Shown here piece by piece: positions 1-51,630 of a DNA stretch of 51,630 nt. The number at the start of each line of letters is the position of its first letter. Within the stretch, counting starts at the first letter, position 1. Under the pieces are notes generated by a model. The model saw nothing but the letters and a program-made list of their open reading frames with translations. It made no database searches and was not told the DNA's origin. Origin of the DNA: Pseudomonadota bacterium. GTDB taxonomy: Bacteria > Desulfobacterota > Desulfobulbia > Desulfobulbales > Desulfocapsaceae. The stretch covers positions 1-51,630 of the forward strand of contig JAHJNL010000065.1 in NCBI GenBank assembly GCA_018820855.1. Reading direction: 5' to 3'. The translations under genes were made by a program, and so were the position numbers.

Positions 1-120
1 CTCAGGCAGTTCTTCCCCATATATGCGTATTTCAGTGATGGGGAAAGTGCTGAAAACAGAACTGACGATTGGATAAAAAGAGTAGAAAATAGGCAGAAAA
101 AAACGGGTACTAAGAGCTGA
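1..120 (+). CDS. Possible C-terminal end of a truncated upstream gene
   Basis: Frame 1 is open from the window edge to a TGA at 118-120 and encodes 39 residues rich in charged and polar amino acids (ends KKTGTKS). The other two forward frames close sooner. The stop falls inside the hairpin at 102-134, which could therefore also end this transcript. No family is recognisable from so short a tail. It may simply be an open frame by chance. Confidence 0.35.
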   Translation, partial: LRQFFPIYAYFSDGESAENRTDDWIKRVENRQKKTGTKS

Positions 121-134
121 TCTTAGTACCCGTT
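102..134 (-). terminator. Intrinsic terminator of tRNA-Glu
   Basis: A perfect 14-bp stem (102-115 with 121-134) closes a 5-nt loop. Read on the minus strand it lies 10 nt after the CCA end of tRNA-Glu and is followed by seven T residues (complement of the A run at 95-101). Stem plus T tract is a standard rho-independent terminator. Confidence 0.85.
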
Positions 135-144
135 ATCATTTACA

Positions 145-219
145 TGGTGACCCCAAGGGGAATCGAACCCCTGTTAACGGCGTGAGAGGCCGCCGTCCTA
201 ACCGCTAGACGATGGGGCC
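145..219 (-). tRNA. tRNA-Glu (anticodon CUC)
   Basis: The minus strand folds as a 75-nt tRNA with encoded CCA. The acceptor stem GGCCCCA pairs with UGGGGUC (one G-U), the T arm contains GGTTCGATTCC, and the anticodon loop reads CTCTCAC between GGC and GCC-type stems. Anticodon CTC specifies glutamate. A promoter lies just upstream and a terminator just downstream, so it appears to be a single-tRNA transcription unit. Confidence 0.95.
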
Positions 220-233
220 ATGAATTGGATGTC

Positions 234-262
234 TTTTTACTTGACCTGAGAAAACTTGTCAA
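234..262 (-). promoter_or_regulatory. Sigma-70 promoter of tRNA-Glu
   Basis: On the minus strand TTGACA (complement of 257-262) is separated by exactly 17 nt from TAAAAA (complement of 234-239). The predicted start would be about 8 nt before the mature tRNA end at 219. The -35 is a perfect consensus match; the -10 matches 4 of 6 positions. Confidence 0.65.
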
Positions 263-320
263 GGATTTGTTCGAGCTTTTCAGGAATTGATTTTATGGCT
301 ATTTCACGAAGGAAGGCTTT

Positions 321-905
321 TTATATCAGTGGTTGCTCAGCAGCGATTTTTGCTCCATATCGTTCGCAGTCAGAGAGTTTTTCAGGGAGCTGTTGAACGG
401 CATTGCGAGGTTCAACAGATTTGAAAAGAAGTGGGGCGCCGTACCGGAGGTCCAAGGTGTCAAACAGGCACTGGGCGGACAGGATGGGCCCGTCAAAGAG
501 CTTGTCGCCGGCTGTGGCTGCACAGGAAATCAGATAGCCTGTGCGTTGGTCATCTTTACGGAATTTCTGGCCGAGGAGATATTTCCGTGACCATCTTGCC
601 TGGCATCGGTCAATATAGGCCTTAATCTGGGCAGAGAGAGCGTAAAAATAGATAGGACTGACAAGAAAAAGACGATCAGCCTCATCTGTTTTGTCGTAAA
701 GCTCACTCATGTCATCTTTGATAACACAGTTGCCGCTGGTATTGCATCCGCCACAAGCCTGACAGGGACGAATGTTCAGCTTGTTCAGACGGATATATTC
801 CACAGTATTGTCACCCTGTTTTAAAAGGCCGGCAGCAACAGCCTTGGCCATGGTCTCGGAATTTCCGTTCTTACGTGGACTGCCCAAGATAAACAGATTA
901 TGCAT
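321..905 (-). CDS. Flavodoxin-fold NADPH-dependent FMN reductase family protein
   Basis: This 194-residue protein belongs to the NADPH-dependent FMN reductase / iron-sulfur flavoprotein-like family. The N-terminal GSPRKNGNSE is the family's FMN phosphate-binding loop. A cysteine cluster (CQACGGC at about residues 49-55, then a further Cys) resembles the compact metal-binding motif of iron-sulfur flavoproteins, so a [4Fe-4S] centre is possible but unproven. A second flavin-loop motif, SPIYFYALSAQIKAYIDR, follows near residue 83. It would be a cytosolic flavin redox enzyme of unknown partner. The start is supported by AAGGAGAG a few bases upstream. It overlaps the end of malQ by 8 nt, so the two are probably translated from one mRNA. 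Substrate is not predictable. Confidence 0.85.
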   Translation of the reverse strand: MHNLFILGSPRKNGNSETMAKAVAAGLLKQGDNTVEYIRLNKLNIRPCQACGGCNTSGNCVIKDDMSELYDKTDEADRLFLVSPIYFYALSAQIKAYIDRCQARWSRKYLLGQKFRKDDQRTGYLISCAATAGDKLFDGPILSAQCLFDTLDLRYGAPLLFKSVEPRNAVQQLPEKLSDCERYGAKIAAEQPLI

Positions 906-2469
906 TGCAGATCTCTCCTTGTTCTGTGTTAGTCAGCGTTTTTTCTGCGGGACATCGTCCGAATTGATCACATTGGTCATGCAGCCAGCTGCTGATTTCG
1001 GTAGTGAGAAAGCGGGGGGCGCAACGCCAGGTCCAGTTTCCCTCTTTACTGCCTGGACTGTTCATTTTGCAGTCACTGCCAAAGCCGAGGATGTCCTGAA
1101 GGGGGAAAATGGCCAAACGGCTGATAGAGGAAAGAGCGAGGTAAATAATATCCTTATGGATATCACTACCGTCCCGGAAGTCGCGGTTGCAGTATTTCTT
1201 GACAGCTCTGCGACGGGTGTCATCAAGTTTGTCGCTCAGGAACCAACCTACTGTGGTGTCATTGTCATGGGTACCGGTATAGATGATACTGTTGGGAGTG
1301 TCAAAATTATAGGGAAGAAAGCTGTTTTCCAGGTTCCCGTCAAAGGCAAACTGCAGAATTTTCATTCCCGGAAAGCCCAAAGAATTACGCAGGGCAATGA
1401 CTTCGGGCGTGATCTCACCCAAATCTTCTGCAATAATATTTAAGGGACCGAGCGATTGATAGATTTCCTTGAAAAAATTTATTCCCGGACCTTTGACCCA
1501 TTTCCCATTCATTGCTGTTTTGTGAGAGGCAGGAATTGACCAGTAGGCCTCAAAACCGCGAAAGTGATCCACGCGGGCTATGTCTACGGATTGAAAGACT
1601 GCGCTGAATCGCTCCGTCCACCAGAAGTATAGTTGTTTTTTTATCGTTTGATCAATGCTGTCCCAGCGATAGAGAGGGTTGCCCCATCGTTGACCTGTTT
1701 TGGAAAAGTAATCGGGAGGGACACCGGCCACTTTGGTAGGATGATAAGTTTTACTGTTAAGAAAGAAAATAGATTGGTTGACCCAGACATCCACACTGTC
1801 CCAGCCTACATAAATCGGAATGTCTCCGATGAGTCGGATGCCTTTTTTTCTGGACTTTTGTCGAAGGCGTTGCCATTGGTTGTGGAAGGTGAATTGTTCA
1901 AAAGAGTAATAAGCAATTCGTTCAGCATGGACTTTTGCTTTTTCGTTGAGTGCTGTCATATCGCGCTCAGCGAGTTTTCGGGGCCAGTCAAACCACCCTT
2001 TTTGCTCATATTCTTCTTTGAGGACCATAAAAAGGCAATAGTCACGAAGCCAGGAGGTCTTTTTGATAAATTGGAGGAAATCTGGATTGTTTTGATCGAA
2101 CCTTGTAAACGCCTGCTGCAGGATGCTATTCTTGAAGCTGGATACATGACGATAGTCGGTGAGGTATTCTGAAAATTGTGGAGCTTGATCAAGATCTCTC
2201 TGGCTGATGAGTTTTTCCTCTACAAGGAGTTCCAGGGAAATGAGGAGGGGGGAGCCGGCAAAGGCGGAGGTGCTCATGTAGGGGGAATTGTCAAAAATTG
2301 GATTGGTGGGGCCTGTAGGTAAAAACTGCCATGTACTCTGGCCTGCATCGTGAAGAAAATCAAGAAAAGCATAGGCAGAGAGACCAATGTCACCTATTCC
2401 ATACGGAGATGGAAGGGAAGTGATATGGGCCAGGATGCCGCTGGCTCGCTTGCTAAGGAATGTCGTCAT
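898..2469 (-). CDS. malQ: 4-alpha-glucanotransferase (amylomaltase)
   Basis: The 523-residue product has the length and motifs of GH77 amylomaltase, which transfers maltooligosyl units between alpha-1,4-glucans in the cytosol during glycogen or maltodextrin turnover. Visible hallmarks are the N-terminal SGILAHITSLPSPYGIGDIG, the nucleophile segment ARVDHFRGFEAYW, the acid/base region IIAEDLGEITPEV and the TGTHDNDTTVGW block that contains the third catalytic carboxylate. The start ATG has only a weak Shine-Dalgarno. It is the first gene of a two-gene unit with the flavodoxin-fold reductase, whose start lies within its last codons. No other glycogen genes are in the window. Confidence 0.95.
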   Translation of the reverse strand: MTTFLSKRASGILAHITSLPSPYGIGDIGLSAYAFLDFLHDAGQSTWQFLPTGPTNPIFDNSPYMSTSAFAGSPLLISLELLVEEKLISQRDLDQAPQFSEYLTDYRHVSSFKNSILQQAFTRFDQNNPDFLQFIKKTSWLRDYCLFMVLKEEYEQKGWFDWPRKLAERDMTALNEKAKVHAERIAYYSFEQFTFHNQWQRLRQKSRKKGIRLIGDIPIYVGWDSVDVWVNQSIFFLNSKTYHPTKVAGVPPDYFSKTGQRWGNPLYRWDSIDQTIKKQLYFWWTERFSAVFQSVDIARVDHFRGFEAYWSIPASHKTAMNGKWVKGPGINFFKEIYQSLGPLNIIAEDLGEITPEVIALRNSLGFPGMKILQFAFDGNLENSFLPYNFDTPNSIIYTGTHDNDTTVGWFLSDKLDDTRRRAVKKYCNRDFRDGSDIHKDIIYLALSSISRLAIFPLQDILGFGSDCKMNSPGSKEGNWTWRCAPRFLTTEISSWLHDQCDQFGRCPAEKTLTNTEQGEICNA

Positions 2470-2946
2470 GGTGCACCCGGGAATAAAGATTAGTACAGGG
2501 AAAATTGTAGGATTGACTGTCGAACAAGGAATAATTAATAGTGAAGGGGTGGGAGATGCTTATACGTTTCCACGTCATACTTCCTGTCGCTATTCTCCTC
2601 GTTAGGTGGGGAATTATCAGAAAGTTATCTGTCAGTAAACAGACAGGATTTGTCATGTACTGTATCATCTGTATAAGTGATTGGCAATCTTCTCCGTTTG
2701 CTTTTGATTTCCGATGATTTTGGTAGCTGTTCAATCGATAATTAATTGCAATTTGTGGGTAAGCGTTGTAGTGTATAATGTTCGAAAGAGTTTGTGTTGC
2801 GGCGGCGTAGTGGCTGCCATTTTTTTTGTATACACCATTCTTTCTTTCACTTTGCAATACAAAAAATATACATGTTTTGGAAAAAAGTTAATATTTCCGC
2901 ATGTTAAATCTTTTTCTCTTCATTTTGGTAAAGGAGCAAGTTCCTG
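2470..2946. other. Divergent intergenic region between malQ and the sigma factor
   Basis: This 477-bp region holds no convincing gene; the longest open frame across it (2453-2857, minus) has low-complexity composition and no recognisable domain. It should contain divergent promoters. The only well-formed -10 hexamer on the + strand is TATAAT at 2774-2779, without a good -35 at normal spacing. The last part before the sigma gene is very A/T-rich. Confidence 0.6.
2774..2779 (+). promoter_or_regulatory. Candidate -10 element for the sigma factor gene
   Basis: A perfect TATAAT lies about 170 nt before the GTG start of the sigma gene. The region 16-18 nt upstream (ATTTGTG) is a poor -35, so activation or a different sigma factor may be needed. 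Weak call based on one hexamer. Confidence 0.3.
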
Positions 2947-4278
2947 GTGCTGGCCGAACTTAAAGATAATCTGCTCAAGGCAGGAAAGTCTAAAGGATGT
3001 ATCAGTTTTACAGAACTGAACAAATTGCTTCCTGATGAAATCAAAGATCCCACTGCCATTGAAAAGGTGTTTAATTTTCTGGGGGCAAACAACATTGAAG
3101 TTGTGACCCTGGAGGAAAAGACAGGTGAAAAAAGAACCCTGTCCGGTGAAATCTGGAAACAGACGGAAGAATGTGAGGAAGATGACACGTCTGAGAAAAC
3201 TTCATCTATTCCGGATGATGAGCCTCATGACGGGGAAGAAACAACCACCACCTATCTTCGTGAAATGGGACGTTTTGATCTGCTTACTCCTGATGAGGAA
3301 GCAAAATATTCAAAGACGATCCGGCAAGGCTTCGATTCTATCATTGAGGCTATAAGGGTAGATAGATCGAGTGTTAATGAACTCAATCTCCTGCGAACCC
3401 GTATTGCTTTATGGGAAAAGCGAGATCCTACCCTGAAGCCGAAAAAACAGCAGCTCAACTTCATGCGCTACAGTGTGGGCAGTGCTGCCAAAAAATACCC
3501 GGATTCACAGGACCTGATTCAACTGCAGACAAAAATGGAGGCCTATTCGCGATCCATTGAAATTGCCAAAGATTGCATGATCCGTGCGAATCTGCGACTG
3601 GTGGTCTCTATTGCTAAACGATATATGCATCAGGGCTTGACCCTTGCTGATCTTATACAGGAGGGTAATCTTGGTTTAATGAGGGCGGTCTTCCGCTTTG
3701 ATTATACTAAGGGCAATAAGTTCTCCACCTATGCCTCCTGGTGGATTCGTCAAGCCATTACCCGTGCCATTCTTGACAAAACCCGGACCATTCGACTTCC
3801 TGTTCATTTCCTCGAATTACGCAGTCAGTTTTTTAAGGCATTTTATGCACTCTATAAAGAGTTGGGACGTGAGCCGACCCCATTGGAGATCTCAAAGACT
3901 ACCGATCTTCCCATGGATAAGATTCTCGCGATACTCGAAGCATCAAGAGAGCCGATTTCCCTGGAAACTCCTGTTGGTGACGATGATTCTACCCTTGGCG
4001 ATTTTCTGCCAAACCAGGAGTCCCAATCACCCTATGAAGCGGTACAGACCAGAGAGCTTGCAGGCCGGGTAACTGAAATACTTTCCACGTTAAGTGATCG
4101 TGAGGAAAAGATTATTCGACTCCGTTTTGGTATTGGCGAAAAGGCCGAATATACCTTGGAAGAAATTGGAAAACGTTTTAATGTGTCACGAGAGCGTATC
4201 CGACAGATTGAGAAGAAGGCCTTGAATCGTTTGCGGCATTCCAGCAGGCGGGACAAGTTGAAGTTCTTTTTAGACTAA
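2947..4278 (+). CDS. RNA polymerase sigma-70 family factor, RpoD-like
   Basis: The 443-residue protein directs promoter recognition by RNA polymerase. It has an N-terminal helix-rich segment resembling region 1.1 (residues 1-75), region 1.2 (TYLREMGRFDLLTPDEEAKY near 98), region 2 with DLIQEGNLGLMRAVFRFDY and FSTYASWWIRQAITRAI (about 235-270), region 3, and region 4 with the helix-turn-helix VSRERIRQIEKKALNRLRH near the C terminus. The large non-conserved insert of typical proteobacterial RpoD is much shorter here. Region 2.4 reads DKTRTIRLPVH rather than the group-1 form DQARTIRIPVH, and no dnaG is adjacent, so it may be a second (group 2) sigma factor and not the housekeeping one. The GTG start has AAAGGAGC about 10 nt upstream. 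A strong terminator follows the stop. Confidence 0.85.
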   Translation: MLAELKDNLLKAGKSKGCISFTELNKLLPDEIKDPTAIEKVFNFLGANNIEVVTLEEKTGEKRTLSGEIWKQTEECEEDDTSEKTSSIPDDEPHDGEETTTTYLREMGRFDLLTPDEEAKYSKTIRQGFDSIIEAIRVDRSSVNELNLLRTRIALWEKRDPTLKPKKQQLNFMRYSVGSAAKKYPDSQDLIQLQTKMEAYSRSIEIAKDCMIRANLRLVVSIAKRYMHQGLTLADLIQEGNLGLMRAVFRFDYTKGNKFSTYASWWIRQAITRAILDKTRTIRLPVHFLELRSQFFKAFYALYKELGREPTPLEISKTTDLPMDKILAILEASREPISLETPVGDDDSTLGDFLPNQESQSPYEAVQTRELAGRVTEILSTLSDREEKIIRLRFGIGEKAEYTLEEIGKRFNVSRERIRQIEKKALNRLRHSSRRDKLKFFLD

Positions 4279-4302
4279 TTAATCACAGCAAGTGAGATAA
4301 GA

Positions 4303-4329
4303 GGCCGGGTCTATTCCCGGCCTTTTTTT
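4303..4329 (+). terminator. Intrinsic terminator after the sigma factor gene
   Basis: GGCCGGG (4303-4309) pairs with CCCGGCC (4316-4322) across a 6-nt loop and is followed by seven T residues (4323-4329). The T tract ends exactly at the first base before the ATG of mqnE at 4330, an unusually tight arrangement. Confidence 0.9.
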
Positions 4330-5433
4330 ATGACTATGAAAAATTTTATAGAACAGGCTGGTTTTGGTGACATATTAGGAAAGGTAGAAGCAGGTGAGCG
4401 CCTTTCTTGTGATGATGGAATAAGGCTTTTTAAAAGCAATGATGTTCTGGCGTTGGGCTATATGGCCAATCTGGTACGGAACCGGATCAACGGCGATAAC
4501 GCCTACTTCATTTATAATCAGCATATAAATTATTCCAACATCTGCACCAATCTTTGTAAATTCTGTGCCTTTGGTAAAGATAAGAGTTCGGACCAGGCCT
4601 ATGAGATGGATCTTGAAACGGTGAAGCAGAAAGTGCGGGACCGTTTAGATGAACCTATCACTGAGATTCATATGGTAGGTGGCATTCACCCGGATCTGCC
4701 TTTTTCCTATTACACCGATCTGTTAAAAGGAATCAAAGAAGTCCGGCCCGAGGTGCATATCCAGGCATTTACCTGCGTGGAGATTGCTCATCTGGCAGGC
4801 CTTGCCGGAAAGTCTGTGGGGGATACCCTGGAGATCTTAAAAGAGGCTGGGCTTGGTTCCATTCCCGGTGGTGGTGCTGAAGTCTTTGCCCCACGGATTC
4901 GTGAGATAACCTGCGAGAAAAAACTTCCTGGTAATGAATGGCTGGAGGTTGCGAAGACTGCTCATCGCCATGGCTTACATACCAACGCCACCATGCTGTA
5001 CGGGCATATCGAGACCATGGAAGAACGCATCGAGCATCTGGATGCCTTGCGTCTGGCCCAGGATGAAACCAAGGGCTTTTTGGCCTTTATTCCATTGGCT
5101 TTTCACCCGAAAAATACGGAGATGGCATCGCTTTCCAGGACCACTGGGATCGATGATCTGAAAAGTATTGCTGTTGCCCGGCTTATGCTCGATAATTTTC
5201 CCCATATTAAGGCCTACTGGGTCATGATCGGCCCCAAAGTTGCACAGATTGCCCTTTCCTTTGGAGCCGACGATATGGACGGAACCGTGAAAGAGGAGGT
5301 TATCACCCACATGGCCGGGGCAGAGACCGAACAGGCCATTGGCTCCACCACCCTCGTGAAATTGATCAAAGAGGCTGGGAGGGTGGCCATTGAGCGGGAT
5401 ACGTTATATAACACCATCCAGACCCACGTGTGA
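4330..5433 (+). CDS. mqnE: Aminofutalosine synthase (radical SAM)
   Basis: MqnE joins 3-[(1-carboxyvinyl)oxy]benzoate to the adenosyl radical of SAM, giving aminofutalosine in the futalosine pathway to menaquinone. The 367-residue protein carries the radical-SAM cluster motif CTNLCKFC (about residues 72-79) and family blocks EIHMVGGIHPDLPFSYY, GLGSIPGGGAEVFAPRIR, NATMLYGHIET and SFGADDMDGTVKEE; the last two separate MqnE from its paralogue MqnC. Alternative starts are ATG at 4330 or 4336. Neither has a Shine-Dalgarno, because the bases upstream are the terminator of the preceding gene. mqnC follows, its start lying 14 nt after this stop. Transcription may come from terminator read-through or a promoter inside the sigma gene. 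Confidence 0.93.
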   Translation: MTMKNFIEQAGFGDILGKVEAGERLSCDDGIRLFKSNDVLALGYMANLVRNRINGDNAYFIYNQHINYSNICTNLCKFCAFGKDKSSDQAYEMDLETVKQKVRDRLDEPITEIHMVGGIHPDLPFSYYTDLLKGIKEVRPEVHIQAFTCVEIAHLAGLAGKSVGDTLEILKEAGLGSIPGGGAEVFAPRIREITCEKKLPGNEWLEVAKTAHRHGLHTNATMLYGHIETMEERIEHLDALRLAQDETKGFLAFIPLAFHPKNTEMASLSRTTGIDDLKSIAVARLMLDNFPHIKAYWVMIGPKVAQIALSFGADDMDGTVKEEVITHMAGAETEQAIGSTTLVKLIKEAGRVAIERDTLYNTIQTHV

Positions 5434-5447
5434 TTCGAGGCGTGCCC

Positions 5448-6524
5448 ATGCAGGATCAAGTAATGAAAGATATTCAAGAGAAGGCATTAGCTGGCGGCAG
5501 GATCAGTGACGAGGAATTTCTCGTCCTGGATAAAGAAGCGGATCTGTATCAGCTTGCCTTTCTTGCCAATGGTATCCGGGAAAGGCTGCATCCGGAGAAA
5601 CTGGTCACCTACGTTATTGACCGTAATATTAATTACACCGATATCTGTGTTTCAGCCTGTAAGTTCTGCGCCTTCTTCAAGGCTCCGGAAGACAAAACAG
5701 GTTATCTTCTCACTCACGAGGAGCTGGAACTGAAAATCCGTGAGACTCAGGATTTGGGCGGGACCCAGATCCTGCTTCAGGGTGGGCTGCATCCTGATCT
5801 GCCTCTTGAGTATTATGAAGATATGCTTCGTTTTATGAAGAAAACCGGAATTCATGTCCACGGTTTTTCGCCTCCGGAAGTGTATCACTTTGCCACTCTA
5901 TCCAAACTACCGATTTCCGAGGTCCTGCGCCGTCTCATTGCTGCCGGTCTGGATTCCATTCCCGGTGGTGGAGCAGAAATTCTTTGCGACCGGGTACGGC
6001 AATCCACAGCACCGCGAAAATGTAGCGCTGATCAATGGATAGAGGTTATGGAAGAAGCTCACAAACAAGGGCTTCGGACTACCGCCACCATGATGTTCGG
6101 TCATATCGAAACCACAGAGGAGCGCTTGGAGCATCTGCGTCGTTTGCGGGAGTTGCAGGATCGTACCCACGGTTTTACCGCTTTTATTCCCTGGCCGTTT
6201 CAGCCGGATAATACTGCGTTGGTCGAACAGGCAGAAATTGAAAAAACCACAGGTCTTGGCTATCTGCGGATGCTGGCCTTGTCACGCATCTATCTGGATA
6301 ATTTTTCAAACGTCCAGGCCTCCTGGGTAACCCAGGGACCAAAAATAGCCCAGCTTTCTCTTTATTTTGGTGCCAACGATTTCGGTTCCACCATGATCGA
6401 GGAAAATGTCGTCGCAGCTGCCGGTATCAGTTTCAGACTTTCTGAACAGGAAATAAGACGCCTCGTTACAGATGCTGGTTTCGAGCCTAGACAGCGTGTG
6501 ATGGATTACACACTTGTTTCCTGA
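5448..6524 (+). CDS. mqnC: Cyclic dehypoxanthinyl futalosine synthase (radical SAM)
   Basis: MqnC cyclises dehypoxanthine futalosine by radical chemistry, the step after removal of the purine base. The 358-residue product has CVSACKFC as its [4Fe-4S]/SAM motif, then GGTQILLQGGLHPDLPLEYY, HGFSPPEVYHFA, LDSIPGGGAEILCDRVR and SLYFGANDFGSTMIEENVV, all typical of MqnC and distinct from MqnE. The frame is open upstream to a GTG at 5430, but the ATG at 5448 has GAGG at 5436-5439 with normal spacing and matches usual family length. It is the second gene of the operon; the next start is 8 nt after its stop. Confidence 0.93.
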   Translation: MQDQVMKDIQEKALAGGRISDEEFLVLDKEADLYQLAFLANGIRERLHPEKLVTYVIDRNINYTDICVSACKFCAFFKAPEDKTGYLLTHEELELKIRETQDLGGTQILLQGGLHPDLPLEYYEDMLRFMKKTGIHVHGFSPPEVYHFATLSKLPISEVLRRLIAAGLDSIPGGGAEILCDRVRQSTAPRKCSADQWIEVMEEAHKQGLRTTATMMFGHIETTEERLEHLRRLRELQDRTHGFTAFIPWPFQPDNTALVEQAEIEKTTGLGYLRMLALSRIYLDNFSNVQASWVTQGPKIAQLSLYFGANDFGSTMIEENVVAAAGISFRLSEQEIRRLVTDAGFEPRQRVMDYTLVS

Positions 6525-6532
6525 TAACAGCC

Positions 6533-7801
6533 GTGTCTTCTTCTCCTGTCATTGATCAGGGCCCAGATAGCAATTTCGCCTGTACCATTTTCAGAGCTCC
6601 ATGGGTTGTTCCTGTCAGTTCCCCGGTACTGAATGACGGGGCTGTTGTTGTCGGTCGCAACAGAATTATAGCCGTTGGTTCGTATCACGAGCTTGCTCTT
6701 CGTTTTCCTGATCTGCCTTCTACTTTCTGCCAGGGCATTCTCCTGCCAGCCTTGGTCAATGCCCATATTCATCTCGATCTCTCAGTAATGGGGACCGTCT
6801 ATCCTGATTCTTTTGATTCCACCATGTGTGACTGGATCAGCGTTCTTCTGCAAAAACGTGAGGCCGCCAACTTTTCACAGGAAGAGATTGAGGCAGCCGC
6901 AGCAAAGACGGTTAGCGATCAATATGCTTCCGGCGTTGGGCTCATGCTCGATATCGGAAACCTCAGTCTACAGCGACGAGACTCTACTTCAATTGAAATC
7001 ATATCTCTCCTGGAGATGCTTGGACCTTCCCAGGCAGGCCAGCAGGCCGTCATTGCAACGTTGTCTGACCTTGCCGATAATCTGCCGGTCACCGCACATT
7101 CTCCCTATTCCACAGGACCGGATCTTCTCAAATTTATCAAAAGACGATGCAGGCGACAGGAGACTGTTTTTTCTTTTCATCTGGCCGAGAATGAGGATGA
7201 AGCGTTGTTGCTTGTGCAGGGAGAAGGCTGTTTTGCCAAGTTTTTGAAACAACGTGGGGCATGGGATCAGACCTTTCCTGTTCAAGGAATTGACAGCAGA
7301 AGGGTGGTGGGGTACTTAGAAGATCTGAATATTTTAGATGATGGCACACTTTGTGTCCACTGTGTACATCTGAATGATGAAGAGGTAAAGGTTCTGGCAG
7401 GAACCGGCGCTCATGTCTGTCTCTGTCCTGGGAGTAATCGTTTTTTAGGCGTTGGCGCGGCACCTTTGGAGAAGATGCTGGCAGCAGGAATCCTGCCTGC
7501 CCTTGGAACCGATTCTATTGCTTCCAATACATCTCTGGATTTGTGGCAGGAGATGAGCATTCTTGGGCAAGAGCATCCCCGTGTCGATCCGGCCTCAATC
7601 CTGGCTATGGCAACCATTGGCGGGGCAATAGCCCTGCATCGAGAAGTGGATTTCGGTAGTCTTGCCCCTAACCGCAGGGCGACCTTTCTCCATGTCCAGG
7701 GAAGTGAATATGCAAAGGCGGAGGATGCAGAACAGCTGCTTGAATGTTTGACTTCATGCGGGCGTCCCGAGTCTGTTACCTGGGTTAATGCAGAGTCGTA
7801 G
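6533..7801 (+). CDS. Amidohydrolase, probable aminofutalosine deaminase
   Basis: The 422-residue protein is a metal-dependent amidohydrolase of the cytosine/adenosine deaminase type. Metal ligands are visible as NAHIHLDLS (HxH, about residue 83), a histidine in FSFHLAENEDE, VHCVHL and the aspartate in LGTDSIASN. Within an operon containing MqnE and MqnC the obvious role is deamination of aminofutalosine to futalosine, a route known in some futalosine-pathway bacteria. A futalosine hydrolase (MqnB) would then be required and is not in the window. The start is GTG without a clear ribosome site, so translation is likely coupled to mqnC. Assignment of the substrate is from context; the family also includes guanine and S-adenosylhomocysteine deaminases. 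Confidence 0.78.
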   Translation: MSSSPVIDQGPDSNFACTIFRAPWVVPVSSPVLNDGAVVVGRNRIIAVGSYHELALRFPDLPSTFCQGILLPALVNAHIHLDLSVMGTVYPDSFDSTMCDWISVLLQKREAANFSQEEIEAAAAKTVSDQYASGVGLMLDIGNLSLQRRDSTSIEIISLLEMLGPSQAGQQAVIATLSDLADNLPVTAHSPYSTGPDLLKFIKRRCRRQETVFSFHLAENEDEALLLVQGEGCFAKFLKQRGAWDQTFPVQGIDSRRVVGYLEDLNILDDGTLCVHCVHLNDEEVKVLAGTGAHVCLCPGSNRFLGVGAAPLEKMLAAGILPALGTDSIASNTSLDLWQEMSILGQEHPRVDPASILAMATIGGAIALHREVDFGSLAPNRRATFLHVQGSEYAKAEDAEQLLECLTSCGRPESVTWVNAES

Positions 7802-7825
7802 CAGTTGAAAAGGTAGGATTTTCTT

Positions 7826-8671
7826 ATGGATAAAAAGACTGGCGGGGCAAGGATCGGGATGGTTAATTTTATTAACACTGCCCCGATTTACGAGACCTGG
7901 AAAAAACGGCCGCATCCTAAGGATTGGCAGGTTGTTGAGGCCCCTCCCTCAACTCTGAACAGGATGCTTGCAGCTGGCAAACTTGATCTCGGTTTTGTCT
8001 CTTCCTATGAGTATGGAGTCCGCCCCCAAGACTATCGTATCCTTGGAGACCTTTCTATCAGTGCCAATGGTTCAGTGGGCTCAGTCTTTCTTTTTTCCAG
8101 AGTCGACCCGGCAACGCTTAGTGATCATACAGTGCTTCTCAGCGGCCAGTCCCAGACATCCATCTGTCTGGTAAAAATTATCCTGGAGGAGTTCTACCAG
8201 GTAAAACCGAAGTATGTGGTGGGGGACGTTATCAGTGAGGCCGCTGCTCAGGCCGGAGGAGTTCTGGCCATTGGGGATGAGGCCTTACGTCTTTCAGCCG
8301 GCAGTGAGTTTGCTTATAAGCTCGACTTGGGAGAGGCTTGGTGTCGCTATACAGATTTGCCCTTTGTCTTTGCTGTCTGTGCGGTTCGGGATGAGTTTTG
8401 CCGAAGAGAGCCGGAAACGGTAGCAGCTATTCACCGGGAGTTTCTCTTTTGTCGCGGAGAAGGGCGACAGCAATTGGAGGCTATCTGCAGAAAAGTGGCC
8501 CCGCGTATTCCCATGCACCCGGATGAGTGCTATGTCTATCTTCGTGCCATAGAATATGATCTCGGAGAGCGTAAACAATTAGCTTTGGAACGTTTTTTTC
8601 AATACCTGATCAATCGGAATGAGGCCTCTGCGCAGTCACTCCACTTAAATATACAAGAAGTTACTCGTTGA
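7826..8671 (+). CDS. mqnA: Chorismate dehydratase
   Basis: MqnA dehydrates chorismate to 3-[(1-carboxyvinyl)oxy]benzoate, the first committed step of the futalosine route. The 281-residue product has a periplasmic-binding-protein type II fold. It shows the family's N-terminal IGMVNFINTAPIYETW, APPSTLNRMLAAGKLDLGFV with the SSYEYG segment after it, and GDEALRL plus the C-terminal YLRAIEYDLGERKQLALERFF. Upstream AAAGGTAGGA gives a credible ribosome site. It lies between the deaminase and the UbiX homologue in the same operon. Confidence 0.92.
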   Translation: MDKKTGGARIGMVNFINTAPIYETWKKRPHPKDWQVVEAPPSTLNRMLAAGKLDLGFVSSYEYGVRPQDYRILGDLSISANGSVGSVFLFSRVDPATLSDHTVLLSGQSQTSICLVKIILEEFYQVKPKYVVGDVISEAAAQAGGVLAIGDEALRLSAGSEFAYKLDLGEAWCRYTDLPFVFAVCAVRDEFCRREPETVAAIHREFLFCRGEGRQQLEAICRKVAPRIPMHPDECYVYLRAIEYDLGERKQLALERFFQYLINRNEASAQSLHLNIQEVTR

Positions 8672-8687
8672 GATTGGAGAGTTGAGA

Positions 8688-9263
8688 GTGGATATTGGGA
8701 AAAAGAAAAAAATTCTTGTGGCGGTCACCGGCGCTTCTGCCATGCTCTACCTCCAATCATTTCTGGAGTTGCTGGAGGGAGAAGATGTGATTGTGCATGG
8801 TATTTGCTCCGAGGCCGGTGAAAAGGTTCTGGAACTCGAACATCACTGCCTTTCCCGGCAGCTCCCAGGAGTCAGTAAATGGTTTGACTCAAGAGACTTT
8901 GCCGCCCCTCCTGCTTCCGGCTCTGCCGGTTATGATGCTATGGTTGTAATCCCTTGTTCCATGGGGACCCTGGCGTCCATTGCTTCGGGTATCACCTCCA
9001 ACCTTATCCATCGTGCAGCTGATGTCATGCTTAAAGAAACGAAAAAGCTTATTCTTGTGGTTCGGGAGACTCCATTGAATAGAACGCATCTGAAGAATAT
9101 GCTTGCGGCCCATGATGCCGGCGCTGTGATTTGTCCTCCTCACCCGGGTCTGTATCTCAAACCGAAGAGCCTGGAGGAAGCGGCGCAAACTTTTTCCTGG
9201 CGACTGGGAGATCAGCTCGGACTTACCATGGCAGGACGAAAACGTTGGGGAGACGACAAGTAA
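8688..9263 (+). CDS. UbiX-type flavin prenyltransferase
   Basis: UbiX homologues attach a dimethylallyl group to FMN, making the prenyl-FMN cofactor used by UbiD decarboxylases. In futalosine-pathway operons such a UbiX/UbiD pair is thought to decarboxylate the dihydroxy-naphthoate intermediate. The roughly 191-residue product shows AVTGASAMLYLQSFLELL at its N terminus, VIPCSMGTLASIASGITSNLIHRAADVMLKE in two adjacent blocks, and LVVRETPLNRTHLKNML, all typical UbiX motifs. Starts TTG 8682 or GTG 8688 are possible; GTG has GGAGA at 8676-8680 with better spacing. Its stop overlaps the start of the UbiA homologue (TAATG). No UbiD partner is present here. Confidence 0.87.
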   Translation: MDIGKKKKILVAVTGASAMLYLQSFLELLEGEDVIVHGICSEAGEKVLELEHHCLSRQLPGVSKWFDSRDFAAPPASGSAGYDAMVVIPCSMGTLASIASGITSNLIHRAADVMLKETKKLILVVRETPLNRTHLKNMLAAHDAGAVICPPHPGLYLKPKSLEEAAQTFSWRLGDQLGLTMAGRKRWGDDK

Positions 9264-10123
9264 TGCTGAGGAAAATCGCTATTCTTCTGGAGATGATCAA
9301 GTTCAAGTTGACCATCTTTGCCATGCCCTTTGCCTTTATGGGCGCCTTTCTGGCAGCAAGAGGAGTGCCGGAGGGTATGACTTTTCTTTGGGTAGTGCTG
9401 GCCATGATCGGCGCCAGGACCTGTGCCATGGGCTTTAACCGCATTGTCGATGCCAAGTTTGATAAGGCTAATCCACGCACTGCAGACCGTGCCATCCCAT
9501 CCGGGGCTGTGAATATGAAGGAGGCCTGGACTATGGTGATCCTGGCCGGATTCCTTTTCTTCTTTGCGGCCTGGTCGTTGAATCCATTGACCCTGAAGCT
9601 CGCCCCTTTTGCCTTAGGGCTCACTCTTTTTTATTCTCTGACCAAGCGTTTCACCTCATTTTGCCATTTGATTCTGGGGGTGGCCCTCGCTTTTTCTCCT
9701 CTTGGCGGCTGGGTGGCAGTGCAGGGAAGCCTGAATTTTTTTCCCTGGGCCCTGTCCGCAGGAGTTCTTTTTTGGGTGGCAGGATTTGACACGGTTTATG
9801 CCTGTCTTGATGCTGAATTTGATCGAAAAGCCGGTTTACACTCTTTACCTTCCCGCTTGGGGCGCCGCAATGCCTTTCGACTGGCCGCAGCCTTTCATGT
9901 GCTGGCATTTGCCCTTTTCACCTTGGCAGGTATCCAGGCAGGATTGAATTATGTCTATTATATCGGGATCGTACTTACTGCCGGAGCCCTTTTGTATCAG
10001 CATATGATTGTGAACCCAAACGATCTTTCCAAGATTCAGGTTTCTTTTTTTTCCATGAACGGTTTTATCAGTCTGGCCCTGTTTGCTGCCACCTGGCTAT
10101 CTCTCCTGACAGAGAAAATTTGA
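9263..10123 (+). CDS. UbiA-family prenyltransferase (menaquinone pathway)
   Basis: This integral membrane aromatic prenyltransferase would add the polyprenyl tail to a naphthoate ring, as the homologue MqnP does. The 286-residue sequence is hydrophobic, with about eight or nine predicted membrane helices. The first Asp-rich Mg-diphosphate motif is NRIVDAKFD with the following NPRTADRAIPSG. The second is DTVYACLDAEFDRKAGLHS. The frame runs open upstream into ubiX, but the ATG at 9263 overlaps the ubiX stop and has GGGGAGA upstream, matching the usual N terminus (MLRKIAILLEMIKFKLT). It is followed by the DUF3108 gene with a TGATG overlap. Confidence 0.92.
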   Translation: MLRKIAILLEMIKFKLTIFAMPFAFMGAFLAARGVPEGMTFLWVVLAMIGARTCAMGFNRIVDAKFDKANPRTADRAIPSGAVNMKEAWTMVILAGFLFFFAAWSLNPLTLKLAPFALGLTLFYSLTKRFTSFCHLILGVALAFSPLGGWVAVQGSLNFFPWALSAGVLFWVAGFDTVYACLDAEFDRKAGLHSLPSRLGRRNAFRLAAAFHVLAFALFTLAGIQAGLNYVYYIGIVLTAGALLYQHMIVNPNDLSKIQVSFFSMNGFISLALFAATWLSLLTEKI

Positions 10124-10995
10124 TGTTGCAGCCTCAGAATAGATGCCTTTTGCTGTTCAGTATTTTCTGGTTTGTGCTGTCGCATTCGACACAGGCTTTC
10201 TCTTTGCCGCTTGGGGAAATAGATGAAGAGAAATTTTCTGTAGCCTATCAGGGTGGAGAAAGCCTCGTCTATAAGGTTTCATGGACCGGAGGCCTCAAAA
10301 TTGGCGAACTGCACATGGAAATGAACAGGGTTGATGATGAATCTGGAGAGCGCTATGAGTTACGCGCCAGGGTCAAGGATTCAGGCCTCTTTCACTTCTT
10401 TTATCCGGTGGATGACACCTTTATTACAATTGTTGAGGGGGAGCAGCGATTGCCCGTCTCATATTATGTTCGTCAGAAAGAAGGTCGCAGTTATGAGGCC
10501 ACAAGAGAAACTCATTATGATCAACAAACCGGTGCAATCCGCTATCGGAAAAATGAGCAGGATTGGCAATTGTATAAGGTGGATGGAGTGACCCACAACG
10601 AATTTTCTTCTTTCTTTTTCACCCGTGTCCTGCAGCTAGATCCAGAGCGACCGGTAATTGTCCCTACTTTTGCCGATGGCAAGCGACATGAAGTAGTGGT
10701 TCGCACAGGCGTGCCGAAACGGATTTCCGACACTGTGCGGGGCGATGTTAATGTTATTCCGGTAACTCCAGTCATGGAATTCAAAGGGCTTTACGATAAG
10801 GATGGCGACACTGTGATCTGGTTTACTGATGATCTCTGTCGTATTCCTGTCCGTATTAATTCCAAAATCCTCATCGGTTCGCTCACAGCAGAACTGGTTT
10901 CTTATTCCAATCCTCTTTGTGTGGATCAGAGTCATCGACATCGCGAGATACCTGAACCGGTTCTCCGTGAAAGAGAGCTTGGGCAGGGAGATTGA
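10123..10995 (+). CDS. DUF3108 domain exported protein
   Basis: The 290-residue product starts with a signal-peptide-like segment (hydrophobic stretch CLLLFSIFWFVLS followed by STQAF), so it is probably secreted to the periplasm or outer membrane. The remainder looks like the all-beta DUF3108 family: VSWTGGLKIGELHMEM near residue 50, a central VKDSGLFHFFYPVDDTF, and a C-terminal PVRINSKILIGSLTAELVSY. The function of this family is not known to me. ATG at 10123 overlaps the stop of the prenyltransferase gene, so it is translated as the last gene of the menaquinone operon. Whether it acts in quinone metabolism or simply shares the transcript cannot be told. Confidence 0.8.
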   Translation: MLQPQNRCLLLFSIFWFVLSHSTQAFSLPLGEIDEEKFSVAYQGGESLVYKVSWTGGLKIGELHMEMNRVDDESGERYELRARVKDSGLFHFFYPVDDTFITIVEGEQRLPVSYYVRQKEGRSYEATRETHYDQQTGAIRYRKNEQDWQLYKVDGVTHNEFSSFFFTRVLQLDPERPVIVPTFADGKRHEVVVRTGVPKRISDTVRGDVNVIPVTPVMEFKGLYDKDGDTVIWFTDDLCRIPVRINSKILIGSLTAELVSYSNPLCVDQSHRHREIPEPVLRERELGQGD

Positions 10996-11176
10996 GATAA
11001 AATCTTTCAGCAGTGTGAGTTAACAGTGGTCTTTTCTCTGGCATAGCCATACAAAATGTATATATTATTTCCCGCTTTGGAGCACGGTAAAATTCAGACA
11101 GAAAATTATATTCATTCTATAGCTAAGGGTACATGCAAAAGTGCATGTGCAGAAAATACTTAGAGAAGGAGAAGAT

Positions 11177-11824
11177 ATGAAACTTATTCTTTTAGGTGCC
11201 CCTGGCGCCGGTAAAGGTACTGTGGCAAAATTACTTACAGCCATTGACGGTTCTGTCCAGATTTCAACGGGAGATATTCTGCGCGGTGCTGTGCAGGCCG
11301 GGACCGATCTTGGCAAAGAGGCCGAAGGTTTTATGAAACGTGGGGATCTGGTTCCCGATTCTTTGATCATGGGAATTATGGAGAAACGTCTTCAGGAGCC
11401 TGATTGTGAAAAGGGATTTCTCCTTGATGGCTTTCCACGCACTATTCCCCAGGCCGAAGAGTTGACTCAACTCTTAGATAAACTTGGCATCGAGCTGGAC
11501 ATTGCTGTTGACATTGATGTTCCTAAGGATATTATCCTGGACAGGCTCTGTACCCGCAGAACTTGTGAGAACAGCGATTGTCAGGCTATCTACAACATAA
11601 AGTCCAATCCGCCCAAGGTCGAAGGAATCTGTGACAAATGTGGTTCTAAGGTTGTACAGCGTGAAGATGAAACTGAGGAGGCTATCAGTCATCGTCTGGC
11701 AACCTACAATGAAAAAACTGCACCTCTAATCGGTTTTTACAAGAAAAAAGGATTGCTTATGATTGTTCCCGCTACTTCCAGTGATGATGTGATCAGTGCT
11801 GTGAAAAAGAAACTGAACCTGTAG
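11177..11824 (+). CDS. adk: Adenylate kinase
   Basis: Adk interconverts ATP plus AMP and two ADP in the cytosol. The 215-residue protein begins MKLILLGAPGAGKGT, the P-loop. It has the AMP-binding STGDILRG and GFLLDGFPRTIPQAE blocks and the lid arginine region LDRLCTRR. The LID domain has four cysteines, as in zinc-type bacterial adenylate kinases, but the first pair is spaced C-x4-C (CENSDC) and not C-x2-C; the second pair is CDKC. An open extension begins at 11141, but the ATG at 11177 has AGAAGGAGAAG upstream and fits the family N terminus. It is followed by its own terminator, so it is probably monocistronic. Confidence 0.95.
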   Translation: MKLILLGAPGAGKGTVAKLLTAIDGSVQISTGDILRGAVQAGTDLGKEAEGFMKRGDLVPDSLIMGIMEKRLQEPDCEKGFLLDGFPRTIPQAEELTQLLDKLGIELDIAVDIDVPKDIILDRLCTRRTCENSDCQAIYNIKSNPPKVEGICDKCGSKVVQREDETEEAISHRLATYNEKTAPLIGFYKKKGLLMIVPATSSDDVISAVKKKLNL

Positions 11825-11854
11825 CAGGGTTACATTTCGTTTTTTGGGGGAGAG

Positions 11855-11878
11855 AAACGCCATAACGGTGTTTTTTTT
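11855..11878 (+). terminator. Intrinsic terminator of adk
   Basis: AAACGCC (11855-11861) pairs with GGTGTTT (11867-11873; one G-U) around loop ATAAC, and the T tract runs to 11878. It lies 30 nt after the adk stop. Confidence 0.75.
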
Positions 11879-11926
11879 CTGCCATAATTGTTCGTGAGTA
11901 CTCTCCGTATCAATATAGTAGCTATG

Positions 11927-11949
11927 CTTGGTGTATATGGTGCACCAAG
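11927..11949 (+). promoter_or_regulatory. Inverted repeat upstream of purC
   Basis: CTTGGTG (11927-11933) and CACCAAG (11943-11949) form a 7-bp inverted repeat with a 9-nt spacer, about 50 nt before the purC start. It could be a repressor operator or a leader hairpin; it is not followed by T residues. It does not match a purine riboswitch. Confidence 0.35.
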
Positions 11950-11997
11950 AAATGTTGAAGTTCGATGGTATAAGGTAACCTTTTATTGGAGCACATT

Positions 11998-12888
11998 ATG
12001 ACTGATGCAGTAAGAGAAACGGATTTTGCAGGACTAAACCTGGTGCACCGGGGCAAAGTGCGCGATATGTATGCTATTCCAGGTCATGATGACAAGTTGC
12101 TCATGGTGGCTACGGATCGTATCTCAGCCTTTGATGTGGTGATTGATGCAATCCCCGGCAAGGGGAAGGTGTTGACTCAGCTGTCTCTTTTCTGGTTTGA
12201 CCTGCTTGGCGATATTGTTGAAAATCACCTGATCACAGCTAATGTCGATGAGTACCCTGAGGCTTGCCGGCCCTATTCTGCAGAGCTTGAAGGGCGTTCT
12301 ATGCTGGTGCATAAAACCAAACCGTTAAGTGTGGAATGTATAGTACGTGGCTATATATCCGGCTCCTTCTGGAAGGCATACCAGAAAAATAGAGTTGTCT
12401 GCGGATTTGAATTGCCGGAAGGAATGCAGGAGTCTGACAAATTTCCTGAGGCCCTCTTTACTCCATCCACCAAGGCAGATTTAGGAGATCATGATGAGAA
12501 TATCTCTATCGAGACTATGGAAAAGTTGCTGGGTAAAGAGCAAACGCGTCAGATAGCTGATATCAGTGTGGCCTTGTACAGCAAAGCAGCAGACTATGCA
12601 CGTTCCAAGGGGATTATTATTGCTGATACGAAATTTGAACTTGGCCTGCTTGGAGACCGTCTGATTCTCATTGATGAAGTCCTGACGCCCGATTCGTCTC
12701 GTTTCTGGCCTTTGGATCAGTATGCTCCGGGAAAAGGACAACCCAGTTTTGATAAACAGTTCCTGCGGGATTATCTTGAAAGTCTTGATTGGGATAAAAA
12801 TCCTCCGGCGCCCAAGATTCCTCAGGAGATTAATGAAAAGACAAAGAGGCGTTACGAAGAGGCTCTGGAGAAAATCACCAAGGGTTGA
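11998..12888 (+). CDS. purC: Phosphoribosylaminoimidazole-succinocarboxamide synthase
   Basis: PurC ligates aspartate to CAIR, forming SAICAR in purine synthesis. The 296-residue protein is the longer SAICAR synthetase form. Motifs seen are LVHRGKVRDMY, ATDRISAFDVV near the N terminus, ECIVRGYISGSFWK, FTPSTKADLGDHDENIS, GIIIADTKFELGL and the C-terminal VLTPDSSRFWP. The frame extends upstream to a TTG at 11986, but the ATG at 11998 has TTGGAGC at suitable spacing. The gene stops at 12888 and abuts the end of the convergent histidine kinase gene with no intergenic base. Confidence 0.95.
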   Translation: MTDAVRETDFAGLNLVHRGKVRDMYAIPGHDDKLLMVATDRISAFDVVIDAIPGKGKVLTQLSLFWFDLLGDIVENHLITANVDEYPEACRPYSAELEGRSMLVHKTKPLSVECIVRGYISGSFWKAYQKNRVVCGFELPEGMQESDKFPEALFTPSTKADLGDHDENISIETMEKLLGKEQTRQIADISVALYSKAADYARSKGIIIADTKFELGLLGDRLILIDEVLTPDSSRFWPLDQYAPGKGQPSFDKQFLRDYLESLDWDKNPPAPKIPQEINEKTKRRYEEALEKITKG

Positions 12889-14475
12889 TCAGGTTATTGA
12901 AACACTGCTGTGAGTTCCTGTGTTTTCGTGGAGCTCACAGATGATGCGCGTCAGATCATCAAAGGGGATCGGCTTGGTGATATAGTCATCCATGCCGGCC
13001 TCTTTGCACTTTGTTTCAAAAGTTGTGGTGGCCTGGGCAGTAAGGGCAATAATGGGGATGTGCCCCAGATTGTCCCTCGCTTCCTTCTCCCTGATCATCT
13101 TCGTTGTCTTTATTCCATCAAGCACTGGCATGCGGATATCCATGAGAATGATATCCGGTGTTTCCTGTTCTAACTTTTCAAGCAATTCCTGACCATTTTC
13201 ACAGATCCCTACTGTGGCTCCCAGTTCTTCAAGATAAGCTGAAACGATCCGTTGATTGATGAATTCATCTTCGGCGAGCAAGATGTGGATGGACGCAAGT
13301 TTCTTTTTTGGATATTCTGGTTCATTCTTCGGCTCAGGTATAGGTTTTTCTGCCCTTTCGCATCGGATTGTAAAGCAGAAAACACTCCCTTTTTCGTCGC
13401 TTTTCTCAAGCCATATTCTGCCCTGCATGTGATGAACAAATTCATCACTGATGGCAAGGCCTAAGCCGATACCTTCAGTTATCTTTCCCGGATCAATCTT
13501 TCCCTGTTTGAAAGGGTTGAAGATCATCTCACGGGTTTCATCAGAAACACCTCTGCCACTATCCTCAATACTGAAAAGGAGGACGACTTCTTTGTCATTA
13601 GGAATTGATTCCAGACGTATCATAAGGTGTATCTCTCCCTGGGTTGTATATTTGATGCTATTGTTGAGCAGATTGATAAGGATCTGTCGAATACGACCGC
13701 TGTCACCCTGAAGGATATCAGGGACATCATTGCCCTGACTGGCTTTGAGTTCTAAATTTTTCTCATTGGCATGGACCTGCATCAGTTCTGTCACTTCAGT
13801 AATCAGGGAGGAGAGGGTGAAGGTCGAGTGATGGAGCTGAAAGTTTCCCGATTCGATTTGAGAAAGATCAAGGATGGAGTTGACCATGGTTCGCAGGCGT
13901 TGGCCGGAAATTGATGCCATTTCCAGCAACTTTTTTTGCTCAGTATTCAGTGGGCCTTTCTCCAGCATGTTGAGCAATCCAATCATGCCGTGGAGGGGGG
14001 TTCGGATCTCGTGGCTCATATTGGCCAGAAAGATGGACTTGGCCTGGCTTGTTTTTTCTGCATCTATCCTTGCCTGAATTGCCTTTTTTTCTTCCTGATG
14101 ACGAAGGCGTATCTCTTGTTCCAGCGTCCTGTTTGATTCCTGGAGTTGCTTGTTCCTTATTTTCAAGGTTTGGGTGAGATCTTTTAGCTCTTCGCCACTT
14201 TGAAGGGAAAAGTCTGTATTATTATCTTGCAGAAGTTTTGCAGAGGAGTCGGCAAGTTGTAGAAGAGGTTTTAGTATGTATCGGTTGGTTGTCCAGCGAA
14301 CAAGGAGAGAGAGGAAAAGAAGGAGAAATATAAGGAAAATGAAAAGATGAACAGTCCGGTTAGACGGGGCCAAGGCAGAATGTTGGATGAAGAAAAATGC
14401 ACACAGAAGCAGTGCCTGGACAAGGGTAATCCCTGCAAAGAGAAGAAGAATGCGAGTGTGAACGGTTATGCGCAT
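12889..14475 (-). CDS. Hybrid sensor histidine kinase with receiver domain
   Basis: The 528-residue membrane protein has two predicted transmembrane helices (about residues 9-30 and 42-60) separated by a very short loop, so it has almost no periplasmic sensor. A HAMP-like/coiled-coil stretch follows. The HisKA box is ANMSHEIRTPLHGM (phospho-acceptor His near 153), then an HATPase_c domain with NLLNNSIKYT, DSGRGV and GIGLGLAI. The C-terminal receiver has LLAEDE and the acceptor Asp in ILMDIRMPVLDG, then Lys in YITKPI. It probably passes phosphate to a separate phosphotransfer protein or response regulator that is not nearby. Signal unknown. It stands alone, convergent to purC. Confidence 0.92.
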   Translation of the reverse strand: MRITVHTRILLLFAGITLVQALLLCAFFFIQHSALAPSNRTVHLFIFLIFLLLFLSLLVRWTTNRYILKPLLQLADSSAKLLQDNNTDFSLQSGEELKDLTQTLKIRNKQLQESNRTLEQEIRLRHQEEKKAIQARIDAEKTSQAKSIFLANMSHEIRTPLHGMIGLLNMLEKGPLNTEQKKLLEMASISGQRLRTMVNSILDLSQIESGNFQLHHSTFTLSSLITEVTELMQVHANEKNLELKASQGNDVPDILQGDSGRIRQILINLLNNSIKYTTQGEIHLMIRLESIPNDKEVVLLFSIEDSGRGVSDETREMIFNPFKQGKIDPGKITEGIGLGLAISDEFVHHMQGRIWLEKSDEKGSVFCFTIRCERAEKPIPEPKNEPEYPKKKLASIHILLAEDEFINQRIVSAYLEELGATVGICENGQELLEKLEQETPDIILMDIRMPVLDGIKTTKMIREKEARDNLGHIPIIALTAQATTTFETKCKEAGMDDYITKPIPFDDLTRIICELHENTGTHSSVSIT

Positions 14476-14942
14476 TAGGTGGCAATGAGTTGGTAAAAGA
14501 GTGTGTTTGAATTATTGTCCATTATAACGAAATGATGAAGGAAGTCGATTAAAAATACCAGTCAGCAAAAGAAACTGAAATTCAATAGGAAAGAGTAGTT
14601 GATAACTAAGAGGTTGCCCGATTGAATTAGGATTGTCTGGGGGGCAATAGTAAGATGAAAAGCCTGTCATGGGTTATACTGACAGGTGCAATTGTTGACC
14701 AGTGTTGTCGGGCAAGGGTTTGTTCCAATCTGCATAATCCGGGATTCTGCAGTTCAACATAAAAGGATGGGCAAATTAATGGGGTAGGTCAGCAGGGTGG
14801 CAAGGGGCACTCAGTTTTTTCGCCCTCGGGGAGATTGACAATTAGTGGGAACCGGGAGAAACGACAAGAACTCTTGCAACCGACACCATCGTTATCAGAT
14901 ATGAGGCGATGATGTCGGCCGCGAGACGGGTTGTTGGCAATA
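14476..14942. other. Intergenic region between the histidine kinase and AOR genes
   Basis: This 467-bp stretch has no supported gene; the short open frame at 14789-14977 only reads over the end of AOR. Two hairpins are visible. CCTGTCA (14663-14669) pairs with TGACAGG (14680-14686) and is followed on the minus strand by CTTTTC, a weak terminator candidate for the ADH-AOR unit. A 12-bp imperfect stem (14880-14891 with 14907-14918) lies just after the AOR stop. Confidence 0.5.
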
Positions 14943-16673
14943 TCAGAAGTTCCAAAAGGAATCGATAATCTGATCATCGATATCCCAGACTACATTATGC
15001 GGGGCAATCGCTTCTTCTTTGAAGAACTCAGGTAACCGATCATCCTGGCTGGTAAAACCTGCGGCTATGTTAAATGCCCGCTCTGTTTTGAGAATGCTCA
15101 TACCAAGATTGGTAACATCATCTGCGGTAAGAGCAATGCCAAACCGCGCGTTGATCATGTCGATCAGTGCTGGCAGACAGGTTGCGTCATCAAGGGCGGC
15201 AAAGGCAATAAACAGGCACATGCCGGTGGAGTCGATGGCGGCGGTGGCAATTTGAAGATTACGTGACAGCTCAACTTGTCCTTCCTGACTGAGCGGATTT
15301 ACCGAACCGCCGACGCCGAGGATATTGGAAGTTATGGTATAGCCCATGGTGTGATCGGCACCCTGAGTGGAGGTGGCATAGGTTATACCCATTCCTTTGA
15401 TGGCCCGCGGATCATAGGCTGGGATGGCCTGATTTTTGACAACCGGTACCCTGGTGACGCCAAAGTTCTTACCGACATTACCTGCTCCACCACCTATGAT
15501 CCGTCCCAGTGGGGTGCCCTTGCCAACCTCTTCCTTGAGGATACGACAGACCTCGACACCGTCCCCAAATTTGAGTACTCCAGCTTCCATGGCCACGCCT
15601 AAGGCCACGGGGATTTCGATCGAGTCAAGTCCGATATCGTCCATGATATTGTCGGCCTCGGCAATGTGGTCAAGGTTGGAAATACAGCAATCGGCACCCA
15701 GTCCCCAGATGGATTCATATTCAAAACCAGAAGTCTTGTATTGACCTTTGGTATCGGCATAGATCTGTGAGCAGTTGATTACACATCCTTGATGACAGTT
15801 GTGTTTAGGTTTGCCCCCACGTTCGATGATGGTATCATACATGGTTTCGCCGGAAATGGCCTCGTGCCCCTCAAACTGGCCACTGGTGAAGTTTCGGGTT
15901 GGTAGCCCGCCGGACTCGTTGATAATATTGACAAGGACATTGGTGCCGTACTGAGCCAAGGCCTTGCTGATGGGATTGTCAATCAATGCCTTGGCAAAAG
16001 CGCGGCTGGCGACCTTGAAGCCTTCGGGATCGGCGACGGGTACCATCTGATCGGTCGGTTCAATGGAGATGAATTTGATTTTTTTTGATCCCATGACCGC
16101 ACCGAGGCCGCCTCGGCCAGCGGAGCGCATGTGGCTGTCTGGATCTTTGATGGAAATGTTGGCGCCGAGCATTCTCATCTCGCCGGCTGGGCCGATGGCG
16201 ATAACGCCGACCTTATCGCCGATCCGTTTATTGAGTACTTCGGCAACCATGAAGTTCCCTGAACCGATCAACTCAGTTTCTTCCTGGATGGTGACGCCGT
16301 CACTATTGACATGCAAGCTGTACCATTTGCTCTCATCGGCCGGTTTACCCTCGACGATCAGGGCTTTTACCCCTAACTTGGCCAGCATCTGGGCTGCGGT
16401 GCCACCGGAATTAGCCTCCTTGATGGTTCCGGTTAGCGGACTTTTAGCGCCGCAGGAAAGACGCCCCGAGTTGGCAGCCTGGGTACCGGAAAGCAGGCCT
16501 GGAGCAATCACCAGTTTGTTGTTTTTTCCCAACGGATGACAGGTCGGTTCCACCTCAGCGGCAATCACGTTGGAAGTGAGTCCCCGGCCGCCGAGCCCTG
16601 CCCACTTACTTGGCACATCCTCAAGCCTGCTGGTTAAATCAGACATGTTCACACGATATATTTTGTCAGCCAT
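14943..16673 (-). CDS. Aldehyde:ferredoxin oxidoreductase (tungsten)
   Basis: AOR oxidises aldehydes to carboxylates with ferredoxin, or runs in reverse, using a tungsten-bis-pterin and a [4Fe-4S] cluster. The 576-residue protein has the family length. The N-terminal domain holds GGRGLTSN; SAGRGGLGAVMGSKKIKFI is a cofactor-binding signature; cluster ligands appear in HNCHQGCVINCSQ (C-x3-C-x3-C, where many family members have C-x2-C-x3-C) with a distal cysteine in TGMCLF. The open frame extends 21 codons upstream into the intergenic hairpin, but the ATG at 16673 has GAGGAG before it and the usual N terminus MADKIYRVNM. It lies downstream of an iron alcohol dehydrogenase; together they could connect alcohols, aldehydes and acids. 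Confidence 0.93.
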   Translation of the reverse strand: MADKIYRVNMSDLTSRLEDVPSKWAGLGGRGLTSNVIAAEVEPTCHPLGKNNKLVIAPGLLSGTQAANSGRLSCGAKSPLTGTIKEANSGGTAAQMLAKLGVKALIVEGKPADESKWYSLHVNSDGVTIQEETELIGSGNFMVAEVLNKRIGDKVGVIAIGPAGEMRMLGANISIKDPDSHMRSAGRGGLGAVMGSKKIKFISIEPTDQMVPVADPEGFKVASRAFAKALIDNPISKALAQYGTNVLVNIINESGGLPTRNFTSGQFEGHEAISGETMYDTIIERGGKPKHNCHQGCVINCSQIYADTKGQYKTSGFEYESIWGLGADCCISNLDHIAEADNIMDDIGLDSIEIPVALGVAMEAGVLKFGDGVEVCRILKEEVGKGTPLGRIIGGGAGNVGKNFGVTRVPVVKNQAIPAYDPRAIKGMGITYATSTQGADHTMGYTITSNILGVGGSVNPLSQEGQVELSRNLQIATAAIDSTGMCLFIAFAALDDATCLPALIDMINARFGIALTADDVTNLGMSILKTERAFNIAAGFTSQDDRLPEFFKEEAIAPHNVVWDIDDQIIDSFWNF

Positions 16674-16693
16674 TCCATTACTCCTCAGTAACA

Positions 16694-16739
16694 ACAATGG
16701 GTTCGAGGTACAGATGATTCCGTACCTCGAACCCATTGT
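16694..16739 (-). promoter_or_regulatory. Perfect 18-bp hairpin between adh and aor
   Basis: Bases 16694-16711 and 16722-16739 are perfectly complementary with a 10-nt loop. The element lies in the 78-nt gap between the two genes, ending 20 nt before the AOR start. No T tract follows on the transcribed strand, so it is not a normal terminator. An mRNA-stabilising or processing hairpin that sets the ratio of the two products is the likelier role (inference). Confidence 0.75.
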
Positions 16740-16751
16740 GTTGTTCAGTTA

Positions 16752-17933
16752 CTATAGTGCTGCTTTATAAATAGCCTTGACATCATTATCAGTGGGAATA
16801 CGAGGATTGGTCAGACCACAGGCATCTTTCTGTGCGTTGCCGGTCATGGTCTCGATATCTCCGGCATTGACGTCTTTTCCGTAACGCTTGCCGAGTTCGA
16901 TCAAACCAGCTGGTATGCCGACATCTGTGGAAAGCTTTTGAATTGCACTTATTGCAAGCTCTGCAGCCTCACGTAGTGAAAGACCCTCAACATTTTCCCC
17001 CATCAGCTGGGCAATTTTGACAAAACGATCTAGTTTGGCAATCAGGTTGAAATTGCAGACATGGGGGAGCAGGATGGCATTACATTCACCGTGCGGCAGG
17101 TCATAGAAGCCACCGAGTTGGTGAGCCATGGCATGGACATGACCAAGGCTGGCATTGTTAAATGCCATACCGGCGAGGTACTGCGCATAACACATGCCTT
17201 CGCGCGCCACGATGTCGCCACCGTTGGCCACTGCCGGGCGGAGATGCGTCGCAATTAGTTCAATAGCTTTTTCAGCAGCAGAGTCGGTCATCGGCGTTGC
17301 AATAGTGGAGACATAGGCCTCCACGGCATGGGTGAGAGCATCCATTCCGGTAGCTGCTGTCAGTGCTGGAGGCATACCCAGCATCAGCAGCGGATCATCA
17401 AGGGCAATTCCCGGAGTCACTCGCCAGTCGACAATGGCCATTTTCACTTTTCTTGACGTATCAGTGATAATACAGAACCTGGTCATTTCTGAAGCTGTTC
17501 CGGCTGTTGTGTTTACCGCTACATATGGAGGCATAGGGTTGTTGGATTTATCGACGCCTTCGTAATCATGAATTTTACCACCGTTTGCTATAACCAGGCC
17601 GACGCCCTTTCCACAGTCATGCGAGCTGCCGCCGCCAAGGGTAATCAGACTGTCACAGGCATTCTTTTTGTAGACCTCAACCCCATCGTGTACGTTCGTA
17701 TCTGTTGGGTTAGGGATGGTATCATCGTAAACAACATAATTCATGCCGGCTTCGTCAAGCAAGTTGGTGATTTGTTTTGTGATTCCTGCACCGGTAATGC
17801 CTTTGTCGGTGACGATCAGTGGTTTGCTGCCGCCAAGTGCTTTGATCTTGGCGGGAATCTCTTTTGCAGCTCCAATACCTATCAGGGTAACACTGGGGAT
17901 GAAATAGCCATATACTTGTTCACGAACTGCCAT
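16752..17933 (-). CDS. Iron-containing alcohol dehydrogenase
   Basis: The 393-residue protein is a group III NAD(P)-dependent alcohol dehydrogenase. It shows the nucleotide-binding GGGSSHDCGKGVGL, the NTTAGTASEMTRFCII block, and metal ligands in GMDALTHAVEAY (Asp), LGHVHAMAHQLGGFYDLPHG (three His across the motif). It would oxidise short alcohols such as ethanol in the cytosol or reduce the aldehyde. A near-perfect GGAGGT precedes the ATG. It is the first gene of a two-gene unit with AOR, so its aldehyde product can pass to the next enzyme. A possible sigma-54 site lies about 50-70 nt upstream. Confidence 0.94.
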   Translation of the reverse strand: MAVREQVYGYFIPSVTLIGIGAAKEIPAKIKALGGSKPLIVTDKGITGAGITKQITNLLDEAGMNYVVYDDTIPNPTDTNVHDGVEVYKKNACDSLITLGGGSSHDCGKGVGLVIANGGKIHDYEGVDKSNNPMPPYVAVNTTAGTASEMTRFCIITDTSRKVKMAIVDWRVTPGIALDDPLLMLGMPPALTAATGMDALTHAVEAYVSTIATPMTDSAAEKAIELIATHLRPAVANGGDIVAREGMCYAQYLAGMAFNNASLGHVHAMAHQLGGFYDLPHGECNAILLPHVCNFNLIAKLDRFVKIAQLMGENVEGLSLREAAELAISAIQKLSTDVGIPAGLIELGKRYGKDVNAGDIETMTGNAQKDACGLTNPRIPTDNDVKAIYKAAL

Positions 17934-17985
17934 GATGATACCTCCATTTTAAGATTGAGTTTCTTCTGAATGATTTGTGCTGCCT

Positions 17986-18001
17986 TGCTTGGATGATGCC
18001 A
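17986..18001 (-). promoter_or_regulatory. Possible sigma-54 promoter of adh-aor
   Basis: The minus strand reads TGGCATCATCCAAGCA, with the invariant GG (-24) and GC (-12) separated by exactly 10 nt. The -24 half matches TGGCA; the -12 half (AAGCA) matches TTGCA only partly. The expected start is about 40 nt before the ATG. A 6-bp repeat (CTGTTT...AAACAG, 18111-18137) upstream could be an activator site. Moderate-weak call. Confidence 0.35.
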
Positions 18002-18934
18002 TGCGCAGTATTTTTGCGGCCAACGACATGCATCCTAATGCCTTAATTAAACGGCCGCGCATCTCTAAAAATCTAATTATGACAATCGTCGCATTAGTAA
18101 GAGATGTCTTGCTGTTTGATGTACGGTCTAAACAGTAACTATATCAAAAATGTCAAAAGAGCGTTGAGGCAAGCAGGATAGTGAATTTTATAATAAGGTT
18201 AACTGCTTGACACTCGAGTAATAACTTTAATAAGCGAGGGCAGAAAAGTATTGTCTACTGCTCCTCTCTTTTTGGTAAAGAATATTGAGAAGAAATGTCT
18301 GTAGCATAAAACTTAATATAAATTCTCATGAGATTACTTAGTATATATAAGTCGGATGCTATTTGTGAATAGGTAAATATACTAATTTTTCGTTAGGTAA
18401 AAATACCTATAGGGAGCGAAATCTCTGAATCATAGGAAGGTCGAAAAATCAGGTAATTAGCTTGAAGGAAAGGGGTTTTTGGACGGAGGTAGGTACCACA
18501 GCGTACCTAGGTGATAAGGAATTGTATTATAAAAAAAATGGATACATTTACTAAACTGATGGCGATTTAAATAATGTGTGGAAAACAGCAATCAATAAAG
18601 TTCAGTTATCGGGGTATGATATCAGGATATACACCGAATCCCAATGTGATTGACCAAGGTTTGCAGGACAAGATGGCGACAATTATTTACCTTTGAAAAA
18701 ACTATCAGGTATTATTCGAAATAAGTGGGGAGAATCGAAAACACTAAAGTTATAAGTTGCTGAGAGCACTTTGATTGTCAGGGAGATTTCGTTGATGGAG
18801 AGGGCAAAAATAGTGTTTTTGCAGAATCAGATATAACTTATGGCTATCCCCTGTGCGAGTTGGAATGGATTGTCCATGTCTTGTGTCCGCCTGGGTCTCA
18901 ACTGAACGGAAATAGAAACAGTTTGGAATGATAG
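18002..18934. other. Long non-coding stretch upstream of adh
   Basis: About 930 bp with no supported gene and high A/T. The only structured part is 18370-18509, with TAGGTA at 18370-18375, the palindrome TAGGTA-AAAA-TACCTA (18394-18409) and TAGGTAC...GTACCTA (18490-18509), which may be a cluster of related protein-binding sites. The open frame at 18750-18944 (minus) has no recognisable domain. Confidence 0.5.
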
Positions 18935-19108
18935 CTGTCTCCAAGGGGGAGGCTGTTCGAAGTTGTTTTTATTGGTGTTAAATTTAAAAGGTTATGTCGG
19001 ATAGCTGTTGGTGTCATTTGGAATGAGGGTGGCGTTCCATTTTTACCAGAGAGGAGTAATAAACAGACTTGGTCGGGCTTGATTGAGGTGGAGATCATCA
19101 GGTTATAA
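18935..19108 (+). pseudogene. Possible Nudix (MutT-like) gene relic
   Basis: This open stretch of 57 codons translates to a segment including CRIAVGVIWNEGG, then FLPERSN and WSGLIEVE. The order resembles the start of a MutT-type Nudix domain (AVGVI-x-(D/E)G-x-LL-x-R ... W-x-G-L-W-E-F), but it stops before any Nudix box (GX5EX7REUXEEXGU). No start codon or ribosome site suits it. I read it as an eroded fragment; resemblance by chance is possible. Confidence 0.3.
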
Positions 19109-19192
19109 TATATTTCCGATTCCTGCAGGCCTGCTTGGTAAAGCGATTTCTTAATCATCCTTATCTGGTCATTAGCGTAGTTCGTAAACGAG

Positions 19193-19229
19193 AACAGGCA
19201 CTTAGGAATAAACTCCCTAAGTGCCTGTT
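19193..19229 (-). terminator. Terminator-like hairpin after tRNA-Leu(UAA)
   Basis: A perfect 14-bp stem (19193-19206 with 19216-19229, 9-nt loop) begins 7 nt after the tRNA 3' end on the minus strand. The following sequence (CTCGTTTACG) has only a short T run, so termination may be less efficient than at the similar hairpin after tRNA-Glu. Confidence 0.6.
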
Positions 19230-19235
19230 TGTATT

Positions 19236-19322
19236 TGGTGCCCGGAGCGAGAATCGAACTCGCACAGCCTTACGACCGAGGGATTTTAAGTCCCTTGCGT
19301 CTACCAGTTCCGCCATCCGGGC
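19236..19322 (-). tRNA. tRNA-Leu (anticodon UAA)
   Basis: The minus strand gives an 87-nt class II tRNA with encoded CCA. GCCCGGA pairs with TCCGGGC, the anticodon loop is CTTAAAA (TAA, leucine), and a long variable arm (CGGTCG-type stem) is present, followed by GAGTTCGATTCTC in the T arm. Confidence 0.95.
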
Positions 19323-19331
19323 AGTGCACTG

Positions 19332-19361
19332 TTTGTACCATAGAGCCGTTTTGTTTGTCAA
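19332..19361 (-). promoter_or_regulatory. Promoter of tRNA-Leu(UAA)
   Basis: On the minus strand TTGACA (19356-19361) is followed after 18 nt by TACAAA (19332-19337), placing the start within a few bases of the tRNA. An 8-bp inverted repeat, CCGTTTTG (19346-19353) and CAAAACGG (19366-19373), brackets the -35 box and could be an operator. Confidence 0.55.
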
Positions 19362-19559
19362 TTGCCAAAACGGTGTATTTTATTTATGGAATATATAATA
19401 TCTTTATTTGAAAAAAATAAATGAATACAGCATGTTGAAGTTATCAATGGTGATGCTTAATCATCGCTTAGCTGTTAGCAGGAAAGAGCTGGATTTTGAG
19501 ATCTCTCCTGCCTCATGAACGTATAAGGGCCGATTGGTCATCATTCAAGATTTTGAAAT

Positions 19560-20756
19560 TTAAAAAATCATTGACGCATGACGTACTATGGCCAGCATTT
19601 CCCGCACTGCCTGGTCGAGGCCGACGAAAACCGCTCTGCTGATGATGGCATGGCCAATGGAGAGTTCTTCAATGGTATCGAGAGATGCAATTCTGGAAGT
19701 AGTCTGGTAGTCGAGACCATGTCCGGCATTCACCCGCAATCCCATCTGGTAGGCTTCTTCAGCAGCCGAGGCAATGAGTTGGTACTCTTCTTCTCTTTTC
19801 TCTTCACTTGTGGCATCGCAGTAGCGTCCGGTGTGGAGTTCCACATAGGTGGCTCCAATTTCCAGGGCTGCTTCGACTTGCTTGTGTTCCGGGTCGATAA
19901 AAAGTGAGACGGGAATTCCTGCCTTGCTCATTTTGCTGATGGTCTTGGCAAGTTTCTTCTTTTGTCCTGCAACGTCAAGACCGCCTTCGGTAGTCAGTTC
20001 CTGGCGTTTTTCCGGCACCAGGGTGACCATATCAGGTTTGAGGGCCAGGGCAATTTCGATAATTTCTTTGTTGGCTCCCATCTCCAGATTCATTTTGGTC
20101 TTGATTGTTTCCCGCAGCAGTCGGACATCACGGTCGTTGATGTGGCGTCGATCTTCACGCAGGTGGACGACAATTCCTGCAGCGCCGGCAAGTTCACAGA
20201 TTGCTGCGGCTGCTACAGGGTCTGGTTCGTTGATGCCACGCGCCTGCCGTACTGTAGCAACATGATCAACGTTAATGGCTAGGTGTGTCATTTTATTACT
20301 CCTGGAGGATTGTAACTGATTAATCAGGCTGGTTTCCAGTGCCCACATGTCTTCAGCCTCTTTTTCGGAACGCTCATGGTCGTAACCGAGCAGATGCAGC
20401 AGCCCATGGGTAATGAGCCAGGTCAGGCGATCGTGCAGTGAAACATGAAGGCTGAGGGACTCCTTGTGAGCTGTCTCTACAGAGATGATGATATCACCGA
20501 GTTCTTGAACAGGTAAAAAACTGAGACAAGAATCCGCTTCATCTGCAAAGGGGAAAGAAAGGACATTCGTTGGCCCTTTTTTTCCACGATAATGGTTGTT
20601 GAGCCAGCTTATTTCCTGGTCATCAACGAAAAGCACACTGACTTCATGAGTTGCCACACCGTTCTGGCGCATGAGCCATGCCGTGCGTCGCTGCAGAAGT
20701 CGCCTGTTCAGGCGGAATTTGTTGGTGTCGCATTTTATTGTAAGAGTTGCCGGCAT
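19560..20756 (-). CDS. YbeY endoribonuclease / PdxJ pyridoxine phosphate synthase fusion
   Basis: One uninterrupted 398-codon frame encodes two complete enzymes. Residues 1-155 are YbeY, the 16S rRNA maturation and RNA quality-control endoribonuclease, with the zinc motif [11 protein letters not shown]. Residues 156-398 are PdxJ, which condenses aminoacetone phosphate and deoxyxylulose 5-phosphate to pyridoxine 5'-phosphate, starting [19 protein letters not shown] and including HLREDRRHI and [10 protein letters not shown]. There is no linker: YbeY has lost its stop codon. A good ribosome site (CCAGGAG) and ATG (20291, minus) remain at the junction, so free PdxJ may also be made. The upstream neighbour phoH is the usual ybeY partner. 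The fusion start at 20756 has no strong Shine-Dalgarno. Confidence 0.9.
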
Positions 20757-20795
20757 GTCACTGTAGGGATAGCGGAGAGTGTTTAGCGTTACGCA

Positions 20796-21809
20796 TTATC
20801 GGGTTTGAGAACGGGGGGCTGCAGACAGGCGAGGGCGTATATTTTTGCTCCCCGAATTCTTTTCATAGGCGCCGATAATCTTTTGCACCAAGGGATGCCT
20901 GACTACATCCTGTTTGGAAAAATTGCAGAACGAGATACCGTCGATTCCTTGTAAAAACTTTTTTGCCTGCAGCAATCCGGATTGTTCTGCACGTGGCAGG
21001 TCAACTTGAGTGACATCACCGGTGATTACAGCTAAGGAATCGAATCCGATCCGGGTCAGGAACATCTTCATCTGTTCTCTGGTGGTGTTCTGGGCCTCAT
21101 CAAGAATAATGAAGGCATCACTCAAGGTCCTCCCGCGCATAAAGGCGAGAGGGGCGATCTCAATGATGCCTTGCTCTATAAAGCTGGCACTTTTTTCGGC
21201 TCCGAGCATGTCGCTCAGGGCATCATAAAGCGGCCTTAAGTAGGGATTGACTTTCTGGGCAAGGTCACCGGGGAGGAAACCGAGTTTTTCTCCGGCTTCT
21301 ACTGCAGGGCGGGTGAGGATGATGGACCTGACCTGGCCGCTGTTCAGGGCGGAAACAGCCATAGCCACAGCCAGGTATGTTTTCCCGGTTCCTGCAGGTC
21401 CGATTCCAAAGACAATGTCATTATTGCGAATGGAATCAATATAGGTTTTCTGATTTTGGGTCTTGGGAGAGATGATACGATTCTGGGCAGTGATGTAGAC
21501 CTTGTCCAGAAAGATTTTATCGAGACGACAATTTGGAGTTGCTTCAAGAACACGCTGACCGAAGGCAAAATCTGAACTGTAGATCTTGAACCCTTTGCTG
21601 AGGAGTCCATAAAATTGTTCGAGCAGATTAGCGGCCAGATCCACCTCATGATCAAGCCCAATGAGGTGGATGCCATTTCCCCGGACATGAATTTGAACTC
21701 CGATACTCTGTTCAAGTGAGTGCAGATTCTTGTTTAGTTCTCCATAGAGGATACCCGCAAGATTATTATCGGGAAAACAAAGATCCCTGCTCAGTTGCTT
21801 GCCTGCCAT
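20796..21809 (-). CDS. phoH: PhoH family ATPase
   Basis: The 337-residue protein is a cytosolic PhoH/YbeZ-type P-loop ATPase related to superfamily I helicases. It has an N-terminal KH-like segment (VQIHVRGNGIHLIG), Walker A GIGPAGTGKT, Walker B FIILDEAQNTT and motif III-like ITGDVTQVDLP. PhoH is commonly encoded next to ybeY, which holds here with a 39-nt gap, and is linked to RNA metabolism and stress. The basic C-terminal tail (RPRLSAAPRSQTR) is typical. A 10-bp inverted repeat (21835-21844 with 21874-21883) lies just upstream and may be regulatory. Confidence 0.93.
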   Translation of the reverse strand: MAGKQLSRDLCFPDNNLAGILYGELNKNLHSLEQSIGVQIHVRGNGIHLIGLDHEVDLAANLLEQFYGLLSKGFKIYSSDFAFGQRVLEATPNCRLDKIFLDKVYITAQNRIISPKTQNQKTYIDSIRNNDIVFGIGPAGTGKTYLAVAMAVSALNSGQVRSIILTRPAVEAGEKLGFLPGDLAQKVNPYLRPLYDALSDMLGAEKSASFIEQGIIEIAPLAFMRGRTLSDAFIILDEAQNTTREQMKMFLTRIGFDSLAVITGDVTQVDLPRAEQSGLLQAKKFLQGIDGISFCNFSKQDVVRHPLVQKIIGAYEKNSGSKNIRPRLSAAPRSQTR

Positions 21810-21834
21810 CTGTCAGTCGGCCTTTTAGTATATG

Positions 21835-21883
21835 AGCGTTCACAGGCATGGGAGTTTTCAGAGATCCAGTACTTGTGAACGCT
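21835..21883 (-). repeat. Inverted repeat upstream of phoH
   Basis: AGCGTTCACA (21835-21844) and TGTGAACGCT (21874-21883) are perfect inverted copies 29 nt apart, between the selenoprotein gene and phoH. No T tract follows in either direction, so operator or long hairpin is more likely than terminator. Confidence 0.5.
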
Positions 21884-21930
21884 TACAGGTTGTTAGATGG
21901 AGCGATTCCTGGTTGTCAACGCTCGATAAT

Positions 21931-22797
21931 TTACTTTTTCTTCGCGAGTTCCTCGTCGATGATTTTCTGAATGGCAGGAAGGGTACGCTCCTTTAACAGC
22001 ATACCATTAATAATAATGGTTGGAGTTCCCCTTACCCCTGCCTCCTGAGCATCAAAGACATCTTTCGCGAGTTTCTGCTGAATTTGAGGTGAGGCCATAT
22101 CTTCTTTTAATTTTTTTACGTCAAGCTCAAGTTTGGCGGCAATGGTGTCAATTGAGGTGGCATTGAGCTTAGGTGTCTTAAAAAGAGCGTCATGAAATTC
22201 CCAGTATTTACCCTGGTTGCCAGCTGCAAGTGCTGCAAGTGCTGCAGGTTGAGCAAATTTATGGAAATTCAGTGGTAAGTTTTTGAGTACGATTTTTACT
22301 GTGTCAGGGTTATTCTCAAGCACCTGCTCGAGTAGCGGCACTGCTTTGCCGCAATGGGGTCACTCAAAATCCGTAAAAACGGCAATGGTCACAGGTGCAT
22401 TTTCATTTCCGAGAAAGGGTGAACCTGTAGTGTCAATATTGACTATAAAACTCACTGAAAGATCGGAAAAGCTTTTTTCGGTCTGGTTAATGAGAAAAAG
22501 TTTCTCTCCACGGGGAGCAATGTCAATGGCCGAGACACCTTTAGCAACGGGTATGGCACCAAGAAGTTCACCGTCGGCAGTATAGGCCAGAACTTTTTCC
22601 TGATCGGTAAGAATGAAAACCCGTTTTCCGTCAAGAGAATAGACAATATCCAAAGGTGTGCTTGGCAGTTTCCAGCTTTTTTCCACTTGCCACTGAATTT
22701 TTGACGCCCCTTGGGTATCGGTCGCGGCAAAAATGAGGGAAGGTGAGAAGGAAAGCATGAGTAGAGCACAGGCTGTGAAGGTCTGTTTGTACGTCAT
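21931..22797 (-). CDS. Secreted DsbA-like thioredoxin-fold selenoprotein (UGA read as Sec)
   Basis: Two adjacent open frames in the same phase are separated only by a TGA at 22360-22362. Read through, they make one 288-residue protein with the unknown residue at 146 in FTDFE-U-PHCGKAVP, exactly where DsbA/DsbG-type thioredoxin folds have the first cysteine of C-x-x-C. Other fold marks are NAPVTIAVFTDFE before it and the cis-proline RGTPTIIINGMLL. A signal peptide (LLMLSFSPSLIFAA) and about 90 residues resembling a beta-propeller repeat (PLDIVYSLDGKRVFILTD) precede the redox domain. Possible SECIS hairpins follow the TGA. It would be a periplasmic thiol/disulfide or peroxide-active enzyme. The alternative is a pseudogene made by one nonsense mutation. 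Confidence 0.8.
22315..22352 (-). promoter_or_regulatory. Candidate bacterial SECIS element
   Basis: Two stem-loops follow the in-frame TGA on the mRNA. The nearer, GCGGCA-AAGCAG-TGCCGC (22335-22352), starts 7 nt after TGA. The farther (22315-22332) is an 8-bp stem with one G-U whose tip displays AGGU, with the GG about 35 nt after TGA. Bacterial SECIS loops usually carry an exposed G about 16-37 nt from the UGA, so the farther hairpin fits best. Which one is used cannot be settled by eye. Confidence 0.5.
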
Positions 22798-23124
22798 TGG
22801 TTCCTCAATTCTAGAATTGATGTTTGATCCGGCGCAGAAGGTTGATAGTTGTAATCATCATATCCGGCCAGGAAGTGGATAAAAATGGTAGGATCATGAT
22901 ACAATAAAATCCTTTCCAATATGAGGAACGATAATAGTCTCTGTGAGGTTGTTTGGCAAGCCGCTTAAGAAAAATGATCCCGTTGTTGTCAAAATTACTC
23001 GGTGGAAAAGATGATTTTTTTTTACTCCATAAGAGTATCGGTCTTGACTGGGAGCTGGATGTGAATTAATTACTAAGAGGTTATCTGGTATTTCTTTGAC
23101 GGTCTGGCACATGCTGATATGTCT
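22798..23124. other. Divergent intergenic region, selenoprotein gene / tRNA-Leu
   Basis: About 330 bp without a supported gene. A 72-codon open frame (22894-23112, minus) has no recognisable domain and no ribosome site. The right end carries the tRNA promoter; the left end should hold the selenoprotein promoter, which I could not pinpoint. Confidence 0.5.
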
Positions 23125-23152
23125 TTGTCAGAGAACTACTGGATTGTATGGT
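23125..23152 (+). promoter_or_regulatory. Promoter of tRNA-Leu(UAG)
   Basis: TTGTCA (23125-23130) and TATGGT (23147-23152) are separated by 16 nt, about 15 nt before the tRNA. Five and four of six consensus positions match. Confidence 0.5.
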
Positions 23153-23167
23153 GAAAATATCTGATAT

Positions 23168-23251
23168 GCGAGGGTGGCGGAATTGGTAGACGCACTGGTC
23201 TTAGGAACCAGCGCCTTGTGCATGGGGGTTCGATTCCCCCCTCTCGCACCA
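23168..23251 (+). tRNA. tRNA-Leu (anticodon UAG)
   Basis: An 84-nt class II tRNA with encoded CCA. GCGAGGG pairs with CTCTCGC (one G-U), the anticodon loop is CTTAGGA (TAG, leucine), a long variable arm follows, and the T arm contains GGTTCGATTCC. No hairpin terminator is seen before tig, so read-through into tig is possible. Confidence 0.95.
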
Positions 23252-23442
23252 AATATTTCTTTTTATTTCGTATAAGCATAGTCAATTAGTGTCCTGATGG
23301 TGATTACCACTCAGGTACAGAACGGCCTTGAAGGGTAACGCTCTTTTCGGTCGATCAATAGCTTATAATTTTAAACTAATCTGAGTCTGAGAGACGGGTT
23401 CTCAAATTAACTGAGTAAGAATCTTAATAAAGGATGGATATG

Positions 23443-24768
23443 ATGGAAGTAGTTGTTGAAGATGTCAGTGCACTTACAAAAAAGGTGACCATAACCTTGC
23501 CCAAGGATGGTGTTCAGAAAAAATTGGAGAAGGCCTACAACAAGCTACAGCGTGAAACCAAGATAAAGGGGTTTCGCCGTGGAAAAGTGCCTCGTTCCGT
23601 TATTATTAAGAATTTCAAGCATCAGGTAGAGAGCGAAGCTGGTGAACAGCTCGTTCAGGATAGTTATTTTGACGCCATTGAAAAAATTAATATTGATCCT
23701 GTTGTTCATCCTGAAATTTCCGAGCCGGTCTTCAAAGAAGACGGTACCTTTGAATATGTGGCTAATGTCGATATCAGACCTGAATTTGAGCTTGGTGAAT
23801 ACAAAGGGATTGAGGTAGAGAAAGTTTCTAATGAGGTGAGTGATGCCGCAGTAGAGGTAGAGATAGAGAGCCTACGTCAGGATATGGCACCACTTCGTTC
23901 AATTACTGACAGAGCGATTGAAAATGGAGATGTTGTCGTTGTTGATTTTGAAGGGTTTCACAACGGAAAGGCCATGAAAGAGGTCAAGAACGACAATTAC
24001 TCTATAGATGTCGGTTCTGGCAGGCTTAGTCCTGAATTTGAAGAAAAGCTTGTGGGAATGAAGAGTGGGGAAGAGGCCAGTCATGAAGTGGAGTTTCCTG
24101 CTAAATATCCCAATCCTGTCCTTGCCGGAAAGAAGATAGAGTTTCGGGTCAAAGTAAAAGACATAAAAGAGCGTGTTCTTCCAGAACTAAATGATGAGTT
24201 TGCTAAAGACGTTGACAGTGAATACAAGACCCTGGCAGATTTACAGAATGCGATTCGGGAACGTTTGCAGAAGGAAAAAGGTAACCGTGCAGAGGGGGAT
24301 ATTACCGATCGCATCATGCTTAAGCTTCTGGAAAATCATGACTTTGAAGTTCCTTCCCGACTGGTCCGTTTTGAAATTGAGGAGATGATCAAAAACACTG
24401 AGAAATCTCTGCAGCAGAGCGGTATGGATCTGGAATCCGCCGGGATTAATCGTGAGGACCTGGTAGGGAGAAATAAAGAAACAGCAGAAAAAAGGGTCCG
24501 CGGTGATTTTATACTGAAAAAAATTGCCGAAGTCGAAGCAATCAAGGTCAATGATGAAGATTTGGATCGTGCCTTTAAGCGTATTGGTGATCAGTACAAT
24601 ATGCCCATTGCCCAGGTGAAAGAATATTTTCAAAGCCGTGATGATTTGCTCCCATTTATGAATGAGATATTAAATGAAAAAATCCTCACCTTCCTTCGAG
24701 AGAATGCCAAATTTGTTGAGGCGTCTTCTATGGCTAAAGAAGGAAATATAGAAGAGAGTGCAGATTGA
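23443..24768 (+). CDS. tig: Trigger factor
   Basis: Trigger factor is the ribosome-bound chaperone and prolyl isomerase that meets nascent chains. The 441-residue product has the ribosome-docking signature KGFRRGKVPRS near residue 43, a PPIase (FKBP-like) domain around 150-240 (VVVDFEGFHNGK ... EEASHEVEFPAKYPNPVLAGKK), and a helical C-terminal chaperone domain. ATGs occur at 23434, 23440 and 23443; AAGGA at 23430-23434 favours the last. It heads the classic tig-clpP-clpX-lon order, linking nascent-chain folding to degradation. Confidence 0.95.
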   Translation: MEVVVEDVSALTKKVTITLPKDGVQKKLEKAYNKLQRETKIKGFRRGKVPRSVIIKNFKHQVESEAGEQLVQDSYFDAIEKINIDPVVHPEISEPVFKEDGTFEYVANVDIRPEFELGEYKGIEVEKVSNEVSDAAVEVEIESLRQDMAPLRSITDRAIENGDVVVVDFEGFHNGKAMKEVKNDNYSIDVGSGRLSPEFEEKLVGMKSGEEASHEVEFPAKYPNPVLAGKKIEFRVKVKDIKERVLPELNDEFAKDVDSEYKTLADLQNAIRERLQKEKGNRAEGDITDRIMLKLLENHDFEVPSRLVRFEIEEMIKNTEKSLQQSGMDLESAGINREDLVGRNKETAEKRVRGDFILKKIAEVEAIKVNDEDLDRAFKRIGDQYNMPIAQVKEYFQSRDDLLPFMNEILNEKILTFLRENAKFVEASSMAKEGNIEESAD

Positions 24769-24848
24769 TAGAAGGTCTGCGTTTTTAATAGTTTTTTAGA
24801 AAGAATGATTGGGCAGGGAAAACTTGCCTGATCAGACTGCGTAACTGA

Positions 24849-24883
24849 ACGACTGCAGCTGCCCGCGAGGCCTCTGCAGTCGT
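24849..24883 (+). promoter_or_regulatory. Hairpin between tig and clpP
   Basis: ACGACTGCAG (24849-24858) and CTGCAGTCGT (24874-24883) are perfect inverted copies with a 15-nt loop, ending just before the clpP ribosome site. Only GTTATTT follows, so it may attenuate or protect rather than fully terminate. Confidence 0.55.
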
Positions 24884-24904
24884 GTTATTTAAGGAGAAGG
24901 GAAA

Positions 24905-25507
24905 ATGAATCTTGTACCAATGGTTGTAGAGCAGAGTCCCCGAGGGGAACGAGCCTTTGATATTTACTCCAGACTTCTGCGGGAACGGATCATTTTTCTG
25001 GGAACATCGGTGGGTGATGAAGTGGCTAGCTCTATTATTGCTCAGCTCCTTTTTCTCGAGGCCGAGGATCCTGATAAAGATATCACTTTTTATATCAATT
25101 CTCCTGGTGGCTCGGTCACGTCTGGACTGGCCATTTACGATACCATGCAATATGTAAAATGTGATATCGCTACCCTGTGCATGGGCCAGGCAGCTTCCAT
25201 GGGTGCATTGCTGCTGGCTGCAGGTGCTGCCGGTAAACGGTATTCCTTGCCAAATTCCAGAATTATGATTCATCAACCAATGGGGGGCTTTCAGGGACAG
25301 GCCACTGAAGTAGATATCCACGCCAGAGAAATTCTGCGTATGCGTGATGATTTGAATAAAATTCTTTCGCTCCATACAGGACATACAAAGAAAAAAATCC
25401 AGTCTGATACGGACCGTGATAATTTTATGAGTCCGACAGAGGCAAAAAAGTATGGTATAATAGATACAGTTTTATTGAAACGACTTGATCCTGTAGAGGA
25501 AGATTGA
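24905..25507 (+). CDS. clpP: ATP-dependent Clp protease proteolytic subunit
   Basis: ClpP is the serine protease barrel that degrades substrates fed by ClpX or ClpA. The 200-residue product has catalytic Ser in [17 protein letters not shown], His in [11 protein letters not shown] and Asp in the DRDNFMSP region, plus the oligomer-gate N terminus. AAGGAGAAGGG precedes the ATG. clpX begins one base after its stop, so the two are co-translated. Confidence 0.97.
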
Positions 25508-25508
25508 A

Positions 25509-26780
25509 ATGGACGATTTTGAAAAAAGAGAAAGTAACTCCCATTGTTCTTTTTGCGGAAAAGGCCAGGATGAGGTTTCCAAACTTATAGCTGGTCCTGA
25601 AGTCTATATTTGTGACGAATGTATAGATCTTTGCATTGAGATTGTCAAAGATGAAGATGTCTCCGATGTCGCTAATGGTGGTGATCTCAAGGCAGGTGCC
25701 CTTAAACCCATGGAGATTAAGGCACACCTCGATGAGTATGTGATTGGTCAGGAATTTGCCAAAAAGATCCTTTCTGTTGCAGTTCATAATCATTACAAAC
25801 GGATCGAGGCACCAACGTCTGATGATGCAGTGGAACTTCAGAAAGCCAATATCATCCTCATCGGTCCTACAGGAAGTGGAAAAACTCTGGTGGCACAGAC
25901 CCTGGCCAGGGTTCTTAACGTTCCCTTCTGTATGGCAGATGCCACTACACTTACCGAGGCCGGGTATGTGGGAGATGATGTGGAAAATATTCTGGTGAAT
26001 CTCCTCCAGGCTGCTGATTATGATATAGACCGGGCCGAACGTGGTATAATCTATATCGACGAGATCGATAAAATTGCCAGGAAATCTGACAGTCCCTCGC
26101 TAACCCGTGATGTCTCCGGAGAAGGTGTACAGCAGGCCCTGTTGAAAATTATCGAAGGTACCGTGGCTTCCATTCCTCCGAAGGGGGGGCGCAAGCATCC
26201 ACAGCAGGAACTTGTGAAAATAGACACAACCAATATCCTTTTTATCTGCGGAGGTGCCTTTGTCGGTTTGGATTCGGTGGTCAAGAGACGCAAAGGAACA
26301 AAATCCATGGGCTTTGGTGCCAAAGTCGTCAGTGACAAGGACGTAAAAATCGGAGAACTTCTGGAATCGGTTCAGCCCGAAGATCTTCTCAAATTCGGAC
26401 TTATTCCAGAGCTGGTTGGGCGTCTTCCTGTCATTGCCACCATGCAGGAGCTTGTAGAAGAGGATCTGGTTCGTATTCTTAAAGAACCCAAGAATGCTCT
26501 GACTAAACAGTATGAGCGGCTTTTTGAATTTGAAGGTATTCGCCTGCGTTTTACAGAAGGGGCGTTAACTGCTATTGCTAAGAAAGCGTTAAGCCGTAAA
26601 TCCGGAGCGCGTGGTCTCCGCTCGGTGATTGAGGCTGCCATGCTTGATGTCATGTACGACCTTCCGTCTCAGGAAAATGTACAGGAGTGTGTCATTAGCG
26701 AGCAGGTTATTAACGATGGTGATTACCCTGTGATTCTGTATGAAAACATTTCAGAAGATAAACGTCTGGGAAGTGCTTGA
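25509..26780 (+). CDS. clpX: ATP-dependent Clp protease ATP-binding subunit ClpX
   Basis: ClpX is the AAA+ unfoldase that delivers substrates to ClpP. The 423-residue protein starts with a C4 zinc-binding domain ([11 protein letters not shown] ... CDECIDLC), then Walker A GPTGSGKT, Walker [12 protein letters not shown], pore loop GYVGDDVE, sensor regions and a C-terminal small domain ([12 protein letters not shown]-type motif, here [13 protein letters not shown]). Its ribosome site lies inside the end of clpP. Confidence 0.97.
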
Positions 26781-26835
26781 AAAAGAATTATCATGAGGGA
26801 TATGGTCCCTTAATTTATATAAATATTGAGGCAAA

Positions 26836-29232
26836 ATGAATACCAGCCTATACCCGCTTATGTCACTACGTGACATTGTTATTTTCCCACATATGGTTGC
26901 TCCTTTGGTAGTGGGAAGGAGTAAGTCTATCCATGCCCTGGAAGATGCCATGGAAAAACGAACCGAGATCTTTCTTGTCGCTCAACAAGACTCCAAGGTT
27001 GATGATCCTGAAGAAAGTGAGATCTACAAGGTTGGTACGCTGGCTGTGGTAATGCAGCTCCTTCGCCTGCCTGATGGAACGATCAAGGCCTTGGTTGAAG
27101 GCAAAAGAAGGGCAGAGGTCGTTTCGTTTTTACCTCACGACCAGTTTATGCAGGCTGAAGTTCGCATCCGTGAGGATGTTGATGAGGATATAAGGGAGAC
27201 TTTGGTCTTTGTTCGTCAGCTGCGCACAAAGTTTCAGGATTTTGCAGATCTTAACCGAAAGATACCACGTGAGGTACTTAAATCGATCGAAACCATTGAG
27301 GATCATGGAAAACTGATCCATGTGGTCAGTGCCCATCTTCCTTTGAAATCCGATGAAAAACAAAGCATTCTCGAGATTGACTCTCTATCACAGAGAATTG
27401 AAAAGATCCTTGGCTATATTAACCGGGAAATCGAGCTTTCCGAACTGGAAAAGGACATCAATGCCAGAGTGAAAAAGCGCATGGGCAAGACACAGCGCAA
27501 TTATTTTCTCGGAGAAAAGGTTAAGGAGATCCAGACTGAAATAGGCCAGAACGATGGAGGGCTGGATGAAATTGGTGAGCTGGAAGCACTGGTTAACAAG
27601 AAAAAGTTGCCTGAAAATGTGCGTAATCAAGCAACCAAGGAGTTGAAAAAGCTACGAAACATGCCTCCTATGTCGGCAGAGACTACAGTTGTCCGTAATT
27701 ATATTGACTGTATTGTTTCTCTTCCCTGGGGCAAAAAGAGCAGGGCACGCCTGGATATTAACAGGGCTGAGAAGATTCTTGATGAAGATCATTACGGCCT
27801 TGAAAAACCCAAGGAGCGCATCCTTGAATATCTTGCAGTACAGGCTCAGGTTAAAAAGTTGCAGGGACCTATACTTTGCCTTGTAGGACCTCCAGGTGTT
27901 GGTAAGACCTCCATTAGCCGCTCTATTGCCAGGGCTATGGGAAGAAAATTTGTACGCCTTTCCTTAGGAGGTGTACGGGATGAGGCTGAGATAAGAGGTC
28001 ATCGACGAACCTATGTAGGTGCCATGCCTGGAAAGATTATTCAGTCCATGCAAAAGGTCGGGGTTGCAAATCCTGTTTTCTGTCTTGATGAGGTAGACAA
28101 GATGAGCACTGATTTTCGAGGTGACCCATCTTCTGCACTTCTTGAAGTCTTGGACCCCGAACAGAATTACGCATTTAATGATCATTATCTGGATCTTGAT
28201 TATGATCTTTCGGAGATCTTTTTTATCACTACTGCCAATAATCTGGAAGGGATACCTTTACCTTTACAGGACAGAATGGAGATCATTCGTCTCAATGGCT
28301 ATACAGAGGAAGAGAAAGAAAAGATTGCCGAGGAATTTCTTATCCCCAAACAGTTAAAGGTAAACGGGTTTAAACCGGACGACATCACCATGACAGATGG
28401 TGGAATCATGGAGATTATCCGTTGTTATACAAGGGAAGCAGGAGTGAGAAGTTTCGAGCGAACAATTGCCTCGATATGCAGAAAGATAGCGCGGGACCGG
28501 CTGAAAAAGAAGGCAACAGACAAGAAATACAAGATTACTGCCCAATCAGTACTGAAATACCTGGGTACACCCAAATATCGTTATGGTTTAGCCGAAGAGC
28601 GTGATGAGGTCGGCTTGACCACAGGGCTTGCCTGGACCTCTGTTGGCGGAGAACTTTTGCAGATTGAAGCTACCCTTATGCCCGGTACCGGAAAGATGAC
28701 CGTGACCGGCAAACTTGGGGAGGTTATGCAAGAGTCTGCTCAGGCGGCACTCAGTTATGTCCGTTCTCGAGCCATGCGTCTTGGTTTATGCACTGATTTC
28801 TATCAGAAGTTAGACATCCATGTGCATGTACCCGAAGGTGCTATCCCCAAGGACGGTCCTTCAGCCGGGATTACAATTGCCACAACTCTAGTTTCAGCTA
28901 TTCTCAAGCTGCCTGTGAGACACGAGCTAGCCATGACCGGAGAGATCACTTTGCGTGGCAGAGTATTGCCCATAGGTGGCCTTACTGAAAAATTGTTAGC
29001 AGCGAAAAGAGGCAATATCACGGAAGTTATTATTCCTAAGGCAAATGAGAGAAATCTCGAAGATGTTCCTGCCAAAATTCGCAAGAGCCTTGTCATCCAT
29101 TGTGTAGAAAATGTTGATGAGGTACTGGAAAGAGCGCTGGTTTTGAAAGAGGAAGAAACTCTGTTTAAAGATGTTCCGCTGGCTAGTGTGTATGGCGATT
29201 TCACAGTGTCTTCACATAATACACAACAATGA
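26836..29232 (+). CDS. lon: ATP-dependent protease Lon
   Basis: Lon unfolds and degrades damaged and regulatory proteins in the cytosol. The 798-residue product contains the N-terminal substrate domain ([20 protein letters not shown]), an AAA+ module with GPPGVGKTS and [10 protein letters not shown], and a Ser-Lys peptidase domain with catalytic Ser in [13 protein letters not shown] and Lys in [12 protein letters not shown]. Length is standard. It is 55 nt after clpX, with a small AGGGA-TATGG-TCCCT hairpin between them, and is followed by two tRNA genes. Confidence 0.97.
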
Positions 29233-29241
29233 CTTTTTTGC

Positions 29242-29270
29242 TTGACGCCTCAGGGTCTTCCTGTTAAATA
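29242..29270 (+). promoter_or_regulatory. Promoter of tRNA-Val/tRNA-Asp
   Basis: TTGACG (29242-29247), 17-nt spacer, then TAAATA (29265-29270), about 20 nt before tRNA-Val. It lies just beyond the lon stop and would drive both tRNAs to the terminator at 29470. Confidence 0.5.
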
Positions 29271-29290
29271 GATGTCCACATTGAGTGACG

Positions 29291-29366
29291 GGGCGGTTAG
29301 CTCAGCTGGGAGAGCATCGGCCTTACAAGCCGAGGGTCACAGGTTCGATCCCTGTACCGCCCACCA
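29291..29366 (+). tRNA. tRNA-Val (anticodon UAC)
   Basis: 76 nt with encoded CCA. GGGCGGT pairs with ACCGCCC; the anticodon loop is CTTACAA (TAC, valine); the T arm contains AGGTTCGATCCCT. It is 16 nt before tRNA-Asp in the same transcript. Confidence 0.96.
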
Positions 29367-29382
29367 TTCAATCTGATTCTTA

Positions 29383-29459
29383 GGAGCGGTAGTTCAGCTG
29401 GTTAGAATACCGGCCTGTCACGCCGGGGGTCGCGGGTTCGAGTCCCGTCCGCTCCGCCA
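29383..29459 (+). tRNA. tRNA-Asp (anticodon GUC)
   Basis: 77 nt with encoded CCA. GGAGCGG pairs with CCGCTCC; the anticodon loop is CTGTCAC (GTC, aspartate); the T arm contains GGGTTCGAGTCCC. A partial, diverged copy of its 3' half lies 1.1 kb downstream (30551-30588). Confidence 0.96.
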
Positions 29460-29469
29460 GAAAATTCAA

Positions 29470-29501
29470 GGGTTTAGCCGTCATGGCTAAACCCTTTTTT
29501 T
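29470..29501 (+). terminator. Intrinsic terminator after tRNA-Asp
   Basis: GGGTTTAGCC (29470-29479) pairs with GGCTAAACCC (29485-29494) around a 5-nt loop and is followed by seven T residues. Confidence 0.93.
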
Positions 29502-29589
29502 GTTTCAGGTTGGCCGACAAGCGGGCCTTTCTTGACAGATGAATAAAGTCGAATACAAAAAAGAATGTAGTGTAGCCAGTGGAACTCTA

Positions 29590-30084
29590 TTAGAGCTCAT
29601 TTGGGAAAAACATCACCGTTAGATTAGCGTCATTGACATCTGATGTGCCGACACTTCCTTTACACACCAGTCTGATTGTTGTTTCGCCAGCCTCAGTGAC
29701 ATTAAACCCTCTTGTCGCCCCAAATGGAATAAGCTTAACGGCCGAGATAGTATTGCCGCCACCTATGATAGCGGCAGTGTCGTCATGTGAAGTGGAATCT
29801 TTCGTAATGCTGCATATCACTTTAGAATTGGTGACGTCATGCAAGTCTATATAGCCACTCGCGTTGGCAATAATTATCCCGGTACTCGTTAACTTTGCTA
29901 CAATCTGGCAAATAGTGGCCTCCGTAAGCGTCAATGATACCTGACCGTTTGTACTATTGAAAGCAGCGACTGTGGGGAGAGATGTCTTACCTAATGGAAC
30001 AACGACAACTTTGTCCTGGGCGAAGACATGTCCGCTGGTAAAAACAGTAAAGATCAATATGAACATACATAATAAGTTTATCAT
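29590..30084 (-). CDS. Secreted hypothetical protein
   Basis: The 164-residue product has a clear signal peptide (INLLCMFILIFTVFTSGHVFA, cut after FA-QDK expected). The mature start KVVVVPLGK resembles the beginnings of exported proteins common in deltaproteobacteria. The rest is rich in Thr, Val, Ile, Gly and Asn with alternating hydrophobic residues, suggesting a beta-sandwich; two cysteines (ICQIVA, VICSIT) and a third (LVCKG) could form a disulfide. I recognise no named domain. It stands alone in a patch with IS debris downstream of tRNA-Asp, hinting at an acquired gene. Confidence 0.6.
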   Translation of the reverse strand: MINLLCMFILIFTVFTSGHVFAQDKVVVVPLGKTSLPTVAAFNSTNGQVSLTLTEATICQIVAKLTSTGIIIANASGYIDLHDVTNSKVICSITKDSTSHDDTAAIIGGGNTISAVKLIPFGATRGFNVTEAGETTIRLVCKGSVGTSDVNDANLTVMFFPNEL

Positions 30085-30314
30085 TTTCTCCCCCTGTTCA
30101 AAGTTAGTGCATGGCTATGCACTAACTTTAGATATTTCCTGACCAACCTGTTAACCTATATTTCTTGATTTATTTAATCATATTTGAAATAAATCTTACA
30201 GGAAATTTAAAAAACCTATCAGGAAGAGGTCGTGGTGTCCTTATCCCCTTAAAATAGTACCAGCACAACTTGGAGAAATTCGACATACTATCAATCCGAA
30301 ATGGAGGTTGTAGT
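30085..30314. other. Non-coding stretch upstream of the secreted protein
   Basis: A/T-rich, no supported gene. A near-perfect inverted repeat is formed by TTAGTGCATGG near 30103-30113 and CCATGCAC-type sequence overlapping it (the 30100-30130 segment reads AGTTAGTGCATGGCTATGCACTAACT), a hairpin of 10 bp just upstream of the secreted protein gene. Confidence 0.5.
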
Positions 30315-30509
30315 ATGCGAGAGAAACAACTTTCAGGACGTGATGATATACTCAAGGTTCAGATATAGGTAGAAAGGAGTCCTTATAGTAGCCAAAGTCT
30401 GCCGTGAATGTGGTGTGAGTCAGGGGGGGGATAATTGGAAAGCCAATACAAGGTATGAATGTCTCTGACGGAACTCGCTCAAAAGGATACTCTGCGCGAA
30501 AAATGGTGA
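30315..30509 (+). pseudogene. Degenerate IS3-family transposase orfA
   Basis: Fragments in shifting frames follow the orfA order: MREKQLSGRDDILKVQ, then AKVCRECGVSQ and NWKANTRYE in another phase, then MSLTELAQKDTLREKW followed by a stop. These parallel the intact orfA at 50213-50479 (start MKKSRYSDNQILNILKQ, middle LCREHGMSS and FYKWWAKYGG, end EAMEKKW). Frameshifts, internal stops and a lost coiled-coil section show decay. No matching orfB is recognisable after it. Confidence 0.55.
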
Positions 30510-30550
30510 GTTTTCCAATTGTGATTGGTTCTTAACAGGGGCTGCTGACA

Positions 30551-30588
30551 TGTCACGCCGGATGGAGCTTGGGAAAGTCCGTCCGCTC
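30551..30588 (+). repeat. Diverged 3'-half copy of tRNA-Asp
   Basis: TGTCACGCCGG (30551-30561) is identical to the anticodon-arm part of tRNA-Asp, and after the same 15-nt distance GTCCGTCCGCTC matches GTCCCGTCCGCTC of its T-arm/acceptor with one base missing. The middle is mostly different. A 3' tRNA fragment downstream in the same orientation is what integration into a tRNA leaves as attR. Chance similarity is not excluded. Confidence 0.35.
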
Positions 30589-30700
30589 ATCCTGGAAAAT
30601 CCAGGGGGTAACGATTATGGATAGCTATTTTTGTAAGTAGACAGGCGGGGTCCTGTTTGCAGACATCTTGAAAAGGAGAGTGTTGGTCGGGTTAAGTCTG

Positions 30701-31273
30701 CTATATGTGTTTATTCCTCGTCCTTGGTTTACCGAGTCCCACAGCTCCATAGAGCTGAGTCAGGAAGATTGTTGTATTTTCAGATGGATTTATAAATTCT
30801 GCGCCATATTTCCTGCCCTTGACCATCCTGATCTTGATCTGTTCTTTCATCCTGAAATTCAAACCGATACGACAACTGACCAGTAGCTCATCACCAACTG
30901 AATATTCTCCTTTTGATACCATGAGCAACCCACCAGGGCTAATATCAAGAACAAGACCGTTGTTACTATTGCCTGTCGCCAGATCACGACAATAGAGCTT
31001 GATATCTTCATCGAGGATCTGGCCTCGATTGATTCGCATGTGCTTTCTCTTAGCCACATTAATTAAATCTTTATCTATATCAGCCTCTTCCAGGGTGATA
31101 TCCGGAAAGTCTTCGTCCATTTCGCTGCCGATATTCGTCGGTGCTGTTGCAGACGGTCTTGAAGTTGCTGTCATGATCTTTTCGTCCCTTCCAGGAGTGG
31201 AAGGGACTGACTCTTTAATCCTGATATTCTCTTCTTTATTTTTTGCCGATTTAAGAAATTTAAAAAAGCCCAT
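30701..31273 (-). CDS. PilZ domain protein
   Basis: The 190-residue protein has an unstructured, charged first half and a C-terminal PilZ domain that probably binds cyclic di-GMP. The two signature motifs are present: R-x3-R as RKHMR (about residue 75) and D-x-S-x-x-G as LDISPGG. The later GRKYGAEFINPSENTTIFL fits the end of a PilZ barrel. It lies near the flagellar genes, so a role in motility or surface control is likely. The long acidic linker (EMDEDFPDITLEEADIDKD) may be a flexible tether. No clear Shine-Dalgarno. Confidence 0.83.
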   Translation of the reverse strand: MGFFKFLKSAKNKEENIRIKESVPSTPGRDEKIMTATSRPSATAPTNIGSEMDEDFPDITLEEADIDKDLINVAKRKHMRINRGQILDEDIKLYCRDLATGNSNNGLVLDISPGGLLMVSKGEYSVGDELLVSCRIGLNFRMKEQIKIRMVKGRKYGAEFINPSENTTIFLTQLYGAVGLGKPRTRNKHI

Positions 31274-31706
31274 ATATAAAACCTAGTTATTAAGTTGTTC
31301 GTTAACCATCTTTCGTTTTGATGAGATGAGGTGTTTCATAAAACTAGCACGGTAGATTTATAGCAATCAGCTGTAAAGGTGACAGATTAGTGCTTCAACC
31401 CTGTCTTTTCAGTGTGTCTAGCCGTACGCCCTTGTGTCTAGAGTATCAAAACAGAAACTTAGATGTCAAAGGTTTTACACCGTGCCGTTGAAAACCCTTT
31501 TGCGGCGGTCAGTTTCAGTAGCAGTATTGGGAGAGAGGGCAATAGTAGCAGGAATGCAATGCTGTTATGTGCAAAATGAATTGGTTTGTTGTCAGTACCA
31601 GCTATTCATTTGATCTTTTAGTTTGGAAGGTATAACTATGCGCAGTTGAGTAGGTTCTATCTTGTTGGATATATTGTAAAATATGATATATCTGTTTTCT
31701 GCGGTA
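31274..31706. other. Intergenic region between PilZ and flhB-like genes
   Basis: 433 bp without a supported gene. A direct repeat of TGTGTCTAG occurs twice 21 nt apart (about 31412-31441). The region must hold the promoter of the PilZ gene but I see no convincing hexamers. Confidence 0.5.
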
Positions 31707-31997
31707 TTACGTTGTTGTCCCTATCTTGTCTTTAAATTTTTCATTTACCTGATAAACAAAGGCAAGAACCTCGGCAACTGTCTGGTAGAGTTCTGTCGGG
31801 ATCTCATCACCGAGCTTGATCTTGGAAAGAAGTTCGACCAGATTGGGGTCTTCCTGGATATGGACACCAGCTTCCCGGGCTGTTTCAATGATGCGACGGG
31901 CTACTTCTCCCTTGCCGCTGGCGACCACCTTAGGTGATGATCCTTTCTGTTGATCGTAAAGAATGGCGACTGCCTTTTCAACTTCCTTTTTCTTCAT
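31707..31997 (-). CDS. FlhB C-terminal-domain homologue (FlhX-like)
   Basis: The 96-residue product matches the cytoplasmic C-terminal domain of the flagellar export-gate protein FlhB without its membrane part. It begins KKKEVEKAVAILYDQ and continues PKVVASGKGEVARRIIETAREAGVHIQEDPNLVELL, the region after the FlhB NPTH autocleavage site. Short homologues of this kind can substitute for part of FlhB in export switching. Its start follows the stop of the fliK-like gene by 3 nt with AAAGGT as ribosome site, so the hook-length protein and its likely export-switch partner are co-translated. Confidence 0.85.
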   Translation of the reverse strand: MKKKEVEKAVAILYDQQKGSSPKVVASGKGEVARRIIETAREAGVHIQEDPNLVELLSKIKLGDEIPTELYQTVAEVLAFVYQVNEKFKDKIGTTT

Positions 31998-32000
31998 ATG

Positions 32001-33044
32001 CTATACCTTTGTATCCAGCATGGACTCACCTTCTGGAGCCAGCTGTTGAATAAGTACACTGGCTGGATCTCTGGCCGTGGCGGAGAAGCTGAGTTCAAGA
32101 AGATCCGTGGAGCTGAGGTTATTTTTCAGGTCATTCTGGTACGCTCTGGTAAATTCTTTTTTTTCTTCTGATTCGCAGGCAAAATGTATAGAAAGGCCAT
32201 TCTTGCTCGGGGAGAAATGGATTTCTATGTCGCCAAGTGGGGCGAGACTCAGGTGCAACGAAAATCGAAAGAGATTGTCCTCGCCTTCAGATTTGTAACC
32301 TGACTGATCCTTGTCAATAAGGAGATATCCGTGGTCAAGAAAGGGCAAGGGAAGCGAATAAAGGAAAAGGTGTTCTGAGTTTAATTTCAATCGAGGAAAC
32401 TGATGCAGTTCAAGAGTCTCAAAAAGCCGATTTGTGGTTTCAGCAACCGTTTCCGCGTTCTTGAGAAGTACCGCAATCTTTAAGAGAGCAGCATTTAACG
32501 TTTCTACTCCACTCGTACTGTCGTCTTTTGCCAAAAGGGCATCCAGAGAAAGACCAAGGCGATCAATGAGTTGCTTGAGAACTGTTCCGCTATCACTGAT
32601 TCCTAAAGGATACTTTTGCAGACTGTCAATGCTTTGCTGGCCTTTTTGAGAGGAGGTGCTGCCAGTGTGGAGAAGGGCTGAAGAGGGGGGGGGTAACGAT
32701 TGAGAAAAGCCTGTTATATCAAGATTTTTTCCAAGGAGTGTTACTGTCCGGCCAAAGGTGGATTGAGGGGCATCGGAAATTATTTTGAGCTCTACGAGGG
32801 GAGTAGTCGTCAGCACCTGCAGTTTGAGTTTAATGCCTGCACTTAGGACGTCCGTATCACTTTGGGCAAGTATTTTTTGTCCATTGATAATTAGAAAAAC
32901 ACGGTTGCTCCCAGCAGATTCCAGGACCGTAGCCGTGAATATCTGGCCAGATCGAGTCTGATGCTGGGATTGTTGTCTGGCATCGGAATCAGATGTGGAA
33001 GAACCAACCGGTTTAACAGGTGAAAGTGGTTTGATTGTATTCAT
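32001..33044 (-). CDS. FliK-like flagellar hook-length control protein
   Basis: The 347-residue protein has a Ser/Gln/Thr-rich N terminus suited to a secreted molecular ruler (SSTSDSDARQQSQHQTRSG), a small folded segment (VFLIINGQKILAQSD), and a C-terminal domain with the hook-length signature pattern LAPLGDIEIHFSPSKNGLSIHF. FliK measures the hook and triggers FlhB to change export from hook to filament subunits. Pairing with the FlhB-C homologue just downstream supports the call. Sequence is divergent from enterobacterial FliK, so it could be a second FliK-like protein. Confidence 0.78.
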   Translation of the reverse strand: MNTIKPLSPVKPVGSSTSDSDARQQSQHQTRSGQIFTATVLESAGSNRVFLIINGQKILAQSDTDVLSAGIKLKLQVLTTTPLVELKIISDAPQSTFGRTVTLLGKNLDITGFSQSLPPPSSALLHTGSTSSQKGQQSIDSLQKYPLGISDSGTVLKQLIDRLGLSLDALLAKDDSTSGVETLNAALLKIAVLLKNAETVAETTNRLFETLELHQFPRLKLNSEHLFLYSLPLPFLDHGYLLIDKDQSGYKSEGEDNLFRFSLHLSLAPLGDIEIHFSPSKNGLSIHFACESEEKKEFTRAYQNDLKNNLSSTDLLELSFSATARDPASVLIQQLAPEGESMLDTKV

Positions 33045-33158
33045 ATTACTCTTTCGGTCCCCATCTAACCATTCTTAACCTTTTAATTGTTGGGAACCTT
33101 GGGAGCTGTCCGAAATTACGTTGAAAAAAATAAAATATGTATTGAGTTAAAATAAGAT

Positions 33159-33836
33159 TCAGTTGCTTGTCTGTATTCGTTCTCTGAGTTGCATCCGTTG
33201 TTCCTGGAGACAGTTGGAGATAATGGAATCTCTGTGTTTGGAAGAGACATGGTCAAAGTGAAAAGCGACCTGGTAATGACCTCGGCGTAACCGTTTTGAT
33301 CTGATAACGTGTGCTGCACATTCTATGGTGGTCTTAGTGTGTTTCAGAGTGATTTCAATTTGGATTCGATGGTTGCTTTTCGGTTGATCAGGAAGGATGG
33401 CGAGAACTCCACTTCCGGATAAATCGAGAGTCTCACCCTTAAGCATCCAGTAATGACTCCGATCTTCTGCAGGGCCTGGTTCGTAAGTTAATTTAATAGG
33501 CATCCTGGTGTCGACTCGGAAGTATTCTCTTAAACTGGATGGATCGACAGATTTTTTGGCAATAAGCTCAAGGGTGCGATCCCCATTAATATGTAAAATT
33601 TTTGCCGTGATGGTAAGTGATACATTTTCTCCTTTAATGGAGATGGGACAGTGTCGACTTATGTCAATGTTAGAAGGAAGGTGTTTGGGAGGAAAGACCA
33701 GAAAAAAATTAGGGGCAAGTGATTCTTTGTAAATGCATTTTAACCGAATTGTTTGGCCTTCTGTGGTTGAAATGTCAATTTCAGCACTAGCACTGTCGAT
33801 TATTTTTTTTACGATATCTGTGATTGAGGAATCCAC
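33159..33836 (-). CDS. PilZ domain protein with YcgR-like N terminus
   Basis: The 225-residue protein has an N-terminal beta-rich half like the YcgR/PilZN domain (GQTIRLKCIYKESLAPNFFLVF) and a C-terminal PilZ domain. R-x3-R is REYFR (about residue 119) and D-x-S-x-x-G is LDLSGSG. YcgR-type proteins slow the flagellar motor when c-di-GMP is high. It is a tandem paralogue of the next upstream gene (33893-34582), sharing the same architecture and motif spacing. Both lie immediately beside fliC on the opposite strand. Confidence 0.85.
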   Translation of the reverse strand: MDSSITDIVKKIIDSASAEIDISTTEGQTIRLKCIYKESLAPNFFLVFPPKHLPSNIDISRHCPISIKGENVSLTITAKILHINGDRTLELIAKKSVDPSSLREYFRVDTRMPIKLTYEPGPAEDRSHYWMLKGETLDLSGSGVLAILPDQPKSNHRIQIEITLKHTKTTIECAAHVIRSKRLRRGHYQVAFHFDHVSSKHRDSIISNCLQEQRMQLRERIQTSN

Positions 33837-33892
33837 TGCGAAATGCCTTTATCAAGGGATTTGGGAATGAGTAGGAATAGCTAATTATGATT

Positions 33893-34582
33893 TCAGGAAC
33901 CTTTGACTTGGACCTTTAGTCGTAAGAGGCGCCTTTGAGACATCAGGCAACAACCTATGATTTTATCACGATCTTCATCTTCAATATGATCAAAATGGTA
34001 GGCGGCATCCCAGAGGTTATCTGTGAGTTGAGAAATGCGTACCGGTGAAGCAAGGGTAGGGACAACGGTCATTTCAACTGTTGGTAACGCCAGTTCCAGC
34101 CTAACCTGAGTTCTGGCTGGAGGAGCTGTTGTAAAACTTGCCCGTAGGCCACTGCCGCTGAGGTCAACCGTTGTTCCCATGATTTTCCAAGTGTCCTCAG
34201 GAATTCCAAATCCTTCAGGAATAAGAGATTTGATGACAATTGGGACGGTGCAGTCCACTCGAAAATACTCACGCATCTGTTCATGGCTGATGGTTTTCAG
34301 GGGAACCATGTCCAGCGTCTGGTCATTGACAACCTGGATAATTTTGCCTTCCAGAGATACACTTTTACCACCGAGATCCAGGTTGATGAGACAGGAGGTG
34401 TCCAGGTCAATCTTGTTTACAGGAAGGGCTCCGGGGTTGAATAAAAGATTGAAGTGAGTAGTCTGTGTTTTTTTTAGTACACACTGAATAAGTAGTCTTT
34501 CATCCGCACCAAGGACAGGTAAAAAAAGACGGACAGGTTTGTCGTCTGAAATTTGTGAAAAGAAGTTATTTAAGTCTATCAC
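33893..34582 (-). CDS. PilZ domain protein, paralogue of the adjacent one
   Basis: The 229-residue product has the same two-domain layout: an N-terminal YcgR-like barrel (VRLFLPVLGADERLLIQCVL) and a PilZ domain with REYFR near residue 119 and VDLSGSG. Both c-di-GMP motifs are intact. The N-terminal halves of the two paralogues differ more than the PilZ halves, so they may bind different partners. It is the first gene of the minus-strand flagellar/PilZ group and diverges from fliC. Confidence 0.85.
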   Translation of the reverse strand: MIDLNNFFSQISDDKPVRLFLPVLGADERLLIQCVLKKTQTTHFNLLFNPGALPVNKIDLDTSCLINLDLGGKSVSLEGKIIQVVNDQTLDMVPLKTISHEQMREYFRVDCTVPIVIKSLIPEGFGIPEDTWKIMGTTVDLSGSGLRASFTTAPPARTQVRLELALPTVEMTVVPTLASPVRISQLTDNLWDAAYHFDHIEDEDRDKIIGCCLMSQRRLLRLKVQVKGS

Positions 34583-34890
34583 GAGTGATCCTTGAGGCAG
34601 TTTGAAATATTGTATGATTAAAAAGTTACTGAAGGTCTGTGGTAATCAGGAATTCTTAAAGTTGTTATGATTCTGAACCACTTATAATCATAGCTACTTT
34701 ATCATCTATAAAAATTTGTATCAAGATACTATCTGAAAAATGAACACTAACACACCATCCATTCCGATATTTTCCTGTCGCAGGGATCAGCAAGTTAAAA
34801 AGAGTAATCAGGCGAGTGGGGATTATCTTACTGTAATAATATATAATTATAAAAAAAGAGAACTTATTTTTAAAAATATGCATTTTATCC
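34583..34890. other. Divergent region between PilZ and fliC
   Basis: About 310 bp of A/T-rich sequence with no supported gene; a 72-codon minus-strand frame at 34665-34883 is low complexity. The fliC promoter and leader begin to its right. Confidence 0.55.
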
Positions 34891-34918
34891 TAAAGCTCTC
34901 ATAACCTCTTGTCGATAT
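34891..34918 (+). promoter_or_regulatory. Sigma-28 (FliA) promoter of fliC
   Basis: TAAAGCTC at 34891 and GTCGATAT at 34911-34918 resemble the flagellar consensus TAAAGTTT and GCCGATAA, with TAAA to -10 spacing of 16 (usual 15). Six of eight -10 positions match. It predicts a leader of about 140 nt. Confidence 0.5.
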
Positions 34919-35024
34919 GTACGGTAAGGGTAAAACCACTGATTGCTTTCACCCGAGGCAATAACTGAAAAAAAGTCAACTTTAAAGGAGGAAAAAAACT
35001 AGTAGTACAACATAAGTCGTAAGC

Positions 35025-35069
35025 GGGCAAGGACGCCCAATCTATCAACTTCATGGAGGATAAACCATG
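35025..35069 (+). promoter_or_regulatory. CsrA-type hairpins in the flagellin leader
   Basis: Two small stem-loops display GGA in their loops. The first is GGGC-AAGGAC-GCCC (35025-35038). The second is CATGG-AGGATAAA-CCATG (35052-35069) and contains both the ribosome site and the ATG of fliC. CsrA dimers favour paired GGA loops like these, with one overlapping the Shine-Dalgarno, as known for flagellin of Bacillus subtilis. No csrA or fliW is in the window. Confidence 0.45.
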
Positions 35070-36218
35070 GCATTAACAATTAACACAAACGTCGCATCCC
35101 TCAACGCCCAACGTAATCTGGGTACCTCTCAAAGTAACCTCAACAAATCAATGCAGCGCCTTTCTTCAGGTCTGCGTATTAACAGCGCTAAAGACGACGC
35201 TGCCGGTCTTGCAATTTCCGATCGTATGACCTCGCAGATTCGTGGTTTGAATCAAGCGTCACGAAATGCCAACGATGGTATTTCTCTTGCGCAAACTGCT
35301 GAAGGTGCCCTGCAGGAAAGTACCAACATTCTGCAGCGTATTCGTGAGCTGGCTGTTCAGTCTGCGAATGATACCAACAGTGCCAGTGATCGTTCTTCCC
35401 TGAATGATGAGGTCTCTCAGCTGGTGAATGAGCTGGATCGTATTTCTGAAACCACAAGTTTCAATGGAAAGAAGCTTCTTGATGGTACCATGGACAATGC
35501 AACCTTCCAGGTGGGTGCAAATGCCGGATCAAATCAGACCATCTCTTTTGCAATTGAAAGTGCACGTTCTGATGATTTAGGTGCTGACAATCTGACAACT
35601 GTAGCTGCCCAGGCTGCAGTATTCTCGGCAGGATCCTTTCAGGCTACTGCTGATACCGCTGGTGCTGATGGTAACAATATTAAAGTAAGAGTGGTGGATG
35701 GTACTGCTAACAGTACTGTGGTAACGGGTAATACTATTACTGCTACCTATCAGTTCACTGCTACGGCTTCCAATGATATGTCTAAAATTGGTGGTTTGAT
35801 TAATGCTGCGAACTCTCTTGTTACTACAAATTTTGCAGCTACCGCAAGTTCGGAAATATCAATTAATCTCACTGGCGGTAACGATGCCGGGCTGGAAGGA
35901 ACCAGGATTATATCAGATATCTCTGTTGCTAATCGTCAGGAAGCAGACATTACCATCGCAAGTATTACTGGTGCACTGGAACAGATTGATACGATTCGTG
36001 GTGGCTTGGGTGCCATGCAGAATCGTTTCGAATCAACCATTGCTAATCTTAACAATGTTGCCGAAAACCTTTCTGCCGCACGTTCCCGGATTCTTGATGC
36101 TGATATCGCTCAGGAAACCTCGAGCATGACCAAGCAGAATATTCTGCAACAGGCCGGTGTTTCTATCCTTGCACAAGCCAACCAGGCTCCGCAGCTGGCT
36201 CTGTCACTGCTCGGTTAA
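35067..36218 (+). CDS. fliC: Flagellin
   Basis: The 383-residue filament protein has the conserved D0/D1 ends: N-terminal [37 protein letters not shown] and [15 protein letters not shown]-terminal [31 protein letters not shown] and [22 protein letters not shown]. The central variable part (about residues 175-290) is short and Thr/Ser/Ala/Asn-rich, giving plentiful sites for O-glycosylation. It lacks cysteine. It is exported by the flagellar type III system and assembled under FliD. A strong ribosome site (GGAGGA) precedes the ATG, and a terminator follows the stop. Confidence 0.97.
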
Positions 36219-36234
36219 GTTACGGGCTAATCTT

Positions 36235-36267
36235 CTGGGGGACCGGCCTGGCCGGTCCCCCAGTTTT
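36235..36267 (+). terminator. Intrinsic terminator of fliC
   Basis: CTGGGGGACCGG (36235-36246) pairs with CCGGTCCCCCAG (36252-36263) around a 5-nt loop, then TTTT. Very stable GC-rich stem; the short T tract may let some transcription pass into flaG. Confidence 0.85.
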
Positions 36268-36310
36268 CCCTGAATCAACTTAACCAGTGACAGGGGGGAG
36301 GAATACCACG

Positions 36311-36658
36311 ATGAACGTTGAAGCAATTAATGTACAGAAAACCGCTGAACTTCAGATGCGTAAAACGTCTGATCAAGTTTCTGATGCACGAAAGGAAAAA
36401 GATGATATGGCTCAAAGTGAGCCAGTTGAAAAAAAACAGGTTCAACCGGAAGAATTATTGCAGCAGATAAAGGCGTTAACCGAAGATGGTCTTTACAGTG
36501 TTCAGTTTGAAACAGATGAGCGTTCACATGATCTGGTTGTCAAGATTGTAGATCGGGCAAATGACGAAGTTATTCGCCAGGTACCTGCTGAAGAGTTGCT
36601 TCAACTGAAAGGGATTCTAGATGATTTGCGTGGCAATATCATTGATACTAAAGGTTGA
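36311..36658 (+). CDS. flaG: FlaG family protein
   Basis: The 115-residue product has a low-complexity, charged N-terminal half and a C-terminal FlaG domain (DDVVVKIVDRANDEVIRQVP-like block here read as LVVKIVDRANDEVIRQVPAEE). FlaG proteins affect filament length and lie next to fliD in many polar-flagellate bacteria. An open extension begins at 36287, but the ATG at 36311 with GGGGGAGGA upstream is the natural start. Confidence 0.88.
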   Translation: MNVEAINVQKTAELQMRKTSDQVSDARKEKDDMAQSEPVEKKQVQPEELLQQIKALTEDGLYSVQFETDERSHDLVVKIVDRANDEVIRQVPAEELLQLKGILDDLRGNIIDTKG

Positions 36659-36703
36659 TTTTTGTAGGGCAGAGAGTTTTCTACTGGTTCAGGGGAGATA
36701 GAT

Positions 36704-38326
36704 ATGGCTATCACATTTGGCGGCCTGGCAACAGGCCTGGATACAAATACCATTGTCAGTGAGTTGATGAATCTCGAACGTCGACCACTGAACACCCTTG
36801 AGATAGATAAAGCTTGGTTTGAACGGCGACAGGCAGCATATGGGACATTTGATGGAAAGTTGGAAGGTTTTTTGTCTAATATTAAAAGTCTTGGTTCCAG
36901 TGAAGAATTAAGACAAAAAAACGTTTCAACCTCATCCGACACCTATTTTTCAGTCACCGCGGGTAGTGATGCCCAGGCGGGAAGTAGTTATCAGGTTGAG
37001 GTCGTGTCTCTTGCTCAGGTACAAAAAGATGTCAGCCAAGGATACGCCGATAAGAGTGCTAATAGTTTTGGTACTGGTGAACTCACGTTAAGCGTAGGAG
37101 CAAATACTCCAATCACGATTACTCTTGATGAGACAAACAATTCCCTTGAAGGGATAATGAAAGCTATTAATGACACTGACTCCGGTGTTAATGCCTCAAT
37201 TATCAATGATGGAACCGACAGTCCCTATCGTCTGGTGTTAAGTGGTGAAGATGTTGCCAATACGTTTTCTCTGACTTCGAATTTGCCAACCTATAACGGA
37301 GACATCAGTGCTCAACTGCAGTCTGGTGGTTATGCCGATCAGAATGCAGCAGTTTTTGGTAGTGGAACCATTGATCTTTCAACAGGGGATCAAATCACTC
37401 TTGGTGGGGAAACTAACTCCTTACAGGATATAATGGAGGCCATCAATGGTGAAACAGGTATTACCGGTATAAGCGCTTCTATAGTTGCTGATGGCGATAA
37501 TTTTGTTCTTTCCCTGAGTGATGGGGCAACAATTACCACAACAGATCTGAGTGGAGGCAATTATGATTCTTTGAGTCTGATTGAAACCCAGGGTGCTACA
37601 CAGGCACACATCCGGGTCGATACAATCGATATCTATTCTAACTCAAACACCATAGAAGAAGCGATCCCTGGTTTAAGCCTGGATCTGGTCACTGCTGAAG
37701 AAGGGAAGACTACAAATGTCACAGTCTCGCTGGATGAAGCTGCGATAAGATCACAGATAGAGATGTTTGTTAAGGGTTACAATGACGTAGTCGGTTTTAT
37801 TGATTCGCAATCAACAACAGAAGATTCCAACGGAGGGATTTTAGGCGGGGAGGCTACTATCAACACTGTGAAGAGACGGTTTCAAGGTCTTCTGACAAGC
37901 TTTGTAGATACAAGTGGCAATTTTTCAGCCTTATCTCAGTTAGGACTTAAAACACAAAAAGACGGAACCCTCGAACTTGATGATTTTGCTTTAGCAGATG
38001 CTATTCACAATGATCTGGGGAGTATTGAAAAGTTGCTGGTCGGTGAAGGTGAGACTGAGGGTATTGCCGCTCAATTCCAGAGTTACCTCGAAGGGATAAC
38101 TGATTCCAGAAATGGACTAGAGGCTACTAATAAAAGAAGCACTGAATCGATTGTGGAAAATATTGAGAATCGTATGGAGCAGATAGAATTACGTCTGGTA
38201 AAGAGAGAAGAAACCATGCGCAATAAATTCAATGCGCTGGAACTCTTGATCAGTGGTATGAACTCACAGGGCTCTTTCCTTACACAGCAGATGGATATGC
38301 TTAACAATATGACGTGGAATAAATAA
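36704..38326 (+). CDS. fliD: Flagellar hook-associated protein 2 (filament cap)
   Basis: FliD caps the growing filament and folds incoming flagellin. The 540-residue product has the N-terminal FliD domain (GGLATGLDTNTIVSELMNLE), a repetitive Ser/Thr/Gly-rich centre with two copies of an FGSGTI/FGTGEL-type flagellin hook IN motif (SFGTGELTLSVG near 110 and FGSGTIDLSTGD near 222), and the helical C-terminal domain ending in ITDSRNGLEATNKR and LVKREETMRNKFNALE. Its TAA stop overlaps the ATG of fliS (TAATG). Confidence 0.95.
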   Translation: MAITFGGLATGLDTNTIVSELMNLERRPLNTLEIDKAWFERRQAAYGTFDGKLEGFLSNIKSLGSSEELRQKNVSTSSDTYFSVTAGSDAQAGSSYQVEVVSLAQVQKDVSQGYADKSANSFGTGELTLSVGANTPITITLDETNNSLEGIMKAINDTDSGVNASIINDGTDSPYRLVLSGEDVANTFSLTSNLPTYNGDISAQLQSGGYADQNAAVFGSGTIDLSTGDQITLGGETNSLQDIMEAINGETGITGISASIVADGDNFVLSLSDGATITTTDLSGGNYDSLSLIETQGATQAHIRVDTIDIYSNSNTIEEAIPGLSLDLVTAEEGKTTNVTVSLDEAAIRSQIEMFVKGYNDVVGFIDSQSTTEDSNGGILGGEATINTVKRRFQGLLTSFVDTSGNFSALSQLGLKTQKDGTLELDDFALADAIHNDLGSIEKLLVGEGETEGIAAQFQSYLEGITDSRNGLEATNKRSTESIVENIENRMEQIELRLVKREETMRNKFNALELLISGMNSQGSFLTQQMDMLNNMTWNK

Positions 38327-38751
38327 TGAATCCCTATATGAACCAATACCAGAACAATCAGATCCAGACCGCATCACCTGAAAAGATTCTGATAATGCTT
38401 TATGATGGTGCTATCCGGTTTACCCGTCAGGCGATGCAGGCGATGGATGCCGGTGATAAGGCAGTTCAAGGCGAGAGGATAAGCCGAGCCATGGCCATCG
38501 TGTGTGAATTTTCCAATACCCTTGATCATGAGATAGGTGGTGAGATCGCAGCTGATCTTGATGCACTCTATAGTTTTATGACCCGTGAACTGACTAGGGC
38601 TAATCTCAAGGGAGATCGCAAGGCACTGGAAACAGTAGAGGATTTGCTTTCAGGGTTGCGGGATACCTGGGTTGAGGCGGCTAAAATTTACGCAAGGGAA
38701 AATCAGGTACAGAATGAAACCGATGGCAACAGACTTTCTGTAGCGCTTTAA
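38326..38751 (+). CDS. fliS: Flagellin export chaperone FliS
   Basis: FliS binds the C terminus of flagellin in the cytosol and stops early polymerisation. The 141-residue product shows the family opening MNPYMNQYQNNQIQTASPEK followed by ILIMLYDGAIRFTRQA and the four-helix pattern with SRAMAIVCEFSNTLDHEIGGEIA. It overlaps fliD by one base. A small coiled-coil gene follows 10 nt later. Confidence 0.95.
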   Translation: MNPYMNQYQNNQIQTASPEKILIMLYDGAIRFTRQAMQAMDAGDKAVQGERISRAMAIVCEFSNTLDHEIGGEIAADLDALYSFMTRELTRANLKGDRKALETVEDLLSGLRDTWVEAAKIYARENQVQNETDGNRLSVAL

Positions 38752-38761
38752 GGAGGAGATG

Positions 38762-39178
38762 ATGAGCGAGTTTGATCTTCATACTGAAAAGCTTCTCATC
38801 GCTTCGGTTGCACAGTATCGAGGGCTTTTGCAGCATGCTGAAAATCTGGTAATTATCCAGGATAGTGGCGACTACTCCAAGGTGGGCGAGCATGTGGCCA
38901 AGTTGCAGCTGTTGCAGAGTGAGGCCAGCCGACAGGACGAAGAGTTACTCCCCCTGCTTATACTCGATCTGCCGACTTGGGAAAAGCATGCTCTGTATCA
39001 GAAACGATTGAGTTGTATCAAATCAATCGTTGAATTGAACAAATTGTTGTTGCCAAAGATCCATAGTGTAATGGCGGTCACTTCAGCTGAACTCAATAAG
39101 TTGAGTGGGGGACGGAATGCTCTTGCCGGCTATACTACACGAGCAACAAAGAAACGACGTTTTTTCGGGATTGGTTAG
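38762..39178 (+). CDS. Small helical protein, probable flagellar chaperone
   Basis: The 138-residue product is predicted almost entirely helical (LLIASVAQYRGLLQHAENLV, LLQSEASRQDEELL, ELNKLLLPKIHSVMAVTSAE), ending in a basic tail (RATKKRRFFGIG). Size, helix content and position after fliS suggest a FlgN- or FliT-like export chaperone; I cannot identify the family securely. ATGs at 38759 and 38762 both occur; AGGAGG at 38751-38756 suits the second better. Confidence 0.65.
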   Translation: MSEFDLHTEKLLIASVAQYRGLLQHAENLVIIQDSGDYSKVGEHVAKLQLLQSEASRQDEELLPLLILDLPTWEKHALYQKRLSCIKSIVELNKLLLPKIHSVMAVTSAELNKLSGGRNALAGYTTRATKKRRFFGIG

Positions 39179-39256
39179 GTTCCAGCAGAGACTGCAGAGT
39201 ATATAAAAAAATAGCCAATAAGGTTTTTGAAAATTCAGACATCTGTGGTGGGGTAG

Positions 39257-39655
39257 ATGAAAACAATAGATGTCTGGTTCAGCGAGTCCATTGAACAATA
39301 TAACGATTTCACTGTAAAAACCGAGGAACTCAGGGAAAACATTGAGTTGCTTTCAATTGAGAAAATAATGCAACGGTTGGACGCAATTAGAAAATTGCAG
39401 GAAGATATCGCTGAGCGAGACGGAAAGCTTCATGCACTTATGGACTTTACCGGATCAGATGTTCTTGAAAATCCTCTTATAGGAGACTATCAACGTGCCC
39501 TTGATACCGCTATCAGGGAAACCGACAGAGTCTCATCCAAAATGCAGCTTCGCAAGATACTCCTGATGCAGAAGACAAGTAATGTACAGGCTTTTAGAAA
39601 AGACTCATTTGAGTATGTTACCGCAATAAAAAAATATAACAGTTTACTTCAATAA
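39257..39655 (+). CDS. Small coiled-coil protein at the end of the flagellin operon
   Basis: The 132-residue product is helical and charged, with heptad-like stretches (KTEELRENIELLSIEKIMQR, IRKLQEDIAERDGKL, TDRVSSKMQLRKILLM). No known domain is recognised. It is 78 nt after the preceding gene, with GGTGGGG before the ATG, and is the last + strand gene before the convergent sugar operon. A FliT-like filament-cap chaperone is a guess from position and size. Confidence 0.6.
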   Translation: MKTIDVWFSESIEQYNDFTVKTEELRENIELLSIEKIMQRLDAIRKLQEDIAERDGKLHALMDFTGSDVLENPLIGDYQRALDTAIRETDRVSSKMQLRKILLMQKTSNVQAFRKDSFEYVTAIKKYNSLLQ

Positions 39656-39747
39656 AGAATTCAGGTAATTGTCGGTTTTTAAGTAACTGTTCTACATCTC
39701 ATATCTTTTAACATCCTCCCGATTATTCGCATGGAATCCCCAAGTTT

Positions 39748-41733
39748 TTATATCTCCTGAGAAAGAATGCATTTTGTGTTAGTGGGCTGAATCTTCAAGC
39801 AGAATGGAAGTAAGTCTCTGTTGCAGCTTACCGTATCATCGGTTTCACTTATAGAAAAGAAGAGACGAAACAATTTTGTTTCTTTGCAAAACATGTGTTG
39901 TACTAAAGGCATACAGGCACATTCCGCCGGTGCCCAGGAAAACCGGAGTCCGTTATGACCTGTTTGTATTGTTATTTCACCATTGGTTGAGCCAAAACCG
40001 CCGTTAGAGGAAACGAGCGTTGACGCCACGGAAGAATGGTCGAAATCCCGATCCAGTAAAAAATGTTCCTGGACAGGGCCGCCGTTGGCTGTGATTATTT
40101 CAACAGTGTCGGCAAAATTCTCTGGCAAAAAAGTCATTATACCAGTTCTGATTGAGCTGATATGTTTCTGTATTTTTGCATCAAAATTATAGGAGATAGA
40201 GATACACTCAGAATCACGCTCAACGTTTATTGTTTTGAATAATACGCCGAGTTTGGTCTGTATTTCGCTGCTGATCTCAAGTCCTGTTTTTGTCCACTGA
40301 AAATTTGGTATAACAGGTTCCAGGTCTGTTGTGCGAGTATGTTCAGTAGGAAGTTCGGCCACTAGATTACCACTGTAAAAATCTGCGCCTAAGGCAATGG
40401 ATTTATAATAACCATGAGGCAGGCTACCAACTAATGCTTTATAAGCATGACTTTTAAAGGCCAGCGATTTTATGGCCAAGCCCCTGCGCATATTCAACAC
40501 TAAATCAATCTGAGCGCTCTTTACAGACAAATAAATATTGTCGCTTTCCCTGTTGATTTCAAATCCGTCCTGCTCAACCATAGTAATGTTATTGCTGCCA
40601 GTTGGCTCAGATGTTGCCAGGTTCAGCTCGTGTAAAAAATCGTTAAGTTTTTTACACATAGTGTCCCAACGCTTTTTCTCGATATGTGTGCGGAAATCAC
40701 TTGCCCAAAACTCACAAAGCTTCTTCCAGTGATCTTCATTGATAGTTGCAGCTTGAGACAGCTGTTTTGCAATGCGGTGACACATTGTGTTCAACCACAA
40801 ATCATTTTTGCCGGTTATCGCCCAACGGGCAATGTTGTATTTTGCCTGCTTTTTAACGGGAATCGGATGAGACGCAGATGTCAGTCGTGATACTTTGCGG
40901 TCAATAGATTGGTTATTGATTCTGAGTGCCTGAGTCGGTGAAATCCATTCTATTGCAGTTTCTTCGGTAACTGAGGATAAGAGATCATGTAAACGATTCC
41001 ATTCCCCCTCGCTATGTATTGAGCGTTCCTGGCTGAAGCGGCCGGGGCGATAGTCGAAAATTTCAGCATCATTACAATAGATAGGTAGAAGTGTTTCACC
41101 ATCTTCTATACGTTTCTTCAAGTATTGTAAGTAGTCTGCTTTAGCGATGTCGCCGTGAGCATAATGCTGGATCTTCTGGAAGAGAATTGAATCTGCCCAT
41201 AATACAGGTAAAACAGTATCAGTTGCCCCTTGAGCGTGAGTCGGAACAGCAGACATTGGCGTACCATCCAAATCCAGTGCCAAGCGTACATTGTCTCGAT
41301 CCATGATAAAACCCTGGTATGCAAAATCAGCATAGAGTTCAACCAGACTGTTGGAGTAGGCCATTTCGTTCACCAATACAATATCCGGTCGACCACCAAG
41401 AATACGCACGTATTCTTTTAACCCAAGTCGCTGGTTCCAGATATTTACCTCGTAGGGAACAAGCGGAGCAATAATCTGGCTGTACCCGCTGCCAATGAGT
41501 TCACATTGTTTGGTTTTTAATAATTCTTTAAATTGTTTTATCCAGGCCGGATCAATTTGTTCAATCTGTTTCAGCGTCCACCCGGTAAGCTCAACACCTA
41601 CCGGGATTGCAGTGTCTTCGATAAATCGAAGTAAGGAGTGGTAACAGATTCTGATGACATCCGGCCGATCCTCAGCAGCAATAGAAGAGAAGGCGAGATT
41701 AAGATGGAAAATCAAATAACCTTTTGGACGCAT
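39748..41733 (-). CDS. GH57-like glycoside hydrolase domain protein
   Basis: The 661-residue protein begins YLIFHLNLAFSSI and continues with VGVELTGWTLKQIEQIDP, IGSGYSQIIAPLVP, and VLVNEMAYSNSLVELYADFAYQGFI, the pattern of the GH57/38 (beta/alpha)7-barrel catalytic domain. The glutamate in VNEMAYS sits where GH57 nucleophiles lie, and CNDAEIFDYRPGRF could hold the second carboxylate. A central helical part and a beta-rich C-terminal half (residues 400-650) follow. No signal peptide, so it works inside the cell, perhaps as a transglycosylase, epimerase or trimming enzyme on a nucleotide- or lipid-linked sugar. It is the last gene of the six-gene operon; its ATG directly follows the upstream stop (TGAATG). 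Confidence 0.72.
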   Translation of the reverse strand: MRPKGYLIFHLNLAFSSIAAEDRPDVIRICYHSLLRFIEDTAIPVGVELTGWTLKQIEQIDPAWIKQFKELLKTKQCELIGSGYSQIIAPLVPYEVNIWNQRLGLKEYVRILGGRPDIVLVNEMAYSNSLVELYADFAYQGFIMDRDNVRLALDLDGTPMSAVPTHAQGATDTVLPVLWADSILFQKIQHYAHGDIAKADYLQYLKKRIEDGETLLPIYCNDAEIFDYRPGRFSQERSIHSEGEWNRLHDLLSSVTEETAIEWISPTQALRINNQSIDRKVSRLTSASHPIPVKKQAKYNIARWAITGKNDLWLNTMCHRIAKQLSQAATINEDHWKKLCEFWASDFRTHIEKKRWDTMCKKLNDFLHELNLATSEPTGSNNITMVEQDGFEINRESDNIYLSVKSAQIDLVLNMRRGLAIKSLAFKSHAYKALVGSLPHGYYKSIALGADFYSGNLVAELPTEHTRTTDLEPVIPNFQWTKTGLEISSEIQTKLGVLFKTINVERDSECISISYNFDAKIQKHISSIRTGIMTFLPENFADTVEIITANGGPVQEHFLLDRDFDHSSVASTLVSSNGGFGSTNGEITIQTGHNGLRFSWAPAECACMPLVQHMFCKETKLFRLFFSISETDDTVSCNRDLLPFCLKIQPTNTKCILSQEI

Positions 41734-42732
41734 TCAAACACCTGCAAGTGAACAAACAAGTTTTGCGAGCTTTTGGGCTCCATTTGTCGATAATTTTTCC
41801 AAGGCCCTTTGTGAGTATGCTGTTGCCAGATCTGTATCAGTCATCAGTTCAATGAGCCCTTGTACGGCCGAATCAGGATCATGGCAGACGACAGCAACCC
41901 GCTCTTCTTTCAAGGCCTCAAGTTCGGGCTGATCTTTGGCCCCATACGGTGAGAAAACAACTGCTGGTATACCGTACTGCAAGACTTCAAAGAATGAGAC
42001 GCCAAAAACCGTCAGTACATAGTTGCTTTGAACGATGAGCTCGTCTAGTTGTGGCGGGGCATCATGGATATGCCAGAGTAAACGCTGGTTGTCCGGGACG
42101 ATTGGCGGAACTGCATAAGGTCCGCGAACCCAGTGTATTTCAGACTCAGGCGTCAACAACATGTCAAGCTGTTGCGGGAGAGTATTTCCCAGGTGAGTGA
42201 CATCAGCACCGCCTGTCAGAACCAAAATACGTGGACCGGATTTCCATGGCCGGCCTGGCAGACGTTTTTGAATCAAAAAGCTGTCCCAGCCGTATTTTAA
42301 TTTATTGGTGCAGGATGGTATTTTGCTCGAATCAAAATTAAAGGACGGTACCCAGACAAAATCAAGGAATTGGCAGTAGTTGACCAAGGAATCGACTCCC
42401 ACCGAACGAATCTTACGTGATTGCAGCCAGGCAAAGAGTTCTTCCAGGGCAGGGGAGAGAAGCTTCGAGTAAAGATCAAAGACCACCACACGGGGGAGTC
42501 TTGCTGTTACTGCAATTTTAACGGACTGTTCCAATTCGTCTGCAGGTGAGTGGCATGAAAAACTGAAGGAGGATAACTCATCATTTTTGATGGCATCACC
42601 GATAATGAGAAATTCCGGATGGACAGTGCCGGTTTTCCTGATTGCCTGAGCCAAGGCAAGCAATCTCGCCAAATGACCAAGTCCCATGGTACTGGATGCG
42701 TGGCAAACCAGCAAAACACGTGGTATTGTCAT
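41734..42732 (-). CDS. PseG/SpsG-like nucleotide-sugar hydrolase or glycosyltransferase
   Basis: The 332-residue protein has a GT-B/MurG-like fold resembling PseG and SpsG. Features are the N-terminal GLGHLARLLALAQAIRK glycine-histidine loop, a central LVLTGGADVTHLGNTLPQQL, and a C-terminal donor region VLTVFGVSFFEVLQYGIPAVVFS. PseG removes UDP from the 2,4-diacetamido hexose before the NeuB-type condensation, and it normally lies beside the synthase, as here. It could instead be a transferase using the finished sugar. It lacks the acetyltransferase domain of some fused PseG forms. 13 nt separate it from the NeuB-like gene. Confidence 0.75.
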   Translation of the reverse strand: MTIPRVLLVCHASSTMGLGHLARLLALAQAIRKTGTVHPEFLIIGDAIKNDELSSFSFSCHSPADELEQSVKIAVTARLPRVVVFDLYSKLLSPALEELFAWLQSRKIRSVGVDSLVNYCQFLDFVWVPSFNFDSSKIPSCTNKLKYGWDSFLIQKRLPGRPWKSGPRILVLTGGADVTHLGNTLPQQLDMLLTPESEIHWVRGPYAVPPIVPDNQRLLWHIHDAPPQLDELIVQSNYVLTVFGVSFFEVLQYGIPAVVFSPYGAKDQPELEALKEERVAVVCHDPDSAVQGLIELMTDTDLATAYSQRALEKLSTNGAQKLAKLVCSLAGV

Positions 42733-42745
42733 AACATTTGCTAGA

Positions 42746-43600
42746 TCAGGGGTTGAAGGTTGAACGAATAGATTTTAGCGGACGCAATCCATCTTCAGGA
42801 TCGGCACGCCACATACGATCCGGTATCTCAGACAGGACGGGTTCCTTTTCACCATTTCCGTCTGCGGCCAAGCCATGCTGTACTTGTTTAATGACTTCAC
42901 CTATCTGTTGCGGCAGCCAGCAGTGTCCGGCGTTAAATTCTTCACCTTTTCCGTCCAGGTCAAGATGGAACTCTATTGTCTCGGCATGCCAGCGATGGAT
43001 GGCACGATGAATGACACCAGGGTCGATGGTATGGTCGGACCAGCCGATATTGCAGCCAGTAGCCTGGCGTAATGTTTCGATGGCTGACAAATTCGCTTCG
43101 TTATAAGGTGTCGGGTAGGCAGAGGTGCAATGGAGCAGTGTAGGCTCGTTACAGCCGTTTTGTTTCAGGATACCCACAGCATGAAGAATTTCAGCGAGAT
43201 TTGCCATACCTGTTGAAAGGACTACAGGTTTGTGGGTCTGGGCACATGATGCCAATAACTCATCCCAAAGCAGCTCATAGGAAGCAATCTTGTAAAAATC
43301 GACATAAGGCTCCAGTTCTTTGACTGCCTCCAAATAAAACGGTGTGCAACTGAACTGGATATTTTTTTCTCGGCAACGATCTGCCAGGATAGGCAAAAAC
43401 TGTAAAGGAAGTTCCCAGTTTTTACGAGCTCTATGCTTTTTTGATTTCTTTAATATTTCAGGGGAAAAAAGTCGGTCAATTTTAAAAAGTTGGAATTTCA
43501 CAGAATCACAGCCAATTGCCGCAGCAGTATCAACGAATTCTAACGATCTGGCGATATCTTTGCCATGATTGCTGGAGACTTCAGCGATAAAAAAAGCCAT
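42746..43600 (-). CDS. NeuB-like nonulosonate synthase lacking the SAF domain
   Basis: The 284-residue TIM-barrel protein belongs to the N-acetylneuraminate/legionaminate/pseudaminate synthase family, which condenses phosphoenolpyruvate with an amino-hexose. Motifs seen are FIAEVSSNHGKD, VKFQLFK, FSCTPFYLEAV, YKIASYELLWDEL, VVLSTGMANLAEI, LLHCTSAYPTPY and WSDHTIDPG. In canonical enzymes the barrel ends in a region with EKHFTLDR and is followed by a C-terminal SAF (antifreeze-like) lid. Here the segment reads ETIEFHLDLDGKGEEFNAGH and the protein stops about 45 residues later, so the lid is absent. The start is ATG 43600, one base after the ATP-grasp stop; a TTG at 43609 is also open. Confidence 0.85.
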   Translation of the reverse strand: MAFFIAEVSSNHGKDIARSLEFVDTAAAIGCDSVKFQLFKIDRLFSPEILKKSKKHRARKNWELPLQFLPILADRCREKNIQFSCTPFYLEAVKELEPYVDFYKIASYELLWDELLASCAQTHKPVVLSTGMANLAEILHAVGILKQNGCNEPTLLHCTSAYPTPYNEANLSAIETLRQATGCNIGWSDHTIDPGVIHRAIHRWHAETIEFHLDLDGKGEEFNAGHCWLPQQIGEVIKQVQHGLAADGNGEKEPVLSEIPDRMWRADPEDGLRPLKSIRSTFNP

Positions 43601-43601
43601 C

Positions 43602-44822
43602 TTATTCAATCTCTACATGCAAACATGCAATTGCTTCTTCTACACGCGCTATCGCCTCTTCACGATCTGCACCCTGTACAAGAACGTAGCCAAAACGGTC
43701 AGGATGCATATGGATGATTGGCTGCATCTCACCGGGCTTGCGAAAAAAACCATACTGCAACAGCCCTGGGACGACTTTGAGAATTTCCTCACCGCTGATG
43801 GCCTTGATTCTGCCCGATTCAGGAAACCAGTATCGTATCGCTGTTGAACAATCCCATTTGGGAATCAGGTCTTCAGGGTAAACCTTCTCTCCCAGTGCAT
43901 ATGAAATGACAGCATCTACCAGGCTTACTCCTGTGGCAGCAGGAATCTCATGGGATGCAAACCAACCACCGGAAAGTCGTGCAGCCAGTTCAATGATGAG
44001 GGGATTACCTGCTGAATCGATAACCAGATCGCCTTTTACAATTCCATCTGTTATTCCCATGGAACGAGCACCACGCAGGATAAGATCATCAATGGCCATA
44101 CGTTGCTGATCGCTTAACTGTGCAGGAATGGTCCCACCATCTTCGATGATATAAGGCTTGAATTCATCGAGCCTGGAATAATTACGTTCGGCGATAGCCG
44201 GGGTATAGCAGACATCACCCAGAATAAAACTTTCAGTGGAAAGCTGAATGCCAGGGATGAATTTTTCAAGGATAAGTCTACCGGAATCTCCCCATCTTTT
44301 GGACTCTTCAAAAGCCCAATGAAGATCGATTTTATCATCAAGCAGCAAGACACCTCTGGCCCCGCGACCATCTACTGGTTTTAAAACATAGGTTTCCTGA
44401 TCCCGGTTATTCGTCAAGTCCTTTAGTTGTACAATGTTTTCAACGGGAGAAAACCAGGGGCATGGCACATCATTCTTCTGGAATTGCTGCTTCATCAGTA
44501 ACTTGTCAGAGGCACATTTGGCAGCCTCAAGACTGATCGAATGCAGACCAAGTTTTTTTGAGGTCAATGCAACTGTGTAGGGAACGTCATTGGCAATGGT
44601 CATAACCCCATCAACCTGGTGGCTCTTGTTAAACTGCACTGCACTTTCTGCGGTAGCTTCAGCATCCCTGGTGGATACTATCAACACATGGTCAGCTAAA
44701 GCCAAGGCAGGGGCATCTTTCTTTACATCTGTGCCAACGATGATCAATCCACGTTTTTTTGCCGCTTCGTAGGCTGGTATCTGCTCCACACCACCCCCGA
44801 TTATCATAAGTGTCTTAGCCAA
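43602..44822 (-). CDS. ATP-grasp carboxylate ligase
   Basis: The roughly 406-residue protein is an ATP-grasp enzyme resembling carbamoyl-phosphate synthase large chain and PurK-like ligases. It has an N-terminal Rossmann-like pre-ATP domain (TLMIIGGGVEQIPAYEAAKKRG), ATP-binding YVLKPVDGRGARGVLLL, the grasp LILEKFIPGIQLSTE, and Mg-binding LIIELAARLSGGWFASHEIP. Such enzymes join a carboxylate to an amine or thiol through acyl phosphate, so it may amidate or peptidylate an acid. The start is uncertain: TTG 44822 (GGGGGA upstream), ATG 44840, or ATG 44807; all overlap or abut the SDR stop. Substrate unknown. Confidence 0.83.
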   Translation of the reverse strand: MAKTLMIIGGGVEQIPAYEAAKKRGLIIVGTDVKKDAPALALADHVLIVSTRDAEATAESAVQFNKSHQVDGVMTIANDVPYTVALTSKKLGLHSISLEAAKCASDKLLMKQQFQKNDVPCPWFSPVENIVQLKDLTNNRDQETYVLKPVDGRGARGVLLLDDKIDLHWAFEESKRWGDSGRLILEKFIPGIQLSTESFILGDVCYTPAIAERNYSRLDEFKPYIIEDGGTIPAQLSDQQRMAIDDLILRGARSMGITDGIVKGDLVIDSAGNPLIIELAARLSGGWFASHEIPAATGVSLVDAVISYALGEKVYPEDLIPKWDCSTAIRYWFPESGRIKAISGEEILKVVPGLLQYGFFRKPGEMQPIIHMHPDRFGYVLVQGADREEAIARVEEAIACLHVEIE

Positions 44823-45549
44823 GGAGATAAGTCCCCCCATTTACATTGATTGTTTGTCCGCTGATATAAGATGATTGTTCGGAACAGAGATAGACAACGG
44901 TTGACGCGACTTCCTCAGGGGTGCCTAACCGACCCACTGGAATATCTTTTGTGATTTCATTGGATTTTTTTTCATTGAGTTCAACCGCAATCATGTCGGT
45001 TTGGATGAGTCCGGGAGCGACACAGTTACAACAAATACCGTTTCCTGAATAGATTTTTGCAAGAGATTTGGTGAAATTAATAAGACCTGCTTTTGCCGCA
45101 GCATAGTGGACCTGATAGAGCCCCCCCCATTGCCCTCCAATCGATGAAATATTGACTATTCGACCAAAACTCCTGTCAACCATTCCAGGAATAACTCGTC
45201 TGGCGCAGCGTACAGCCCCCAGGAGGTTCACAGATAACATATGTTCCCATTCGGAATCACTGATCTCGAGAAACGGCTTTACTTGTGAAATCCCTGCGTT
45301 ATTCACCAGTGTGTCAATTGGACCGAGCTGGCTTTCAATCGCATGAATAGCTGTATCGACGGACTGTAAAGATGAAACATCTATTTGAATCGGAATTCCC
45401 GTATGGTGTTCTGTGATTATTTCACAGGCAAGTTCTTCGTTGGTCTTATATCCAACGGCTACGCGATAACCGCTTTTCATCAAGGCCGTGGCCACAGCAC
45501 GACCGATACCCCGGCTGGCACCTGTTACTAATGCGACTCGATCACTCAT
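44815..45549 (-). CDS. Short-chain dehydrogenase/reductase
   Basis: The 244-residue SDR is FabG-like. It has the NAD(P) motif TGASRGIGRAVA, NNAGISQ, catalytic Ser in NISSIGGQ, Tyr-x3-Lys in VHYAAAKAG, and the C-terminal SGQTINVNGG. It probably reduces or oxidises a keto/hydroxy sugar or a product of the adjacent TPP enzyme. Its ATG overlaps the TPP gene stop by 4 nt (ATGA), and its own stop lies inside the ATP-grasp start, so the three are co-translated. No fatty-acid genes are nearby, so a fatty-acid role is unlikely. Confidence 0.88.
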   Translation of the reverse strand: MSDRVALVTGASRGIGRAVATALMKSGYRVAVGYKTNEELACEIITEHHTGIPIQIDVSSLQSVDTAIHAIESQLGPIDTLVNNAGISQVKPFLEISDSEWEHMLSVNLLGAVRCARRVIPGMVDRSFGRIVNISSIGGQWGGLYQVHYAAAKAGLINFTKSLAKIYSGNGICCNCVAPGLIQTDMIAVELNEKKSNEITKDIPVGRLGTPEEVASTVVYLCSEQSSYISGQTINVNGGTYLLG

Positions 45550-47267
45550 GCCTCACGTCCCATCCACATTTCCCCCATGTGCTGTCCGGCAAGCAATAAG
45601 GGGGTGACATCTGCTGCCGGGTCAATGGCGACATCAAGTAATACAGGGCCAGGTTGTTCCCAAAACCAGGTGAGTTTTTCCTCCATATCTTCGGCGTGCT
45701 GCAAGTGATCTGAAGCGATACCGAAACCATGTGCAATTGCCTTAAAATCCGGTGATTGAAAATCTCCGGTAATGGGATCATCTCCCCATGTTATGAGCTG
45801 AAATTGTGAGACAAGCCCCAGGCGGCTGTTATTGAGGACCAGGATTTTCACATTGAGCTGACGTTCCTGGAGAGAGGCAAGTTCCTGAATATTCATCAGC
45901 AGGGAACCATCTCCTACGACACACAAGATGGACCTCTCCGGATAAGCCATGGCTGCACCAATGGCTGAAGGCAAATCATATCCCATGGTACCATGTCCGC
46001 CGGAAGTGAGGTGTAAATGTGTGTCCGGTTTAAAGGGAAGATGACGTGCAGCCCAGTGCTGATGACAACCGACACCGGTGACAACAATTGTTTCCTGATC
46101 ATTCATCAGTCTTGCCAGGTTATTCAAGATTTGGCGAGGCTGGAGAAGAGCAGAACCTTTAAGTGGAATGTCCTCAAGCTGCTGTGACTTGATGTCCAGC
46201 ATTTTCTCCTGCCAGTTTTTGTCGGATTCTGTCTCTTTGACACCAATTGTATCAATGAAAGCATCACAAAAATCGACGAGATTTGTCTCCATTTTCCATG
46301 TTACATCCACTCTCCCTTCCTGGAGTTCATTAGCATCAATGTCTATCCATGCGACAGTGCCATTGGGGACAAATTGATCTACGACCGTACCGGTTTGTCT
46401 GACATCAAGACGTGAGCCCAATACGAGCAGAAAGTCACATTCAAAAACGGCACGATTAGCCACCAGATGACCAGTATGGCCAATGTATCCTAAATAGCGT
46501 TGATCCGTGCTGTCGAAGCTGCCGACCCCAAGGAAGTTCGTAACCACCAGAGCATCTAACCTGGAAGCAATTTCGGTATACTTCTCATATGCGCGTGCAG
46601 TCAATGCCCCATGTCCCAATAACAACAGCGGCCGGCGTGAGTTAACAGCTGCTTGGCTGATCTCCTTGAGCATTGTCATATCAGGCTGTGAACGTAGCAA
46701 CTCGGTCTTGTCAGTTGAGGAAATAGGTGATACCTCTGGTTCATCTATTGCTTCTCTTTGAATATCCATTGGAAAATCAATAACACATGGACCCTTTCTG
46801 CCAGTAGCAGCAATGCGAAAGGCATCTGGCAGTTCTCGATATACATCTTCTGCAGAAAGCAAACATACTGAATGTTTACTGATAGGCTCTGTTATCGCAA
46901 CAGTCGGGGTTTCCTGAAACCCCCTTTGTCTGATACTTTTACGAATTGTCAGATCCCCGGTCCCTATCTGACCTGTGATCAAAACCAGCGGAGTAGAATC
47001 GTAATATGCATCGGCTAAAGGCGTTATTGCATTGGTAGCACCTGGCCCAGATGTTACCATGACCACCTGGACACGACCGGTTAACCTTGCGTAAGCGAGA
47101 GCTGCGTACCCGGCTCCTTGTTCTGATTTGAAACATTCAACTGCTATTTTAGCTTTGAGACAGGCATTTATTAATGGGATAATGGTGCCGCCAGGATAGA
47201 CAAACACTTTTTGTACACCATGAAAAACGAGAACGCCGGCAACCCAGTCTGATATATTCTGTTTCAT
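45546..47267 (-). CDS. Acetolactate synthase-like TPP-dependent enzyme
   Basis: The 573-residue protein has the three-domain acetolactate synthase/benzoylformate decarboxylase fold. Seen are the catalytic Glu region FKSEQGAGYAALAYARLTGR, VTSGPGATNAITPLADAY, the central VLVLGSRLDVRQTG-like nucleotide domain (LLVLGSRLDVRQTG), and the TPP-Mg motif VVGDGSLLMN ... LNNSRLGL. No ilvN regulatory subunit or ilvC follows, and it heads a sugar operon, so it is probably not true IlvB. It may carboligate or decarboxylate a keto acid linked to sugar synthesis. The ATG at 47267 has CAGGTG upstream; a GTG at 47273 is open too. Confidence 0.85.
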   Translation of the reverse strand: MKQNISDWVAGVLVFHGVQKVFVYPGGTIIPLINACLKAKIAVECFKSEQGAGYAALAYARLTGRVQVVMVTSGPGATNAITPLADAYYDSTPLVLITGQIGTGDLTIRKSIRQRGFQETPTVAITEPISKHSVCLLSAEDVYRELPDAFRIAATGRKGPCVIDFPMDIQREAIDEPEVSPISSTDKTELLRSQPDMTMLKEISQAAVNSRRPLLLLGHGALTARAYEKYTEIASRLDALVVTNFLGVGSFDSTDQRYLGYIGHTGHLVANRAVFECDFLLVLGSRLDVRQTGTVVDQFVPNGTVAWIDIDANELQEGRVDVTWKMETNLVDFCDAFIDTIGVKETESDKNWQEKMLDIKSQQLEDIPLKGSALLQPRQILNNLARLMNDQETIVVTGVGCHQHWAARHLPFKPDTHLHLTSGGHGTMGYDLPSAIGAAMAYPERSILCVVGDGSLLMNIQELASLQERQLNVKILVLNNSRLGLVSQFQLITWGDDPITGDFQSPDFKAIAHGFGIASDHLQHAEDMEEKLTWFWEQPGPVLLDVAIDPAADVTPLLLAGQHMGEMWMGREA

Positions 47268-48218
47268 AAGCACCTGATTTAAATTGATTCTCTATAGCTA
47301 CGCTATTGATATTATATAAAAAACACAATATTGGCGATGACCAGACAACAAATGGCTTACGTGCAATGTGGGAGCGGCTTCAGCCGCGAACAGCACCTCA
47401 TACAGTTCTAACAGAGAAGTTAATCGCATCAAGTCCTGTTCGCGGATAAATTTGGCTGCTACATGGAATTCACTTCTTTTACTTCCTTCTCTCCGCCATA
47501 TTATATCCTGATTGGGATACCAACAAAATAGGGATTGCCAGGAAGATGAATATTTATATCTTTCACAGAAACAACCAAGCATTGTTACCAGACAGGGCAT
47601 GAAGGATTGTTTGAATCTGTGCGTATGTTTCAGGTATAAGGTAATTTGAAATTAAATTCAAATACTGTTCATACTAACATGGTAGTTGGATAATTGTCCT
47701 AACTTATCAGTAACTCTTCAGCTTTTGGCTAAAAGGCTGATGATTGAAAACTGAAGGAAAAGATAACAAGATCAAGCTGAAATAATTGTTCGAGTTATCA
47801 GGGTGCTCAAGCTAGTATAAACTGCATTGTTTGTTTTTCGTATTGTCTTATTTTGTTATTTTAATCTGTATAGTTATGTTACTTCAAAGGTTGGATTTTA
47901 TTATTTTGGAACGAATTCATTTCATGAGTGGAAACAATATTTTTTAAAAAAGCTTTGGGTTAGTTAAATAACTATTGGAATCGACAGAATAAGTGAAACA
48001 ACAGGGTTTCTTTTTTTTGTGTCGAAATATCAGGCATACTTAAAATCCAGGCGGCAAACAGTTGTGTATGCGTTATAACTATAGAATACAATCGTCTTGA
48101 CTTGATGATATCTTTAAGAAAGATTGACCATCTATTTTCAAAGAATCTTTTTGTGCCCTCAACTCAGATATAAAATATCTCATTTAGATATAGATACGAC
48201 ATAGGGAAAGGATCAGAT
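47268..48218. other. Long intergenic region with a REPIN-like element
   Basis: 950 bp between divergent operons. It includes an inverted REP pair (47367-47463) but no supported gene; the open frame at 47298-47600 (minus) only reads across that repeat. The remainder is A/T-rich, and both divergent promoters must lie here, though none is clear. Confidence 0.55.
47367..47463. repeat. REPIN-like pair of inverted REP sequences
   Basis: The left unit (47367-47393) reads TGTGGGAGCGGCTTCAGCCG then CGAACAG, a form typical of extragenic palindromes in gammaproteobacteria. The right unit (47436-47463), on the other strand, is a diverged TGTAGCAGCCAAATTTATCC then GCGAACAG. They face each other across 42 nt, the defining layout of a REPIN. 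No RAYT transposase is in the window. Confidence 0.65.
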
Positions 48219-50024
48219 ATGAATTACCTCTTTATAGTTCCAAAAGACAACATGTACGGAATGATGACAATTCCTCCCGGAATTGTCTATGTTGCCTCTG
48301 CCCTAAAAGAATCCGGACGTACCGTGTTCGGTCTCCATCTCAACTTTGAAGAGGACCCAGAGGCAGCTATTTTGAAGTCCATGCAGGAACATAATATTGA
48401 TGTGGTTTGCACGGGTGGCCTTTCTGATCAATACCTGGATATAAAGAAAATTATAAAAATTGTCAGAGAGATAAAGGCTGACGTGGTTACTATTGCAGGT
48501 GGTGGACTAATTAGCAGTGAACCTGAAGTTGCTCTTGCGGGTATCGAGGCGAATATCGGTATTATTGGTCAGGGTGAGATTAGTATCTGTGAAGTCGCAG
48601 ATGCCCTTGAAACGAAGAGAAACTTACACGATATTGATGGGTTGACAATTAATAAAGGCGGACAGGTAACGAAAACCGCTCTTCGTTATGACGTTAAAGA
48701 TATCGATAGTATATGTTTTCCAGATTATTCTATTTTTAATTACCAGCAAGTACCCAATGAATCGGTCTATATTTATGGCAAGCTCAAAAAGAGTTTGAAT
48801 ATTACTGCCAGTCGATCCTGTCCTTACAACTGCACTTTTTGTTATCATCCGAGTGGGGCACGATATGTGCAAAGAAGTATCAATAACATCTTTCAAGAAA
48901 TTGATACGATGTCGCAAAGATATGAGGTGGAGCATCTCTCTGTCATAGATGAACTGTTTGCTACAAATAAAGAGAGAGTCTTCGAGTTCTGTGAAAGAAT
49001 TAAAAGTTACAGTGTTACATTCAGCGTGCAACTTAGAGTCGATAGTATTTCTGAAGAAATTCTGATGGCATTGAAGGAATCAGGTTGTATCGCAATCAGC
49101 TATGGCATTGAGAGTGCTGATAATGACATTCTCTCAAGCATGCGAAAACGCATAACCATTGAGCAAATTGAAAAGGCCCTTGTCATGACCAAAAAAGTTG
49201 GTATCTTCATCCAAGGGAACTTTATTTTCGGGGATATTGAAGAGACTGTAGAATCGGCTAACCGGACATTACGTTGGTGGATGAATCATCTGGATTATGG
49301 CTTGAACCTGTACATGATTCGTGTTTTTCCAGGTAGTTACCTCTATAACTACGCTTTGGAAAAAGGAATCATTGCAGATCGATTGAGCTATCTGGAGGAT
49401 GGTTGTCCTATGGTAAATGTGTCTAGGCTCAGTGACTCTGAGATGAAGGCTCTACGTGACAAAATCATTTATCTAAATGCTGAAATGGTAGGTGCCACCT
49501 ATGGTATCCAGGTTTCCCGTATAACTGATGAGGGGGCCTACGATCTAACTGCCGAGTGTATGAACTGTGGCACCCTGAACAGCTTTATTAACACAAAATT
49601 TGAATATAAAAATGTAATGGGTGCAGATTCTTATTGCTGTAACCATTGCTCTCAGAAAATGAGAGTCTCTCCAGCGAACGTAGTCTCCAAAGGAACCTAT
49701 AAAAATATTCTTGACAATGTTCTTGAACAGCATTTTCTGTCTTTTGCAAAACAAGGAAAGAAAATAGTTGTTTGGGGGGTGACTGAGAAATCAATCGCTC
49801 TACTCTTGAGTTCAAAATCTCTGCGTGATGCTGTTGTCGCTGTAGTGGATCGGGATTATAAGGTGAAAAACTGGATAGTTCTCGATCGGTATAAGATCGA
49901 AAATCCCGACGTGTTGCAGGATTTACCGTTTGACAGCTTAATCATAGGTGCCGCTGGCTATGAGAAACAGATCTCAGATCAGTTGTGTGCCATGGGCCTG
50001 AATGTCGATATCCTGGCTATCTGA
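48219..50024 (+). CDS. B12-binding-type radical SAM protein with C-terminal Zn-ribbon/Rossmann extension
   Basis: The 601-residue protein has an N-terminal cobalamin-binding-like domain (residues 1-150: PPGIVYVASALKESG ... VTIAGGGLISSEPEVAL), a radical SAM core with SRSCPYNCTFCYHPSG near 205 (CxxxCxxC) and an unusual C-terminal part. That part has a C-x2-C ... C-x2-C pair (ECMNCGT and CCNHC) like a zinc ribbon, then a Rossmann-like tail (KKIVVWGVTEKSIALLL, VVDRD). Class B radical SAM enzymes often methylate unreactive carbon or remodel sugars and lipids. No canonical cobalamin DxHxxG motif is seen, so B12 binding is uncertain. AAAGGATC precedes the ATG. It diverges from the sugar operon and likely acts with it. 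Confidence 0.8.
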   Translation: MNYLFIVPKDNMYGMMTIPPGIVYVASALKESGRTVFGLHLNFEEDPEAAILKSMQEHNIDVVCTGGLSDQYLDIKKIIKIVREIKADVVTIAGGGLISSEPEVALAGIEANIGIIGQGEISICEVADALETKRNLHDIDGLTINKGGQVTKTALRYDVKDIDSICFPDYSIFNYQQVPNESVYIYGKLKKSLNITASRSCPYNCTFCYHPSGARYVQRSINNIFQEIDTMSQRYEVEHLSVIDELFATNKERVFEFCERIKSYSVTFSVQLRVDSISEEILMALKESGCIAISYGIESADNDILSSMRKRITIEQIEKALVMTKKVGIFIQGNFIFGDIEETVESANRTLRWWMNHLDYGLNLYMIRVFPGSYLYNYALEKGIIADRLSYLEDGCPMVNVSRLSDSEMKALRDKIIYLNAEMVGATYGIQVSRITDEGAYDLTAECMNCGTLNSFINTKFEYKNVMGADSYCCNHCSQKMRVSPANVVSKGTYKNILDNVLEQHFLSFAKQGKKIVVWGVTEKSIALLLSSKSLRDAVVAVVDRDYKVKNWIVLDRYKIENPDVLQDLPFDSLIIGAAGYEKQISDQLCAMGLNVDILAI

Positions 50025-50212
50025 TATTACAAAGTTCATGAGAGTATTTTTGTCTGGTGTTATTGTGGGGAACAATTTTCACTTTCACAACTCTATGTTA
50101 CTAAATCGATGTTAGCTTGTAACTTCACTTCATCTGGTAAGGTAATCCCCCCAAAAAATAAAGGTGTTCAAAAGTAGAATTTTCTCATAAAATAACTAAG
50201 AGGAGATTCTCA

Positions 50213-50479
50213 ATGAAAAAATCACGGTATAGCGACAATCAAATATTAAATATACTCAAGCAAGCAGAAGCAGGAACACCTGTTTCCGAGCTTTGTCGGG
50301 AACATGGCATGAGCAGTGCGAGTTTCTATAAATGGTGGGCAAAATATGGTGGCATGGATGCCTCCCTCATGCACCGTCTCAAGGAATTGGAGGCAGAAAA
50401 CAAACGTCTCAAAAAGATGTATGCTGAAGAACGATTAAAGGCAGAAATCATCCAGGAAGCAATGGAAAAAAAGTGGTGA
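50213..50479 (+). CDS. IS3-family transposase OrfA
   Basis: The 88-residue protein has an N-terminal helix-turn-helix (YSDNQILNILKQAEAGTPVS, CREHGMSSASFYKWWAKYGG) and a leucine-zipper-like C terminus (LKELEAENKRLKKMYAEERL) ending EKKW. It binds the element's ends. Near its end the heptamer A-AAA-AAG (50467-50473) sits in the correct phase for a -1 frameshift; the next -1 codon opens the OrfB frame at GTG 50473, so an OrfAB fusion can be made. Confidence 0.9.
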   Translation: MKKSRYSDNQILNILKQAEAGTPVSELCREHGMSSASFYKWWAKYGGMDASLMHRLKELEAENKRLKKMYAEERLKAEIIQEAMEKKW

Positions 50480-51300
50480 AGCCATCTCAGCGTCGTGAGA
50501 TGGCAAAGCAAACGGTAGAGAGTAAGGGGGTACCGATTCGGCATGTCTGTAACGCTTTTGCGATCAGTGAAACCTGTTATCGTTATCAGCCAAAGTTGTC
50601 CGAAGAAAACACGAAAATAGCAGAATGGCTGATCAGATTGACGCACAATCAGCGTAACTGAGGATTCGGCCTGTGCTTTTTATCTCTGCGCAATGTCAAC
50701 GGTTTCGAATGGAACCACAAGAGAGTGTATCGCATCTATCGTGAGCTTGAGCTAACTCTTCGTATCAAGCCCAAGAAGCGCTTGGTAAGAGAAAAACCTG
50801 AGCCACTTGCGCAACCTGCGGCAATCAACCAGAGCTGGTCCATGGATTTCATGCATGACCAACTCTCTGATGGCCGTAGTTTTCGAACTTTCAATGTTAT
50901 TGATGACTTCAATCGTGAGGGACTGTGTATCGAAGTTGATTTTTCTTTACCCTCAGAACGAGTAATTCGAGCACTGAATCAGGTTATAGAGTGGCGAGGT
51001 AAGCCCAAAGCCATTCGTTGCGATAACGGACCAGAATACATCAGTGCCAAGATCATTAACTGGGCTGAGGATCACAAAATCCACCTGAACCATATACAAC
51101 CAGGTAAGCCACAACAAAATGCCTATGTTGAGCGATATAATCGCACAGTCCGTTATGAATGGCTGGCTCAATATCTATTTAAATCTATAGAAGAGGTGCA
51201 GGAATACGCTACTCGTTGGCTCTGGATGTATAATAACGAACGCCCCAATATGGCACTAGGTGGGATAACTCCAAAACAGAAACTAAAAATGGCCGCATGA
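50473..51300 (+). pseudogene. IS3-family transposase OrfB with an in-frame nonsense codon
   Basis: Both parts of OrfB lie in one frame, split only by TGA at 50659-50661. Relatives have Trp there (context RN-W-GFGLCFL), so TGG changed to TGA. All DDE marks are intact: [15 protein letters not shown] and [13 protein letters not shown]. With the early stop, OrfAB should be non-functional unless suppressed. The rest of the sequence is not degraded, so the mutation looks recent, or it may be a sequencing error. Confidence 0.85.
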
Positions 51301-51375
51301 AACCGCTTTACTTTTTTCTTCCCTCCCTTTTTGCAAAGGGAAGAGAAAAATAAAGCTAAGTTGATTGTTGATCAG

Positions 51376-51472
51376 CGTGCAATAATGACCCCTCTGGAGT
51401 AAAAACAGCGTCGAAAATTGACCCCACTATGTTACCCACTCCGTGACAATATAATCACGGAGGAAATGGAGG
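51376..51472 (+). repeat. IS21-type left terminal region
   Basis: Two related units, GTGCAATAATGACCCCT and GTCGAAAATTGACCCCA, lie in tandem before the istA start. IS21-family ends carry such repeated transposase-binding sites. The exact outer end cannot be fixed. Confidence 0.45.
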
Positions 51473-51630
51473 ATGTTAGTAGTGGAGAAAATAGCAAAGA
51501 TACGTCGTTATCATTTTGTAAAAGGGCTTGGAATAAAAACGATCAGCCGTCAACTCGGGATATCAAAGAATACAGTCCGGAAGGTTGTTCGCAGTGGGGT
51601 GACAGAGCATATCTATAAGCGCACAATTCA
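51473..51630 (+). CDS. IS21-family transposase IstA, 5' part (runs off the window)
   Basis: The frame starting at ATG 51473, with GGAGG just upstream, is open to the window end (52 codons). It reads VEKIAKIRRYHFVKGLGIKT then ISRQLGISKNTVRKVVRSGV, the N-terminal helix-turn-helix of IstA. IstA is the DDE transposase; IstB (AAA+) should follow outside the window. The other-frame open stretch at 51418-51618 is not a gene. Confidence 0.8.
   Translation, partial: MLVVEKIAKIRRYHFVKGLGIKTISRQLGISKNTVRKVVRSGVTEHIYKRTI

Follow-up and report, generated by a model that had tools for sequence, protein, structure and literature searches.

What does a six-gene operon placed beside flagellin genes contribute to the flagellum? 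In the window, by which we mean the whole 51,630-nucleotide stretch analysed here, the six genes are real, form an operon beside the flagellin genes as originally predicted, and lie tail-to-tail with fliC-flaG-fliD-fliS. The features of the locus are as follows.

45546..47267, minus strand: acetolactate-synthase-like TPP enzyme (SfmB-type), gene 1 of the operon; Pfam TPP_enzyme N, M and C domains
44815..45549, minus strand: SDR ketoreductase (SfmC-type); adh_short_C2, 210 bits
43602..44840, minus strand: ATP-grasp amide ligase with an L-amino-acid-ligase C-terminal domain (SfmE-type); LAL_C2 and ATP-grasp_3
42746..43609, minus strand: short NeuB of 287 aa (SfmA-type); PF03102, 201 bits
41734..42732, minus strand: PseG-like UDP-sugar hydrolase candidate; TIGR03590, 38 bits (cut-off 154)
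39748..41733, minus strand: GH57-family protein; catalytic residues conserved
35067..36218, plus strand: flagellin fliC; Flagellin_N, 174 bits, and Flagellin_C, 91 bits
36287..36658, plus strand: flaG-like gene; NF005834, 41 bits, under the cut-off of 107
36704..38326, plus strand: fliD; FliD_C, 158 bits
38326..38751, plus strand: fliS; FliS, 138 bits
48219..50024, plus strand: B12-binding radical SAM protein, divergent from the operon; Radical_SAM and B12-binding domains

The fliC product is the presumed acceptor of the operon's sugar. The stretch between the two convergent gene groups (39600-39800) showed no terminator-like site. A sigma-28 flagellar promoter 5' of the operon was considered and rejected: the best candidate had 9 of 12 matches, and 177 of 200 base-shuffled sequences did equally well or better.

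The original prediction of a nonulosonate pathway serving the flagellum is supported by the rest of the genome, which points to the pseudaminic type. A second contig (C49) carries PseB, PseC, PseF, a Maf-type protein and a methyltransferase beside fliW-flgL-flgK; the Maf-type gene adjoins PseB-PseC-PseF, and the methyltransferase adjoins PseF, outside the window operon. PseB (525 bits, cut-off 408), PseC (580, 424) and PseF (317, 206) all passed as equivalogs, so that the dehydratase, aminotransferase and CMP-transferase once listed as missing are in fact present. The acetyltransferase was rightly called absent: PseH is without counterpart in the genome, the best match reaching 29.4 bits against a cut-off of 93.1. 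Because PseH scores above the cut-off in only 3 of the 390 genomes of the phylum sample, its absence here is weak evidence.

Related genomes show how the two sets of genes are arranged elsewhere. In a Desulfocapsa relative (L037/L126) a single 85-kb contig holds both pathway halves as well as flagellar genes, and the methyltransferase lies some 16 kb away from the TPP gene. Two congeneric genomes differ in content: G325 carries PseH along with Maf-PseB-PseC-PseF-PseG-PseI (PseI of 366 aa), and the 29 kb read there gave no match to ATP-grasp or GH57; in G343 the module is present with a NeuB of 286 aa, and nothing PseH-like was matched over the 17.6 kb read. With the G325 PseH as query, a first set (the window, L006 and L024-L116, with short flanks) returned one weak match (25%, 3e-5), in L036, a locus without the module, and eight further loci, also with short flanks, returned none.

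The short NeuB and the PseG-like protein are each the sole match of their kind in the genome. The NeuB scores 162 bits against the PseI cut-off of 340, below PseI equivalog level, and is presumed to be the nonulosonate synthase; its size is typical of the cluster, where 30 of 38 relatives have 280-305 aa, and most solved NeuB/PseI chains have about 350 aa, with one of 290. The PseG-like protein, at 38 bits far below PseG equivalog level, has a GT-B/MurG fold and retains His20 of the GLGH motif (42 of 43 homologues); the 50 structural matches listed for its model do not include C. jejuni PseG.

We reject the idea that the TPP enzyme is a housekeeping acetolactate synthase. It scores 458 bits with TIGR00118, below the cut-off of 538, and the genome has two other synthases above it (835 and 678 bits), flanked by ORFs that by eye read like ACT-type small subunits. 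No small-subunit gene lies near the window enzyme: the downstream gene is the SDR, and an upstream 100-aa ORF has no Pfam match. Residues E51, R288 and F491 are identical in all 24 cluster paralogues, and position 491, always Phe in these, is Trp or Gln in the other two synthases. Judged from sequence, Phe491 suggests an acceptor other than 2-ketobutyrate, and we propose that the enzyme forms a C-C bond on a keto or hydroxy acid.

In the SDR, Tyr149 and Lys153 occur in 63/63 aligned homologues; the assumed catalytic Ser is Ser in only 20/63, and its position may be wrongly assigned. The ATP-grasp protein has invariant Lys154, Asp271, Glu284 and Arg288 (n=11 sequences), an LAL_C2 domain with the ATP-grasp core, as in L-amino acid ligases, and 4dim and the L-amino acid ligase 3vot as best solved relatives; we propose that it couples a hydroxy acid to a sugar amine. 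The GH57 protein has the family fold with its catalytic Glu and Asp, received no NCBIfam name in a profile search, and probably acts on a pathway intermediate as a functional glycosidase or transglycosidase.

The closest characterised counterpart is sfmABCDE (SO_3261-SO_3265) of Shewanella oneidensis MR-1, which is required for full flagellin modification (PMC3765264). SfmA-E are a NeuB, a TPP enzyme, an SDR, a SAM methyltransferase and an ATP-grasp protein of 290, 581, 255, 395 and 412 aa (PMC3765264); the window and C49 together supply the same five families at 287, 573, 244, 408 and 412 aa, a likeness of family and length. Both genomes also have PseB/PseC homologues outside the operon, Maf and no clear PseH. 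The five sfm genes form one operon, whereas here four are in the window operon, in a different order, and the methyltransferase is on C49. The window operon adds the PseG-like and GH57 genes, neither of which is in the sfm operon as described; the presence of PseF and the lack of a detectable FliA-type promoter are further differences. A gammaproteobacterial locus (L077) matches all five Sfm families together with PseG, GH57, Maf and fliC.

In S. oneidensis the flagellin glycan is a mono-N-acetyl pseudaminic-type acid of 274 Da with an outer unit of 236, 250 or 264 Da, nitrogen-free and O-methylated (C9H16O7), the full modification amounting to 510-538 Da; in 2013 the system was known from this and one further species, and the outer unit was left unsolved (PMC3765264). 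Flagellins of mutants in sfmA, sfmB, sfmC or sfmD migrate like unmodified protein (~28 vs 34 kDa), with visible flagella kept only in sfmC; the sfmE (ATP-grasp) mutant is milder, keeping filaments and swimming, with flagellins shifted slightly less (PMC3765264).

We consider it probable that the operon encodes the variable half of an Sfm-type flagellin glycosylation system, in which the amine normally targeted by PseH receives a polyhydroxy-acyl chain instead. Going by the enzyme families, PseB and PseC would make UDP-4-amino-4,6-dideoxy-AltNAc, and with PseH absent its 4-amine (later N7 of the nonulosonic acid) would stay unacetylated. The TPP enzyme would transfer a two-carbon unit from pyruvate onto an acid-bearing acceptor, the SDR would reduce the resulting ketone, and the C49 methyltransferase may O-methylate the product, giving a polyhydroxy acid that the ATP-grasp ligase would activate and join to the free amine as an amide. 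The PseG-like protein would then strip UDP, the short NeuB would condense the sugar with PEP, PseF would form the CMP-sugar, and Maf would transfer it to Ser/Thr of flagellin. The gene map thereby names PseH as the step probably replaced. The sfm mutants count against this scheme: if the TPP enzyme, SDR and methyltransferase only supplied the ligase's acid, sfmB-D mutants should resemble sfmE, and of these only sfmC shares its visible flagella.

Other flagellin glycans offer a comparison. Kurniyati et al. are said to have described in 2017 a 450.2-Da glycan on Treponema denticola FlaB, an N7-(2-methoxy-4,5,6-trihydroxyhexanoyl) mono-acetyl pseudaminic-type acid. By formula arithmetic on this structure, its 274-Da core equals that of S. 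oneidensis, and its acyl acid equals malate semialdehyde plus glycolaldehyde plus 2H, the formula expected from a transketolase acting with a reductase. The T. denticola chain is an O-methylated polyhydroxy acyl on N7 and has six carbons, against nine in S. oneidensis. The Campylobacter/Helicobacter PseB-C-H-G-I-F pathway is matched here by PseB, PseC and PseF equivalogs and by PseG-like, NeuB-family and Maf-type proteins; unlike there, PseH is missing, the PseG-like and NeuB proteins score well under the cut-offs for PseG and PseI, and the TPP, SDR, ATP-grasp and GH57 genes are extra.

We retained 80 related loci out of 241, S. oneidensis MR-1 lying outside the 80. SDR, ATP-grasp and GH57 recur as a core in many phyla. 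The gene for the keto-compound-forming enzyme can be exchanged and may encode an acetolactate-synthase-like enzyme, a split transketolase, a transaldolase, DXS or KduI/IolB, with at least 20 switches on an ATP-grasp tree. Among 46 well-flanked loci, 43 have such an enzyme and 41 have GH57, which emerges as a near-constant partner of the module. What is new here is this multi-phylum core, the exchangeable slot and GH57 as a core member; of the subjects GH57, flagellin, nonulosonic acid and ATP-grasp, the only paper found to combine three or more is the sfm study (PMC3765264), and no account of the wider module was seen in that paper or in passages of PMC3958885 and PMC11339370. More tentatively, at somewhat less than an even chance, SDR-ATP-grasp-GH57 may be a transferable N-acylation cassette, employed by flagellated bacteria from many phyla, in which slot swaps yield varied polyhydroxy-acyl chains on one sialic-acid-like flagellin sugar, with GH57 in a non-starch role. 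If so, surface chemistry would evolve by cassette exchange and GH57 would gain a new role outside starch; the slot enzyme would predict the chemistry of the outer glycan unit, and glycopeptide mass should shift class accordingly.

The acyl extension suggested in the original prediction is probable, with the TPP enzyme and acid-amine ligase taking part in it, and its amino-acid variant is disfavoured, since the S. oneidensis outer unit, from the closest characterised glycan, contains no nitrogen. In that variant ATP-grasp would attach an amino acid or peptide, with TPP enzyme and SDR on a separate branch. The ligase's C-terminal domain and close solved relative are indeed L-amino-acid ligases, and flagellin nonulosonates extended in this way exist, such as the acyl-extended, N-methylglutamyl legionaminic acid Leg5GluNMe7Ac of C. 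botulinum, for which the accessible part of PMC5207245 shows no tie to the TPP-SDR-ATP-grasp-GH57 module; a keto-compound-forming enzyme near ATP-grasp in the 43 loci above also argues against it, and we think it quite improbable. It is unlikely, too, that the short NeuB, instead of serving pseudaminic acid synthesis, joins PEP to a small aldose; the resulting 3-deoxy-2-keto acid would then be an acyl precursor, lengthened by the TPP enzyme, reduced by the SDR and attached by ATP-grasp. NeuB directly follows ATP-grasp in 16 of the 80 loci (GH57 in 35), and a C7 3-deoxy-2-keto acid, an acetaldehyde unit and 2H likewise add up to C9H16O7 after loss of water; yet with a single NeuB in the genome, nothing would then make the nonulosonic acid for PseF and Maf.

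Acetolactate-synthase-like TPP enzymes serve branched-sugar pathways, and TPP enzyme and SDR might make a yersiniose-type nucleotide sugar with its own glycosyltransferase, ATP-grasp acting elsewhere. We regard this as very improbable: the operon has no clear separate glycosyltransferase, the PseG-like protein keeping the PseG-type His within its MurG-like fold, and elsewhere the place of the TPP enzyme near ATP-grasp is taken by transketolase, transaldolase, DXS or KduI/IolB. That the module modifies a surface polysaccharide, its flagellin neighbourhood being incidental, is as doubtful as the aldose-based reading of NeuB. Flagellin went unmatched in six of the 40 carrier genomes covered, namely two Chlorobiaceae, two Acidobacteria, one Acidimicrobiia and one thaumarchaeote, so the module is not flagellum-only, and the Desulfocapsa relative has, between its two halves, genes that by sequence reading resemble those of CDP-dideoxyhexose synthesis. 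Against this, flagellin mass is altered in sfm mutants (PMC3765264), the Maf-type protein adjoins PseB-PseC-PseF, and Maf or flagellar genes lie within 10 kb in 24 of the 46 well-flanked loci (44 have a flagellar or nonulosonate gene). Flagellin is also present in 19/19 GH57 carriers versus 197/376 of the remaining genomes in the phylum sample (p=7e-6, a value that ignores kinship).

The divergent B12-binding radical SAM gene is a possible member of the operon's system. It is kept beside the operon in the Desulfocapsa relative L037 (86%), and loci L084, L085, L087, L098 and L099 have radical SAM genes placed between those for ATP-grasp and GH57.

The original prediction held that the usual dehydratase, aminotransferase, acetyltransferase and CMP-transferase genes were missing. 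This did not hold at the scale of the genome (G000; 4.82 Mb in 106 contigs) for PseB, PseC and PseF, which exceed the curated cut-offs on another contig, C49, and was borne out for PseH, which was not found in G000 (best match 29.4 bits, cut-off 93.1). C49 starts with a methyltransferase, PseF, PseC, PseB and Maf, the putative transferase of the sugar to flagellin, followed by fliW, flgL, flgK and more flagellar genes (flagellar names by sequence reading). Its Maf carries Maf_flag10_N and MptE-like domains, and a family search of the whole genome returned one MptE-like/Maf match; the sole NeuB and PseG-like matches of the genome lie in the window.

A Desulfocapsa MAG, whose ATP-grasp protein is 86% identical to that of the window, keeps the six-gene operon adjoining fliS-fliD-fliC (locus L037) and holds a methyltransferase-PseF-PseC-PseB-Maf block (L126) on the same 85,139-base contig, about 16 kb away. 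Because both halves share one contig there, the window, which spans its entire contig (51,630 bases), and C49 are likely adjacent in G000. Similarity to L037 ends at about 50031, ahead of an IS3-type transposase pair, so this pair probably caused the assembly break beside the PseB-PseC-PseF-Maf block. Two features lie at this end of the window:
48219-50024, + strand, B12-binding radical SAM protein, transcribed divergently to the operon and kept at 86% in the Desulfocapsa relative
50213-51300, + strand, IS3-type transposase pair (HTH_Tnp_1 and rve domains), close to the contig right end

A radical SAM gene lies between the ATP-grasp and GH57 genes in related loci L084, L085, L087, L098 and L099. 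In the Desulfocapsa relative, the two halves are separated by putative CDP-3,6-dideoxyhexose synthesis genes (L126:7819-12448; cytidylyltransferase, dehydratases and epimerase, read from sequence). Upstream of fliC in the window, 33159-33836 and 33893-34582 (both - strand) encode two proteins of similar look, the first with a PilZ domain (52 bits).

The closest known system is the sfmABCDE operon of Shewanella oneidensis MR-1, whose products are a NeuB, a TPP enzyme, an SDR, a SAM methyltransferase and an ATP-grasp protein; its authors report PseB and PseC homologues in MR-1, no clear orthologues of PseH, PseG, PseI or PseF, and a single additional species with the cluster, S. baltica OS155 (PMC3765264). 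The inner residue of the glycan is C11H18N2O6, with one N-acetyl, one basic nitrogen and NMR signals resembling H-3 and H-4 of pseudaminic acid, and the outer unit is C9H16O7, nitrogen-free with 0-2 methyl groups (PMC3765264). Deletion of sfmA-D abolished motility on soft agar (although some sfmC cells retain a flagellum and swim) and left flagellins at the unmodified position; the sfmE (ATP-grasp) mutant is milder, keeping filaments and swimming, with a flagellin shift slightly smaller than in sfmA-D (PMC3765264).

The sfmE phenotype would fit a flagellin retaining the 274-Da core, a mono-acetyl pseudaminic-type acid. Under that reading, however, the sfmB and sfmC masses should match that of sfmE, and the observed masses do not. 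Possible explanations are a different order of action for acid and ligase, partial substitution by a second ligase, or a different addition made by the ATP-grasp protein. Given this conflict, we only slightly favor the exact ligase step proposed for the ATP-grasp protein, whereas assignment to an Sfm-type flagellin nonulosonate pathway is quite probable. By formula arithmetic, a saturated C9 acid carrying six hydroxyls leaves C9H16O7 as its residue; a C7 deoxy-keto acid together with an acetaldehyde unit and 2H also fits this formula. The N7-acyl of T. denticola, minus its methyl, is reportedly C6H10O5, which fits malate semialdehyde plus glycolaldehyde and 2H, and also a reduced 2-keto-3-deoxyhexonate, made without a TPP enzyme. 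These fits indicate compatibility with the proposed chemistry, nothing more.

Two genomes of one genus illustrate the module in place of PseH, as a single pair and not as statistics. Upstream of fliC, G325 encodes Maf-PseB-PseC-PseF-PseG-PseI (366 aa) along with PseH (117 bits), and neither ATP-grasp nor GH57 was matched across the 29 kb covered. G343 carries fliC-GH57-ATP-grasp-SDR-transketolase-methyltransferase-PseG-like together with a NeuB of 286 aa; it is outside the six PseH-matching genomes, with no PseH-like match within the 17.6 kb read.

Among 395 genomes of the phylum, the ATP-grasp protein (E<=1e-50) occurs in 14 and the GH57 protein (E<=1e-40) in 19; the former was not found at this threshold in sampled congener G339 or family members G357 and G376. 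With p-values that assume independent genomes, an assumption that does not hold, GH57 accompanies ATP-grasp in 13/14 carriers (p=5e-19), and flagellin is present in 19/19 GH57 carriers vs 197/376 other genomes (p=7e-6) and in 13/14 ATP-grasp carriers (p=0.002). On the 13.8-kb contig of the flagellin-less ATP-grasp carrier, G133, GH57 and carboligase were unmatched. Six GH57 carriers have no close ATP-grasp protein; in five of them a more distant one (27-30% identity) lies at most one gene from GH57, and the sixth locus, L137, is a 4-kb contig, too short to show it.

A wider scan of 84,980 species, one genome each, found 241 relatives. The 80 best were analysed; 46 of these loci are well flanked (5 kb or more on each side). 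Among the well-flanked loci, GH57 is present in 41/46, PseG-like in 35/46 and any flagellar or nonulosonate gene in 44/46. Flagellin occurs in 34 of 40 genomes searched among the best 80 loci, and was not found in the six of L045 and L091 (Chlorobiaceae), L055 and L060 (Acidobacteria), L061 (Acidimicrobiia) and L108 (thaumarchaeote). The module is therefore mostly, though not only, flagellar. Well-flanked loci also hold a keto-compound-forming enzyme (43/46), SDR (39/46), methyltransferase-type matches (32/46, loose reference), NeuB (28/46) and a flagellar gene or Maf (24/46). Maf is present in four of five flagellin-less genomes searched, and was not found in the Chlorobiaceae genome of L045. 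Despite lacking a flagellin match in the genome, L045, L091, L055, L060 and L061 have modules with NeuB, PseG-like and GH57, which probably decorate another surface structure; PseB/PseC are also close by in L045, L060 and L091. Nonulosonate genes look different in L084, L087, L098, L099, L136 and L138, with NeuB matches just 31-40% identical and, in L136 and L138, neighbours resembling a GSA-type aminotransferase and a Gfo/Idh oxidoreductase by sequence reading. The cassette may therefore have more than one sugar as its target.

The keto-compound-forming enzyme occupies an exchangeable slot: at the 46 well-flanked loci it is an acetolactate-synthase-like enzyme alone (17), a split transketolase alone (17), a transaldolase/FSA-type enzyme (7) or transketolase plus DXS-type (2), with none found at three. 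The first two are mutually exclusive (p=5e-6). The SDR is replaced by a zinc alcohol dehydrogenase in five of the seven SDR-less loci (L084, L087, L097, L098 and L099), and neither was found in L092 and L104. A tree was built from 88 ATP-grasp proteins, 75 of them labelled by the nearest slot gene within 6 kb; it requires at least 20 slot switches (18 on a quicker tree) vs 24-36 in 200 shuffles, so the slot partly tracks kinship, yet has been exchanged many times. Near relatives differ too (L074 vs L075 and L079; L041 vs L091). The slot enzymes would have in common that their product carries a ketone beside hydroxyls, which the SDR or dehydrogenase could reduce. Two loci carry another enzyme in the carboligase's place, between GH57 and a distant ATP-grasp gene:
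L136:9188-9979, KduI/IolB-type isomerase, 216 bits
L138:9185-9955, KduI/IolB-type isomerase, 225 bits
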